From contig FN648885.1 in the NCBI GenBank assembly GCA_000310025.1, forward strand, positions 401,964-465,963: 64,000 bases of DNA, in the 5' to 3' direction. The stretch's first letter is position 1; each line of letters begins with the position of its first letter. The notes beneath the pieces are model-generated. The model saw only the letters and a program-made list of their open reading frames with translations. It ran no database searches and was not told the origin of the DNA. The DNA comes from Ectocarpus siliculosus (lineage: Eukaryota > Sar > Phaeophyceae > Ectocarpales > Ectocarpaceae). Positions 1-64,000 of this stretch are shown piece after piece. A program made the translations under genes and the position numbers.

Positions 1-56
1 GCATGTGTCGTTCCAACAGAAAGCCACACACTCATGAGTGCGAGTGTAGCACTCAC

Positions 57-198
57 CAGCCTCATCCTTGTCGTCGGCGACCCCGAGGTGCTGCACCATG
101 TACCCCACGTAGGGGAAAAGGCTTGAGAGGGAGTACGAATGGCTCACGAGGCCGATTGCGAGGGCGAGCATCGGCAGCCATGGAAAAGGAGTCCCCAT
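57..198 (-). CDS. MFS transporter, first exon (partial, runs off left edge)
   Basis: First coding exon of a major facilitator superfamily transporter, read on the minus strand from an ATG at 198 to a GTGAGT donor after position 57. It ends in phase 1. The 47 complete codons begin MGTPFPWLPML and continue into a first membrane helix (ALAIGLVSHSYSLSSLF) and the segment YVGYMVQHLGV. This is nearly the same as the first exon of the complete MFS gene at 21212 (KMETTPFPWLPML, then YVGYMVQHLGV). Roughly nine in ten residues match and the splice phase is identical. The remaining exons must lie left of the window. The open frame continues upstream of 198, so an earlier start is possible. The substrate is unknown; the family includes ZIFL/peptide-nitrate-like transporters. 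The exon identity is sure, the exact start less so. Confidence 0.8.
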
Positions 199-476
199 GC
201 CCCTGGCTGTTGGAAAGACGCGCGACGACGGGGCCGTTTGTTGGGAGGAGGGCGTTCGGTCTGCTTCAAGTCGCCGTTCGCACCCACTGCATATCCCCAC
301 ACATATACGTCCCGGGTGTCGGATCCGGCATCGGATGCTTGCTCTTGCATTGTACCTGTAGGGATAAAAAAAAAAAAATTACAACTAGTTGTTCTTCAAG
401 AAACAGTCCATTCTGTATCTACAACAGATACCCAGCTTGTAAAAGTTGCTCTGCGAATACGTTACCTTTTGGATAT

Positions 477-540
477 GTTAGCCTGTGACCACGGGAATCG
501 ACCCCGTCAAGTGCTAGACTAGTACGGACAGAAGAAGGTA
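477..540. repeat. 64-bp dispersed direct repeat, copy 1
   Basis: This segment reappears at 6897-6961 with only two visible differences in the core. Similarity stops abruptly on both sides. On the minus strand it contains ACGGG-GTCGATT-CCCGT, a five-pair stem with a seven-base loop resembling a tRNA T-arm or pol III B box. It could be the tail of a tRNA-derived SINE, but no A box was found. Confidence 0.7.
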
Positions 541-3020
541 CTAGGCAGCCAATCACACTGATTATTGCGATTGTCGCCATGTTTTCGAGCCTTTACTTCT
601 CGTAAACCTCTGAATCGTCCATAGGTTGTGAATTAATTCGGATATCTCCGGAGGGTAAAAGTCACCGCATAGCGAGAATTTACAAAAATATGCGAAGTAC
701 AAGAAGAGAGCTAGGTGAACCCTTCTAGTAGCGTTTGAAGCTTGAAGGCATGCACAGAAGGCGGAAAGGCTGGTGCATCAAACGCACACCGAAAGGTGAA
801 ATAGACTATTTGTACAAGACTGGAGCCCAGAATGGAAGACAAAGCACGAAAAGGAACTCACTTTTTCACCTCACGACCCGACACTCCCTGAAGGACACGA
901 CATACAACCCATGTAGTGCGGACTCAGCATGGTCAATAGCTTTCATAACGAGCAACCGGATTCGGCGACAACTCGAGACCGGCTTGTGTGTGGTGTGAGC
1001 GAACAGGTCAACACGGCAATGTGCAACAACACTGATGACGTTCAGGTACCAGGGAATAGTCTGCCTAGTGTGCATGAGGGCCTGTTGGTGGTACTCCTGC
1101 TGTTGCTGTTGTTGTAGCTCGCTGAACGCGACTATATGTGCTCGGTGCAATATGTGGCAACATGTTTTGGTACAAGTTCTCCGCGAGCATGTGGGGACAT
1201 ACAGATCCTGTCCCTGGGCCGTGGAAGCCAATCACTCGAGTTTGATTGTGTTTGTGTTTTTATTATTGGCATCGACCGTGCTAACCGGCTAAACAAAGAA
1301 AATACGCCAGTCTCAGTGCGGTTGGAAGCACAAAATTCTTCCAAAAGCCATGGTCTGGGACCCCGTGAGGGGGTGTCGCAAGTCCAGCACCCAGCCTGTT
1401 TGTTTTCCTCCACTCACTGAAAAGACTCCCAACACATCCCCGTTCGACTGTGGTTATTATATCTCGAACGGGTAGTCTCTCTGGGTGTGTATTTATTTTT
1501 CTTAAAACTATACTCACTCGCATGTTGTTGCTGCTTTCATCATTCTTCTTGCTTTCACCGTTCTCTTAGCTAATTATCCTGTAGCGCTACAATATTGTTG
1601 GAGTGGGTATGGGTGTTTGCCTTGATTTTTTCAATTGCCCGATCGATCGTTGTGTGTATTTTCGTTCCATTTACGCACATAGAGCAGTAGTGGCGCCATC
1701 AGCGCCAGCAGACCCTTTCGATATATATATATATTGACGCATCAGTCTGGATCGCACAGGAGGAGGGTAACACAGGGAGGTTTTGTCATTTTTTGTCCCA
1801 TCTTGCACCTGCGGTGCCGTCATGTCCTAGGTTCAAAGTTCAAACTGGCCTAGTGTAGTACCTACCATGGTTGCCGGATCATGAGAGAGAGTTGCTCTTC
1901 GAGCGGAGCTCTTCGATGTCAAACGATTTCTCCCGAACACCAACAGCGACAGGAACAGAGGGAAACCCATGAAGTGACAGCTTGAGCTCATCCGCGACAG
2001 TAGCAACCATGCATCACTCAACTCCGCCGCTTTGTGTGTATCTTCAAATAGCGTCGATGCGCCCTGCCTGTGTCAGTTCAAGTATGCATGCATACGTTGC
2101 AACGTGCTGCTCACCAATTCAAAGCAGGTTCCAGTTCGTGAAGCTTGGACGAAGTCCTGCGCGCGACGGGAGTGACCACTGGTGGATCTGGTTGGCAAGC
2201 CACAGCGCATGTGGGACGCGTGTTGTCCACAAGACTGCTGAGGAGGGCACAGAGCACACACCTCACGAGATCCGTTTTCTGGTCTGTTCCTTGTGGAGTG
2301 GAGCAGCCCAATCAGCCCGCACTGCGGCCCGATTGCGGGGGTCCCGCACTATCAGGCGGGGGGGGGGCGAAAAGTGGAAAATAACAGTCCCTGGACACTT
2401 GCTGGAACCTGTCAAAAAGATTTACCCGCCGGGTGTTCATAGCCGAGCCGTTTCAGCTCCACCATCTTTCGCCCGTGGATCCACTCCTATGCCTGGTAGT
2501 ATCACTCGGGCCTCACGGCAGATACGAGCGACTCCTCCTGCGCATCGGCTATCAAATGTTTGTGAGCACGTCGGTTGCAGCAATTTCAAATCGTTCGTCA
2601 TGAATCTTCCCCCGGCCTGCCCCCGGCCCTGCTGGGGTGGGCCGAGGTCCGTAAGTGGACTTAGACCTCGAAACACCACCCAACAAAGACGGATACACAG
2701 TCCCTAGCACTGATCAGAAGGGGATCCTGAGTTTGGCGGCCGGGAACTACCGCTGTCGTAAGATCGGGGTAGCTCGCGACCTAGCGGACTTGGGTAATAA
2801 TAGCTGCAAATAAATGAGACTGAATCCAGACGCCCCGGCTTGGACACCGGGGCCATACAGCAGCAGAGAACACGGTGACCACGGTGGGGGTATGCACCAG
2901 AGAGGGGAAAGGAGAGGGTCCAGAGCTGGAGGGCCGCACCGCTCCGGGACAAGACAACTCGCTGAGACAAAAGGCAAGCACCGGGGTAACTTTTGTACGT
3001 AAGCCCGGAGCCCGCAAAAT
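541..3020. other. No recognisable gene
   Basis: Several overlapping short ORFs occur on both strands, but none shows family motifs, sensible splice sites or balanced composition. There are short runs such as CTGTTG repeats near 1096 and a G-run near 2357. This is probably intergenic DNA between the left-edge MFS gene and the LINE. Confidence 0.4.
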
Positions 3021-3138
3021 ATTTTAACGACGACAAAAAAAGAGGGCACGAACGAGGAAAAAAAGGAGGGGACGGGCGAAGCGTAGGCTGGCTAAGAGAG
3101 CAGCACGCACCGCCCGAGAGAGACAGCAGGGTCGACTT

Positions 3139-4173
3139 CTTAGGGTAGCAAACTGGAATGTGCGGACTCTGGCTGTAAACGGGAAGAATGGGTACGGGCG
3201 AGCCTTAAGCATCCTACACGAGGCAGCGAAGCAAGATGTATCGGTGGCAGGGCTACAGGAGGCCACGAGGCCAGGTCAAACGGAGTTCGCCGCAGCGGGT
3301 TTCCGAGTGTTCTGCTGTGGTACGGAGAAGCGTAATATCCATGATGTGGGAACAGTTAAAGAGTCACTGTGCAAGACCTCCACTTTCACCACGAACTATG
3401 TCGATGAACGCCTCATGGCCATGAGGTTTGAGATGACGGGCCACCGCGGAGCTGTCAACTTCGTTGCTGCGTACGCCCCAACCGAGGTCGCTGCCGCTGA
3501 CAGCAAGACAGAGTTCTGGGGAAAACTTGACAGTCTCGTGCGGAGGATTCTCTCCATAGAGTGCGTGTATATCCTGATGGACGCCAATGCTCGGACGGGA
3601 GAGAGGATGGATGGGGAAGACGAGGGCGTCATGGGGATACACGGGCGTGATGAGCTAAACGAGAATGGCAGACTGCTGCTGACCTTCGCAGCTGAAAACA
3701 AGCTAACACTCGCGAACACGTTCTTCGAGACACGCAAGGTTGGAATATGGCACACTTACAACGGTGCGTCAGGGACCGACCGCTGGCGCCTCGACTACAT
3801 TTTAACGCGGCAGACACACCGCGGCCGAGTGTCTAACATGGTTGTCACCCCCCAGCCGGTATACCCAGTCAAGGCGGACTCAGATCACAACATACATGGT
3901 GATAGCCACCGTCAACCTCGGTGGCAGGCTTGCCCACAACCGAGCAGCCCGGACCAAACCGAAACAGAAGCAGTTCGACCGACGGGAACTGCAGGTCGAA
4001 GCAACGCGATGGGAGGTGACTACGCGGTTCCTCCTCAACCTCGACCAACAGCAGGGCGAACGAGCGACCACCACCCCGGAGAAAGCGACCGAGTTCACCA
4101 ATGCTCTCCTCGAAGCGGTGAGGGCGATACTACCCAAGGAACCGCGGAGACGACGCACGCAGGAATGGTGTGA
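3139..4173 (+). pseudogene. LINE ORF2, apurinic endonuclease (EEP) part, frameshifted
   Basis: This is the exonuclease-endonuclease-phosphatase domain that nicks target DNA for LINE integration. Family landmarks are visible in order: VANWNVRTL at the start (the conserved Asn), LQEATRP (metal-binding Glu), a MDANAR block where the family has GDFNA, DRWRLDYIL, and finally SDHN, the catalytic SDH. The domain itself is therefore essentially intact. Just after SDHN, near 3893, about four extra bases shift the reading frame. The following linker continues as MVIATVNLGGRLAHN in another frame up to about 4170. The frame is open upstream of 3139 with a basic leader, so the true start lies further left. 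Confidence 0.85.
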
Positions 4174-6349
4174 GACCTGAGACAAGAGCAGCATTGGAGG
4201 AGGCCCTCACCAAACGGCGGGAAGCGCGCCGAGCGATGAAGGACAAGTTGAACAAAACATCGTGGAGGGCCCTCAAAGCAGCGTGTAAGGGAGTGACCGC
4301 AGCAGTCGAAACGGGCATGTATGCCCACCTGGACAGATATGTGACGGGACTCGAAGCGATCTACAAGGACCGTGATATGCGAGGCCTCTACCAACACCTC
4401 AAGAGATCAGTGGGGCTCAGCGGGAGACAAGCGGGAGGAGAGCAGCCCGTTGTGGACGAGAATGGCGTGCTGCTCCGGAGAAAGAACGACATCCTCCAGC
4501 GATGGGCGAGATTCTTCGGCACCCTCCCCAACACCAAGTCCCCCACCCTGAACCCAGACATCATCGAACAAGTGACGCAGCGACCGGCGACACGTGCCAC
4601 TCGACGCTTGGGAGCGGTGCCAGACCTCGAAGAAATGGAATGGGCAACGAAAGGACTGCAGAACTGGAAGGCACCCAGCAATGACTCCCTTCCTGCAGAA
4701 TTGCTCAGAATCGACGTCGACGACGAGAAACCTATCGTCCTGGAGCACATCCGTGACATCCTCGTTGAGGTGAGGAACGGAGGAGAGATCCCCCACGAGT
4801 GGAAGGACGCAACCATCAAGGTGTTGTACAAGAAGGGTGACCGGTCCAACTGCAACAACTTCAGGGGGATCCCGCTCCTATATCACGTAGGGGCAAGGTC
4901 CCCATCAAGATCATCACCAACTGCCTAAGCTCCTTCTGTGAAACCAACAACATTCTCCCGGAGGAACAATGCAGGTTCCGACCCGGGCGATCCACCATCG
5001 ACATGCTGTTCGTCGTGCGCCAACTCCAGGAGTTGGAGCGGAGAAGGAAAATACCGCTCTACATGTGCTTCGTCGACCTGAAGAAGGCGTATGATTCGGC
5101 GGACCGAGAGCTGCTGTGGAAGGTCCTGGCCAGGGCCAGGATTCCTGATGAGATGATCGCCGTCATTCGCCAATTCCACGACGGAATGCGGGCGCGGGTG
5201 CGCATGGACGACGGAGAGTTTTCGGCCTGGTTCTTGGTCACACAAGGCCTACGACAAGGGTGTGTGCTGTCCCCACTGCTGTTCAATATCTTCTTCGCCG
5301 CGGTCATTGAGGTCTTTGCCATTCCATTCAGCGAGATGATGTTATTCTGGAGAACCTCGTGTACCTGGAGGAGGAGACGGGAGCGGGGGCGAGGACACCA
5401 CTTGACGGAGTGCGGAGGGCGGTATGGGGGATGCTGTATGCCGATGACGCCGGCGTCGTATCGAGGTCTGCCGAAAGACTGGCAAGAACGATGACCGTCA
5501 TCGAGGAGGTGTTCGGGGAGTTCGGGCTGACGGTATCGGAGAAGAAGACGGAGACGCTCCTGATGCGCGCAAAGGAGAAGCACACAACAACACCACCGCC
5601 CCCCCCGCCGCCACCGCTGATCATCGAGGCAGCAGGGCAGAGGCATGCCCAGACGCCTGAATTCCGATACCTAGGTGGCCTCGTCAACGAACATGGCGAC
5701 CTCACCCGTGAGATCAATTACCGGAGCAGAACGGCGTGGGCATGCGTCAGGAGATATGGCCAGGAGCTCTTCGACAGGCCGAAAGCACCGTTCCGACTGA
5801 AGACTCGCCTGCTCCAGGCCGAGGCGATGGAGGCACTGCTGTACGGCTGCATGACATGTACCCCACGTCAAGACCAATACCGGACGTTGCGGACGATACA
5901 CCACCGACTGCTCCTGCGAGTTATCGGTTTCCAACGCAAGAAGGGCACCTACGGGCAGCTTTCCTACGCCCAGACCCTGAAGAGGGTAGGGTGCCAGAGC
6001 GTGGAAACCACTATCCGGCAACGGCGCCTGCTGTTCGCGGGAGCGCTGGTAAGGCAGCCGGACGGACTACTCCCGAAACGGGTGATGCTTTGGCGAACTG
6101 GTGGGAGGGGAGGGCCCAGGCAGGGGAAAACCGGAGCAAAACTGGCAAATGTGCCTGAAGGACGACCTCAAGATGTTCGAAGCAGAGCACGGATCTACGG
6201 ACGCCGAGCCATGCTTCTTCGGAGTCCCGGAAATAACTTGGATAGAAGCAGCGAAGGTGGACCGGGGGGTACCGTGGCATACAGGGGTACTGCAGGGAGC
6301 TAAGAGGTTCATGGCCTCCTTGCACAAGAAGGAAGAGGAGGCTAGCTGA
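4170..6349 (+). pseudogene. LINE ORF2, reverse transcriptase part, multiply frameshifted
   Basis: This is the reverse transcriptase of the LINE at 3.0-6.8 kb, spread over several frames. Segment 1 (to about 4893) carries the linker and RT block 1 ([22 protein letters not shown]). Segment 2 (to about 5335) has CRFRPGRSTIDMLF, catalytic motif A FVDLKKAYDS with its Asp, and motif B QGLRQGCVLSPLLFN. Segment 3 has motif C LYADDAGVVS with the Asp pair, then the FRYLGGLV thumb region and a long C-terminal part that includes a run of prolines near 5595. A last shift near 6098 leads to a short terminal frame ending at 6349. Key RT residues are all present, so decay is by indels rather than loss of motifs. 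Clade assignment (Jockey/RTE-like) is a guess. Confidence 0.88.
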
Positions 6350-6589
6350 CAACGAGCTCTCAAACGAAACAAGAAGCCCTACAACAACACGGACACGGCA
6401 ACAACCACTGGGGTGGGAGGGGTACAGCAGGCGGACGAGACGGCGAGGAAAGGTAGGAAACGCGTAGAGGCGGACCGAGTGGCGCGAAATGAACCTCTTG
6501 CTTGACTTATCTCCTCCCCCCCCCCCCAGCACTGCACCATTGCACCAACCCACCGCGAGCGATGACGTGCATGGGCTGGCTCGAGTGGC

Positions 6590-6800
6590 CCGCTTTGTCC
6601 TGTGTTGTTTTGTGTTGTTCTGTTTGTTTGTTTGTTGTTTGTCGCTAAGGCGTGTGTCTTTCTCTGTCTATGTCTTTCTCTTTCCCTTTGCTTCTCTCCA
6701 TCTGCTCTATTCCTTTCTTTGTCTTTTTTCTTTTTCTTTTTCTTTTTCCCCTTCTCTTTCTTTTTCTTGTTCTTTTTACGTTTTCCATTTTTTTCCAATC
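6590..6800 (+). repeat. Pyrimidine-rich low-complexity tract
   Basis: About 200 bases of almost pure T/C/G, with TGTT repeats passing into CTTTTT repeats. It lies downstream of the LINE reading frame and upstream of the second copy of the 64-bp repeat. It is probably a simple repeat, or a LINE 3' tail read in the other sense. Confidence 0.7.
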
Positions 6801-6896
6801 CATAGGGTTACCTCGCATAACGTGCAGAGAGGCAAGCGGAGTGGCCTAGACTATCTGTCGTTGACTTTTATTGGCTTGTATACCTTTTTTTGGGTA

Positions 6897-6961
6897 AGTT
6901 AGCCTGTGACCACGGGAATCGACCCCGTCAAGTGTTGGACTAGTACGGACAGAAGAAGGTA
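6897..6961. repeat. 64-bp dispersed direct repeat, copy 2
   Basis: Second copy of the repeat at 477-540, in the same orientation. The two copies bracket the LINE. They are too long to be its target-site duplication and stand well away from its coding ends. Confidence 0.7.
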
Positions 6962-7586
6962 TACTGAGCAGAGAGAACGGAACGGTTTTTGATGTGAAGA
7001 CAACAACAACAACATGTTTATCGGCAAAAAGGTCTACTATCATATCCATAGCATGCTACTTTGCTGTACCTGGTATGTGACAGTACCCAAGGCTTGAATG
7101 GGTCAACGCATAGCGCATACCTCTCCGTTCTGTTCTCTCCGTGAGAGTTTTTCTTGTTTTTTGTTCGGCGTGATGACCTTCGTGTAGTCTTCTGATGTGG
7201 CGATGTGTGCCATTGCCGCCGGTCTCGTCCCGCCGGCTTTCTTCTAACCGACTGTCGGCACTTCCCGTTTCACTAGACTCTTAGGACCACCGTCTTTCAC
7301 TAGCTAGTGTCATTTCGAGAGCAGTATCTTTCTTCTCCAAGACAGACCAAACAGCAGATGGCAAGCAATGTCAAACCCACGACCAACACCGTGAGTTGGT
7401 ATTGATGCCGTTGTGTCAAGCGCCGGCCGGCGTGGTCTGTCTGTGTTGGAGAGAAGTTTCTGTAGGTAATAACCGTTGGGTACTGTAACTATGTAAAGGC
7501 ATCAGCAGGTCGTGGGTTGGCGTTAATTCAAACGAACCACCGATCGCCTGAATTCAACTGTCTTCGCACGCGGCGTTAGGTGTGGT
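6962..7586. other. No recognisable gene
   Basis: Nothing with coding character was seen between the 64-bp repeat and the ORF at 7587. Confidence 0.4.
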
Positions 7587-7979
7587 GTGTGTGGGGGTTG
7601 GCGTGTTGCTGGATGTGGGTCATGCGGAGTCCCGTCAAAAACACAGGCCTGGGCAAAGGGGACAAACGTCGACTCTAAAACACAACTATTCAAGTGGTTC
7701 TTCGACCAGCGCTTGAAGGCATTGACTTCGGGGTGGTTTAGGTGTCCCGTGGCCCAGAAGATCGTGCCATTTTCGGGGAAATGGACGGGCGCCTTTAGGT
7801 ACGCTGATGAGCCATTTTGCGGTGCGATGGCGAGTGCCATGATGCAAGTTGCTTCGCGAAATGCCTCGCACAGCCCTTGCAAACGCGATCGCGATCGCCT
7901 GCGTACAGCGAAGAGGAGACAACCCAGCTACGACTTTTTGATCATCAAGCGTTTAACCACAACATTTATTAGTCGCTAA
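7587..7979 (+). CDS. Unknown ORF, member of a small dispersed family
   Basis: A 130-codon ORF of unknown function. It is supported because its translation, not just its DNA, is matched by an inverted copy at 30778-31229. Shared stretches are GSCGV-x-S-x-TQ, LFKWFFDQRLKAL (LLKWPFDDQRLKGL in the other copy), WFRCPVAQ (WWRCHVTQ), a FCGAM/ISRGAM block and an IKRL/YKRL ending. No signal peptide or membrane segment is evident; the C-terminal half is Arg/Lys-rich. It lies about 0.8 kb downstream of the MetRS stop, on the opposite strand. It could be a host gene fragment or part of an unrecognised transposon. The start codon is simply the first in frame. Confidence 0.4.
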   Translation: MCGGWRVAGCGSCGVPSKTQAWAKGTNVDSKTQLFKWFFDQRLKALTSGWFRCPVAQKIVPFSGKWTGAFRYADEPFCGAMASAMMQVASRNASHSPCKRDRDRLRTAKRRQPSYDFLIIKRLTTTFISR

Positions 7980-8754
7980 ACACATCCATCCTTCCCGCGA
8001 AAAACATCCATCCTGTAGAGATCAGTCCACTTTGAAGCGCAGCACGACCGACTACGGACAAACGCAGTTCCTTTCGTGACACCTGAGAACAACAGCGGTG
8101 CCGCCGCCGTCAAACATGCGACTTTCTACTACTGTACATCAAAGACAAGAAAAGAGCAGAGGCGAAAAGCCCCGCGAAAGGCAATCGTTAGACAAGGAGT
8201 GCCAGCAGTCCTATTGGATAACAACAGTATGTACCGCTGAAATCTGGCTGGCCGGAAGCCTTGTCGGTGGGTGTCTACTACATCTAGGGGCGAACGTCCA
8301 AATTTTGATTGGGACAAGATTCCTAGTTTGTTTGTTCGATCTCGGCTCTTCGACTCTCTGCTCCTTGCGCTATTGTAGGGAAGGCGGGCAATGTCACCAC
8401 AAAATACTTGAATCAACTCAGGAGTCTCCTGCTGCTGTAAAAACACAATCACGCTAGCATGCCAACTTTAACACAGCAACACCCACAACAAGGACGCAAA
8501 ACTGCGAGCAATCTTTTCATTCGCCGCAGTCGAGACACGTCGAGTTTGCCGTGTGCTGTGCACCAACACACATCCACAAGAAAATAAACGATCGATAAGA
8601 CAAATCAAATCAAATCAAATCAAATCAAACAATGCCGACCGACGACAGCACCAACCGACAACAACACGGCGTTCCTTCGATGAACAAGACAGGTCACACA
8701 TATACTCAATACAAGGCATGCATTGGATTCTCCTCAAATAGACCGGATGGATGC
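7980..8754. other. Region 3' of MetRS, no gene seen
   Basis: This contains the probable MetRS 3' untranslated region on the minus strand. It also holds a short AAATC tandem repeat. No convincing ORF. Confidence 0.4.
8602..8629. repeat. (AAATC)n microsatellite
   Basis: Five tandem AAATC units downstream of the MetRS stop codon. Confidence 0.95.
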
Positions 8755-9193
8755 TCAAGAGAGCTCGCCCCCAGCCACGGTATCTGCCGTGCACGCCCCA
8801 CCGGAGGTGGTGATGGGATTCCCCTGATAAGTGGCCACCTTGTCGTCATCTGTTCGGAGGTGCTTGGCCAGCTCTTCAAACGCCTTCTTCTTCTTCACCT
8901 GGATGGCACGAATCGACAGACAGAATAACCCCAGCAATGTGTGACAACAAACTTAACAACTGCTGTAAAGGAAGCGGAACCAGCAAGCGGAACCAGCAAC
9001 ACGAGTGTAATGTCGAAATGTCAACTTGGCCGTGTCCAACCCGGGACCTACCGATGCTTGGAACAATTGGAGAGTAACGTATGCGCCCTGCGAGCGTGAC
9101 GACACACGGTGACTTGTACATTGCCAAAGTAGTTCTATTCACTTGGTCCGGCGCCGTTCCTTCCTTTCTAAAAGGTATCCACATGTACCTGGC

Positions 9194-9227
<34 letters not shown>

Positions 9228-12200
9228 GTCACAAGCAGCAGTCGCAGCAGCAGAAACGAAGACACATGAAACAATACGGTTTCCTCGGGTTCGTGTTCGC
9301 TATTACCTGTGCTGGCGTCAAAGGCTCCCCCTCCGATCCCTCGACTCGAGCCCTCTCTCCTACCACAGACCCTTCGGGGGGTCGTACAAGTTCCACCTGA
9401 TGTCGAAAAAGATGAAACATGCAAGAACGAGAAATACCACGTGAAAATCAAGATATCTCTGTTTGCACTTTGTGGAACGTCCTGTTGGGGCTGGGCGTGC
9501 ACAATCGGTGAGACCAAAGCACCGCTTAGCACAGTAGTTTCGGCAAATAGGTAGCGGTAAGAGAGACTAGGCTGGAGGGAATGAATCGCTAATCGAGAGA
9601 TCTGGATGAGAGCTGGGTTGAGCCCATCAAGGTCAGGCAGGTTTGGTGTTTCGTACTATAGCCAAGAGGAGGTTATCGCATCATCACGGAATGACAATGA
9701 TGTTCGTTGCATGTCCACGACGGACACCCGCATCTCACAGCGTCATGAAACGTGCGCGGCATACCTCCAGAACAAGGCAGTGATTCGCAAGTGTTGATAC
9801 ATAGCAGTGACCAAACACACACCACAACACCGAAAATTCTGGGAAAAATCACGCACACAGCGCCGCCAAGAGTCAGCCATCCCTGTTTTCTTACACGACA
9901 ACAACAGTCCCTAACAAGCCAGGGTATCCCAGCAGCCAAAATGTATCCCCAGCCGCTTTAACGGCACCAACATCAACGAGGACATTCTAATATTTTAGTA
10001 CGTATATACATATATACGCTTGCCGAGGAATGTAGACGTCTGGGCGCACCTTCCCGTCCGCAGACTTGGCCGCAAGCACCATTCCGTTCGACGCAAACCC
10101 GGCAAACTTGGCCGGTTTCAAGTTGCACACGACCAGCACCAGCCTTCCCTGCATTTCCTCCGGGGTGCAGTGTTCTCTCAGACCGCTAGCGATGGCTCTC
10201 GGCTCCCCCTCTCCCACATCGATCTCCTCGCAATACAGGTGCTCTTTACTCTCGTGGTTCCACACCTGATGTTGTCGTTGTGGTTAAGATTGTTATTGTG
10301 GTGAAGATTGTTATTGTGGTTGAGGACACGAAAAACGATGACTGCTGTTCAACGCCCATTCGTCACGGACTAAGCGTGCTCAACACCGTAAATGACACAA
10401 GATAACACACCCCCTGCACAGATTTTCAAATCTCGATTTCTCAACTGCAGAAAGAGTCACAGCGCCGAAAACGGTGGCGTTGAAGCTGTCTCGTCGAGAG
10501 CTTTCCGAAATTGTCTGTTTCATTTATGCATCCTCTTCGTCGTGGCGCAATCGATCTTTGAAACTTGGTCTAGGGGGGGTGTTATCTTGTGTCATATACG
10601 GTAGTAGCCCCCCTGTGTTCTCTCCCTGGTACGCGCTACAGTATACTTAGCGCCGGGTACAATCCTGTCACGATATTAGAACCACGCCTCCTTCTGGAAA
10701 CCCAGGAGTCGGGGATGGAAGAGGGAGGGGTATTATTGTTGTAGTTGTCGTTATTGATGCCAGGCCAGGCCTTGTTGTCTCGGATAGATGAAATCTAGTG
10801 GTGGAGATCGATACAGAAACAGTTTGTCTTGTTGCCGCGCCTTTATGGCAAACACTTCCTTGCGGCGTGTCACGTGTGTTCATGCAATGGACGAAAACAC
10901 AGTAGCCCCATCCCACCATCCTTCAATGCTTCTACCGCAGGCCTTGCGGATATCGTCTTACTGCCCACATTGCCCCCCTGGTTGCTGTTTGAGTGGCGAC
11001 AACAGAACGTTGCAGCCATGAGGGAAGGCACTAAACAAACATCGGCCGCGTAACAAACCACAAATATGCAGCCGCTTGCTTGTGGCGCCAAGACTGAGAG
11101 AGAGAGGGGGGGGGGGGGGGGGGGGGGGGCAAAAAAAAAAAAAAAAAAAAAAAAAAACCCCGGGGAACAAAAAAAAAAGGGGGCCCCCCCCTTTTTTTTT
11201 GCCAAAAAACGCCAAACCCCCCCCCAGGGGGGCCCCCAGCGCCCCACCCCATTTTACCCGCCAACACCCCGGGAGGAATTTGCTTTCGGAGCCCCCCCCA
11301 TTTTGCCCCCCTCCCCCAAAAAGGGGCCCCCAGGGCCCCCCCACCCCCCGAGCCCCNNNNNNNNNNNNNNNNNNNNNNNNNNNNNNNNNNNNNNNNNNNN
11401 NNNNNNNNNNNNNNNNNNNNNNNNNNNNNNNNNNNNNNNNNNNNNNNNNNNNNNNNGGGGGGGGGGGGGGGCAGAACGATACAGATAAAGAGACGAAAAT
11501 CGACGGCAACGAACAGAGACAGGTGCTTCCGCCTTGTTGCTTGACCAAGAGCTGTCAACACCCCCCAACTGTTGCTCTCAACTCACCAACGCGATTTACT
11601 CGACACGACCACTGCTAGGACTTGCCTTCGTGATCCTGCCCACTTTGATCTCAATCCTCGAAAAGGGGTCCCCCTCAGCCTCCTCGCCCCCTGCACCGCC
11701 GCTGCCGCCGCCATTGGCCGCCGCCACCGCCGCCGGCTTCGCCGCCTTCTGAGTCTGCAGCTGCTCGCCCGCACCGCCCGGAGCGGCAGGAATCGCGGCA
11801 ACTTCATCGGGCAGGTCCAGCATTCCGAAGAGAATGGATCCCACGGTGACTTTGGTCCCAGCAGGGATGTTGCTGAAGTCGGGCTTGAGAGAGGCGATCG
11901 GTACTGGCGGAAGGCCTGCAGGGGGGAACAGGGACAAGTGGGGGTGGGGCGGTAGAACGGATGTGAAACCATGCAGACCCCATCACCGACCAGTCGAGGG
12001 GGAGACAGGATGGGGGGATGGCGGAATGAATGTGAAATAATGTCGCCCCCAACATCGACCGGCCGAGGGAGAGAAACACAGCTGGTAAAGAGAGGGAGGG
12101 AGGGAAGGAGGACTTCCATGCGGGGTGACGTTCTGCATCATCATCCCGCTCTCAAGTTTACTCACCATGTTCAGGATACCTATGAGCACGCGAAGGTTCA

Positions 12201-14785
12201 CGCGAGCAGGTTCCGTGTGCCATGTACATACCATACCATACCATACCACAATCGCCACGTCGACTACCACACACATCACGACAAAACCGCCAATACCGCC
12301 TACAACAACTACAACGAGAGCTCCAGCAGTGACGTTATACCCCCCTCACCTAGCTTTTCGAAGACGCGTGTGCAAGCGGTGGGCAAGAACGCCACCAGCA
12401 AGTGAGCCACGCAGTAAACCGCCTCGAGACACACCCTGACGCACTCTAACCGGTACGGCCTGTCCTCGTCGCCCTTCCGCATCCATGGCTCAGACTCCTG
12501 AAGGAACTTGTTGGTTTCTCGGAGGGCCTCCATAGCCACCGCGCAGGCATCCTTCAATCAGCCGAGGGGGGCAAGGCGTGAATATACGTGCCGTCAGCAA
12601 AGCGCGCACACAGAGCGTTCTCCAAAAAGTCAGCCACACATGGCAAATGCGATGGTAGACAAGCCTAATGAAACCTGGTCAACGGCCGAGGAGATTTTGG
12701 AGGAAATCGTACCACCACCTTCTGTCATATTAAGTCGAAGTTTTTGAGACATGTTTGAAAAGGCTGCAGGAACTTTCGGCCAAGATGGTTATTTTACGAA
12801 TGTACCATCTCAACTGCCCCCACAAAACGAGTGAGGTTCTAGGTTCAAGGTGGGCCAAGAAAACGCCCACACACCACCCTCACACCACCCTCACAAACAT
12901 CAAGTAATTCTTCAGTCAGACATTATTGCAAATCATTTCTATCCGCACGGTTTGCATGCACCCTCACAAAAAAACGGCCAATGAATAGTACCTGCAGAGC
13001 GTAGTTGGTAATGGCGGCATCCACGTCTCTTCTCGTGGCAGCAAAGTCGAACGGGAAGAAATCGAACCCTACCTGTCGCTCCGGCACATTCCCTTCGAAT
13101 TTCAATGGTTTGTCAAAAGGGACAGAGAAAAAAGAATAACATTAAAGCAAACACGATTGGACCAGGTAGGTGGGTCGGGAGAGCTCAGAGAGGAAAATAC
13201 CTACCGAAACGAAACGGACTCAATCGTCCGGTACCTACAAGCAGGCCATATTTCTCTTGGTTCTACTATTAATAATAGGGGATGTAGGAGTAATACCCAT
13301 GGTCATCAAGCTTACCGTTGTTGTACTTGTGCATGAGCGAGAGGGAGCGGTGCACAAGGTTGCCGAAGGTGTTGCACAGCTCCGAGTTGTGGGCGAGAAC
13401 GAGAGCCCTCTTGCTGAAGGACAGGTCGCACCCAAAGATGGCTTCGCGGCAGATGTACCACCGGAACGTGTCCACCGCGTACCTGCAAGACGAGACAATG
13501 CCAACGCCAAGGTGTTGTGACGCTTCGTGACTCTTGGCAGTTACACGCGAAACGGTTCGTGCCCAAGGCACCGCCTGCCGGGAATTCAACTCCCATGCAA
13601 CGGATGGTGCCGCACAACCTGATCAAATCCAAGGTAATCGAAGACCATCGGGACACCGTTTGCAGCGAATCAGCACAGACAAACGCATATATCTGCGATA
13701 GCCACTGTATGTACTCAACATGGTATGATCCTTGGCGAAGAGTTACCCCAACAGGAATACTACCTTTGGCAAACCAGAAAAAAAAAGCAAAGCAAACGGC
13801 TCACTGGTCGCAGATGTCGTGGGGGTCGATGACGTTGCCTAGGCTCTTGCTCATCTTGCGTCCGTCGGCGGCCGCCACGAAACCGTGGGCGTAGACGGTC
13901 TTGGGCAAGGGCAGGCCGGCGCTCTTGAGGATGCAAGGCCAGATGACGCAGTGGAACCACGTGATGTCCTTCCCGATCACGTGCACCGACGCCGGCCAGA
14001 ATGCGGACATGGGGTTGTCCGAGTCCTGCACAACAACGGACGGAACGCCATGCGCAACAAGGTTCAAACAGCAGTCATCATAAGTGTGGTCTCGGTGATG
14101 GATGTTGTCGTCATGTTTGTTGTGGATGCTGTTTTTGCTTGTTGGCGATTGCTTCGGATCGTACGAAGTATTTATATCGTCGCGGTCGTTCTTTTACCAC
14201 TATAATAAGCAAGAACCACGAAAAACAACAGAAAATCATTGCTACCTTACCCGCAATCTATCGCTGGCTACAGTAACACCTTCCTATGAAGACGGACAAA
14301 AACAGTAGCCAAACTTGTCACCTCTGTCTCAACAGCGTATTCCACTCGGGAGGAAAATTCTTCCGTGCGTTGTAGTCGTAACAAAAATGATAAACTACGA
14401 TCAAATCGCCATCTTTGCACGAAGTCCATGATCGGAACTTTACCACAAGACGATGGATCCTCTCCGCGCCTTACCAGAGCGTGAATCCCTGAGAGGTAGT
14501 TCGTTAAAGCATCGAACCACACGTACATCACGTGAGCCTGGTCGAAGCCTACTGGGACGGGGATTCCTGGTGGCAAGAAAAAGAAAAAGGCAAAACACAC
14601 GTGGAATTCCCATGGGACGCGCATACAGAGGAAGGGGTCAGGACAAGACAAAAAAATAACCAAAAACGGGAAACAAGAAAATGATAACGATTGTCACCTC
14701 GATCGATCACGAGCACAACGCACCCGTTTCCTACACGTGAAATACCACCCCCGAAGTGATTATCTCGAAACTTGACGGAATTCAT

Positions 14786-14817
<32 letters not shown>

Positions 14818-17800
14818 GTGTGTGTCTCTCTCTCTCTCTCTTACCGTGCTTGAAGGTTGTTCTAGACACACTCAGGTCATTCTGGTGTCCGTTCTGGAGG
14901 CGTGTCAGGATGTTAAGGCGGTGTGTCTCCGGCTGGATGAAGGACGGGTTGTCCGTGATGTACTGGATTAGCCACTCGATGTACCTTCCATTGAATAAAA
15001 AAAAAAATAATGCAAGCAGTTAGTGCAGGGCGTACGTACGTCATCACATGACAAGGTGAAACCACCGGCGCAACATTAGATAGCGCTGCGAATATCGCGA
15101 TTTTGTAATCATGTTATCATGCTTTGTGTGTACTGTTGTTGTTGGGATGTCGCCACACTACCGTTTCCTACGGCAACACACCAAAGAAAGTCTTCACCAA
15201 ACAGAAACGGCTGGTTTTGCGACATATGAACGAGGCTGGTGGTCTGCATCAAATTACATCGTGGGAATATCACCACGCGGTACACTGTGGATCTGAATAA
15301 GATTATGATAACTTGTCACACACCACCGTAGGTTGATTTACCATACCTGTTGATAAGCTCGATCGATTTCTTCAAACCAAAAGACGGAGCGAACGATGAA
15401 AAAACTCGTTAAGAAAGCTATCGACGATAGTGCCGCACGGAACTATAGTCGCAGACTAAATACAAACTGCAGTGCTTCGTCACTATCATGCAAAGCTGCA
15501 AGGTTCCGAACATTGTCGAGAAGGTCCAATAATTTACATAATACATGTCGCGTATTGTTATGTTAGTCCAGCCGCATGTTATTATCACAAAGTATGCATA
15601 CGAACAACACCTGCAACACTTGTACTGTACTGTACTGTTTGGCTTTCGACTCACTTGCCCATCTTGAAGAAGTAAGAGGCCTCACTCATGCGCTTCAAGG
15701 GGGATCCGAAGGCATCCTTGAAGTCCGCAAGCTCTGCGTCGCTGTCGGTAACGTACTTCTCCTCCCGCTCGTCGTACCAACCCTGAAACCGTCGGATGGC
15801 GCCACACACCAAAGAGACCCAAGAGGGTACACAAGACAACAAGCAAGTTCATCCAAAACAAGGTTGACAAAAAGCGACACGGGGAAAACGCGAGAGAAAT
15901 TCTCAGTTCATGCGCTCGCCCTACCGAACCTTCCTACATAACAGGTGTGAAGCGGTGTGATAGTTACAGCTACTGTATGATATAGACGAAATAGGGTACA
16001 AGCGCAACCGCAGCAAGAACAAGGGCGACTTGCAGTCGCGTCCACCCTCCAAGGTGCAGTCAGGGGATGTGAAAAAACTGCCCAGCAGCCGGTGAGCGCA
16101 GCTGACTCCAATAACTCCTCTCCCGTTTCCCCTTCCTCTCCCCTCCTCCCTCCCTCACTCAGCACGCCTCACCTCATATTTGCCCAGGAAGATGTCGCCC
16201 GCGTCGGCACAGATCTGCCACAACCTCTGGCTGGTCTCCTTGTGCAGGGCCGACGTAGTTCGCATGTACAAGTCGTTCGATATCAGCAGCCTCTTGTTTA
16301 GTTCTTGGAACTTGCCTGTTGCGAATAACGAGAGAGGGGGGGGGGGTGACGCAAAGTGTACAAGCTAGTCGGACCAAGAGGTACACACGATGGCTGGTAG
16401 GGATATCCCAGAACCTCAAGTGGTTGACACGTGCTTCCTATGGTATGGATTATGCATACATATGCTGTCATGGCGCCTGTTATTGAATTTTAGGTTTCAG
16501 GAGCAATGCTTTACGCAACAACACCAATCCAACGAGTTCACAAATCCTTACCCGCATACTTGTCGCAGATGTCAATGGGCTGCAATCCCAGCTTCGCGGC
16601 CGTGTTGGCGATCTTTTGTCCGTGCTCATCGGAGCCGGTCTGGAAGATGACCCTCTTTCCGCTCATACGCTGATACCGCGACAGAACGTCGGAGGCGATC
16701 GCCTCGTAGGCATGGCCGATATGCGGCTCCCCTGACGGGCGGGCGGAAAATCGCATTTTTTAGTATGCTGGGCGGGAAATCGGAAGGAGCGCATTCAGCA
16801 AACCAAATGTTCTCGGTGCTTCGATGTGGATCCTTTCCATTCCTGCCAACCCCAGGTGGAGCACGTCCGACTTCGCCGACTAGTTCAGGAGCATAAAGCC
16901 CGCGGGGGGTTGACAGATGCACGTGAAACAACACTAGAAACGGGTGTGCACACATGTACGTTCGTGGTTGGGCGATAAAACGTCCAACACGGAGAGAAAG
17001 AATACTCACTCACTGGTTGTGCTACGTACAAAAGGCGTGCTGATAAATAGGTCTTGTGGTGAAGCGACCAAAGAGGCGACTTTTGTATTCTTTCGGGATG
17101 AGCTTCGTCGGTTGTCGAAGGAGTACATGCGCAGGAACAACGAGCATATTCAGTACAGCAATGGGCCGACATATACACGACCCATACACAACAATGTACA
17201 CCTACACACACACGTCCGATTCTGACCGAAACACAAGCGTGCACAGAGAGCCCATCAAGAGGCCCAACTCCTCTGCTCGACACTGCTGAATTAAACTCTC
17301 ATTCTCACACCCTCACCGTTGGTGTAGTTGATCGCCGTCGTGAGGTAGAAACGCTCCCTCTTGTCTTGCTCCTCTCCTTCTCGCAAGGGCAGGTCGGTCG
17401 AAGACACGAGCGAAGACAGCTCCACAGGGGTGTTCACATCAACTTCCGCCTGGAATGGTTGAGTAGCACAAAAGAGAGGTGGACGCGTTAGCCGTTGGGA
17501 GGTGTTGGGAGCGGAGACCGACATACCACGTGAAGCAGAACGTGAACCGCTCGTGTCTAATCCGATATGCGTGGCAAGGCGCCGACGTTGGGACGGCAAA
17601 AGGTTGAGGTCCAAAATGGGGTCACGTTACACCTAGCGCCACGCTATACAGATCATCACCAACCGCGGTGTTGCTGACGGTGTTCCGCGAACGGTCAGCA
17701 AGCACCACATTGTCGCCCCAAACAGCACTGCTACCATCGGCACTGTTGCATTCGGCACGCCTCCCTCATTCTCAACAAAAAAAAACACTTGGAATTGACA

Positions 17801-20084
17801 GCACTAACAGACATCGGGAGCCACACCGCCTCAAGTCTCTTGGCCGGATGTTTCTAGGCCTGCCCTTCCCTTACTGTCATGCACAGACAGCAACCCTCCA
17901 ACCGCGCCCAAACCCGGCTTTTCCCTCTGACAAGGCGGTGTAAAAGAACAGTCAGTCAAGTACCATGTGCAGGTTTATCAAACGCACCGTCGCCGTGGCC
18001 GAATTGCCGACGAACTTGTCCTTCTTGCTGGCCGGAGCAGCCGCGGCGTTCTTCTTTGCTTCCTTCGCCTTTTGCACCTGGTGCCAAACAAATTCACCAA
18101 CACAAAGGGCGGGGTAGAAAACAAGCAACGATAGGCCGACTCAGGCTTGTCGAAACTCGCATGTACTGTATGCGACAAGCGTCGGTCCTTTGAGGACACG
18201 GGCAGCGTCCGCTCAGACCGCTGCAGCGTTCCACATGTACTACAATGGGAGCACACAGCAGTAGTAGGACACACACGTGGATCGACGAAACAACAAAACG
18301 AAAACGACGGCATGAGCGATGAGTATTGAGCGAGAATACGCCACCCCAAAGCAAGGTTTGCACAGCAGCGTTCACCTCACGTGACACGACAAAAAAAAAA
18401 TCGAACGGACCGAGACACTGGATAATTATAACAGATGCAAGGAGAATCCAGTGCTTTTGTGGAGGCCAGTCGGGTTTCCGCAGAGAAAAAAGCGGACAGG
18501 TAACGAAGGGTGCATTCCGTTCACGTTGAACATCAACATCCACCAGACGAACAGGAAAGACGACATTCCTCAGTGTTCAACTTGGTACGTACATCGCGCA
18601 GGTTGCAGGCTGCATGCTGCCCGGGGTAGTTTCAGTGGAATTCAGCGATGAAGGCATGCAAGACACGCAAAACAGCCATAATCCATGCGCGCAATATGTA
18701 GCACCCACGAGACATTTCGCACCGATCGGCGTCATCGCACTGGGGTGCGATAGAAATCCAAGACAGACATGATTAAATGGTTTAATCCGGCCTCCACACC
18801 GCTGTTGGTGTTGTTGTTGTCATACTGCTACTCCTGTACTGCCCTATTCGGGCATTCTTCGCCATCGCCACGTCGTGCTAGAAATTCTGCAGTAGGTCGC
18901 CCACTCGGCCCGGCGAAAAAGAAATGAGCGAACTTCCTGCCCCAGAATCGATTGTTACACTAAAGCGTTGTATTTTCGTAGGCCACGGCAAACTGAACCA
19001 TTGGTGGTGTGAGAGACAGAGAGCCAGCCCCAAATGACATCTGGTGTCCCAAGAAAGGGTGGGCTCTCGTAGACTGTATCGCGGCTGACGGGATGAGCAA
19101 TGGCAACGCTATGCGACAGATATGAGCGCCAGCACGCCGGCGTGTGCGGCCACAGGGCGTGCTCCTCGAGAAACGCGATCAACAGACAAAATACACGCTT
19201 TAATGGTTCTTGATCAACGACCGTTCCCCGTTTTCAACAAGAGAGGAGCAAAAGGAATCAAATCATTTGGTGCAGCGTCGCACATGATTCTTGCAACCGC
19301 ACATGACCATTTCGACAGCAGTTGGTAGGAGTTCAAAGTACCACCGAAAGCCAACAAGTACGTGAAAGCACCCCGCCATTTACTTCCTTATTTATCCAGG
19401 GTCACGAAACCAACCTCCTGCCTTCCTCTATTGCCGAGAACGTACAGCAGACGCTCATGGTGCCTGGTTGACTGCTGTTACACTGCTGTGTGCCATAGTC
19501 TACGGTTTAGTCTACATGTATGTATGCAAATGCTTTGTCAGCAGTAGTGCATGTTCCAAATAAACGTGGAGAGAATACACACATGATAGCACCAACGAAA
19601 GCTCACGCACGACAAGCTGGCCGGCACAAGTTCGGAGGCGCACGTTCCCCTGTTCGTTGGAGCGTTGGCATCTCTTGCTCTGAGGGTCGAGGATCTACTG
19701 CTGTATAGGCGGAAAGTACCGGTTCTCGTCGTGCGTCCGTAAAGCTTGCGCAGGCCGGAGCGAGTTGGACCGCACGATTTTTGCGCGAACCCCAAAACAC
19801 ACACCAACGCAGGGAGAAAGAAGCAAATGTAAGAACGAGGAAGGCAGCATCAGGAGATCGAGGAGCTGACAGACCAGCTAAGGAGGAGGAGGCACCATTG
19901 CACGCACCTTCAAGTCCTTGAGCTTCTTCTTCTCCTTCCGGCGAGCCTCCTTGTCGTCAACCGCGGAGCCCGCCCCTCCTCCTGCCGCCCCTGCCCCGCC
20001 GCCGTGGTAGTGCTTGAGATAGCTCAGCCGAAGAGCAATGTCCAGCTCATCAGTGCGCAACAGATCCAGCTGGCTGGCCTCCAT
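8755..20084 (-). CDS. Methionyl-tRNA synthetase, 15 exons, complete
   Basis: Charges tRNA-Met with methionine (class I synthetase), presumably in the cytosol, since no targeting peptide is evident. Exons on the minus strand: 20084-19908, 18077-17988, 17449-17317, 16731-16552, 16315-16173, 15782-15655, 14984-14845, 14566-14475, 14025-13805, 13482-13316, 13068-12992, 12551-12350, 11915-11626, 10265-10050, 8898-8755. Every junction keeps frame, and the total is exactly 800 codons including TGA. Residues 1-110 are a Lys-rich extension. HIGH is at 137-140 and KMSKS at 418-422. TGSDEHGQK, FYLTTAINY and HVMYVWFDALTNYL are typical. The connective peptide lacks CxxC knuckles. After about residue 660 comes an EMAPII-like tRNA-binding domain (DPFSRIEIKVGRI, HLYCEEIDVGEGEPR, CNLKPAKFAG, ending VAGGELS). 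All introns are GT-AG except the thirteenth, which appears to be GC-AG. The start ATG is the one preceding EASQLDLL; an upstream in-frame ATG at 20207 is less likely. Confidence 0.93.
9193..9227. repeat. (CAA)n microsatellite
   Basis: About eleven CAA units inside the last MetRS intron. Confidence 0.97.
10385..10602. mobile_element. MITE-like element with terminal inverted repeats
   Basis: A 218-bp segment in MetRS intron 13. Its ends are inverted repeats beginning ACCGTA(A/T)ATGACACAAG and continuing as GATAACAC plus a C-run. Weaker complementarity (TTTCAAA, TCGATT) extends the arms to roughly 55 bp. There is no coding capacity for a transposase. A target-site duplication was not evident, so the exact borders are uncertain. 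Confidence 0.65.
11106..11471. other. Assembly gap (100 N) with unreliable homopolymer flanks
   Basis: Positions 11357-11456 are exactly 100 N. On the left are 24 G, one C, 27 A and then an unnatural series of short homopolymers up to 11356. On the right are 15 G. This looks like low-quality read ends beside a fixed-size gap. The true intron length and content here are unknown. It lies wholly within MetRS intron 13, so the coding sequence is unaffected. Confidence 0.95.
14785..14841. repeat. CT/GT microsatellite
   Basis: CT-rich simple repeat interrupted by TGTGTGTG, lying immediately after the donor of the seventh MetRS exon. Confidence 0.95.
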
Positions 20085-21211
20085 ATCGCCTAGTGTGTCC
20101 AGCAAAGTCGCACGCACTGCGCGGCGCGGTGTAGGTTGTGGTTGTAGGCGCCGCACCAAGCAACCAAGCGCTCGGGGGCACCGCGGTTGCGAACACCGGA
20201 TCACCAAAAATAAGCCAATGACAAAATAATGACAATGTACGTATTGTCGCTGCTAATTTCGCCGCTCTTGAGACACGTGCTGCAGACATCGAAGTGATCT
20301 ATCGGAGCGCAACTCAGGAGCATGGTCGTACCTCTCTGACTGAATTTTTACGGAGAGGGGCGCTTCAACAGAGACGAAGGCCTGGTTGCTGTGGTGAGAA
20401 AGGCGGGCCGTGGAGGATGCGTATGCTATGCAATGATGAGTTGCGGCGGGTTTTTGGGTGCTTGCATTGAAGCTCTTTATAATGTCGGCTGCCGACTGCA
20501 AAGTGTCTGGTCTTGGTAAGCAATGTAGCGCGACGTAAATCTTCTCGACCATAGTCTAGGGTGCCTGTTCGCAATGTTCTTGTTCCGGGACAGCGAGAAG
20601 TATAAAAGCTGAGCGCGGTACCAGCACGAAGAGGTATCGGGTATTGATCGAGATCAACGGCGAATCTGACTGCTTTGCGTCTTGCATTTTAGCATGCTCC
20701 ACAGGAGCACCACTCGAAAAGATATAAGATGGCACTATCGATGGGACCAGACCGTTATCGCAGTTTCTCTCCCACAAGCAGAAAGGGGGGCGCCGATGGC
20801 GAGCGGGCATAGTTTTGATGCTGTCATGCTGCTTGTCGGCGGCGTCCTTCACAGCGGTTGTGGGATCAGGGCGAGACAAACCGGTGCAGCGCAGGACGGT
20901 GGTAACTACAATAACGTCACGAGCTTGATCGAGCGTTTCGCCATCCGTTTCCGTCAACCAACTAGCTCACATTCAACCAAAACAGCACGGACAAAACGTC
21001 CCGCGGAACAACAAAGGGATCCGATTATCGGTTACCCCCCGCACCTTCCGACCCCGCTCCCTGTGCATTCGGTCATTCCATTTCTCCAGGCGCTATCCAC
21101 TTGGAGCGTCTCGCAGGTCGCCGTGTTACGGGGCATGATTGTCCCGGGACTGTGATATGTGCTGAGAGGGCACACAACAGCACGGCAGGGCATTTTCTTT
21201 TGGAGACAGAA
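20085..21211. promoter_or_regulatory. Divergent intergenic region between MetRS and MFS genes
   Basis: The MetRS start (minus, 20084) and the MFS start (plus, 21212) face away from each other across about 1.1 kb. Any upstream control and 5' untranslated sequences of both genes must lie here unless distal. No clear TATA box, operator or conserved motif was recognised. Confidence 0.5.
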
Positions 21212-24200
21212 ATGGCGCTCCACCGCAGCGCTGGAGTCGTGTCTCGCCTCCCGTCCCATGAGAAGCAGAAGATGGAGACTACTCCTTTCCCGTGGCTGCC
21301 CATGCTTGCCATCGCGATCGGACTCGTGAGTCATTCGTACGCTCTGACCAGCCTCTTCCCCTACGTGGGGTACATGGTGCAGCACCTCGGGGTCACCGAC
21401 GACAAGGATGAAGCAGGTTTGCGCTGCGTTTGGAAAAAAGGTCGCGTTGAATATTGGGTGCTTGTTGTTGAATTCTGTTTTTGTCCCTTCACCTGACTGA
21501 GCATTTGGGTCGGATCTCGGCAGGTTGGTTGCTCCGCTGCCAAGGCATTCATGATATGTTTCGAAGTTGAGGCGAGGCTTCCGCGTTTTGTGGTCAACAT
21601 CTTAGAAAATATACTTAACATCATTGAAAAACTACCAATTCGAGGCCATTGATTCTCAAAGTATGTGGAAGACAATACGTTCGAGGGGGCTACGCTCGTG
21701 CGAGTTCCAGACTCACTCGAGCTTGTTGGGTTTCGACGCACGAAATGGAACACGGGGAAATATATCGCATGCTCACATGCGTTTCATGCCGTTCTCCAAT
21801 CCGCGGTGCCTTGGACGAACAGATGGAAACTTCTCTACATTGTACACCTCCTGGCGACACGGGTGTTCATTTTTTTGTGACTTGGAACCCTTTGGAGTTT
21901 GTTTCTAGCCTACACGCCGTGCGATGCATGTGCTTTGTTTCACACGCACTCGTGTTTGACCCCTGCAACCAATGCCTCAGGGTACTACGCGGGCTATGTC
22001 TCGTCCGCCTTCATGGTCGGCCGCGTCGGGAGCTCTTACTTCTGGGGGCGCTTCGCCGATAGTCACGGGCGGCTACCGGTGATCTACGCGGGCCTGACCT
22101 CTATGGTGGTGCTGTCCATCGCTTTCGGGCTTTCGACTTCTTTCTTGTGGGCCCTGGGCTGTCGGTGAGAGCGCAGACTGGCCTAAACCTCCCACGGTTT
22201 CTCCGAATCGTGTTTATTGGTCGTCCTGTTGAACACGCGTAGATAGGATAACCGACAACAGCGCAGTAGATACACGCGCTTGGTAATGGCTTGATCATTT
22301 GTTTTCACCGCATACACCTCCTTTTCGTACGACAAAAGAGAGTAAAGATGTCACATGCGCCACGCAACATGCCTCCGTACGGTCATGGACGGACATCGCG
22401 AGTATTTTCCGCAACGCTTGTTCGGATGCTGCTGCTAGTGCTGCTGCTGCTGCTGTTGCTGCAGCTTCCGCTGTATGCACCACGTTGGATCAACCTTCTT
22501 CACTGCCTATTCGACATTGCTTCTACACTGCTGCGGTGTCTTTTCGTGGTAGGTTCCTCCTTGGCGTGCTGAATGGTCTCCTCGGGATATCTAAGGCCAT
22601 GACCTCAGAAGTCTGCGGGAAGGAGCACGAGGCTACGGGAATGGCGTACGTTCTAGGTACATGTAGCCCGGAGGAGCACCGCGTGCCCATCGTAGCAATC
22701 CTCTTGTTCAATCCTGTTGAATGTACTCATTTCGTCACCACAGTCTAAACTACTAACGTTATTGACACAGCAGCACGACATCGCGACCAATGACAAACGC
22801 ACCATTCTTGGGGTATTCCAGCACATGACGCGTGCTCATGTTGTGTGTGCGTCCACGGGTGCCATCAGCGAACACGGCAAGGGCCATCGACAAATATTTC
22901 TAGGCAATCACACGACAAGTTCTTGTCTTGAAGCCTATCCGGTCGTCGCCCCTTCCCGCAGATCTTGGGTAGACCATTGCCCTGCATGCAATCGGATGCG
23001 ATCGCCCCTCGCCCACCTCTGGAGCTCATGCGCTGCTCAGTTATCGCTGAGTGGGTAGCTCGGTCGATTTGTTTTGCGTCTACCGACGGCGTCGTTCTAA
23101 TTTGACGGCGGATCGTGTGAGAGCGAGCACCGCAACTAGAAGTACGAAAACTTATAAGCCACCACCCTTTCGCTCTGTCACATCCGCGGTGCGTTGTCGT
23201 CGTGCGCAATCCGTTTACATGTTCTTCGGGATGGACGTCAAAGGGTGTGCATCTATTGGGCTTGTGATCGGCCCTGGCCTTGGAGGCCTGCTGGCTGAGC
23301 CGGCAACGCACTACCCAACCGTGTTTTCGCAGTCGGGATTGTTCGGGAGGTACATATACTGTCTGCCAATGCTGTGCTGCGCTCTGCCTTGCTGTGCTGT
23401 GCTGTGCTGCTGTACCACATGCGCGAACTGGATTGCGCGACCACGGTGGGGGTAGTCTGTGCAGCGTTTGCGCGATGAAGACAATTCAAATAGCCGTGTT
23501 CCACGAAAAAGCTGTTTGCTGTGGCGGGATGCCCTCGATGCACTCTTACGCATGTTTGCCCCTTTTTTTTCGCGAGAAGCTAGATTATGTCACTCGCTAT
23601 CTCCGTCCCTAGCTGGTTGTTTGGTGGACCGACTGCACGGGACCGACGAAACTCCTGCATCTCATTCCTCAGACAGGAGAGCTGCTTGGCAATGGCGACA
23701 CAGACGTTCTTCGCGACGCTGCCGTTGCGTCTCTCTTAAAAACGTATTTTCGTTCATTGGTGACCGCTGTATCAACATCAACGAGGGTAAAACAAGCAAC
23801 AGTTGTGCTCGAAGTACAAGGAGCCTCAATTCATTCTCATTGAGAAGGCTGTCACCCGACGGGTGATCGACCGATCGGTTTATTACCTTCGCAGGTTTCC
23901 CTACCTCCTGCCGAACATCGTCGGGGCGGGTATCGCCTTGACCGGTTTACCTTTCGTCTTCTTCTTCCTAAAGGAAACGAGGCACGTACACAACAACAGA
24001 GGCGATAGCAGGTGAGGAGAAAAGTGGTGTTCTTCAAATGCGTGGGACCATGAGAACGTCCATCTTGCTCTCTCCAGAAACCGCGTTTATGTGCTGCAGG
24101 CGGATTGTCCCGCCGCACAACCGAGAATTTTCCACAGGTCGACTTGACCTATTTTTTTCGTGGACTTCCGCGAGGTCGGCCAGAGAGTACTCACACGCGG

Positions 24201-26592
24201 TCCTCCCACGTGCATGAAACTTCGCGTACTGCCACCGCGTTTCGGACTCAGCGGTGAGTTCAAGCTCCTTTCGGTCTCAGAAGCGGGGACCGTCGAAACC
24301 CACGAGGCCGCCACGGTCGAAGAAGGCGGGATGGTCGAGATGACCCCAACGGCAAGGACCCAAAACACCCTTGAAAGCGACACAAATGGCAGCGGTCGCG
24401 ACAACATACTATTGGCGGACCGTCGTGCGGAGGGCTCGAGGGCTGTAAGGTACGACGGCGGCATCGAGGGCCGAAGCGGAACCGCCGATTGCTACGACAT
24501 CGACGAAGACCACGGTAGAAATTCGGGCGAGCAGAGCCGCCAACTGCTCTCCGCAAGTGGGAGGTCTTCAAATGATGATTATGTTGATGATGGTGATGAG
24601 CGTGATGAGGCTGCGGCTTTTGGGGCTGGAGGCGGGCGAAAGAGCAACCGTGAAAGGTTTCGTACGACTACTAGAGCCTTACAAAGATTGGAAAAGGCCA
24701 AGGGATTCGGCGATAGCGACAGCGGCGGCGAGGGTCGATGGGGCAGGAGGAGCACCTGCTGGCGGGAGTGTCTCGTGCCGATACAATTGCTCACGGAGAG
24801 ACGCACCCGCAATGTCATGTTCGTGTACGCCCTCTTTTCGGTGAGGCCTCGAGTTGCCACTCCTCCGGCACCTCGTTGTGGTTGGGTTTTGAACGCTTCT
24901 AGAGAGTAGACGTGAAGCGCGCGGTTTTCGGTCGCAGACGCGCAGATCTGGCTCCTAGATCGCACGGTAGTAGAGTTAATCTCAGCGAAGTGGTCGCGGT
25001 CAAAGGCCACCGTGTTGAATACCTGACGGTCGCATTCCCGTTGAATACCCTGCATTGGACGAGCATCGCCGCGCGCCCGTTCAGTTCTGGCCACTAATAT
25101 GTGAGTGACACGTGCCGCCACATACCACCATGTGATCGCTACCCAGGACCTCAAATTTGCACTACCGCGAACCGTCTCTCTTTCTCGGCTGTTGGTGCCC
25201 CAGTTTGTCGCGATAGGAAACCGTGAGCTCTACCCGCTGTGGGCCCTCAGCACGGTGGCCAGCGGGGGCCTGGATTGGAGTTCGAAGCAGATTGGACAGG
25301 TTCGATGTTCGACCTAACTAGACTGCTCTACCGTTATTCTGACGCTCTCCCTGTCATTTGGGTCGTCTCGAGAGGCGTGCTGAGCACGGTGACTGTCGCG
25401 GGGTCTGATTTGGCCACGCTTTCGCTCCTCGATGAAAGTCGCCACATTTGCCCCGTTCCTCGAACTACCTTCGCCAGCCCAAATATCGACCGTGACTACT
25501 AGCTTCTGGGGTATCGTTGCTCCCATTTCATCGTCACGATTCCCAACGTTCATCTTAATCGTTGCTCCTCTCTCCGTCGCGTGACTGCTGTTTCTTGTTG
25601 ATACACAGGCCCTTTCTGTGTGCGGAATATTCATGCTTTTCTTCCAGCTGTTGGTGTACCCTCGGCTGTCGAAACGAATAGGGGCGACGAGGTCGCAGCG
25701 CTGGGCGTGCTTCCTTTCAATCCCTGTATTTCTCGTGTTCCCGACGCTGTCCCACCTTCGTGGTACCGAGAGGACGCTCGTCGCGGCCTCCCTGGTTTTG
25801 TTGTTCCTGACCAACGCAGTAGCCAACACGGTGAGCAACCGCGCGTTATTGCAGAAAAAAGAGGTAGCGGTATCATGTATAGTATATCGAAACAAAAAGG
25901 GGGTGTGACAATATCCCCGTCCTGTGTAGGCCGCCTTCGATGCAGGATGACACGCACGGAATAACTGGCCCGGAACGTTGCCTGCTGAGCCACATGCAGG
26001 GGAAATTTGCAGTTTGCATCAACTTCGAAATCAACGTCGAACCCCTTGTTGACGATGCTTCTGGCATTACATAGTTTTTATGTGCCGCTTCAGTTCAGGC
26101 CCTACTACCGGTGTCTGCCCTTTGTGTACAAACTAACTGAGCATGGACGCCCCACGCTAGAGCTTCGGCCGTTGCTGGTCTTATTCCTGTGGTCGGGATC
26201 TCAGACAACCTCCCGCCCCTCCCTTTTCTCCCTCACGGGCACGTTGTGAGGGCACCTCTTATATCCGCACGTCACATTTTACACCCCTCGGAGCGCGCAA
26301 ACTCCCGGATCCGCTACATCAGGTTTTCATCAACGTTGCTCTAGCAACAAACAATGCGGTGGAGCCGTCTCGACGCGGGACGCTGACCGGGCTGTCGATG
26401 ACGACAGGCTCGCTGGCCAAGGCCGCCGGCCCAACATTTTTCTCGTCGATTTTCGCTTGGTCGATCGACGGGCGTCGCCGTCCTTTCCCCCTCGACTACC
26501 ACCTGGCGTTCTACCTGTTGGCGCTGGGGTACGGGAGATTTCAAACGCTCTGCCGTAGTGTTATTGCTTTTTCGTTGTCATCGTCGATTTGA
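21212..26592 (+). CDS. Major facilitator superfamily transporter, 9 exons
   Basis: Probable 12-helix membrane transporter of the ZIFL/peptide-nitrate-like MFS group; substrate unknown. Exons: 21212-21416, 21981-22164, 22553-22656, 23244-23349, 23895-23981, 24252-24840, 25204-25299, 25609-25830, 26323-26592. The joined frame gives about 620 residues. MFS motif A is visible as WGRFADSHGRLPV (about 90-102). Further family blocks are FLLGVLNGLLGISKAM, GLVIGPGLGGLLAEPA and LPFVFFFLKET. Exon 6 encodes a long acidic Ser/Asp/Gly-rich loop (about 229-412) between the two six-helix halves. Later helices include SVCGIFMLFFQLLVYP and AWSIDG. The exon 4 acceptor (AAAG) is weak. The exon 5/6 junction is uncertain: best fit is a GC donor at 23982. 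The 3' end is taken as the stop at 26590; a further short exon is possible. The start could instead be the Met at 21272, where similarity to the left-edge paralogue begins. Confidence 0.85.
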
Positions 26593-28030
26593 AGCCCCTA
26601 TGCAGGGGAAGCACGTCGCTTTGAGATGAATAATTCTGAGAATTACGTGGGTGTGGCAGGGGGCCGCGGTACCATCAATAATTATCCTTGACGGTATGCG
26701 GAAACATGTTTGCCAACGACGGGTACCTCGCGCTCACAGCACTGCGTGCAGAGTGGTGATCCATACATATCGGAAGACCATTTCCGTCCCCCCCCTCCCC
26801 CGCGTTCCCACGCCTGAACGATTTTCCTACAATTATCCCAATGCTCCACCGCGAGACAAACCTCATCTGCTTCCTACCCTGTTCACGTTGCTTGAATCCA
26901 AACAGGATGGTTCTCGTGAGCTGGGCAAGCTGGGGTACAATTTGTTCGCCGGAGCCAGTACAATCGCAATCTGCTGCTTGCGTGGTTCCCGCGCGGGACC
27001 GATGGAAATACTCACAAGAGCGAGAATACGAGTATCATGGCGGTGTTACGGCAGAAAAATCCCTGGGCGATGCTAGTAAAGCGATACCCAAGTAAGGCTC
27101 GTCGTGACGTTGCTGTCCACGACGGAACCTGCCATCTCACTCTGATGTTAATTCGCTCACGATTTGGTCGTTGAGAGTATGCATACGTGGTCGAACCATC
27201 ATCGTGGTGAGGGAGACCTTCGAACGCGTGGAAATAAAAGACTGCACGTGCCCACACGCCGTGGGTTATTTAATTTTTCGGGTCATGCCTTCACCGTTGT
27301 ACAGATCAACTTGTATTCAGTGAGTAAGGAGATATTGCAGATCGAAGCGGTTCGAGCCGGCTTCATGTATGTACGGTCTTGACCTTGTTCTCTTGTTTTT
27401 TCGAACGTCGGATCACCTCGAGAGCGTTCATCGTCTTGTTTGGTTCCATGCGCGTGATTTGCGAATGCACTCCTTGTACATGTCGTCCCTCGTGAGGTAG
27501 TGGCATGGCTGCTCTTGGCCTTTTCTCTTCCGTGTCGGCTTGACATTTGCACAACTTCTCGAAATGCAAAAGGTGCAAGGGTGGGAAAAACAAGTAGTTG
27601 CATTTGCAGCTCCTAAAGCTTGCAAACAACCACTGGAAGCCTTCGATGCGTCAACCACGTCCCTTCTCTCTGATGTGAGACCTCTACATAGCGGCCGTAA
27701 GACTCTACTTGGACTCGTTCTCTCGTTCTCTCGTTCGGGGAGCCGTACTCTGTGGACCTCTTACCATGCCCAACAACCCATACGTAGTAACTCGAAGGTG
27801 CTTTCATGAACAACGGCCAGTTTGGTTTGTCTACTCCTTCCACAAACAAACCTGCCCTTTTCCCCTTTTCAATTTACACTCCGCTCCCCACTCGGAACCG
27901 CTGCAACGCACGTACTCCACTACGTTCGCTTGCCCTTCAGCACAATTTAGAAAGCTATCTTGCCACAACCTGGCACTACCTAACTAATCAACCCTGTTTT
28001 GGGGTACTCAGCAAAGTAACACAGATATGC
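26593..28030. other. No recognisable gene
   Basis: Region 3' of the MFS gene. Short ORFs are present, but none has motifs or convincing splice context. It may include an unrecognised terminal MFS exon and its 3' untranslated region. Confidence 0.35.
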
Positions 28031-28222
28031 GGGGGCTTCCGGGGGTTGTGCCTGGACGTTTCATGGATATGGTGAACATGGTGGGCGGGGGTCTTCTTGC
28101 CTCGCCCATGTCTCTCACTCGTTAAACTGTTTGACGTGTGACAAATATGGGTGACGCGAAAAGAGCCTCGCGCATCATGTTCACCATTCCCATGAAACAC
28201 CCCCGTGGCCCCCGGAGGTCCC
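28031..28222. repeat. Long imperfect inverted repeat (hairpin), arms about 77-80 bp
   Basis: The left arm 28031-28110 pairs with the right arm 28146-28222 around a loop of about 35 bases. Matching pieces include GTTTCATGG-x-ATGGTGAACATG on the left against CATGTTCACCATTCCCATGAAAC on the right in reverse complement. The outer CCGGGGG and inner GCCTCGCCCAT blocks also match. It could be a foldback/MITE element or a long small-RNA precursor. Confidence 0.85.
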
Positions 28223-28255
28223 TACTTCACTGCATACCCACAACAAGTCCCCCCC

Positions 28256-28380
28256 CCCCCCCCCTACTCGGTTCGAGATACGACCTACAGCAGTACGAAG
28301 AAAACCTCTCCGCAAATCGACAGCTAGAACCAACGGCAACATATCAAAATCCAATTCAAAGGTTTGCTCTAATTTGAACC
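28256..28380 (-). repeat. Remnant resembling the 3' internal end of the LTR element
   Basis: A C-run followed by CTACTCGGTTCGAGATACGA and ACCTAC matches the sequence just inside the left LTR of the element at 39085 (CTACTCGGTACGAGATACGA, then TCTAC, from about 39330). A second weaker match is CGGCAACA-x-ATC. It is probably a decayed relative rather than the same element. Confidence 0.45.
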
Positions 28381-28490
28381 CATACAAATAGTTTTGTTGT
28401 TGTTGCTTTCAAGACTGTTCATACGATTAACACCCAATCGACATCAGGCTATACCCCCCGGGTTGTGTCTCAATCGCGAGAAACAGCATC

Positions 28491-30540
28491 TCAAACGTAA
28501 AAATGAAACAAGAAATCAGTGACCATCATCATCGTCGAATCAGGGACGTAGTCGCCTCCCTCGCCACTGCCGTCCGACCGGGAGTCCAGCGAGTTGTCCC
28601 CGGTAGAGGACTCGGGCTGCAAGCGGTCCACCCTCGATGTCGGCTCACGGCCGTCACCTGGTACAATACATGCATGCATGGTTAGTTTGAGTCATGCCAC
28701 GGTATGCATAGGTAGCGATTAGGCACAGCATGTTCCAGAACGTTTCCATGGGTTCGCCCGAAGTGTAGAGGCATAATTCTGAAATATGACGTCTCTACAT
28801 ACCAGATAGATTCTTCATGGAAGAATATACTGTTATTTAAACGAACAAGAAACGAACTGATTGCAGTCAGTGACTACAGAAACTCTTGTGGTGAGGAGAG
28901 ACATACTATTCATACGCATGTGCAACAATACCTTGCTTCAGTGTGCCGAGAGTCCTTTTCGTGGCGCCAATCACGGGCTGCTGGTCCTCTTCCTCCTCGT
29001 CGTCGACTTCCTGTTGCGGGGGGCGCGTAAACCAGCCGGGTGCGGCCCTAGCGATGAGCAAACATGGTACGAACTACCATCACATACTAGCTGAGGGACC
29101 AAATAGTTTAAACCATCAACGAGTCGCGAATGAATTCGGAATCAATCGCCGCTGCACGTTGGGTACCAACTTTGACCTGAGTTCAACAACGGTTGCTCAG
29201 CTCTACCTATATACCTGCGCAAGCTCTGGCACATCTTCGCCATCATCGCGTGCTTCTTCGTCACTGCTGTTGGTCTTGTGTTCCCTGAGGAGTTCAATGA
29301 CAAACGTATGTCCGTACATCATGTGGCATTTGCAGCGTATGGTTTGTATGGGGTGAGTGGGTTGTTGGTGGCAAGAGGAGCAGTATCGTGGCGGGTAGCG
29401 TAGAGAGGTCGCGGAATGCGCTTGCTTGTTGTGAGATGTTCTCTCGCCATATGTCGACCCTCGCTTCCAACGTAGGGATGGCTACGTTACAATGAATCGT
29501 TCAATTTTCAAAACTGATTGTTCACTACGTATGTGTACCGATGGACAGCAGTGCTGCATCGAAGGCGGGGGGTGTCTCACCTGTTCTCGTCCGGTCGCAC
29601 GCATCGTTCGAGAGCCTTCCATACCAAGACCTTGGAGATTACGCACTTGGTCACCATGATGCCCGCCCAGACAGCTCCGCTCACAATTATCACCATGGTT
29701 CTTCTCAAGTCCGTTCGAAATCAAGCTGTCTAGGAGAGAGAGCTGAATTGAAGGTGTTGAGATTGAGAGTGAACTGGACAGGAGGAGCAGCAACAGCAAC
29801 GAGGTCCAGGTCCCACGGCTGGATCTTGATTCGTGATGAGGCAGTTGAACCAAGCTCGACACTGTCAGAAAACGATCCTGGTATCCTGGTTTACGCGAGA
29901 GCTTGCAGATTCGATCTACTGCAGAAAACGACCCTGGTTTACGCGAGCAACGATACTACGACTGTACAGTACAGACTCGATCGAGACTTCTCCCACAATA
30001 CTCAGTCTTTACACGGTCGAATATGCCCAAGAGGGCCCAGTACGAACAGCGGAAAGCAGTCGCCATCCTCTGATTCGTTAACCCGTTCCTTTTTCCTATG
30101 CGATTGTCATGTACTCCTCCAGCCTCCAGCCTCCTCCAGTGTGTTTCATGCTTGTATAGAATATATGCCTTCGTCCCAGTTGCGTCGTCAGAACGTCAGC
30201 CAACGCGGATGAGATCGCGAAGTTGGTCCGTAGGTTGGTTCGCCACGCCGCAAAGTTCCGGTTCGGCAGGGCATGCGGCGGGACCTCCCTTATGTTGCAT
30301 GCGGCATCGTGCGCCAAGCGTGAGTGTACATGTCTACAAAGGTCGAGAGCCAACCTCCAATCCAGATCAGTGAGCTGCTAACATGTAGCCTATTTGAAGG
30401 CGGCAGCGACACCGCTGTTGTTCTCCGGTGTCATCCAGGAATTGCTACTTGCGCCTGTTTGGAGTCTGTCGTGCTCCGCTTCAAGTCGAGATCGTTGCGT
30501 GCCTCGCACATCGGCCACGAGGAGATGGCGGGCTGCAGGG
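28491..30540 (-). CDS. Probable multi-exon gene, unknown function (exon model incomplete)
   Basis: A series of exon-like open segments with plausible splice signals on the minus strand. The last exon, 28657-28491, follows a TACCAG acceptor and ends in TGA; it encodes an acidic Ser-rich tail (DGREPTSRVDRLQPESS). The exon before it, about 29047-28932, encodes AAPGWFTRPPQQEVDDEEEE and ends in phase 1, matching the last exon. Others lie at 29284-29215 (two possible frames) and about 29705-29581. The latter carries one hydrophobic segment, MVIIVSGAVWAGIMV, followed by Lys-rich sequence. About 30340-30200 encodes NRNFAAWRTNLRTNFAISSA. A possible coiled-coil exon lies near 30540-30420. Not all junctions could be made consistent, and the 5' end was not found. 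No family was recognised. The gene is probably real, but this model is provisional. Confidence 0.4.
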
Positions 30541-30777
30541 AGGGTGCTCTATTAGTTACACGTGTGCACAGAAGATTTTCAACACACAGGTGGTGCGATT
30601 CTTTTTGGGCCCTCCTTCCATCTCTTCTTGAACGTACACATAGTCTATACCACTGTAGTCTACAGTCTACATGTTTCGTTGGCGTCGATATCACCACCGT
30701 TGAGTTTCGCCGGAGGAAGAAACGACGGAGTTCCTACACTACAATTTTCGAATGGATGCGGTTGCGAGGAGGGTGGT

Positions 30778-31229
30778 TTACGTGCATTTGTCGAGACTGA
30801 AGGTTAAACGCTTATAGTTTCGGTCAAAGAGTCGAAGCTGGCTTTTCCTCTCCTGTATGCATACTACAAGTATAAACAAGTACGTACGAACGCGAACCAA
30901 TGCGTCCCCCACGGGTGTGGGGGGCTTTTCGCGAAGCAAAGCAATGTACATCGTACTCACCATCGCACCGCGCGAAATTATTCTAGCCAGCGTACCAAAA
31001 AGCGTCTGTCTATTTCTCCGAAAGTGGCACACTACATATTCTGGGTCACGTGACACCTCCACCATTCATTGCAAGACAACCCCTTCAAGCGCTGGTCGTC
31101 GAAGGGCCACTTCAAAAGCTCTTGTCTGTAGAGTCGACATTCCTTGCGTTCAAGGGGTTGAAAAATATCCATACGTTTTTTCCCTTTGTTGGCCTGGGTG
31201 CTTGACGAGACCCCGCATGAGCCACCCAA
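30778..31229 (-). pseudogene. Frameshifted relative of the ORF at 7587
   Basis: Two overlapping minus-strand frames (31229-31032 and 31065-30778) together match the 130-codon ORF at 7587-7979 end to end. The match includes the LLKWPFDDQRLKGL, WWRCHVTQ, ISRGAM and YKRLTF segments. The shift lies near 31035-31065, directly after the WRCHVTQN block. Similarity is also clear at DNA level (31222 to about 30790 against 7612 to about 7960), with several small indels. This copy is therefore probably broken, unless the shift is a sequencing error. Confidence 0.55.
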
Positions 31230-31750
31230 AGCACATGTATATAACCCCCCACATCATACACCGCGCGCGAACATATCTAAACTCACGCGAGCAGTGGTTC
31301 GTTGAACAAATTCCAACGTAAGACCTATTTATGCGTATAGATACTCGTTAGTTCGGTTACCAACAAATATCTCGGTTGCAACACGAACCACGCCGGCGCT
31401 TGACAACGGCATCAAAAAACAACTCTTCCCAACGCAGTCCTCCCCGCCGAAATCAACCAAGACCTTTGGGTCGTTTTCAGTACGACCCGAATTTTCGCCC
31501 AAGCTGCCGTGGGTCCCTTCTCCACGAGTGATCAAGCCAAGCTGCCTACAATACAGCTTTCTGCGCAACTGCGTCTAGAATACTTCATAATAACACCTAG
31601 CACATCACAGCAACCAACGCGCGTCCTTGATATCCATACATCCTTGCGTCATGAAACCCGGGCGCTCCAACCGTCACGACCGTCACCAAACACCTAAATC
31701 GACAGAATACGTCAGACCCAAATGCACAATCAAAGTGAGTAGGAGTAGGC
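31230..31750. other. No recognisable gene
   Basis: Nothing supportable was seen between the minus-strand pseudogene and the ORFs near 31.8 kb. Confidence 0.4.
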
Positions 31751-31998
31751 TCAAGTTACTGGTACACCAGTCGACGCTTGGCCAGGCAAGGTCAGAGGTG
31801 TTGCGGCCCTTTTCGACCTATGACTAGTCCCCGAAGGCACGGAGGGAGGCTTGGAGCTGCTGGGATTGAACTTGGTCGTCGTACCCCCTGTGGCAGACGC
31901 GTCGATCTCGGTCACCTCCGTCGGAGTCCGCCGTTCGTTCCCGCGTCCTGCCTTCCCCGTGCCTGCGTCAGGGCTATGACGGCCAAGAGGCACTAGAC

Positions 31999-32440
31999 AT
32001 GTTCAGACATTTCTTTGGCATCCTGGCAAACATGCCCAGCTCCAAGCGGCTGGCGAGGCTGGCCCGCATGATAAACGCCATGGAATGTTGCGGGGCTCTT
32101 CACGAGAATGTATACGCGATGGACATCATCCATGGCACGAGATCAGCAGAAACAGCAACAGGCGATAGACAAGTTGCGCATCATGGAACAGGCCCATCAG
32201 CAGCAACAGCAACAGGACATGGACAAGTTTCGCGCGACAGAACAGACCCTTCTGTGCTCGCTGAGTGCCCAAGAGAGGCTCGAGCACTTGGAGGGAATGT
32301 TGGAGATAGAACCGAGGGAGGCGCATATAGAGACGGATTTCCGCACGCTGGAGGAGCAAGACGTAGAGTTGCTCGAACATGTTATGGAAATGATGGAGGA
32401 ATATGACGTTGAAGTGATGGAGGAAGCCATAGGTGAATAG
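31999..32440 (+). pseudogene. Gln-rich coiled-coil ORF, apparently frameshifted
   Basis: An upstream frame starting at 31999 (MFRHFFGILANMPSSKRLA, then ARMINAMECC) seems to pass, near 32110-32135, into a second frame that stops at 32438. The second frame encodes DQQKQQQAIDKLRIMEQAHQ followed by heptad-like Glu/Leu-rich sequence (ERLEHLEGML, DVELLEHVMEMMEEYDVEVM), as expected of a coiled coil. No enzymatic motif is present. It lies at the left of a transposon-rich stretch and may be an accessory ORF of a mobile element. An intron instead of a frameshift cannot be excluded. Confidence 0.35.
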
Positions 32441-34012
32441 CAGGATGGCATATGGCCGTATTGAAGTGGTGTATTGGGTTGATTGAGCGGACGAGATAAA
32501 AATCGCGATGCAAACAAACTTTTGTCCGTGTGAAAGTTGGGTGTGGAAAGGCTCAGAACAATATTCGCATCTTCCACGCAGTACTGTTGTAGTACATGAC
32601 ACATGATGAACCCATCATCAGTTGCGGAACGTCTGCGTGTGTGTGGTTGCCTGAAGCAGGATGTCTCTCGGGAGGTTTCAATTGAAACGGCCAGGCTAGA
32701 GCTAGTGTATTGCATGCAGGGCGGAGCTACAGTACGTTGACACATACTGTTCGAAATCGATCCACAAGTATGCACTGCTGTACGGGTCTCGCGGCTTGCG
32801 GCCGCGCTCCCGCTTCCGCACGCCGAGAAATGAGCGGAGACAGATCTCGACACCAAGTGAAAGTTTGCGACACAAGCGGGTCGCGACACGAGTGGGCGCG
32901 CGAGAGAGGAGAGACGGAGAGAGTCGAGAGAACAACTACAACAACGTGCACCCAAGATGCACTCAACACACATGGGCCATTTTCCGCTTGTGAGGCATGC
33001 AGTAGCGGACATGAGAATGATACAAATTTGAAACATCGCACAGCATCGCAGATAGACTATTGCAAGGTATTGAGTCGTCACCCGCGGCTCATTACCCCTA
33101 CGCATCTAGTACGCATGTCGTTGTTATTGTCGTGGAAACGATGTGTAGGACGGACCGTGGCCGAAGAGGCCGATACATGAATTTGAGTTGCTGCACGTAT
33201 TGTGTTTGTGTTTGCTCCAAAAAAAATATAGGTGCCCTTATCCTACAGAAACTATGCTGGCAAACACCCCGACCAGCCTGTTGTTGCCGGTGAGCTTTGA
33301 AGTATTCAGAGGGTACGACCGACGAAAACACGCCCATACTACGGACACATTCCACATGAGCTTAGCCAATCACAACGCGACATCCCGCCGCCAGCTCGCC
33401 CCCCTTCCTGCTCTCCTCCGGCCAGCGACCCGCGTCTCAGAATCCAAACCAAAACACAGGAAAACCAATAGAGCACCGGAAGGTCAGCTTCGAGTCCCCA
33501 TTCGGCAATAGGGTGAAGGGACCCACGCAACGCTGACTGAGAGCTGATAGAGAGAGAGGGAAATAAGGGAACGTAGTCGTAGTGGAAGGAGGGGTGGTAC
33601 ATCGTCGGTATGGTTCGATGCAAAAAGCTGAGCTTCGCCCCCAGATGTGTTTGCTATTCGCGAGGGACCCTGCTTCTGACAAATGTTTTGTCCTTTAAAG
33701 CGGGGGGTTGACTTCATTGAGATGAGTGTCTTTAACCCTTATATGACTACACCCACGAATGAGCTCCGTTCCCAGCTCCGATGACTCTTATATACAACAT
33801 TTATCGAACCTGAGCCCGAATTGAGCTGTGGATATCTGCGTCCACGAGGGCTGGACTGGACAAGTAGACCGTCGAAAAGGAACAAAATAACGGCGGGGAC
33901 AGCAGCAGTAGCGTCCCCTACACAAAAAACCAAAGCTTGGGAGTTGCAACGTTGCTGAGCACCCAGCCCGCGCTGTGAAAGAGACCGCAGTCCAGCACGC
34001 AGAAACGCGATC
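32441..34012. other. No recognisable gene
   Basis: A 302-codon minus-strand ORF covers part of this area (33105-32197). It overlaps the coiled-coil ORF antisense and is Ser/Cys-rich without motifs, so it is not accepted. Otherwise nothing was seen. Confidence 0.4.
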
Positions 34013-35161
34013 ATGATACCGTTTTTTCTCTTGCTTCTGGCGATTTTTCGCACGAGCTCTATGAACACCCCTGCTGCGGATTCGGACTCGGACCACCAAG
34101 GTGTGTTGCGAGTTGACAAGGGACAGGAGCTAGCTCCCCCACCGAGTGCTTTGGGCCGGAGGGTACAGGAGCACATCGGTGGGCCTCAGGCGCTTAGCTT
34201 GCGGTGCAGCACAACATTGACACAAGGTGGGAGGGTTATCACCCCCTCGGCTGGAGCTGGTGTGCATACTGTAGAAGGAGATGGAAAATGCGGGTGGAAC
34301 GCGCTGCGTGCGGTGCAAGTTTGCCTGGGTAGAGCAAGGACTCCCAACGAGCGGCAAACGCGCGCAGCGGTTGCCCGTAGAGCCATGGAACATGTTATCG
34401 GCGCACCCGATGTCCCTGAGGACTCGACAGCGGTACTCTCAAAGGACCAACTTGGGCGGGCCCTGAGTGTGAAGGTACCGCATGTTTTAGGGGATGTCGA
34501 ACACGGGATGGCTGCGGAGGATAAGACGGTAAGGTGGTTTTGCGAAATAGCCTGGCAAAGTGCGGAGAAGTGGGTTGACGTTACCTGGATGTCCTTCCTG
34601 GCCTCGGAGTACGGGGTGAACATTATGGTGTGAGAGCCAAGCGCTAAGCACGGCACAGTCCAGGCGTACTCAGGAAACAACACGGCAGGCATGTTCTTGT
34701 TCGAGAAAGAAGACAAAATGGACGAGGAAGGAGATCACTGGGTGCATCTACTCTATCGAGAGCACGCGAATCCATGGCTGGTGCGCAATCAAAACCATAA
34801 CTTCAACCACTTCGACAGTCTGCAGCTTGGACCCGATGCAGTTGCTTCCTTCGTCGAAGTCGTTGCATCAGCGAAGCTGCAACTAGGCATTGAGACGTTG
34901 CTGCCGCCAGCGATTTACACAGCAGGCGGGAAGGCGGGAGGGTCCTCAATGGTGGGCGGAGAAGAAGAGGACCACCCCGAGTTCAGCATGGGACCTCTCC
35001 CCCGCGGCAGCAACAGCAGTAGCAGCAGCAGCCGGAAGGAGGGGGGAAAGGCTGGAGCGGTAAAGAAAAAGAAGGGGAAGATCGGGCCAAAGGTCGTGGT
35101 GAAGCGACCTACCGCGGGGCAGACAGCGGAGAACAAGAAGCTCAAGGCCAGGGATGCATGA
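34013..35161 (+). pseudogene. OTU-type cysteine protease-like ORF, interrupted by in-frame TGA
   Basis: Resembles OTU deubiquitinase/protease domains, which occur in host proteins and in several transposons and viruses. The first part (34013-34633) has a hydrophobic start MIPFFLLLLAIF, then the catalytic block VEGDGKCGWNALRA with Asp90 and Cys93. The same frame continues without shift past a single TGA at 34631 into AYSGNNTAGMFLFEKED and HWVHLLYRE. It then reaches NHFDSLQ, which supplies the OTU-type His. After this comes a Ser-rich, Lys-rich, nuclear-signal-like tail ending at TGA 35159. The protein is therefore contiguous apart from one stop codon. That stop could be a disabling mutation, a sequencing error or readthrough. 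The surrounding mobile-element sequence suggests transposon cargo. Confidence 0.6.
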
Positions 35162-35481
35162 GGGAAGCACAAGGCCGGGGTTGCGCCAGGGAAGAAGCGC
35201 AAGGTGGTGGTTGCGCCGGGGAAGCGAAAAGCGGGGGTTGCACCAGGGAAGCGCAAGGCGGGGGTTGCACCAGGGGAGGGGAGAGGTGCCAGAAAAAATG
35301 CAAGACTACACCGACCGGTGGGAGGAAATCCTCGAAGGCCAACGGCAAAGACGACAATGCCAACTATGATTCCGACGGCAGCATCGGGGCGGGGGATGTA
35401 GACCACAAGCAAACCCCGGGAAGCTGGTCACGGCCACGAAGAAGATTCCGGAGCGGGGTTAAAAGCGGGCGTTCTGGCTGA
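35162..35481 (+). repeat. Tandem ~30-bp repeats encoding KRKAGVAPG units
   Basis: Directly after the TGA at 35159, and in the same frame as the OTU ORF, about four units of a 30-bp repeat encode APGKRKAGV-like decapeptides. A basic stretch follows, to a TAG at 35399. A second frame through the same area (35158-35481) ends with a more protein-like tail (KANGKDDNANYDSDGS). The original C-terminus may therefore have included a frameshift. It is probably part of the OTU gene. Confidence 0.55.
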
Positions 35482-36087
35482 CCAACAAGAGGAGGGCGCT
35501 GGGTATGAAGGTACGTTTGCGTTCGGGTAGGCTCTTCTGTTGGCATTGTCCGCACGAACAGGCGGATCATAGAGAAGACGATAGAGATGATGGTAGTGTA
35601 AACTTGAGAGTCAAAAAGTGAGTGCGCATCGCTAAATACTACTTCTACAGTTTTTTTTAATTTGTTTTCGCTTGGGATACCGAGTAGCGAGTACCCTATC
35701 CACAATGAACAAACGCGTATCAAGGCATGCACTTTCGTTCGGCTCGTGTTGTCGCTTGCCTCGAAGGTATAGTATCTTTACGCGTTAGTTAATTGGCACC
35801 TCCCTGGTTGCTTGCATGATCGTTGGCATTGTTGAGGTTGACGCCTCCGTACCAGGCTGCTGTTGTTCAGCACGGGTGTGGTTCACATTGTTAGCAGCGG
35901 GCGACGAACGTTGAGTTCAGAGGGAGTATGTAAATGCACGTGCGTGATCTGCCCACCCTGCCGGCCTATGTTGTTACCCCTCGCTCCTTGGTTTCGTCGG
36001 TGTTGGTGACACCGTAGCGTCGTGCGTCATTTTTTTTTGGCCCATTGGACACAACACTCCGGGGGGTAAATTGACACACCTGCCGCG
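35482..36087. other. No recognisable gene
   Basis: T-rich and mixed sequence without credible coding regions. Confidence 0.4.
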
Positions 36088-36555
36088 TTGAATCCGCTGT
36101 CGACGCTGTTTGTCAATGACGTATTCAACACAGCTCAAAAAGATCGCCGACGAGTAGAAGGCGAGGCTCAAGAAGGCGGGGGAGAGAGAGAGAAAAAAAA
36201 ACACCATCGACCGCGCAAGGAGGTGGAGGAGGAGGAGCGGCGGGAGAGGGAGGAGCTAGAGAAGCAGCAGCAGGAGGAGGAGGAGGACGAGGAGGAGGAC
36301 GACGAGGAGGAGGAGGAGGTCGTGTGGATGGACCGCGGCATTCCTGACTTTGCGGGGACAGACGACCACAAGAAAAGAACTCAGCGGGGGACGGTCAGCG
36401 CTGCTTCGCTGTCGGCGTCCGCGCGCGAGAAACTGCCCTCCCTCGATACGTTCATGGACAGCCTCGACGAGTCCGGCAAGTTCCCGCTACATGGGTTGAT
36501 GATGACGTGCTTCAACATCCTTGTATCATGTTCGGTTTTGATGAACCTCATGTAG
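36088..36555 (+). CDS. Acidic/charged ORF, possible 5' part of the piggyBac-like gene
   Basis: 155 codons with a central run of Glu/Asp/Arg (ERREREELEKQQQEEEEDEE), then VVWMDRGIPDFAG and a Ser-rich part. It ends in a hydrophobic stretch that may already be intron. It lies about 0.7 kb upstream of transposase core sequence on the same strand and in the same frame as the core ORF. piggyBac-type transposases often have an acidic N-terminus, but no piggyBac-specific motif is visible here, so the link is inference. Confidence 0.3.
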   Translation: MNPLSTLFVNDVFNTAQKDRRRVEGEAQEGGGEREKKKHHRPRKEVEEEERREREELEKQQQEEEEDEEEDDEEEEEVVWMDRGIPDFAGTDDHKKRTQRGTVSAASLSASAREKLPSLDTFMDSLDESGKFPLHGLMMTCFNILVSCSVLMNLM

Positions 36556-37230
36556 TGGGAATTTTGTTTTTTTAGTTGACCCCGCCCCCCTTGCGTGGAC
36601 AATGTATAACAAATACTTTGGTAACTCCATATTATCTGGGGAGAGATGAATGGTAGTGGTGTTCACCAATGAAGAAACGACACCGACATACACACGCTCA
36701 GCAGTAAACCTCGCACTCCATCGTCCACACTCGCGACGTGTCCATTCAGTGGCATTCAGATTGCGTGTTCGGTCCCAATAATGCCATTTTTAGCGGAACA
36801 TTGCGGCATCCCGTCGGGGATGCATAGGTCTCAAGTACGACCTCTGCATCCGCTTGTTTTGTTTATCTCGGGGGGGGGGGGATATCACAACACAATATTC
36901 GCCGGGGAACTCAAGGCCTCCCATGATGCCTGTAACTGAAGGCCACCCACGATGCCCTCGTTGCGTGCGTGTGGTGAATATACCGTAGGTTACATGAGAT
37001 GTCACGCCCGTTGGGCCGATTTTCAACGCCCGTTTGTTCCACTGCGAAAGGAATTGCGTTGCCCAACAAGGGGGACACTGGAACCGTCTCGTCGATATCT
37101 GTCCGAAAGTCGATCGAGCTTGCATCCTCTCATTGAGTGCAAACGCTCAATTCACGCGTGAGCTATTGGCGCGCCGCCTTGACAATTTTTTCCATCGTCC
37201 TTCTCTGCTCATGTTCTTCAAAACCCAGGC
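36556..37230. other. No gene seen; where the first piggyBac catalytic block would be expected
   Basis: The piggyBac domain upstream of KLFAICD, including the first catalytic Asp, should lie here or in an adjacent exon. It was not found in any frame. A G-run occurs at about 36870. Confidence 0.4.
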
Positions 37231-39031
37231 ATGAAGCTGTTCGCGATCTGCGACACCGAGGGGTATTGTTTCGTCAGCAGCGTCGACGGTGGAATGAACG
37301 GGGACCCGAAGCTGAGGGTCTGGTTCGACTGCCCACTGGGGCGGACCACTCGCCACGTCCTACATGTCCTGCTCGGCGCCTGCAAGAAGTTCGGTGACAA
37401 GATCGACGGCTCTGGCGTGCACATCGCAATGGACAACTACTTCACAAGCCCGACCCTGTTCGATTGTCTCGCGAGCCACGACATCTTCGCGGTGGGTACG
37501 TGCCGGTCAAATCGAACGGGTGGTGCCGTGCGTTACTTGCAGAGCCTCGATCGCCGCCCCGTCGAGCGGGGAGAGATGCACTTTGCCCGCGCCGGCAATG
37601 TCGCATTCGTGCAGTGGCTCGACTCGAAGGAAATCATTCTGTGCAGCTCCATCCACATCGCCCAACCTCGCGCCGCCATCGGGGAGCCCAAGAAGGAGGA
37701 CGACGACGGCGGCGACGACCACTTCGCACCTCTACCGTACAGGTGACCTTTTATTTTCGTTGTTCCCCAGATTCATGTTGATCTCTGTGTTTTGATGCCG
37801 GGTGTCTCGCTCGTATAGCCGTCGGTCAAACTGGTTCGTCGTGTGATGGAGTTCTCGGTTTCGTGCTTGACAACATGCAGCGATTCGCGTTGGTGCCTTT
37901 CGTATTCGGTTCATCACACACGTTGTTTCCACCGGTCGGGAAGGTACTTGGGGCTTGTGTATTATTTTATTGACAGGGGCTGACGCCCTCTTTCCAGTGC
38001 GTCGTTCCTGCTGTGGATAGTGTGTTGCCTAACCCAGGTGCCTCGTCTGTCCCCTGCCATCCCGTACCCATCCGTTCATGTTCAGTCTGCGCAAAGCTGG
38101 TCAGGCTGGGAAAAGCTTGGAGCTACAGCAGCCGTGGATGCGCAAGGATTATGTTGCCAACATAGGGGGAGTAGACACGGCTGACCAGCAGAATGGGTCC
38201 CACACCCATGACCACAAGTCGTGCACGAACCACTGGCGACGAGTGATGGAGGGCAAGTTTGAGCAGACGTTCACCAACATTTTTGTGATGTTCAAAAAGT
38301 ACGTGTCCCTCTTGGAGGGTCAGGCCAACAAGAGGATCAAGGGAGGAGACCTAGAGCTTGAGGTGGTGGAGAAGTTGGATAGGGTGTTGGTCGAACTGGG
38401 CAGGTTGGCCAAGATGGAGAGGGCGGTCTGGGACGAAATGTTGTCGACGGAGCTCATGGCGAGGTGCAATGTTGGTAGACCGAACAAGGGGGGGAGACCG
38501 GCGGCGGTGGCGGGTGCCCCGGACATAGTGTGGGGGAGCATTTCGGTTGAGACTCAACGCAAATGCATGCACCCCGGATGCAAGAGTAAGACATCGAAAG
38601 GATGTGCCTGCGCGGAGTTTTGTGTTGGCAAACAGGCAGGGGACCGGGGTGTTTTGATGTGCCAGGCATGCTTCAACAACCCTGGGAAGCACGCTAGGGC
38701 CGGACATGCTCAACGGAACCCCCAGAAGTACGGGGTGGTGGGACGCAAGGATCTCGTCTGGTGCTCGAGAGCGCATTTCTTTGTTGGCCTAACTTTGTAC
38801 GTTGAATGTGGCATGTGCTCCGTTGTGATTTGCCTGGGGGTCAAACTGTTCCTACAAGTGCATATTAGTGTCGTTCATCAACCATCTTTCCTTCCGCGAG
38901 GGATTTGTTGTGCCTTTATCGTCCACCTGTGTTTTCTTGAAAACAACGGTGGACGAGTGAAGTTTTTGTGCCTTCGTCGTTTACCTGTGTTGCTGATAAC
39001 AGTATTGTGGTGTGACTTTGTGGTTTGGTGA
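37231..39031 (+). pseudogene. piggyBac-type transposase, 5'-truncated (DDE_Tnp_1_7)
   Basis: Cut-and-paste transposase core in two exons. Exon A, about 37231-37742, follows an ACCCAG acceptor-like site. It carries MKLFAICDTEGYCF and the second catalytic Asp in HIAMDNYFTSPTLFDCL, then the family's GTCRSNRTGG. A 295-bp GT-AG intron joins in frame to exon B (from 38038), which has YVANIGGVDTADQ with the third acidic site. It ends in a Cys-rich C-terminal domain (CMHPGCKSKTSKGCACAEFC, MCQACF) typical of piggyBac. Residues after about 38770 become hydrophobic and are probably non-coding or beyond an unseen intron. The N-terminal half with the first catalytic Asp was not found, nor were terminal repeats with TTAA sites. 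It is therefore probably a dead or domesticated fragment. The LTR element at 39085 sits just downstream. Confidence 0.8.
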
Positions 39032-39084
39032 TAGAACATTCGGTTGTTTCCCGACCTTTCTTTGGTTTTACCACGGCCCTACCA

Positions 39085-39325
39085 TGTTTGGGGTGTCGGC
39101 GCGTGTACTATGTTATCACGCTCGCGGGCTCTTGTCGAGAGCGTGTTGCACAAAGGAGTGACTCAAGTTCCTTGATTATTAGAGAGTTTAACGAGTGACA
39201 GACGTGAGCAAGAAGAGGCAAAGCCTGCTGCACCAAGTCTGTCTATCATACCCATATCTATCTCATCTGCGTAACCCCCTCGTAGATCTCGGATAATTGT
39301 ATCCTGCCGTGTACACACACAAACA
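39085..39325 (-). repeat. 3' long terminal repeat
   Basis: 241 bp, identical by eye to the copy at 43144-43384. It is the 3' LTR because Gag reads on the minus strand. The adjacent inner sequence, read on the minus strand, is a polypurine tract. Confidence 0.95.
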
Positions 39326-39935
39326 GCCCCCCTACTCGGTACGAGATACGATCTACGAGATCCTCCGTACATAACGCCAGGTAAAACGGCAACAAATCTA
39401 AAAACCATTCATCTTTCGTATCGACAAATAAATCATCTCAACTCCCGGATCTATCGAATATTCAAGTTTCAGGTTACTACTCCTCCTACCACTATGGAAC
39501 TTCACTAAGAGTCTTAACAAGCACCCCTCTCGGGAAAATGTCGTCACCACATTCTCAAGTAGTCAAACACAAAGATTTATTTCTTGGAAGATTACTCAGC
39601 AAAGATCAACATTACATCAGAGCCACGTCATAAAGACTCTGGACGGACAACTCTGGCAAAACGCGTCAACAAATACCTCGAACAAAACCCTCGCACAAAA
39701 CTGTGTTTCAACTCATTGACCAATTTGAACTAAGCTTCGGAAGCACATAGGCCTCAACCATGTCTTACCAAAATATGTCAAATCCTTCCTCCAATACATC
39801 GTTCAGAACAGTCATCAATACCTAATACATGCGGCACAATTAGACAAACGTTAAAAACCCGGCGTTCAAAGACGCCAGAGGAAACTTTCGCCAATTATTA
39901 TGCCGTTTCTCAAACATCCAGACATGGACTTCTTG

Positions 39936-40036
39936 ACAGCCCCCCTGCTGCATCATCGCCCAAAACATAAAAGTTTAACAGCCCCCCTGCTGCATCATCT
40001 CCCAAAACACAAACGCTAACAGCCCCCCTGCTGCAA
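39936..40036 (-). repeat. Three 41-42-bp tandem repeats containing a polypurine-like box
   Basis: Units start at 39936, 39978 and 40019. On the minus strand each contains GCAGGGGGGCTGT, which resembles the purine tract/LTR junction (TAGGGGGGCTGT) of the same element. Confidence 0.85.
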
Positions 40037-40052
40037 CAACTCTCGGATCCAA

Positions 40053-40270
40053 ACAACGAGAAATCAAACGAATATCATGAAGTTACCTCCGAACTCCGCG
40101 GGAAAAACGCGGAATCGCGAATAAACAAGAAATAAATGAATTTCTTATCCTAGCAACGAGGAATCAGACAAGTATCATGAAGTTGCCTCAAACTCCGCAG
40201 GTAAACGCGGAATCGCAAACAAACAAGAATTGAGGGCTTCTCCTCATTTTCCGCAGGTAAAACGCGGAAA
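40053..40270 (-). repeat. ~99-bp direct repeats in element 3' region
   Basis: Copies at 40053-40131 and 40152-40230 share ATCATGAAGTT and AACTCCGC...ACGCGGAATCGC. A partial third copy lies at 40247-40270. Each includes a small CCGCG/CGCGG inverted repeat. Confidence 0.8.
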
Positions 40271-40746
40271 ACGTGAACAACATGAACAATCAAACCCGAA
40301 CGTCCGCTAGAACTCTGCTTGTACTGCGGCGAAGATCATGGCATCTCAGCATCACATTCATCCCCCCCCATGATTTTCGACAGCAGTGCTAGCAGTGACC
40401 CAACAACATCAACTGCACCATTCGGCGCGGTGAAGTCCTAGACTATGCACACCATATCCTTGACAAACGAAAAACACGTGTACCACAGACCATAAACACC
40501 ACTTTCGTTCGTGCGCATCGCAACACAGCAGCCTACGTCGACGCAGTTCTCAAACTCATGGCTTTCAACAAACAAAATCGACCCAGAAAATAGAAAGCCA
40601 AATGAACATAATTCTCACGAACGTGCCTGAATCGCGCGTAGACTCATGGTGCAACCACCGGTCATCTCGCACGGTAGCTCCCGAACACGTAGCCTCTCAA
40701 TTCATGCCGCACCCTTCCAGCCACGATCGAATGTCCAGCCCTGGCA

Positions 40747-42711
40747 TTACCCCCCATCGTCCCGCACCACGCAGATACCATTGTACACGGTCGGATGGGC
40801 GCCGGGATGCCCCGCACCCGCACCCGCACCCGCACCCGCAGACAACGCCACGAAGCTGCCGTCGCCGCTGCCGCCGTTGCTGTTGCCGCCTTCGCCGCCA
40901 TTGTCCAACCAACAGCCATCCTCATCGCACGCGTCCTCCGCTTCTTGCGCTGCTCGTGCCGGTGTAGCTGCCGATGTGGGCACTGCGATCGCCCCCCCAG
41001 TTGATACGGCGGGGGGTATCTGGCCGCAGGTCGACGAAACCTCCAGTGCCACCGTTCCTGCAGCTGACGGCGTCCCGGCCGTTCCCCCCATCGACGAGTC
41101 GGGGAAAACACCAATACCTGTCGTCGTCCCCACCGTTGTGTCCGCTGCTGAAGCCACGCCTGCTGACGACACAAGTGGTGGGCCCGGCTGCACATGCAGT
41201 GCCGGTTTCTTGGCCGCCAATTCCCCCCATTGCCTCCGTATGTCAGCAAGCTCTTCTTTCATGCTTTCGAGTTCATCCGTCGCCGGTGCCGCCGCCGGTG
41301 GCACCACTGATACCGTCGCTTCAACAGCAAGTGCCTGCTCCCCGGCCGTTCCCCCTGCCGCCGCCGCGGGGAAGACTCTGTTGCCGGGGGTCCCCGCTCT
41401 CGCCGCCGTTGCTGCCTCCGATGCCGCCGCTCCAGCCGCGAGTGCCTGCGCCGCGGCCGTTCCCCCCGCCACCGTAGCGGGGAAACCACCACCACCGGTC
41501 GCCGCTCCCACAGCAGTTGCTGTGCCCCATGCCACCGCTCCATCTGCAAAGGGGAGGAGCGACTCCGGCTGACGCCTGTGCCTGTGCCTCCTCCAGCGTC
41601 GTCGCTTCCGCTGCTGGTACGGCATAGTGTCGTTGCCACTCGCGTTGAGACCCTCTCCATCACCGACATGCACGTGCTGTTGCATGCGGCCGGTTGTGCA
41701 ACACATGCGGCGCCGATGACCATACTCACCGCAGGCAGTGCAGTGGCCTTCAAAGCGTCGTGGCGCATTGCAGTCGCCGAGTGAGTGTCCATGCCTCCCG
41801 CACCTCACGCACTGATGAACGGCACCCATCGGAGCGCCTGGCGGCGGAGCTGACTCCTCTTGCGGGTACACGGCGTTGCGCCCACAGTCATAGAGCCTTT
41901 CAGATCCCCACGTCGGGAAATTAGGAGGTGGGTGGTGTACAGGTGGTGGTTGTGGATGAACCCACTGTTGTTGCTGCTGCTGCTGCTGCCGCCGCCGTTG
42001 TTTCCCCTTCTGACCGACGCCACCATGACCGCACCCCAAACCACCGACCGCCTTCGATTTGCCCAATTCCTTGATCTCGACGTTGTTAGCGTATGCCGTG
42101 CGAACAACTTTTTCCACTTTCGCTCGGGGAATGGTGGGGTCGGCCAGGATAGACTTGCGTTCGACATCGTACTCGGGCGAAAGCTGGCGAACAATGATGT
42201 GGACGATTTCCCGCTCGGATTTTTCAATGCCGACAGCTCGCATGATGTTGATGATGCCATCAACTCTGGCAAAGAAAAGCTTCGGGTTCTCGCCAGGGGA
42301 CATCTCAACTGCCTCCAACCGTCGCACAAGCAATGTCTTCTCGGCGTCGAAAGTAGGCAAAACCCATTCGCGGATCACCCTCCACGCCTCAGGGACGCAG
42401 TCGCAAGCAGCCAACCGTTCTTCAATGTCCGTGCCGCAGGTTGCTTCCAACAGATATCCCCACGCCCGCTTGTGTGCCGTAACGAGCGCCGCACCATGAA
42501 CCCGGTTCAGGTATATGCAATCCAAACAGCTGATGACAGGAACATAGCCAGTGGGATAGGTGTCTTCAAGCGTCTGCTCCAAACCCTCGCTAGCCAGGAA
42601 AATCCGCAATCTCCGCAACCAGTTCACGGCCTTCGCTAAATCTTTCGGGATTTTGGGAGGTATGCGACTGCTGCTGTAGCCGCTCAACGCACAATTTCCG
42701 TCATTCATCAT
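40747..42711 (-). CDS. Gag-like polyprotein of the LTR element
   Basis: 654-codon intact ORF that would form the retrotransposon's ribonucleoprotein particle. The N-terminal 200 residues resemble the UBN2/copia Gag region (KDLAKAVNWLRRLRIFLASE, RLEAVEMSPGENPKLFFARV, IIVRQLSPEY). Then come a basic, Gln-rich, Pro-rich linker and two CCHC zinc knuckles, CVRCGRHGHSLGDC (303-316) and CTACGEYGHRRRMC (326-339), numbered from the GTG two codons upstream. The C-terminal 300 residues are Ala/Gly/Thr-rich imperfect repeats, with an amphipathic piece ELESMKEELADIRRQWGEL. Translation is taken from ATG 42711, which lies 2 bases after a small upstream ORF. The stop is TAA at 40747. Confidence 0.9.
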   Translation of the reverse strand: MMNDGNCALSGYSSSRIPPKIPKDLAKAVNWLRRLRIFLASEGLEQTLEDTYPTGYVPVISCLDCIYLNRVHGAALVTAHKRAWGYLLEATCGTDIEERLAACDCVPEAWRVIREWVLPTFDAEKTLLVRRLEAVEMSPGENPKLFFARVDGIINIMRAVGIEKSEREIVHIIVRQLSPEYDVERKSILADPTIPRAKVEKVVRTAYANNVEIKELGKSKAVGGLGCGHGGVGQKGKQRRRQQQQQQQQWVHPQPPPVHHPPPNFPTWGSERLYDCGRNAVYPQEESAPPPGAPMGAVHQCVRCGRHGHSLGDCNAPRRFEGHCTACGEYGHRRRMCCTTGRMQQHVHVGDGEGLNASGNDTMPYQQRKRRRWRRHRHRRQPESLLPFADGAVAWGTATAVGAATGGGGFPATVAGGTAAAQALAAGAAASEAATAARAGTPGNRVFPAAAAGGTAGEQALAVEATVSVVPPAAAPATDELESMKEELADIRRQWGELAAKKPALHVQPGPPLVSSAGVASAADTTVGTTTGIGVFPDSSMGGTAGTPSAAGTVALEVSSTCGQIPPAVSTGGAIAVPTSAATPARAAQEAEDACDEDGCWLDNGGEGGNSNGGSGDGSFVALSAGAGAGAGAGHPGAHPTVYNGICVVRDDGG

Positions 42712-42713
42712 GC

Positions 42714-42857
42714 TCACCCGTTGTGTACCGAGACCAGCTCCACCAGCTGGCCCAGGTAGACGTTCTCCCGGCAGCCATATGCTATCTCCGCTTTTGCCTC
42801 AGCCAGACCCAATTCCAACTCCTTCTGCTTCTGCTTGTCTTTCTCCTCGCCTTCCAT
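42714..42857 (-). CDS. Small ORF in the retrotransposon leader, abutting gag
   Basis: 47 codons on the minus strand: MEGEEKDKQKQKELELGLAE, then AKAEIAYGCRENVYLGQLVE. It ends in TGA two bases before the Gag ATG. It is charged and helix-prone. It could be the true N-terminus of Gag in another frame, a translated upstream ORF that controls Gag, or chance. The frame is open further upstream through the leader repeats. Confidence 0.4.
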   Translation of the reverse strand: MEGEEKDKQKQKELELGLAEAKAEIAYGCRENVYLGQLVELVSVHNG

Positions 42858-42890
42858 GTCTAAACTTAAACTGCTTCTTGTTCTAATAGC

Positions 42891-43090
42891 TGGATCTCCT
42901 CGACGCGCGCCGGCAAAAACCGCCCTGCTGCTGCTGTTCTTGTATTCCAAATGCTTACCCTGGATCTCCTTGGCACGCGCGGGCAAAAACCGCCCTGCAG
43001 CTGCTGCCCTTGTATTCCAAACCCTGTTCCCTGGATCTCCTTGACGAGCGCAAGCAAATAATACCGCCCTGCTGCTGTCCTTGTATTCCG
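42891..43090 (-). repeat. Three ~70-bp tandem repeats in the retrotransposon leader
   Basis: Units begin with (C)TGGATCTCCT at 42891, 42961 and 43032. Each contains ACCGCCCTGC and ends CTTGTATTCC. Confidence 0.9.
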
Positions 43091-43143
43091 GTGCCTACCT
43101 CCCGAACCTTTCCCTACCGACGTCAGCTGACTCCACGATATCG

Positions 43144-43384
43144 TGTTTGGGGTGTCGGCGCGTGTACTATGTTATCACGCTCGCGGGCTCTTGTCGAGAG
43201 CGTGTTGCACAAAGGAGTGACTCAAGTTCCTTGATTATTAGAGAGTTTAACGAGTGACAGACGTGAGCAAGAAGAGGCAAAGCCTGCTGCACCAAGTCTG
43301 TCTATCATACCCATATCTATCTCATCTGCGTAACCCCCTCGTAGATCTCGGATAATTGTATCCTGCCGTGTACACACACAAACA
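43144..43384 (-). repeat. 5' long terminal repeat
   Basis: 241-bp LTR identical by eye to 39085-39325; it must hold the element promoter. A primer-binding site was not certain: a TGG-starting sequence (TGGAGTCAGC) lies 8 bases inside the LTR on the minus strand. Confidence 0.95.
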
Positions 43385-45494
43385 TACCACGTTGCGGTCA
43401 GATAACTGTCGTCCAGGTTATGGGTGATCGTTTCGAAATAACCAATCTTGTCGGCGTGTCCCCCTTTCCCCGTTGATGAACGGACAAAGTTTAGGTCTCG
43501 TAGTGCGCCTGAAAGCGCTTGTTTCTTGGGGTCCTACGTATCCGCCGAGATATATGCAGCGGAGAGTTTGTTGTGGGGCACCTACTACTTTTCAATTGTG
43601 AACTTTAGTTCCCCTGGCAGGCTTCCAGTGTTGCCTGCTGTACTATTATTTGTGTTGTCGCTTGTTTACAGGGACACGTTTTGACGTCCACACGGAAGTT
43701 TTTTTTGTCAACAACCTAGCTACATGTCGGCGTTGGGTTGGCGCCGGTATCCGAGGTTTGGTTGACAGCCACGCACGTTGGCCATAAGAGGCAAGAGTTT
43801 GCAACTGTTGCAGATAGCATCGCAAGAGGTCTTTCGCATCTACGAAACGACTAACTGACACATTTCTTTTTCTGGCTGCGTGCGATTTTCCTTTCGCGCA
43901 ACAGCGTGACACACACGCCATACCGATGGTGTCGCACCGATGGTGTCTCAATACACGAGTACTTCGGAGACCGCGAACGCCATCGAATCCAATAGTGCGA
44001 TGGTGGTGTCTCAATACACAGACAGGTATTGCGGAGACCGCGAGCGCCATCGAAATCCAATTGTGCGAATAAGACGCTCCCTCCACGCGAGGAAGCCATG
44101 CGTACGCAGAAGAGTTTTTTTTTTCGTTGTCTTCGTTTCCACACCACGCTGACCTCGACATACACATGTCTACGCCCTCCTACGGGTGTGACTACAAAAT
44201 GTGCCAATGCTATTTGCCAATGCTATTTGTCGAATGCACCACCGCTACTTTCACCGACGCGTGCCTTTCCGGCACCATTTATCGAAATTAGCCCAGCGAA
44301 CTCAACAACATGCGGAGACAAGACGCCCGGCAAACCACGCACAATCCTCCACGGTCTGCTCGATCCGGAACCAACCAGCCATAAAAAAAAATCACGGCAT
44401 GTACATGCATATCGGCGCGCAAATCTTCCAAATCCTCGTGAGTAAGACGTCGTCCAGCACACACCCCATCCCTCACGCCCCATGAGCAGCCTATCGTACA
44501 CCCTCAAATATCACGACAGGAAGGCGTCCGCAATGGTCGCTGGCACAGGTTCGTCCCTCGGCCACACCGCGCGGCACGCCTGCGTGCAGCAGTCACTCCT
44601 CGTGATCTGCACGCCACGACCCCTTGCATTCATCTGAATGCTCGTGTCGAACGAAGCCTGCACGTTGTGGGCAGGAAAAACATGGAAGTCGGGTTGTCGG
44701 TTACAGAGTGTACTCCAGTTCTTTGGGGGAAAACGGAGAGCTAACGAACGATAGCATCGATAGCCTGTGAGAGACGGACGCGTACACGCAATGTGGACGT
44801 TCCTCCTTTCGGACTACATGGAGGATATTTTCGGTCCCTCGACAACGGCGTTACTCCTTCTGCCTTGAACAGAGAAAACTTGGAAGACTTGGTGACTACG
44901 ACGGACTCTCCCGGTTCCATGATACGGAAGATACCACCCTATCTCTCGGCATGCCCCGGGGTATCGACGTGTTGGGCACCATATGTATGTGTTTCGACAG
45001 CATTGCTGGAGCATTCTGTTAGAGTTGGGGGTAGACTCGCCGACGTCGCTTATCCCTCTCTCCTTTTCACTTCGTGTGGTCATGACTTCGCTCTCGCAGC
45101 TGCGTTGATCCACGTTAGGCTCAGCCTTGATAGACGCGTCTATCTATTCGTCTTACTCCGTTTCCCACAGAGAGGTCCGTCAAAGCCTCGGTATGACAGC
45201 TTAGCACGTCTTGCAGTCGACTTAGAGGATGGGAGGTCTTCAGTCACGGCGTCTCAACAGTTATTTCCGAGGTGACACGACATGAACACGCACACAAGAC
45301 ACGTCCTCTCCGTAGAACAGCAATTATCCTGCCCCTCAGGCCCATGATTTCATATTTTTCGGGTCGGAAGGGTATCTTCTTGAATATTTTCAAAATTGAT
45401 CACAATCTGGCGGCCCCCCTAGCCTCACGCACACACTATTTAGCTAGCACACACGCCCGCCACCTCGGGTCACAACCACAACGCCACACACACA
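43385..45494. other. No firm gene
   Basis: A 160-codon plus ORF at 44793-45275 and an open minus segment near 44515-44650 were noted but lack support. A tandem duplication lies at 43937-44067. Confidence 0.35.
43937..44067. repeat. Tandem duplication, ~65-bp units
   Basis: 43937-43999 and 44000-44067 share GTGTCTCAATACAC, CGGAGACCGCGA-x-CGCCATCGA and TCCAAT-x-GTGC, with small indels. Confidence 0.85.
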
Positions 45495-45934
45495 ATGGCA
45501 CCACCAGCACCACCAGCACCAGCACCAGCACCACCAGCACCACCAGGTGCTGCTGTCAGCGCACCCGTTTCCAGTTTCCACAAACCCTTCTGATGGTACG
45601 CCAGATCTGCAGCTCATCGTCAACCCAGCCGTTGCACCTACGGCTACTACTGCTGCGCCTGCGCCTGCCCCAGCGCCCTCTCCGACGCCAACGCCGGGGG
45701 GTGCGATGGTCCAGTACCTGGCGCCAATGCCTCCTGGAAGCGACGAGGCGCGTCACCTTTTCGTCGTGACGAACCGGCCGACTGCCCGAACCAAGGGAAT
45801 GGCTGCCCAAACCGCGGCATTGATTGGTGGAGGACCCGGTGATCGACGGGAGCGGGGACGGGAGTGAGGCATCCGGCGTCAGCCAGGACAACACCGTCGT
45901 GGCCCAGGCCAACGACGCCATGGTCGTAGAGTAG
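45495..45934 (+). pseudogene. Broken Pro/Ala-rich ORF
   Basis: An ATG at 45495 opens MAPPAPPAPAPAPPAPPGAA, encoded by a CCACCAGCA repeat, and stops at 45591. A second frame (from 45547 or earlier) continues with DGTPDLQLIVNPAVAP, more Pro-Ala repeats, and GGAMVQYLAPMPPGSDEARH. Near 45828 a third frame, VEDPVIDGSGDGSEASG, runs to a TAG at 45932. The three pieces read as one protein of about 145 residues with two frameshifts. Function is unknown. The low-complexity composition and following direct repeats suggest a retroelement remnant, but no zinc knuckle or enzyme motif is present. Confidence 0.4.
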
Positions 45935-46014
45935 AGCAATATGCTTTTCCGTCGTTGACTCAAAAACCGCCCGCAGTTGGTTGTTGGTTATTGTAAGAGC
46001 AATTATTTACTGTT

Positions 46015-46239
46015 TTGATTCGTGTTTCCGACTTGAGTAGAGCGATTGACGTTTGAGTCCGGATCGAACAACAAACAGGCTTGAGCAAGTGTTCGCCAAC
46101 AGTTTGTACGTATTGTGTAGTAAATGTTCTCGGATATTCGCTGGTTGATTCGTGTTTCCGGTTTGCGTAGAGCGATGGATGTCGTGTTGAGTTTTTTTTG
46201 AGTCCGGATCGAATAACAGGCTTGAGCAAGTTGCTCGCC
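46015..46239. repeat. Two ~85-bp direct repeats, 130 bp apart
   Basis: 46015-46096 and 46145-46239 share TTGATTCGTGTTTCCG, GTAGAGCGAT, TTTGAGTCCGGATCGAA and CAGGCTTGAGCAAGT. They differ by a T-run insertion. They lie just downstream of the broken Pro/Ala ORF. Confidence 0.85.
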
Positions 46240-46713
46240 CGCAATTTTCCCTTATTTTCCGTATTATTCCCTGTTGTCTGGTGGCCCGATTAGAAGAGAG
46301 AAAAGCGTCTCCGTACAACCTGTCCGTGATTTCTTGCATGAAAATAGTACCGTGCAACAGCAGTACCATTGGTGCACACGCATATCATGTACCTGGTACC
46401 ATGGTAGCTGATATCATGCACGGAAGGCCTTGCGAACCTGCTCATCTGCGCATACTACTACTACTGCGTATACTGCTGTACCACTCACTCTTCGGGCCAC
46501 TCTGTCGTACACCGAATGAGTAAAAGGCAACCTGTAGGTACACAACAGTCGTGTGCAATACACCTCGAACAACACTCTATCGAACACCTCCAACATGTCG
46601 TGAAACTCGACCCCTTCATCATGTGTACAGGTTGTGAGAGCGGTCTCAACCTACTTAAATGAACCGTCGATGACTATGCATACGTCATCTAGACAAGCCA
46701 TAGACAGACGCAC

Positions 46714-46821
46714 TTAGACGAAATAAGGACGTGCTTAGACGAAACTTAGATGTGTTAAGACGAATCCTATAATTCTAAGACGCCGGATAGACACACTTAG
46801 ACGCGGAATAGGCATTAAGAT
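46714..46821. repeat. Cluster of seven TTA(A)GACG-like boxes
   Basis: TTAGACG at 46714, 46735 and 46797, with variants TTAGATG (46746), TTAAGACG (46756), CTAAGACG (46775) and TTAAGATG (46815). A GCGGG-CTTAAT-CCCGC inverted repeat and a TATAAA at 46906 follow. Confidence 0.6.
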
Positions 46822-47518
46822 GATCCAAATTTTTTCGCCTGCGGCGGGCTTAATCCCGCTACGCGCGATATTCTCAGTCTGACTTAAGCCGCGCTGCGCG
46901 CGTCTATAAAGGCTGCCCCTAATCCACGTCATACCGCATTTTCGTTGTTGAAGTTCGAAAGTGACTTACATTTACCTAGTCTAGACAAATGAAGCACGCT
47001 CAACGCACACATGTGTATCGCCGTCCTTGCATCCTATAGCAACTGCCATGGGCACGCCTGCAACCGTCACAACATGCAGCATGTGTTGATTTCGAGCATG
47101 TACTACCTACAGCAAATGTAGTTTCCTCTTGTAGCAAGACGAGGAGATATGCTACATAGAAAAGAGACATATGCATATGCATATATCTGTAGATGTACAT
47201 GTCTACATGTTGGAGCGCACGAAGACACGAGCTACATGCACGAGACTATTCCGATGTGTACAGAATCCTCACATGAAAGACACCCTCCTGCTATGCACAC
47301 GTGTTGGGGCTAGAGCCAGCCAGCAGGCTACAGGCAACATACACTTATCGTGGGTGGTACTTTCGCGACTCACTTGATTCCGTAGACGCTTCGTTGTGAC
47401 CGCTCCTCCCGAGCTCCTCTCGGCTGCCTTGGCAAAGTCGACCGCCCCGATACAGCGAGCGTGATGGTACCCGCAAAGACCGGGGTGCGGTCTAAGTAAC
47501 CCAATCACCACCATCATC

Positions 47519-47755
47519 ATGGACCCAGAGGAAGTTGCTCAGTTTTGGCAGCACATAGCAGACCAATGGCATCCAGAGACGGCTCCACGTGTTGTCTGGG
47601 ATGAGCTGCTGGCCATCGCGAACTCCACGCCAGACCAACTTCCCGACGCTACGGCTGCTGCAGCCCGGGCGGTAGGACAGCGCTACTGTCAACACGGGGC
47701 AACAGAGCCGCAGCCCCTACAGTCGATACAGTCGATCCTCGGCGACACAAAGTAG
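47519..47755 (+). CDS. Small hypothetical ORF
   Basis: 78 codons from an ATG in good context (ATCATCATGGACC): MDPEEVAQFWQHIADQWHPE, then VVWDELLAIANSTPDQLPD and an Ala-rich end. Composition is balanced and soluble-protein-like, with no membrane segment. No family was recognised and no neighbouring exon was found, so it may be a fragment. Confidence 0.3.
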   Translation: MDPEEVAQFWQHIADQWHPETAPRVVWDELLAIANSTPDQLPDATAAAARAVGQRYCQHGATEPQPLQSIQSILGDTK

Positions 47756-49304
47756 TGCGCAACCCGTGCGAGAAACGTGCATCATCTGGCGTCCACACTA
47801 TGTGCGGTCGATTCATTTGCAGGTGTACTTCTTCACCTCCGACGCCCTTGCTGCATGCAAATATCCCAGGGGTAGCAGTTGCATCCCACCCCCCCAATAG
47901 GGCGGGTGGCCATTGTCTGGGACCTCGTGAGGGGCGTCATGGGGTCGGGCTACAAGCTGCACTCCCTCCCGCATCGTGTGTTCATGATGATCTGCTGTAG
48001 CGTAGGAATCGTATGCGTGTGGGGAGGGGATGTGATGGGAGGATGATCTGTGCAGCAGCGTTGCGCGGCACACGGAAACTTTTACCCTCCAACGGCACTG
48101 ACAGAGCACACCAGGCCCATGGCAAACGGTTGAGCGACGATGAGAAAGAGAGCACACACCAGCAAGTGGCAGACACAGACGACCCTGCTGTACATCTGAG
48201 ATATCGGACCATGCGGTTGCCAAATGACCTGGGCAAGGGCGAAAATCCATGCAAAATCTACGACTCACATCGTATGGCACAAATCCCAAGGTGGTGGTGG
48301 GTCCCTATACTACTGCTGCTGTCCTCCGTGACCTTCCATGTCGTTGCGGATAGATTATGGCCATGCATGTACATGTTCGCCAACCTGAAACACGCACCAA
48401 GTTCCTTTTATGGCTGCAACTGAACTGGGCTACTGGCACGCGGGACGCAAATTGCGGTATGCACCCTGTTGTAGGCGGAGCTCTCGCGGAGCCCCCTGCA
48501 TTTTTATTTTTTTTATGAAAAAAAAAAACTCAAGCGAGTGACTTGAATCAAAGCAATCGCGCGCAACGCCCCTCTGCTGGGCCAGCCCACACAAACAACC
48601 CCACAGGAAAGGACGGCTATATACCTCAACGCTACGCATTCAAACCAGGTGAGTGATTGCTCGCGTCGGTGATAATTGCGGGGCGGGTCGGAGGAAGGCA
48701 AGATCGACGTTGGGGGGTATCGTTTTTTTGCGTCCGAAATAAAGGCAACCCCCGGGACTCAACTCAACCTGCAACAGAAAACACACACAGACGTCACAGA
48801 CAGGGCGCTCGCCGAGAGGGAGGGAGGTGGCAGAGAGAAGAATCAGGGTGAGGGCACAGAAGGGACGTGGTGTGAAAGGGCATCGTGTTTCCTGATTGTG
48901 TGTGCCCCCAGAGCAGCTCCTGACCACTCCTCATGGCGCGTTTGCTCGCGGAGATATGGAAATACGAAAGCTCGACCGCCAACGAGTTTTTTTTTTCTCT
49001 TCGATAAGTGAGAAAAAAAGGGAGCATGGAGACGTGCCACGACGGGTAAACGAGCGCGACCTTTGCCCATCTACCCGAGTTGGAATATTCTCGTACTGTA
49101 GACAACAACCCTTGGCAATCAAACCAGCCAGGTCGAGTGTTTTCTAGGTTTGCTGCCATTGAAGTTTGGGAGTTTTTGGGCGAGGGAAATGAGCAGGTTT
49201 TGAGAGAGACATCACATCGATACGCGTAAGAGTATTGAAGATCGGTGCGTTGCTTCGCATATCACGCACATATACAGCGGCCGCCTTTTCCCGCCGTTGA
49301 AGGC
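47756..49304. other. No firm gene
   Basis: Overlapping ORFs on both strands (for example 48013-48423 plus) lack convincing features. AT-rich runs occur near 48510. Confidence 0.35.
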
Positions 49305-49488
49305 ATGCGAAGGGAATTGAGCAACACCAGAGACAAAAATGCAGCATCAATCCAAGAATTGCTCCAGGATCCCACGACATGGCAGCAAGGAGAGTTGTTA
49401 TCCAAGTGGTCTAGGGACAGAAAGCAAAGCAAAACACGTCGCGGTTGGTTGATGGTTGGCTTTCTGGCGTCCTGCCTCCTCGTGCAAG
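49305..49488 (+). CDS. Possible first exon of a single-pass membrane protein
   Basis: From an ATG at 49305: MRRELSNTRDKNAASIQELL, a charged segment rich in Lys/Arg, then a hydrophobic helix GWLMVGFLASCLLVQ. It is followed by a GTGCGT donor-like site at 49489, of the type used in MetRS. Without the splice the ORF ends at 49517. No second exon was identified. Confidence 0.25.
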
Positions 49489-49517
49489 TGCGTATGCACG
49501 ATGAGGGACGATTGTAG

Positions 49518-51175
49518 TTCCCTTTAGAGCCAAATCTTGTGGGGGTAAGAATTCTGTGGCGTGGACGGGCACGCGATTGGCTCAGCGAACGCTCTCTTTT
49601 GGCAGCGCGTCACGTCACCCGAGTCCGCAAGTGCAAATGCGACCGTAGATGGCATATTGATTGACAGCAGTTGGCGCAATGGATATCAAACACACCGAAT
49701 GCGGCGAAGGATGTCGCAAGCAACAAATTCATAAAATTTGTGTGGGTGTTGGTTGTCGGTTGGCCTGTTGGCCTCGACCACAAAAGGTCGGGCTTTTTTT
49801 TTGTTTCTTCGATGTTCGATGTGTTCTTTCCTTCTCCAAGTGTTGAAGACGAAAAGGTCAACCGGAGACGTTGCAGTTTGGAACCCTCCCCTCCCCTGCC
49901 CAGCTGGGCATACCGCCCGTGCCGTGCACCGCATTTGGGTGTTGGCACTTCTGTGAGAGTTGATATTAATCCTTGGCGTCGTTGAAGTTATAACGCAGAG
50001 ACTCCGCCACCGCTCCCTCTCGGGTGTTGAATTTTCACCTACAAAAATAAAACATCGGCCAACATCATCGAAGGTGTCTTGAGGTTTGAGAGGATATGAC
50101 ATGATGAAGTGAGGTTGCACGGAACTTCCGGGGTGTTGAGGTGTGGTGTGTCAGACGCAGATATGCATCTTTTATTGGATGGATCCTTGTGGCCACGTCC
50201 ACCCAACCGTGTGGCCGTCTTACAGCGGCAGCCATGGGATGGCTCGAAAGGGTTGCACTTCTGCTGTACTGTCTGCACGTGTATACGTGTTTAAAAATGT
50301 GGTTGGTGCAGTTTTCCGAGCCTTGACGCTACTGCTGTCGAAACTGTTCCGACCTCTGGTCTCCCTACAACCAAGGGGTTGTATTTGTATTCCGATGGTG
50401 TTCCCACATGAATCTCTTTTCGGTGAACGAGAAACCACAGATGATGCTGCCAATCCGCGACGTGTGCAGCACGCATGCATTTGCCCCTCCAAGTTTCTCT
50501 AACCAACTTTAACTTTGCAACTTTCCACACACATGATCGTTATGGAGAGATAGCAGTAAAGAGGAGGTATACGTACGCAACAGCAGTTTGCATGTGCCAA
50601 AAGGTGGAAAAGGTGTGCCTGTACCATACAATTACAAATATACACATGAGGTGGTTTCAGCTTGGGATTAATTTGCGGAGTACGTACATGTTTGATGAAG
50701 ATGGTATGCATAGCAGGTACGGTAGTGCGGGGGGGCGCAAATAGTTACATATAGCTCGCGTATTTGTTGCATACCATCTGAAAGGGGCGTGATGTTACGC
50801 GTGAATTTGAAGTTGCACTCCTTTGTATGTTCACTAAAACGTACTTCCATTATTATGCCAGGATCTTTGCACACCACTCACCATGTACAAGCAGGTTTCA
50901 TGTTTCATGCGATAGGCATGCATACAACGGCTCTCTTTTCGCGTAATTATATCGTCGAAGACCACTGCTGTGAAAGGTGTAAGGTGAGGCATGTGCACCT
51001 GGGGTGAAAGAGGACCTACAGCAGCAGTAGCTGCATGTGGCTGCATCGCTTTTACCCCCTTGCGGCTCTCCTCTCACAGTAAATTTGCTTCCTCCGCCGC
51101 TGCCTGTCGTTCGTGTGAAATACAGCAGCACCTGAGCAAGGCTGTAAAGTGATCCAAGCTTCCGTCTCGAGTGCA
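49518..51175. other. Upstream region of the gene at 51176, no gene seen
   Basis: Mixed sequence with short ORFs of no recognisable character. It probably contains the promoter and 5' untranslated region of the following gene. Confidence 0.4.
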
Positions 51176-53639
51176 ATGGCTAGCGTCATCGGGCGCAGTG
51201 CGTCCTTGACGATCGACGACTCTTTCCACTTCGAGCGAGAACAACGGCGATGGAGCTACCGCACCAAAGAGAGCGACGGCGGCGATGACATCGGCAGCCG
51301 CCGGAAGTTAATGCACAGCAGCAGCACCCGCAGCACCCGCAGCACCCGCAGCCGAAATCTTGTTCGCAGCAAGAGCATTGCGGGAGGCGAAGGCTGCCGA
51401 GCGCACGCCCCGTCCGCCTCCTCATCTTCGCCATCGAAAGGCAAACAAATGCTCCGGTCGGTGGTTGGTTTCCTGTCGAGGGCAAAGAGCGCCAAGCCCA
51501 GAAAGCCAAGGAGCTTCACCATGACGGTGCCGGCTTCCCCGGCGTCCTCGCTTTCGAGGACTAACAGCGAGTCGTCTGCGTCTGCGCACGAGGGATGCCA
51601 AGACGATGACAGCGGCAGTAGTGCCCGGGGAAGCGCGCACGGACACGGCGCGGCAACCTCCCGGCCGCGGGTTTCCTTTGTTACTGATGTGACGGTGAGA
51701 GAGGAGTGAGAGACATTAGTTTGGTTGGAGGCGGTTGTTTTGTCAAGGTTGTCCGCGTTGTTGTGTAATGATGACCAAGTTTCCCCGAAAGATTTTAGAA
51801 AGTACTGTATTATATATAGTATAAAGAGTACTTGTATATCTCACGGAAACCACGACGTACCCGTAAGAGATATTGTAACCGCGGTCGAAAGGGATGTGCT
51901 GAAGTCTTTTCAGTGAGTGGGGGAAAACCGACTGCTGTTCTCCTCGCAAACCACAGCTAATCGAATCAGCCACATTGGTTATAAGAGCCCCCCCCTGCTC
52001 TCCCGAAGAGCTGATCTTTTTGCGCAAGTTATCACGGCGTGTTGTGCACAAATGCGTACGTATGTACGTGAAGAAATTCATCCAACCTTTGTGGGCTTGT
52101 GTGCTTGTGTGGGCGAAACGCTGTGTTTGAAGAGTACGGCAGAAATGAGACAGGCGGAACACCACAAGAAATGTCCACAACGCAGTAAAGTTGCCAAGTC
52201 TTCTGGATCCCGAAAATTGTTCTAATTTTTCATGCTTCATCTTTTCTTTTTTTTCTTAATATGACACAACGAATCCATCTCTACATATCATAGAAAAGAG
52301 TCAGAGACAGACTAGCAATGAATTCATAGCGTCAGAAAAAGCTACCTGTATGTCTACGATTTCCCAGACAGCATATAGGGACATCTCCCCTGCGGGTAAC
52401 AGGCTCAAGAAAACAGTTTCGTATTTGTTTTGTGTGTCTCATATATGTTATGTTGTTGAAGGTGCAGCAGAAAGGTGTTAGTCGGGCGTTTCGTGTGTGG
52501 CACCCTGTTATTCGTAGGGCATGCAATCTCTCTGAATTTTCAAACGTATTTTCAGTATATTTTTTCTCCGAAGTATTCGTTGTCTTTCTCCACTTGAGAA
52601 ATAATCGGTCCAACTCGGACGTCGCTCCGCGCAGCAGGTGGAAGCATTGCGGTGGATGGCAGACTTTTTTAGGGCCTTTCCTTTGATAGTCCCCACCTGA
52701 TGTGGTATCTACAAAGCTCCAGTTAAAAAGAGTTAGAAAACTGTGCCAACACCAATGGTGGCGTAGTTTAATACGATGAGGATTGCTGCCACTTCGGCGC
52801 ACCAGTGTCGTTTTTACCGTGGTTTTGGGGTCCGGCCTTCTCGTTTGACCTCCCCCCCCGCCCCGCCCTTGCTGAATTTTTGTCGGTGTTTGGTACAGAC
52901 GGTGTTCATCGAGCAAATGAAGGAGGAAGAGGTGCGCAACACGTTCTACTGTCGCACGGAGTACGCCGCCTTCAAGGAGGCTTACCGCAGGCACCGCGAC
53001 AACAACCCGGACTGGTGCAGGGGCAACGACGTGCTCCCGTGCAACTGCGACGCCTGCCGAGACGACCTCGTGGAGGGAGGTCCGCACATATACTCGGCGG
53101 CGGTTTCGTCTGCTGGTGGTGGTGCCTCCTCCTCCCAAGCAGACGCTCACATGGGCAAAGAGGACGGCCCATACGACCATGCTCCGCCACCTCCGCCCAA
53201 TCCCTACGCACACGATGGTAGAAGCGGGGGAGACGGGAGCGAGCAGCCGGAGTGCCACCACGAGCCCCCTTCCCCGGTGGGCGCGGTGTTCCAAGACAGC
53301 CCGGAGAAGGAGGAGGAGGACAGCGGCAGCAGCGGGGGCGGGGGTTTCGAGTACGCCGCCGAGACAAGGCCGACTCAACGGCCATGCCCCGCCCCCGAAG
53401 GCAGGAACAGGCGGCTTCACTCGCACACGCGCAGTCGGACGTGGGGGGTGGGGAGCATCTCGTTGGCGGTGCCCCCGGCGACCAGGTCGCACAACCGGGG
53501 CGGCAGCTTGGACGACTGGGGCGTGACCTCGAGCGTCAGGGAGGCAGTCAAGTGCCACGGGGAAGGGTACGCGTACAAGACCCTCCGCCTGCAAGGCTTC
53601 AGCGATCTCTACATCAAGACGCACTTCTTGCCCTCGTAA
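51176..53639 (+). CDS. Unknown protein, CxCxxC family, paralogue A (2 exons, complete)
   Basis: Exon 1 is 51176-51694 (173 codons) and exon 2 is 52899-53639. The intron is 1204-bp GT-AG in phase 0, giving 419 residues. Exon 1 is Ser/Arg-rich and probably disordered, with a tandem STRSTRSTR run near residue 44 and a Lys/Arg-rich patch. It ends RPRVSFVTDVT. Exon 2 opens TVFIEQMKEEEV, then NTFYCRTEYAAFKEAYRRH (187-205). Next comes CNCDAC (Cys 221, 223, 226) in PCNCDACRDDLVEG, and finally a long Pro/Gly/Ser-rich tail ending in YKTLRLQGFSDLYIKTHFLP. No signal peptide or membrane helix is present. The same core and intron position recur in the gene at 59370. Function is unknown; the Cys triplet could bind metal. 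Confidence 0.75.
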
Positions 53640-56600
53640 CTACAGTAATAAACGTTGCGGCCTGGTGATGCTGCCGTAGCCGGGGGGTGGTTTTCCTTGT
53701 GGGCACCAGATTTAGGAGAGCGCCTGGTATGGTGTACCTCACGCGGTTGGATACTCTCGTGTCGACCAATGGCGCGCGTGCGATTTGGTGGATAACGGTT
53801 ACCATTTTATTGGGGAAACACTTTTTGTTTTGGTTTGTAAATACTGCTTGTGGTGTTGCGATTATTTTTTTTTCATGCTGGGGCGGTGCTGTTTGAGAGA
53901 AACATGTTTTTTCTCCGGCCGAGAGCTTTGAGTGTGGTTGCTTTTATTGCCTGATGAGAGACGAGCGAGGTGGCAAAACGTGTATAATATTTGTCTGTTT
54001 GAGAGACAAGCGACGTGTGATATTTGTTCTGTTTGAGAGATGAGAGACGAGAGATTCGAACGAACGTGTATGCGTACGATATTTGTTCTGTTTGTTGCGT
54101 ACCGTGGTTGTGATGAAATCGTAAGGACACTAACTAACTGGGTTGAAAACTTATTTGTCGGCCAGCAAGGGGGAGTAGAGCTAGCTTCCTCTACCAGGAG
54201 CGGCCATTGGACGGGTCGGTACACATCATACTCTATAAACAAGGTGCGCAGTAGTCGCGTTTTTTCCCAACGTAGGACTTGAAAGAATCGGGCCGTGGCA
54301 TGGCCATGTCTTGTAGTTATTTATTGATGGCGTGAGTGGGCCGCGTGGGCTCGCAAGGGATAGAGGGGTGGGTATCTAGAGCGTTCGTCGCTACATGTTC
54401 GGTTCAATTGTTGATTGCCGAGGCGCAACGCCCGAGCGTTGAGTTGCAAGCTGCTGGGGTCTGTCCCCTCTCGTTTTTTGTGGGGTTTGTTTTGTGGTGA
54501 TGGCCGGTTTTTCTCGGCTGCGCCGTCTCGTGAACAAACTTAGACTTGCGAGGCGTGCCGGCGGAAGTGGCGTAGTGTCTTGACGGTTCGGAGGGCGGCG
54601 TTCTCGAAAATGTTGTACAGGCGTGTGGTTGGAACGAAGCAGGTTTTCGGGGTTTGTGGTGACGGGAGGTTTGTCTGAGATTTGGGGATCGCAACGATTT
54701 TGCGCTTTTTTTTTTTTTTGTCGGTGGGTACCTGCCTGCTGCACACGTCCCGTGTCACTGGTGCGAGAGAAGATAGATGCAGGTGATGATGGTGCACAAA
54801 GGCACTTTTTTTTTGCTCTTGAATTATTTTCAGGGTGGCTTTTGTTTTGCTCGGGTGCCTTCGTTTTTCCCCACGGGAAGGGTACTCTCAGAGAGGGCGA
54901 GAAAGCACGCACGGCATGTACCGATTGGTTGACCGGTAGCGGTGCTTTATCAGAGAAAACACAAACGCCATTACTTTGAGTTTTCACTTGTACCCTGTGC
55001 CGAGAATGGTTTGCTTGTCTTCGAGTAGAATTTAATCCAAGTAGCGCTCATCGGAGGGTATTCTGCGCTTGTATCCCGTGGCGGTTAAAGACGACCGGTG
55101 CAGACCAGAACCCCAACAAGCTTCACGGTGCGCGGTAGTCCCTCTCATTCCTCCATGAGCGCCCCAATTGGGCTTTGCTACAAGAATTGTGTGTTTTCGA
55201 AAACGTTGGGGGGGGGGGGGGAGGTAGTGTTGTGTTCTCTGGATGAGGAACGGCTAGAGCCGTGCGGGTATTCTACGTCAGCATTTTTCAGGTTGTTGAG
55301 GTGTGTGTGTACATCATGTCGAGGGGAGGCGAGAACGGGCCAATGATTTGCTATCTATGTATCCCGGAGACAGTTTTTTTTTTTTTGAGGGGGGGGTTGA
55401 AGCAACAATATTGTCGTGCAGCGTTCCCTGGCGAGGTTGCGTTGTTGTTTGTTGTCTCTAGTTTATGTCTATACAATATACGGCCCGTTTGTGCAGGGTC
55501 TACCGAAGCATTCATGAAGGTTGCAGGAGTAATCATCATGGCTTATACATCCATGTGGGCAGCTGAGGGTGGTCGATTACTGGTTGGTTTTACAAGTAGA
55601 GGATGAGGAATGATGGAGAATTGCGTGACGTCTACAGAGTACGCACAGCGGAGTCTGTGGTGTGTTTTCAATTCGAGATGTTATGTATGCAAGGCGTCGT
55701 CGCGTAGTAACTCTTTTGAGCTTGCTGTTGATCGATGTACTCCGTATTTCTCTGTCGTTTAACTTGCGCACAAAGGACATGTTTCCAATCGTTGAACACC
55801 TGAAACATGAAGCAATCCACTCTCGGATTGAGGGTCGTTGGCGGATGGGTCTGAGCGACTTTGCTGCGTCAAGGTGTGTGTGTGTTGATATGGTTGTGTT
55901 CCGTTCAGCTAAGGGTACACCGCTTCAGCGATGTGCATGTATGGAGCCTAGTGTACCTGAATGTATGATGGATGCACACCACACGCTGTCGTTGTTTGTA
56001 TGGGGCGGGAGAGACGTCAATGAGTAGAGAGTAAACCAGTCGTCCATGTTCGTTTGTTCCCCATATCGTACCTCGCGATTGTGTAGTACATGCGCTTGTT
56101 TGTGGATAGACCTTGGGGGGAAGGACAGACGGCTGAGCCCTGCTCGCATTCGAAGGTTCAAGGCAAAAAAGTAATGCTGCAGAAGTATTCTTCTGTGTGA
56201 CCCCTTGATCGGAGGCCAAAGTCCGTATTGTAGAGTAGGTAGAAATGGGAGAGAAAGAATATCGTGTGTTCGATTGTGTCGTCGTCTTACATTTAAGAAT
56301 TCGATCTCTGCTCCTTATTTATCTTTGTGTGCTATTTAGGGTTCAACAGAAGCAGCGGGCGCCTCCGTTTGTCAGGTTACATGTAGCTGAACCCCCAGGG
56401 GTTGGCGTTTCAACAGACAACAGGCAGACAGATACGCTTCAACCTCGTCTTCTCTAACACCAAGGGGTTGACTCTTCGGAGAAATTCTACAGCAGTTAGC
56501 AGCTGCGTAGTTTCTGTGACAGGAAAAGAACGGTTAGCACAGAGACTTCACCAGAACTTACTACTTGTCTTGCTGCGTCATGCACGGTCGTTGCAAGGAC

Positions 56601-59369
56601 AGTGGCCGGGGAATGGACAACCACCCAGCGGTTAGTTACCTCCTCCGTGTGATGGCCTTGTTCTTGAGACCCGGTTAGACGCCCACACACACGCACGCTT
56701 GACGTCTTTTCATTGGTCAGCCGGTTAGCGGTCGATGCTAATAATTGGACTGTAATAGGACAAAAGACACACACGCCACACATCAAAGAAAAAACATCGA
56801 CTCCAACCTGAAGGAAGTTGGGGGCATTAGAATTGGCCAACATACCACCGACCGCAGGACGGATGACACCAAACATTAACATTACGATTTCAAGGTAATA
56901 TAATGCATGGTGAAATATATGAAAATGAGCCTCGATGCCTTGACCCCAATTTACGTTGTAGACTGTCGTTCGGGGGGCGCAACTACTATTATACTGCAAG
57001 TGTGTGAGCATTTAATTTGTAGTATTAATAATAAGTCAATTGCTGGTCGATGTACACACTACTACTACTACCAGCTACTAGCATTACATACATGGACAGC
57101 ATACAGTACTGCATACATGGACCAGGTATGCATGCATAGTAAGAAAATATAGTGCTGGCTTGACGCACCAGCCGAGCGGGTCACACACACACCACGCACA
57201 CAACTAAACACGATGTTGCAAATAAATGGAAGGGGGAGGAGGAGGATCAGGAGAGTACTGACTGCCAGATTGCCCAACCGCGTTTTTTTTGTTTACATCG
57301 CCCCCCTCCTCCTCCCACCCCCAACTCGTTGGAAAAATCAGTTTTCGCGGCCGCTAGGCCGTGCCTTGGCCGTGGGTGAGGGATACGGTTGGTTACGGTT
57401 GGTTGGGTTGCGTTGGCCACGCGGTGTGTGACACATCGACACATCCCTGTGAGGAACTTCACTATAACCTACCATCTACGAAGTATACTGCTGTACGCCT
57501 GTACGTAGGTTCAACGTCCAGTTAGACCTGAAGAACCACCAAAACATGCTATAAATAAGGCCTATAGATAGAAGACTATTGATTGGAAGAAATTTGAAAT
57601 GTGTTGTTGTTCTCGTCTGCGGACCACGTGTTAATCTGATCACTACACGTCTTTCGGGCGAAGTTCCAGTCGCTTTCTGCCCGTTTGTTTACCCCTCCCC
57701 TGCTGCCCCCTTCTCAAGCTCTCGAGGGATCCAAAACCGGTTTCTATAGCGCAGGAAGACTGCATTGCCCTGGCTGGCGGTTGTCGAGGCAGCAAGCAAA
57801 GGTAAGGGAGAAGAACGATTGGAATTGGCTAACATGTGTAGGTAGAATTGGCGGGTGACGATGCCATGCAAAAGCCAGCTGAGAGAGCGAGCTTAGGCCG
57901 GCAGCAGAGCAGGTCACGCGTGTTGTGCTGTAACCCAACGGTCTCTCTGTCGTCACTGGATAGGGTAGCCGAGCACGCACGGGTTGGCCACCCACACCTA
58001 CCGAATGTCCGTTGAGTTCATGCACTCTCTGTTGTTTCACGCTTCCCTCGGTCCCCTCCTTGGTGTGTGCGTAGTTGGCAGCAAAAACCTCTCGGTAGCT
58101 TTTGTGGGCCCTGCCGCCAAAATCAATTCAAAAGTTCGGCTGCTGCTGCTGTTGTCACATGTGTGCAAGGGAAGCAGAGGACGGCACCAAAAGTCCGCCC
58201 TGGCTCGCCGTACACGATTTCATTCGATTTGGAACGTCTTGAGCGAGGTAGCGTGGAGATTGAGGGGTCAAACCTTACCGCTTACGTTGAGCGCATCAAT
58301 ATCCCCGTGAGCGTGCGGACGGGAGAGAGACAGAGTCCGATGCGCTAATGGTTGGCTCGGTCCTGAGCAGTGGCTGAACGGCTGTGTAGCCGCGCGAGCA
58401 ACGGCCGCAGGAGGGGGTTGTCAGAATATCCATTGGCGGGACCATGGAGGGCAAAACCGTGCGATGATTCGGGGGTGGTGCTTTGCTCTCCGCACCAACA
58501 GAAGTCTAGAAACTTTGCAGCAGCTTTCGGGCACACGCATTGACGTGCCGCTCTATGTGTGTTGTCTCCGTGTGGCTGGGTTCGCATGGAGCAAGCAAAT
58601 GTTTGTCACACACACGCATTGGTTGTATGCATATACTTGCCCGCCTGTAGTGTAGGGGATCGTGTGACCTATGCACCCACTCCAGGCTACTCCTCTTAGA
58701 ACAGCACATCGTGCGTGTGTCGCACATGCGAAAGAGACAGCAGGGGGAAAGAAACGTGCCTTGAACAGCATGTATGCAAACACAGGTTGGGTTGGTCCTG
58801 CTGCTGTAGAGCATGAACGCAACTGGCTGGTGTGTCACCTTTTTAGAAAGAAAGAGTTGATTTTTTCCTGCTCGGCGCCCTGTGCGTGGCCACCAACAAA
58901 TGAGAGAGGGACCAAATGAACGGCGCGTTCGCGTTTCGAGAATTTCCCGCTCGGTTTGTGCGATGTGGTGTCGATGATGCATGCCCTTAAAATCATGTAC
59001 GAGACAGCAGCCACAACTAACTATTGTAACTGCTTCTGCTCCTGCATCCGCGCAGCAGCACATGATGAAGCACATGCATAATGCTGTTGTGGGTTTCAAT
59101 GCATGTAGTTCCAGTTTCACACTGTACGTAATTCTGTAATTCTCTGCATCCCGCCTTCGGTCCGCTCTCGAACGTCTGCCGTTCACCTTCCGTCTCACAA
59201 ACCTAACCATTGGTCGTCGCCCGTCTTTTTCGCTGCGCAGAGGGAAGATACCTACAGATCAAGGGAGCCAGGTCGCCAGGTCGCCAGGAACGTGGCTCCA
59301 GCGCGCAGTGACTCTCTTTGAAACAGCACCGATTATCCAACCAGCATCACCCCAGCCGGCATTGGCATC
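53640..59369. other. Long intergenic region between the two paralogues
   Basis: The first 1-2 kb is G/T-rich on the plus strand and may be the 3' untranslated region of paralogue A. Short exon-like segments were noticed on the minus strand near 56830-56910 and on the plus strand near 58185-58310, but they could not be joined into genes. G-runs lie at 55208 and 55389. Confidence 0.4.
53979..54095. repeat. Three imperfect tandem repeats
   Basis: Repeated (A/G)ATATTTG-x-TCTGTTTG followed by GAGAGA(C/T)-(A/G)-AG and CGTGT, in units of about 35-60 bp. Confidence 0.6.
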
Positions 59370-62300
59370 ATGGCCCTGCGACCGCATGATCCGCGATCGA
59401 ACAACAACACGCGCGGGATCTCGGAGCTGCGCGTGCTCGTGCTTCACAAGAAGTCCTTGAGCACGCAGCAAGCCGCCGGCCGGGACAACCACCACCACCA
59501 CCACCCCGAAAGCTACGCCACCAATGGCTTTGGCTTGAGTGCAGAGGAGGAAAAGAGGTTGGGGCTATCCACCAGAAACGCAGCCTTCGGCGAGGACAGA
59601 GGCCGCCTGAGAAGGAGGAGGAAAGGCGGCTTGGCTGCAGCCGCGCGCACCGGTGGCGGCGGCGGCGGTGGCGTCGACTTGAAGGGGGCAGCGACGCATT
59701 TTGCGTCCCATCCTAGCACTCCGCGGCCCCCTGCCGCTCCAGCTACTCCTCCTCCTCGTAGTACCTATTATGAATATGCGTACGAGGAGGATGATTATCC
59801 CGCAGCAGTGTCAAGCCCAGCAGGTGGCGCGACCGCCACCGACGCCAGCGGTCTTCCCGACACCCAGCCACAGGTGGCGCGGAACGTGTCCTTCAGCGAG
59901 GAAGTCAAGGTAAGGGCCACCCCACGAAGTCTGCCATCATTTTTTTTTTTCGTTTTTGATTTCCCGGCCGCACCTCTGTACTTCTGTAAGACCCTAGAGC
60001 TTCAGGTGAAGCGACCTGATCTACGAAGTACATACTGTATGTACAACAGCACTCGGTCCGCACGAAGAATGAGATCCCGGGCTTCGATTTCTGTCTAGAT
60101 CTATTGTATGCTACAAGGGGTCCGGGGAGGGGGGCGGGGGGTACACTCGACAGGCTGGTAGGATCCACACGATAACATAGGTGGACGTTTTGGTTTTTTG
60201 AGAGCATGGGTATGGAGCATGCAACTCTACGAAAATATCGTACCGCTTGCTCGTCTTGGTTGTTGGACGATGTCTTCGTTGAATTTGAGCGAATTAATGT
60301 AGCCGGTCGTGCACGGCGATTTGTAACAAAAAATGCCGCTGTAGCGAGCCCATGCGGGGTCACCTCCTGTGGTGGTGCCACAAGAAGTACCCACACCGGG
60401 CATGTGGCATGTACGACGTAGATGCACTTCACCAATTGCGCGGTCTGGCGAAGAATTTTCTGTCACACCTCGGCTGTTGTGGTGGATGGAGGGTATTTAA
60501 TTCCCATTTAGTCAGCCAACCGCCTCAGATGTTCTCACTTTTTGTCGACATACAGTGCAATACAAACACCTTGCTGCGGAGGTCACGTTCGTAGAGGATA
60601 TCTATTCATAGGTCTAGGTGAAACACCTTTCGCGCGTGACGTCAGGTACGATCGTCCATACAAGTAGATGCCTTGCGAAAGAGAATGGACAGTGTAGCCT
60701 CAGAATTGATCGGCGATGAGTACAGAGAACTGTATACCATGGTACAGAGCGTTCGTGCGTTCGAAACAGCAAGACATTTCGCAACGTGGAAGGCACCGCA
60801 CCGTCGCCACCGGGTCTCTTGATCCTTCTATATCTGCGCTCCCGCCTGACCTTTGCACGCAGGCTAGATCTCAACCATTTTTTTGCACCGAGACTTTATT
60901 CACACCCAGACCAACAGTTCGAGCTGTAAGATCCACAGAAGTCTCGGTTTGATTAGCGGAGAAATGACGAGACCGCTCTTTTGTCTTGTTTCCCACCTGA
61001 ACTTCCTGCAAGTTGTATCTCCTCGGGATTACAAAAGCGGGCTCACATATAGAGATTAAATGAAACCCTAACTAAGGCCATTTCTTACGGGTTTTTTTTT
61101 TAGTTGTCTTTTTCGTATTTCCTTTTTAAAAAAAAAGACAACTGGCCACAGAACCCCTTCTCACGGTGTCTTTTTCAGGGGAAAAAGGTCAACAAAAACA
61201 GACAACCCGTTTTGGACAGCCCATCCTGTTTTTTTCTGGGGCAGTTATGGATAAGTCGGGGCTGTCTTTTTCTGTGGTCTTTTTTTGGTCACAACCACAT
61301 GATGCTACCTACAAACTTAATCTCTCGACGGGTGATCCCCGCAAACTCTAACGGTGTTCACACGAGCTGTGTCATGTGACTGGTGCAGAGTCAGTAGCAT
61401 CAGCGATAGCGTTGTTTTTTCATTCGGCTGGACCAAGTGGACAACCCGATGTGTGCGACGCAAACAAGCGGCAAACGAGCCGAGATAGTCTGGACGCAGC
61501 TGCGGGGGGTCTTTGTTGGTGTGCTGTCAGCTTTTGCGAACCCAACTTTTGGGCGCCCTATAGCCTCCTGATCTGTGTCAACCATCATACAAGACGGACC
61601 ATACGCGCAGCTCATGGCGGATACCTTTGTCATCGCTGTTGCTGGAGTGGGTGGCGAGGGAGCATCGATGAACCAAAGTTGCGACACAGGCCAAAGAGCA
61701 AAAAAAAACTGGTTGCTGGCGCCGTGGGTATTTTTCCGGCTTGCTGTTGACCCTCGCCACCTCAGTTTCCGTGCCTTCATTCGCCCTGTGGTCTCTAACA
61801 GCCACCACCCAAGACGGACCATACACACAGCTCATGGCGGATGCCTTTGTCATCGCTGTTGCTTCACTGTGTGCGGAGATATCACCGAAACACCATAGCG
61901 GTGGAAGGTGTATGTATGTGTGACGAACGGCCTTTGCAGGGGCTCTTTTTTTCGGTCGATGGCTCGGAATAGAGAAAAGGATGGACCAGCACCGCAAGAA
62001 GGGGATCATCTTTTTTGTAGATCATTTTTTGGGTCGTCTCTTTTGGGGGGGGGAGATCTAATCAAAATACACCGTAACAAATGGCCAAACCGTGAGTTTG
62101 GCGAACGACAACCTCGAGTTCCCAACAGGCAGGTGATCTCCTCGTCTCCTCGAGGTAAGAAAGCAAAGACAGCACGACTGCTGCTGTGGTTGTCGCGCAC
62201 TCGCCAAGTTGCCACACAGTACGAGTGAGACTTTTCACACTCGCACACCACACAACGGGAATATGTCCTCGTACAGTATGCTGACCAACAGCAGCGCGAC

Positions 62301-64000
62301 AACTAGCGGCAAGTGCTGCTGCTGCCACCGGTGCCGCAAGCTAGTCTAACACAGATGTGCCGCCGTTCTCTGTAGTTTTGCCCCCCCTCCCGCCGAGGTT
62401 TGCGCCTGAGGGTGTTCCCGGCCCGCGCGGTTCAGGGAGCTCACTGGCCGCAGCCCCATCTCCATATCTCCACACAGCCGCATACCAGTGCAACCTCCAC
62501 CACAGCCTATTCGTTGTTTTTGCCGCACACTCAACTCCAACTCTCGTTCTGGTTTTGGTAAAGCGGTGAAGATCCCCCACGCTTTTGCACAGAGAATTTT
62601 GTGTTTGCGCAGAGAATTCTATGAATCTTGCTCTTCTCGCTCGGGGTTGGGGTTTGAAGTCTGGGTGCAAAAAAGCGGGTAATGAGACCTAGCCTCAGCT
62701 TTGTGGAAAAGCGGTTAACCCCTTTTAGGACGCACAGAAAAATTCAGTGTTGTTGCGAAATTTCTGAAATGTAAGAAAGAGAACGAGCGATGACTACTGA
62801 TTGGATGATGCGGGCAGCAGTTCCAGTCCTGGGTGCAATTGCAAAGCTGTCTCCTCACCTGAGCCCTGAGCCGACCCTTGTCCAAAACCCCTATCAGATG
62901 GCCCCTCGATTTGATAGGGATTACTAAACATAACTGCCGGAGCGTGTTAAACAGGGCACGAAAAGGAAGTTTTTTTACATATTCCTCAGACCCAGCCCTG
63001 TGCCTCCTTTCATCGGTGGGCGAGTTGCTTCTCCCGCGGTGCCCCTAATGGCGCTTTCCACCTACGCACAGGATAGTCGCGGCGCAACTTCGCACATGAA
63101 CCTGCACTGCATGTATCGTCCCGCGATTCTCCCTGCCACTACCCTCTTACTCCTCCCCTCTACAAGGCACGCACACTAGGCTATAGCTCTCCCCGTGTAC
63201 CCCCGGCACCCCCCTTTGTCGAGGAGTCCAAAGGTGGAGGATAGGGTTAGCAATTCTTCGCGAGCTAGAACACGTGAAGAATAAAGGGGCCAAAAAGTGG
63301 CCCCAAATGACGATCTAGCCCTAGAGGGCACGCTTGTTCTCCCAAGAGTTCTGCGGATCTTGCCGTTCTAATTCTTGGTCTCGGTGTGACGTCTGCTGGG
63401 TGCAACAAAGCGTGCAAGACACGGCATCAAACGCTTTTGGCGATCGAGGGTGGACAAACGATGCTGCTGCTGCTGCTGTCACGACATTGAGTATCCCCCC
63501 ATTCTACACACGCGCGTTTTGATTTCGTTGTACTCTAGGAAGTGCAGATCGAGAATCGACGGCAGACGTACGGCAACAAGGCCAGCAGACGCCAACACTT
63601 CTACTCCAAGGCCGAGCTTGCCACCTTCAAGCGTGCCTGGCACTGCCACGTAAAGTCGAGCAGCAGGCCGGTGAATGGGCTGATGGCGTGCGGGTGCCCC
63701 GGCTGCGACTACGACTACGACGAAGGGCGGGCACCGCCGACCTTGCAAAAGGTAGTCCCACCCGCTGACTACAACCGTTGGGTATGGGAGGGTTAGACAA
63801 GTGTTTGAAGCTAGAGTATTTGGCTGCAATTGACTTATAAATCTCTGCCGGAAGACGTGAAATTTGTTTGGCTTTTCTCGTTGTAGAAGCTGGCGAAACT
63901 CGCCACGCTGATCGAGCTGCTGTCGCGACTTTGCTTGAAGAGGTTGTGTGTTGTCGAAAGAGGGCGGCCGGATCGCCTGAAGGGGAGGACCACCGAAAGA
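59370..64000 (+). CDS. Unknown protein, CxCxxC family, paralogue B (partial, runs off right edge)
   Basis: Exon 1, 59370-59909 (180 codons, phase 0), starts MALRPHDPRSNNNTRG. It has a His run (residues 41-45), Gly- and Pro-rich disordered parts, and ends RNVSFSEEVK. Exon 2, 63539-63751, reads EVQIENRRQTYGNK, then RRQHFYSKAELATFKRAWHC and CGCPGC (Cys 231, 233, 236) in ACGCPGCDYDYDEG. Exon 3 starts at 63887 (KLAKLATLIELLSRLCLKRL) and is open to the window end. The core and the phase-0 intron after VSF-x-x-x-V match paralogue A. The first intron is 3.6 kb and holds tandem repeats; paralogue A's is 1.2 kb. A long disordered N-terminus, a conserved core and no membrane segments suggest a soluble or scaffold-like protein. 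Function is unknown. Confidence 0.7.
61102..61143. repeat. 12-bp perfect inverted repeat
   Basis: AGTTGTCTTTTT at 61102-61113 and AAAAAGACAACT at 61132-61143 form a short-loop hairpin within the first intron of paralogue B. Related GTC-T-run pieces follow to 61290. Confidence 0.7.
61440..61880. repeat. Diverged ~220-bp tandem repeat inside the large intron
   Basis: The best conserved part is 61589-61643 against 61809-61863 (AAGACGGACCATAC, AGCTCATGGCGGAT, CCTTTGTCATCGCTGTTGCT). Weaker similarity extends on both sides. Both units also read open on the minus strand (AMTK-x-SAMSC-x-YGPS), so they could derive from coding DNA. Confidence 0.75.

Follow-up and report, generated by a model that had tools for sequence, protein, structure and literature searches.

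Based on excerpts of two papers (PMC7599070, PMC12185105), Phactr1 and neurabin/spinophilin meet protein phosphatase-1 (PP1) by means of an added ΦΦ strand, beyond which lies an amphipathic helix or one of five turns; this helix comes after a Trp motif in both Phactr1 and neurabin. These are the described systems that come closest to a pair of genes, A and B, of the brown alga Ectocarpus siliculosus. Like A and B, the spinophilin/neurabin proteins (PPP1R9) contain an RVxF-like motif, a hydrophobic strand (putative in A and B) and then the block Y-S-x-x-[ED]-[Y/L]; the stretch TYSNEDYDRR, which follows the RVxF of spinophilin, recalls YCRTEY in A and YSKAEL in B. Phactr1, as far as it is described in the excerpt of PMC7599070, has a non-canonical RVxF motif, a ΦΦ strand and then an amphipathic helix, an order that is resembled by the predicted elements of A and B.

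The window, that is, the whole stretch of 64,000 nucleotides that was analyzed, corresponds to positions 401964-465963 of contig C472 (C472:401964-465963) in an assembly of 189 Mb and 492 contigs, which was also searched. Genes A and B are located on one strand of it, 5.7 kb apart (Table 1). An initial annotation had claimed such a pair with a common architecture, and both gene models read as it had proposed: each gene is divided after VSF-x-x-x-V by a phase-0 GT-AG intron, which occupies the identical column of the alignment in both (VSFVTDVT/TVFIE in A and VSFSEEVK/EVQIE in B), and the blocks FYCRTEYAAFK/FYSKAELATFK and PCNCDAC/ACGCPGC, as well as the D..EG tail with its invariant D and EG, were located in both genes. 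The splicing of A and B was deduced from sequence alone. The predicted products are 419 aa (A) and 265 aa (B) long, and the intron of A contains a genomic repeat of ~315 bases, copies of which were found in the genome. By eye, alternative GT donors are present at 63752 and 63782 near the 3' end of gene B, together with an acceptor before 63887; because these could add an exon, the 3' end of gene B is uncertain.

Table 1. Positions of genes A and B and of their motifs, numbered along the window.
Feature	Position	Strand	Remarks
Gene A	51176..53639	+	
Gene A, exon 1	51176..51694	+	Open frame, phase-0 donor GTGAGA; ends RVSFVTDVT
Gene A, RVxF-like motif RVSF	51668..51679	+	Sole regex match in protein A, residue 165
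Gene A, intron	51695..52898	+	1204 bases, GTGAGA...ACAG, phase 0
Gene A, exon 2	52899..53639	+	Remainder of core and long low-complexity tail, stop included
Gene A, FYCRTEYAAFK	52944..52976	+	Predicted helix start (motif scan, structure model)
Gene A, conserved His	52992..52994	+	Exon 2 residue 32 (alignment)
Gene A, CNCDAC	53040..53057	+	Motif scan
Gene B	59370..63796	+	
Gene B, exon 1	59370..59909	+	Low-complexity N-terminus; ends RNVSFSEEVK
Gene B, RVxF-like motif RNVSF	59880..59894	+	Sole regex match in protein B, residue 171
Gene B, intron	59910..63538	+	3629 bases, GTAAGG...CTAG, phase 0; aligned position as gene A intron
Gene B, exon 2	63539..63796	+	Remainder of core; stop 63794-63796; 3' end uncertain
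Gene B, FYSKAELATFK	63599..63631	+	Predicted helix start (motif scan, structure model)
Gene B, conserved His	63647..63649	+	Exon 2 residue 37 (alignment)
Gene B, CGCPGC	63689..63706	+	Motif scan

Judged by their sequences, A and B are real, diverged tandem paralogues with an unannotated core, and their similarity exceeds chance. The shared core covers ~75 residues at 34% identity on the two sides of the intron. Its alignment score is 76, as against a mean of 24.7 and a maximum of 54 in shuffled sequences (n=5000; 0/5000 reach 76). Neither the score of exon 2 alone (67; shuffle maximum 55) nor that of the full-length proteins (91; shuffle maximum 82) was reached in any of 5000 shuffles. BLASTP aligned A with B at E 3e-7, a value obtained with biased flanks inside the alignment and with neither composition correction nor masking applied. 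When a six-frame translation of 174 kb (the window and a further 110 kb, in frames of at least 20 residues) was searched, exon 2 of A returned B at E 0.0011 and exon 2 of B returned A at E 0.0086, in each case as the top non-self match; the second non-self match of the B query, a 21-residue frame at E 0.046, was noise-like. A relaxed FY pattern has two occurrences among 298,064 residues, namely in A and B, from both of which it was derived, so this count is not independent. The compact module within low-complexity sequence is the only part clearly common to A and B, which agrees with the annotated picture of diverged arms around a kept core.

One further stretch related to gene B was found on contig C151, where positions C151:7478-10654 match 58608-61772 of the window at 96.7% identity and take in the 5' flank and exon 1 of B as well as roughly half of its intron. 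Substitutions amount to 19 in 760 aligned bases of the flank, 9 in 537 of exon 1 and 30 in 1850 of the intron, the divergence of exon 1 being about equal to that of the intron, on few changes. The exon 1 copy lacks three bases and, at codon 136, has gained one, which causes a frameshift, and the FY exon is absent from the first 20 kb of the contig (best E 0.063). We read this copy as a probable dead fragment of B. That the B locus yields dead copies speaks for the view that A and B are themselves non-functional, being decayed duplicates or mis-joined exons. This view is very unlikely in our estimation, given that both genes keep open frames, GT-AG sites and a 34%-identical core despite their diverged arms; the retention of the core while the arms diverged suggests long selection on it.

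In our reading, the order of elements is as follows: a low-complexity N-terminus, an RVxF-like strand (RVSF or RNVSF, then V-x-x-V-x-I), a capped amphipathic helix (FY-S/C-x-x-E-Y/L-A-x-F-K) and an end of the form H...CxCxxC-D..EG. According to a simple composition count, disorder-promoting residues make up 84% of the sequence upstream of VSF in both proteins versus 65% (A) and 71% (B) of the cores, and the N-terminus of the gene A product is probably disordered. The positions involved in a capping box and a hydrophobic staple are N', N-cap, N3 and N4, and Y-[SC]-x-x-E-[YL] looks like a helix N-cap with this layout, which it fits better than it fits a metal site. The capping box and the hydrophobic staple are treated as a motif pair in an excerpt of PMC4429112. 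AlphaFold models were made of exon 2 of A and of B; both are weak, have a two-sequence basis and leave VSF outside the modelled part. They agree that a helix begins immediately after the S/C of the FY block: in A it comprises residues 19-35, directly after C18 (FY block confidence 72-81; mean 67.5), and in B residues 24-40, directly after S23 (FY block confidence about 59; mean 43.1). Upstream of this helix the models conflict, that of B having strands at 4-11 and 14-21 and that of A no strands and a helix at 9-14.

Based on this arrangement, we tentatively suggest that the core may work as a PP1 docking module like those of the RVxF-ΦΦ class, an explanation that we rank first but ourselves regard with some doubt. 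In such a scenario, the RVxF-like strand would dock in the RVxF groove of PP1 and extend as an added β strand, while the FY block would form a capped amphipathic helix (Ser/Cys as N-cap, Glu at N3, an aromatic staple) packing on PP1 or on a partner. The His and CxCxxC end would fold back, perhaps around zinc, and the diverged disordered arms would target PP1 to differing substrates or places. The genome encodes, near C8:1836434, exons that we take to be PP1-like from the signatures of PP1, the part for the RVxF groove having been read incompletely. In favor of docking, each protein has one RVxF match, the two matches are at homologous positions, and the V, V and I downstream of them are identically spaced; against it, chance matches are common, as they occurred in 1116/5000 shuffles of A and 562/5000 of B. 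A ΦΦ strand is expected 5-8 residues after RVxF, and the candidate residues here, V-F-I in A and V-Q-I in B, are residues 7-9 past the Phe.

The sequence tests for membership of the RVxF-ΦΦ class fail, and A and B are not placed in it. The Arg motif, taken as the DYDRR stretch of spinophilin, is absent from both proteins, which have EYAAFK (A) and ELATFK (B) instead, and the Trp motif is also absent, no Trp being aligned between the two cores. When scored with a spinophilin/neurabin profile, the joined core of A ranked 308 of 1707 and the joined core of B was unlisted; hhalign against spinophilin/neurabin gave a probability of 0.3% (P 0.21). The distance from the Phe of VxF to the Tyr/Leu after the Glu is 27 residues for A and 32 for B, versus 16 in spinophilin and 12 in Phactr1 (F522 to Y534). 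A and B thus differ from spinophilin/neurabin in having no significant profile match, no DYDRR, a longer spacer and no Pfam PDZ domain. They differ from Phactr1 in having neither its Trp motif nor an equivalent Arg motif, and a CxCxxC end is unmentioned for Phactr1 in the excerpt of PMC7599070. PPP1R15 (GADD34/CReP), too, has an RVxF, an S-E-x-V after it and then a helix, and in this unaligned order it is like A and B. Unlike PPP1R15, neither protein had a PF10488 match in the Pfam scan; a genome search with PF10488 gave no match here, nor in 14 control genomes, and therefore says nothing about PPP1R15 in this genome. A more far-reaching version of the proposal, in which the core (VxF plus capped helix) is a stramenopile-wide PP1 docking module, missing from present domain libraries, that was grafted into many otherwise unrelated disordered proteins and thereby expanded phosphatase targeting in a lineage-specific way, seems quite improbable to us.

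The C-terminal part of the core allows another view, which is the main rival to PP1 docking: the core may be a small zinc-binding domain, in which a single metal ion is coordinated by the His at the helix end and the three cysteines of CxCxxC, the FY helix serves as a scaffold, and the whole binds protein or nucleic acid. The His, the three Cys, the Asp and the Glu-Gly of H-x13/15-C-x-C-x2-C and D..EG are invariant between the otherwise diverged A and B, and in the A model a second helix (51-59) runs through the last Cys, so the ends could meet. However, invariance across two sequences is weak, and CxCxxC by itself is frequent by chance, many other frames of the window carrying it. In addition, no Pfam zinc-finger family matches A or B, and a fold search of the PDB with the A model (Foldseek) gave no match. 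The possible metal binding named in the initial annotation is allowed by the invariant His and the three Cys; we consider a zinc domain rather unlikely.

The family had been called unrecognised in the initial annotation, and this is borne out for the libraries that were searched, since Pfam, NCBIfam, PHROGs and the PDB contained no credible match. The best Pfam matches, VIR_N (0.043, whole protein B) and Phage_SSB (0.024, core A), are below the cut-off and were not taken as the family. NCBIfam gave no match, the two weak PHROGs matches (0.17 and 0.27), both with core A, are below the cut-off or at the level of chance, and a PDB sequence search at E up to 10 gave no match. Four matches of the A model in a viral structure library (Foldseek, E 5.5-9.8) are at chance level. 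Pattern scans, which reach close relatives only, picked up 61, 6 and 7 stretches in IMG/VR contigs and 55 in GTDB genomes, and 0 of these were confirmed as relatives in either collection. Blocks of the similar form aromatic-Ser-x-x-E/D-aromatic, which the initial annotation placed in uncharacterised stramenopile proteins, are a lead to possible relatives. Among the matches listed in a literature search, no title named such a domain; searches for RVxF with brown alga found no match, and those for RVxF with stramenopile or diatom matched only topics on a Plasmodium pseudokinase and on yessotoxin.

That the core signature matches no known module, whether by Pfam, by PDB sequence or by PDB fold of the A model, would also fit the idea that the VxF strand and the FY helix bind a partner other than PP1, for example a cytoskeletal or trafficking protein, with A and B acting as lineage-specific adaptors. 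Low-complexity arms flanking one short conserved module are usual in adaptors, and by composition A and B have such arms around one kept short module. Nothing positive singles out a particular partner, though, and we regard this explanation as somewhat unlikely.

The genome protein searches cannot size the family, because the A query misses B and the B query misses A (34% identity), which makes them blind to such paralogues. The queries were A exon 2 (its core part), B exon 2, a B motif, both first exons and the tail of A. Apart from A and B, they returned the C151 copy of exon 1 of B together with eight weak matches (E 0.36-0.89); two of the eight (L011 and L012) were scanned and had no motif. 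A query made from an invented consensus matched a single locus (E 0.7), which has no FY/VxF motif and no core in the listed frames, and which we regard as noise. HMMs run over the 174 kb recovered A and B, after which the best E values were 0.39 (core), 0.23 (exon 2) and 0.24 (FY block); five of the weak frames were read and were noise-like.

With two apparent members, the finding is modest at present. Should the core bind PP1, a class of algal proteins lacking annotation would gain a function, and there would be a hint at the way in which phosphatase targeting diversified in brown algae. Should it instead be a zinc module, the libraries would still gain a new small domain. In either case, A and B form a clean two-gene seed for a stramenopile profile search.

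A separate observation concerns the EsV-1-7 proteins (PF19114), a family expanded in brown algae. These are Cys-rich, as are A and B; unlike them, A and B had no PF19114 match in the Pfam scan. The 14 control genomes yielded none; they also gave no match to a general eukaryotic phosphatase domain and hence form a weak control. In the genome studied here the family is abundant, with 880 candidates, 150 of which were scored, and all of these (150/150) were above the cut-off.

The 5' part of gene B, the downstream member of the tandem pair, is present a second time in the assembly: in a sequence alignment, window positions 58608-61772 were 96.7% identical to C151:7478-10654 (loci L028 and L029 on another contig), which constitutes a partial duplicate comprising the 5' flank, exon 1 and half of the intron. 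This duplicate is frameshifted, and no copy of the FY exon (exon 2) of gene B was found in the 20 kb of C151 examined. At the 3' end of gene B itself, a possible additional exon (63887-64000), running past the window end into L005, is open in more than one frame.

The repeat within the gene A intron (see table) has 39 other near-full-length places in the genome with 86-89% identity, among 40 scored of 1862 candidates, and in its vicinity there is only a single, imperfect 14-base inverted pair (52266-52279/52570-52583).

Repeat and transposable element features in the window
Feature	Position	Strand or location	Evidence
LINE-type element	3028-6300		Pfam: reverse transcriptase, endonuclease
DDE_Tnp_1_7 transposase match	37183-37743		Pfam
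Open frame, 683 residues	40750-42798	minus	Copia-type gag match slightly below Pfam cut-off
Repeat, ~315 bases	52242-52556	gene A intron	genome search

In the LINE-type element, one reverse transcriptase match (4841-5491) exceeds the Pfam cut-off, while the endonuclease match (3028-4170) and a second reverse transcriptase match (5311-6300) are weaker and fall below it. The frame following that of the DDE_Tnp_1_7 match, a piggyBac-like type of transposase, had no match in Pfam (38033-39028). The EsV-1-7 motif is massively repeated across many contigs of the assembly, all 150 scored candidates, from a total of 880, being above the cut-off.
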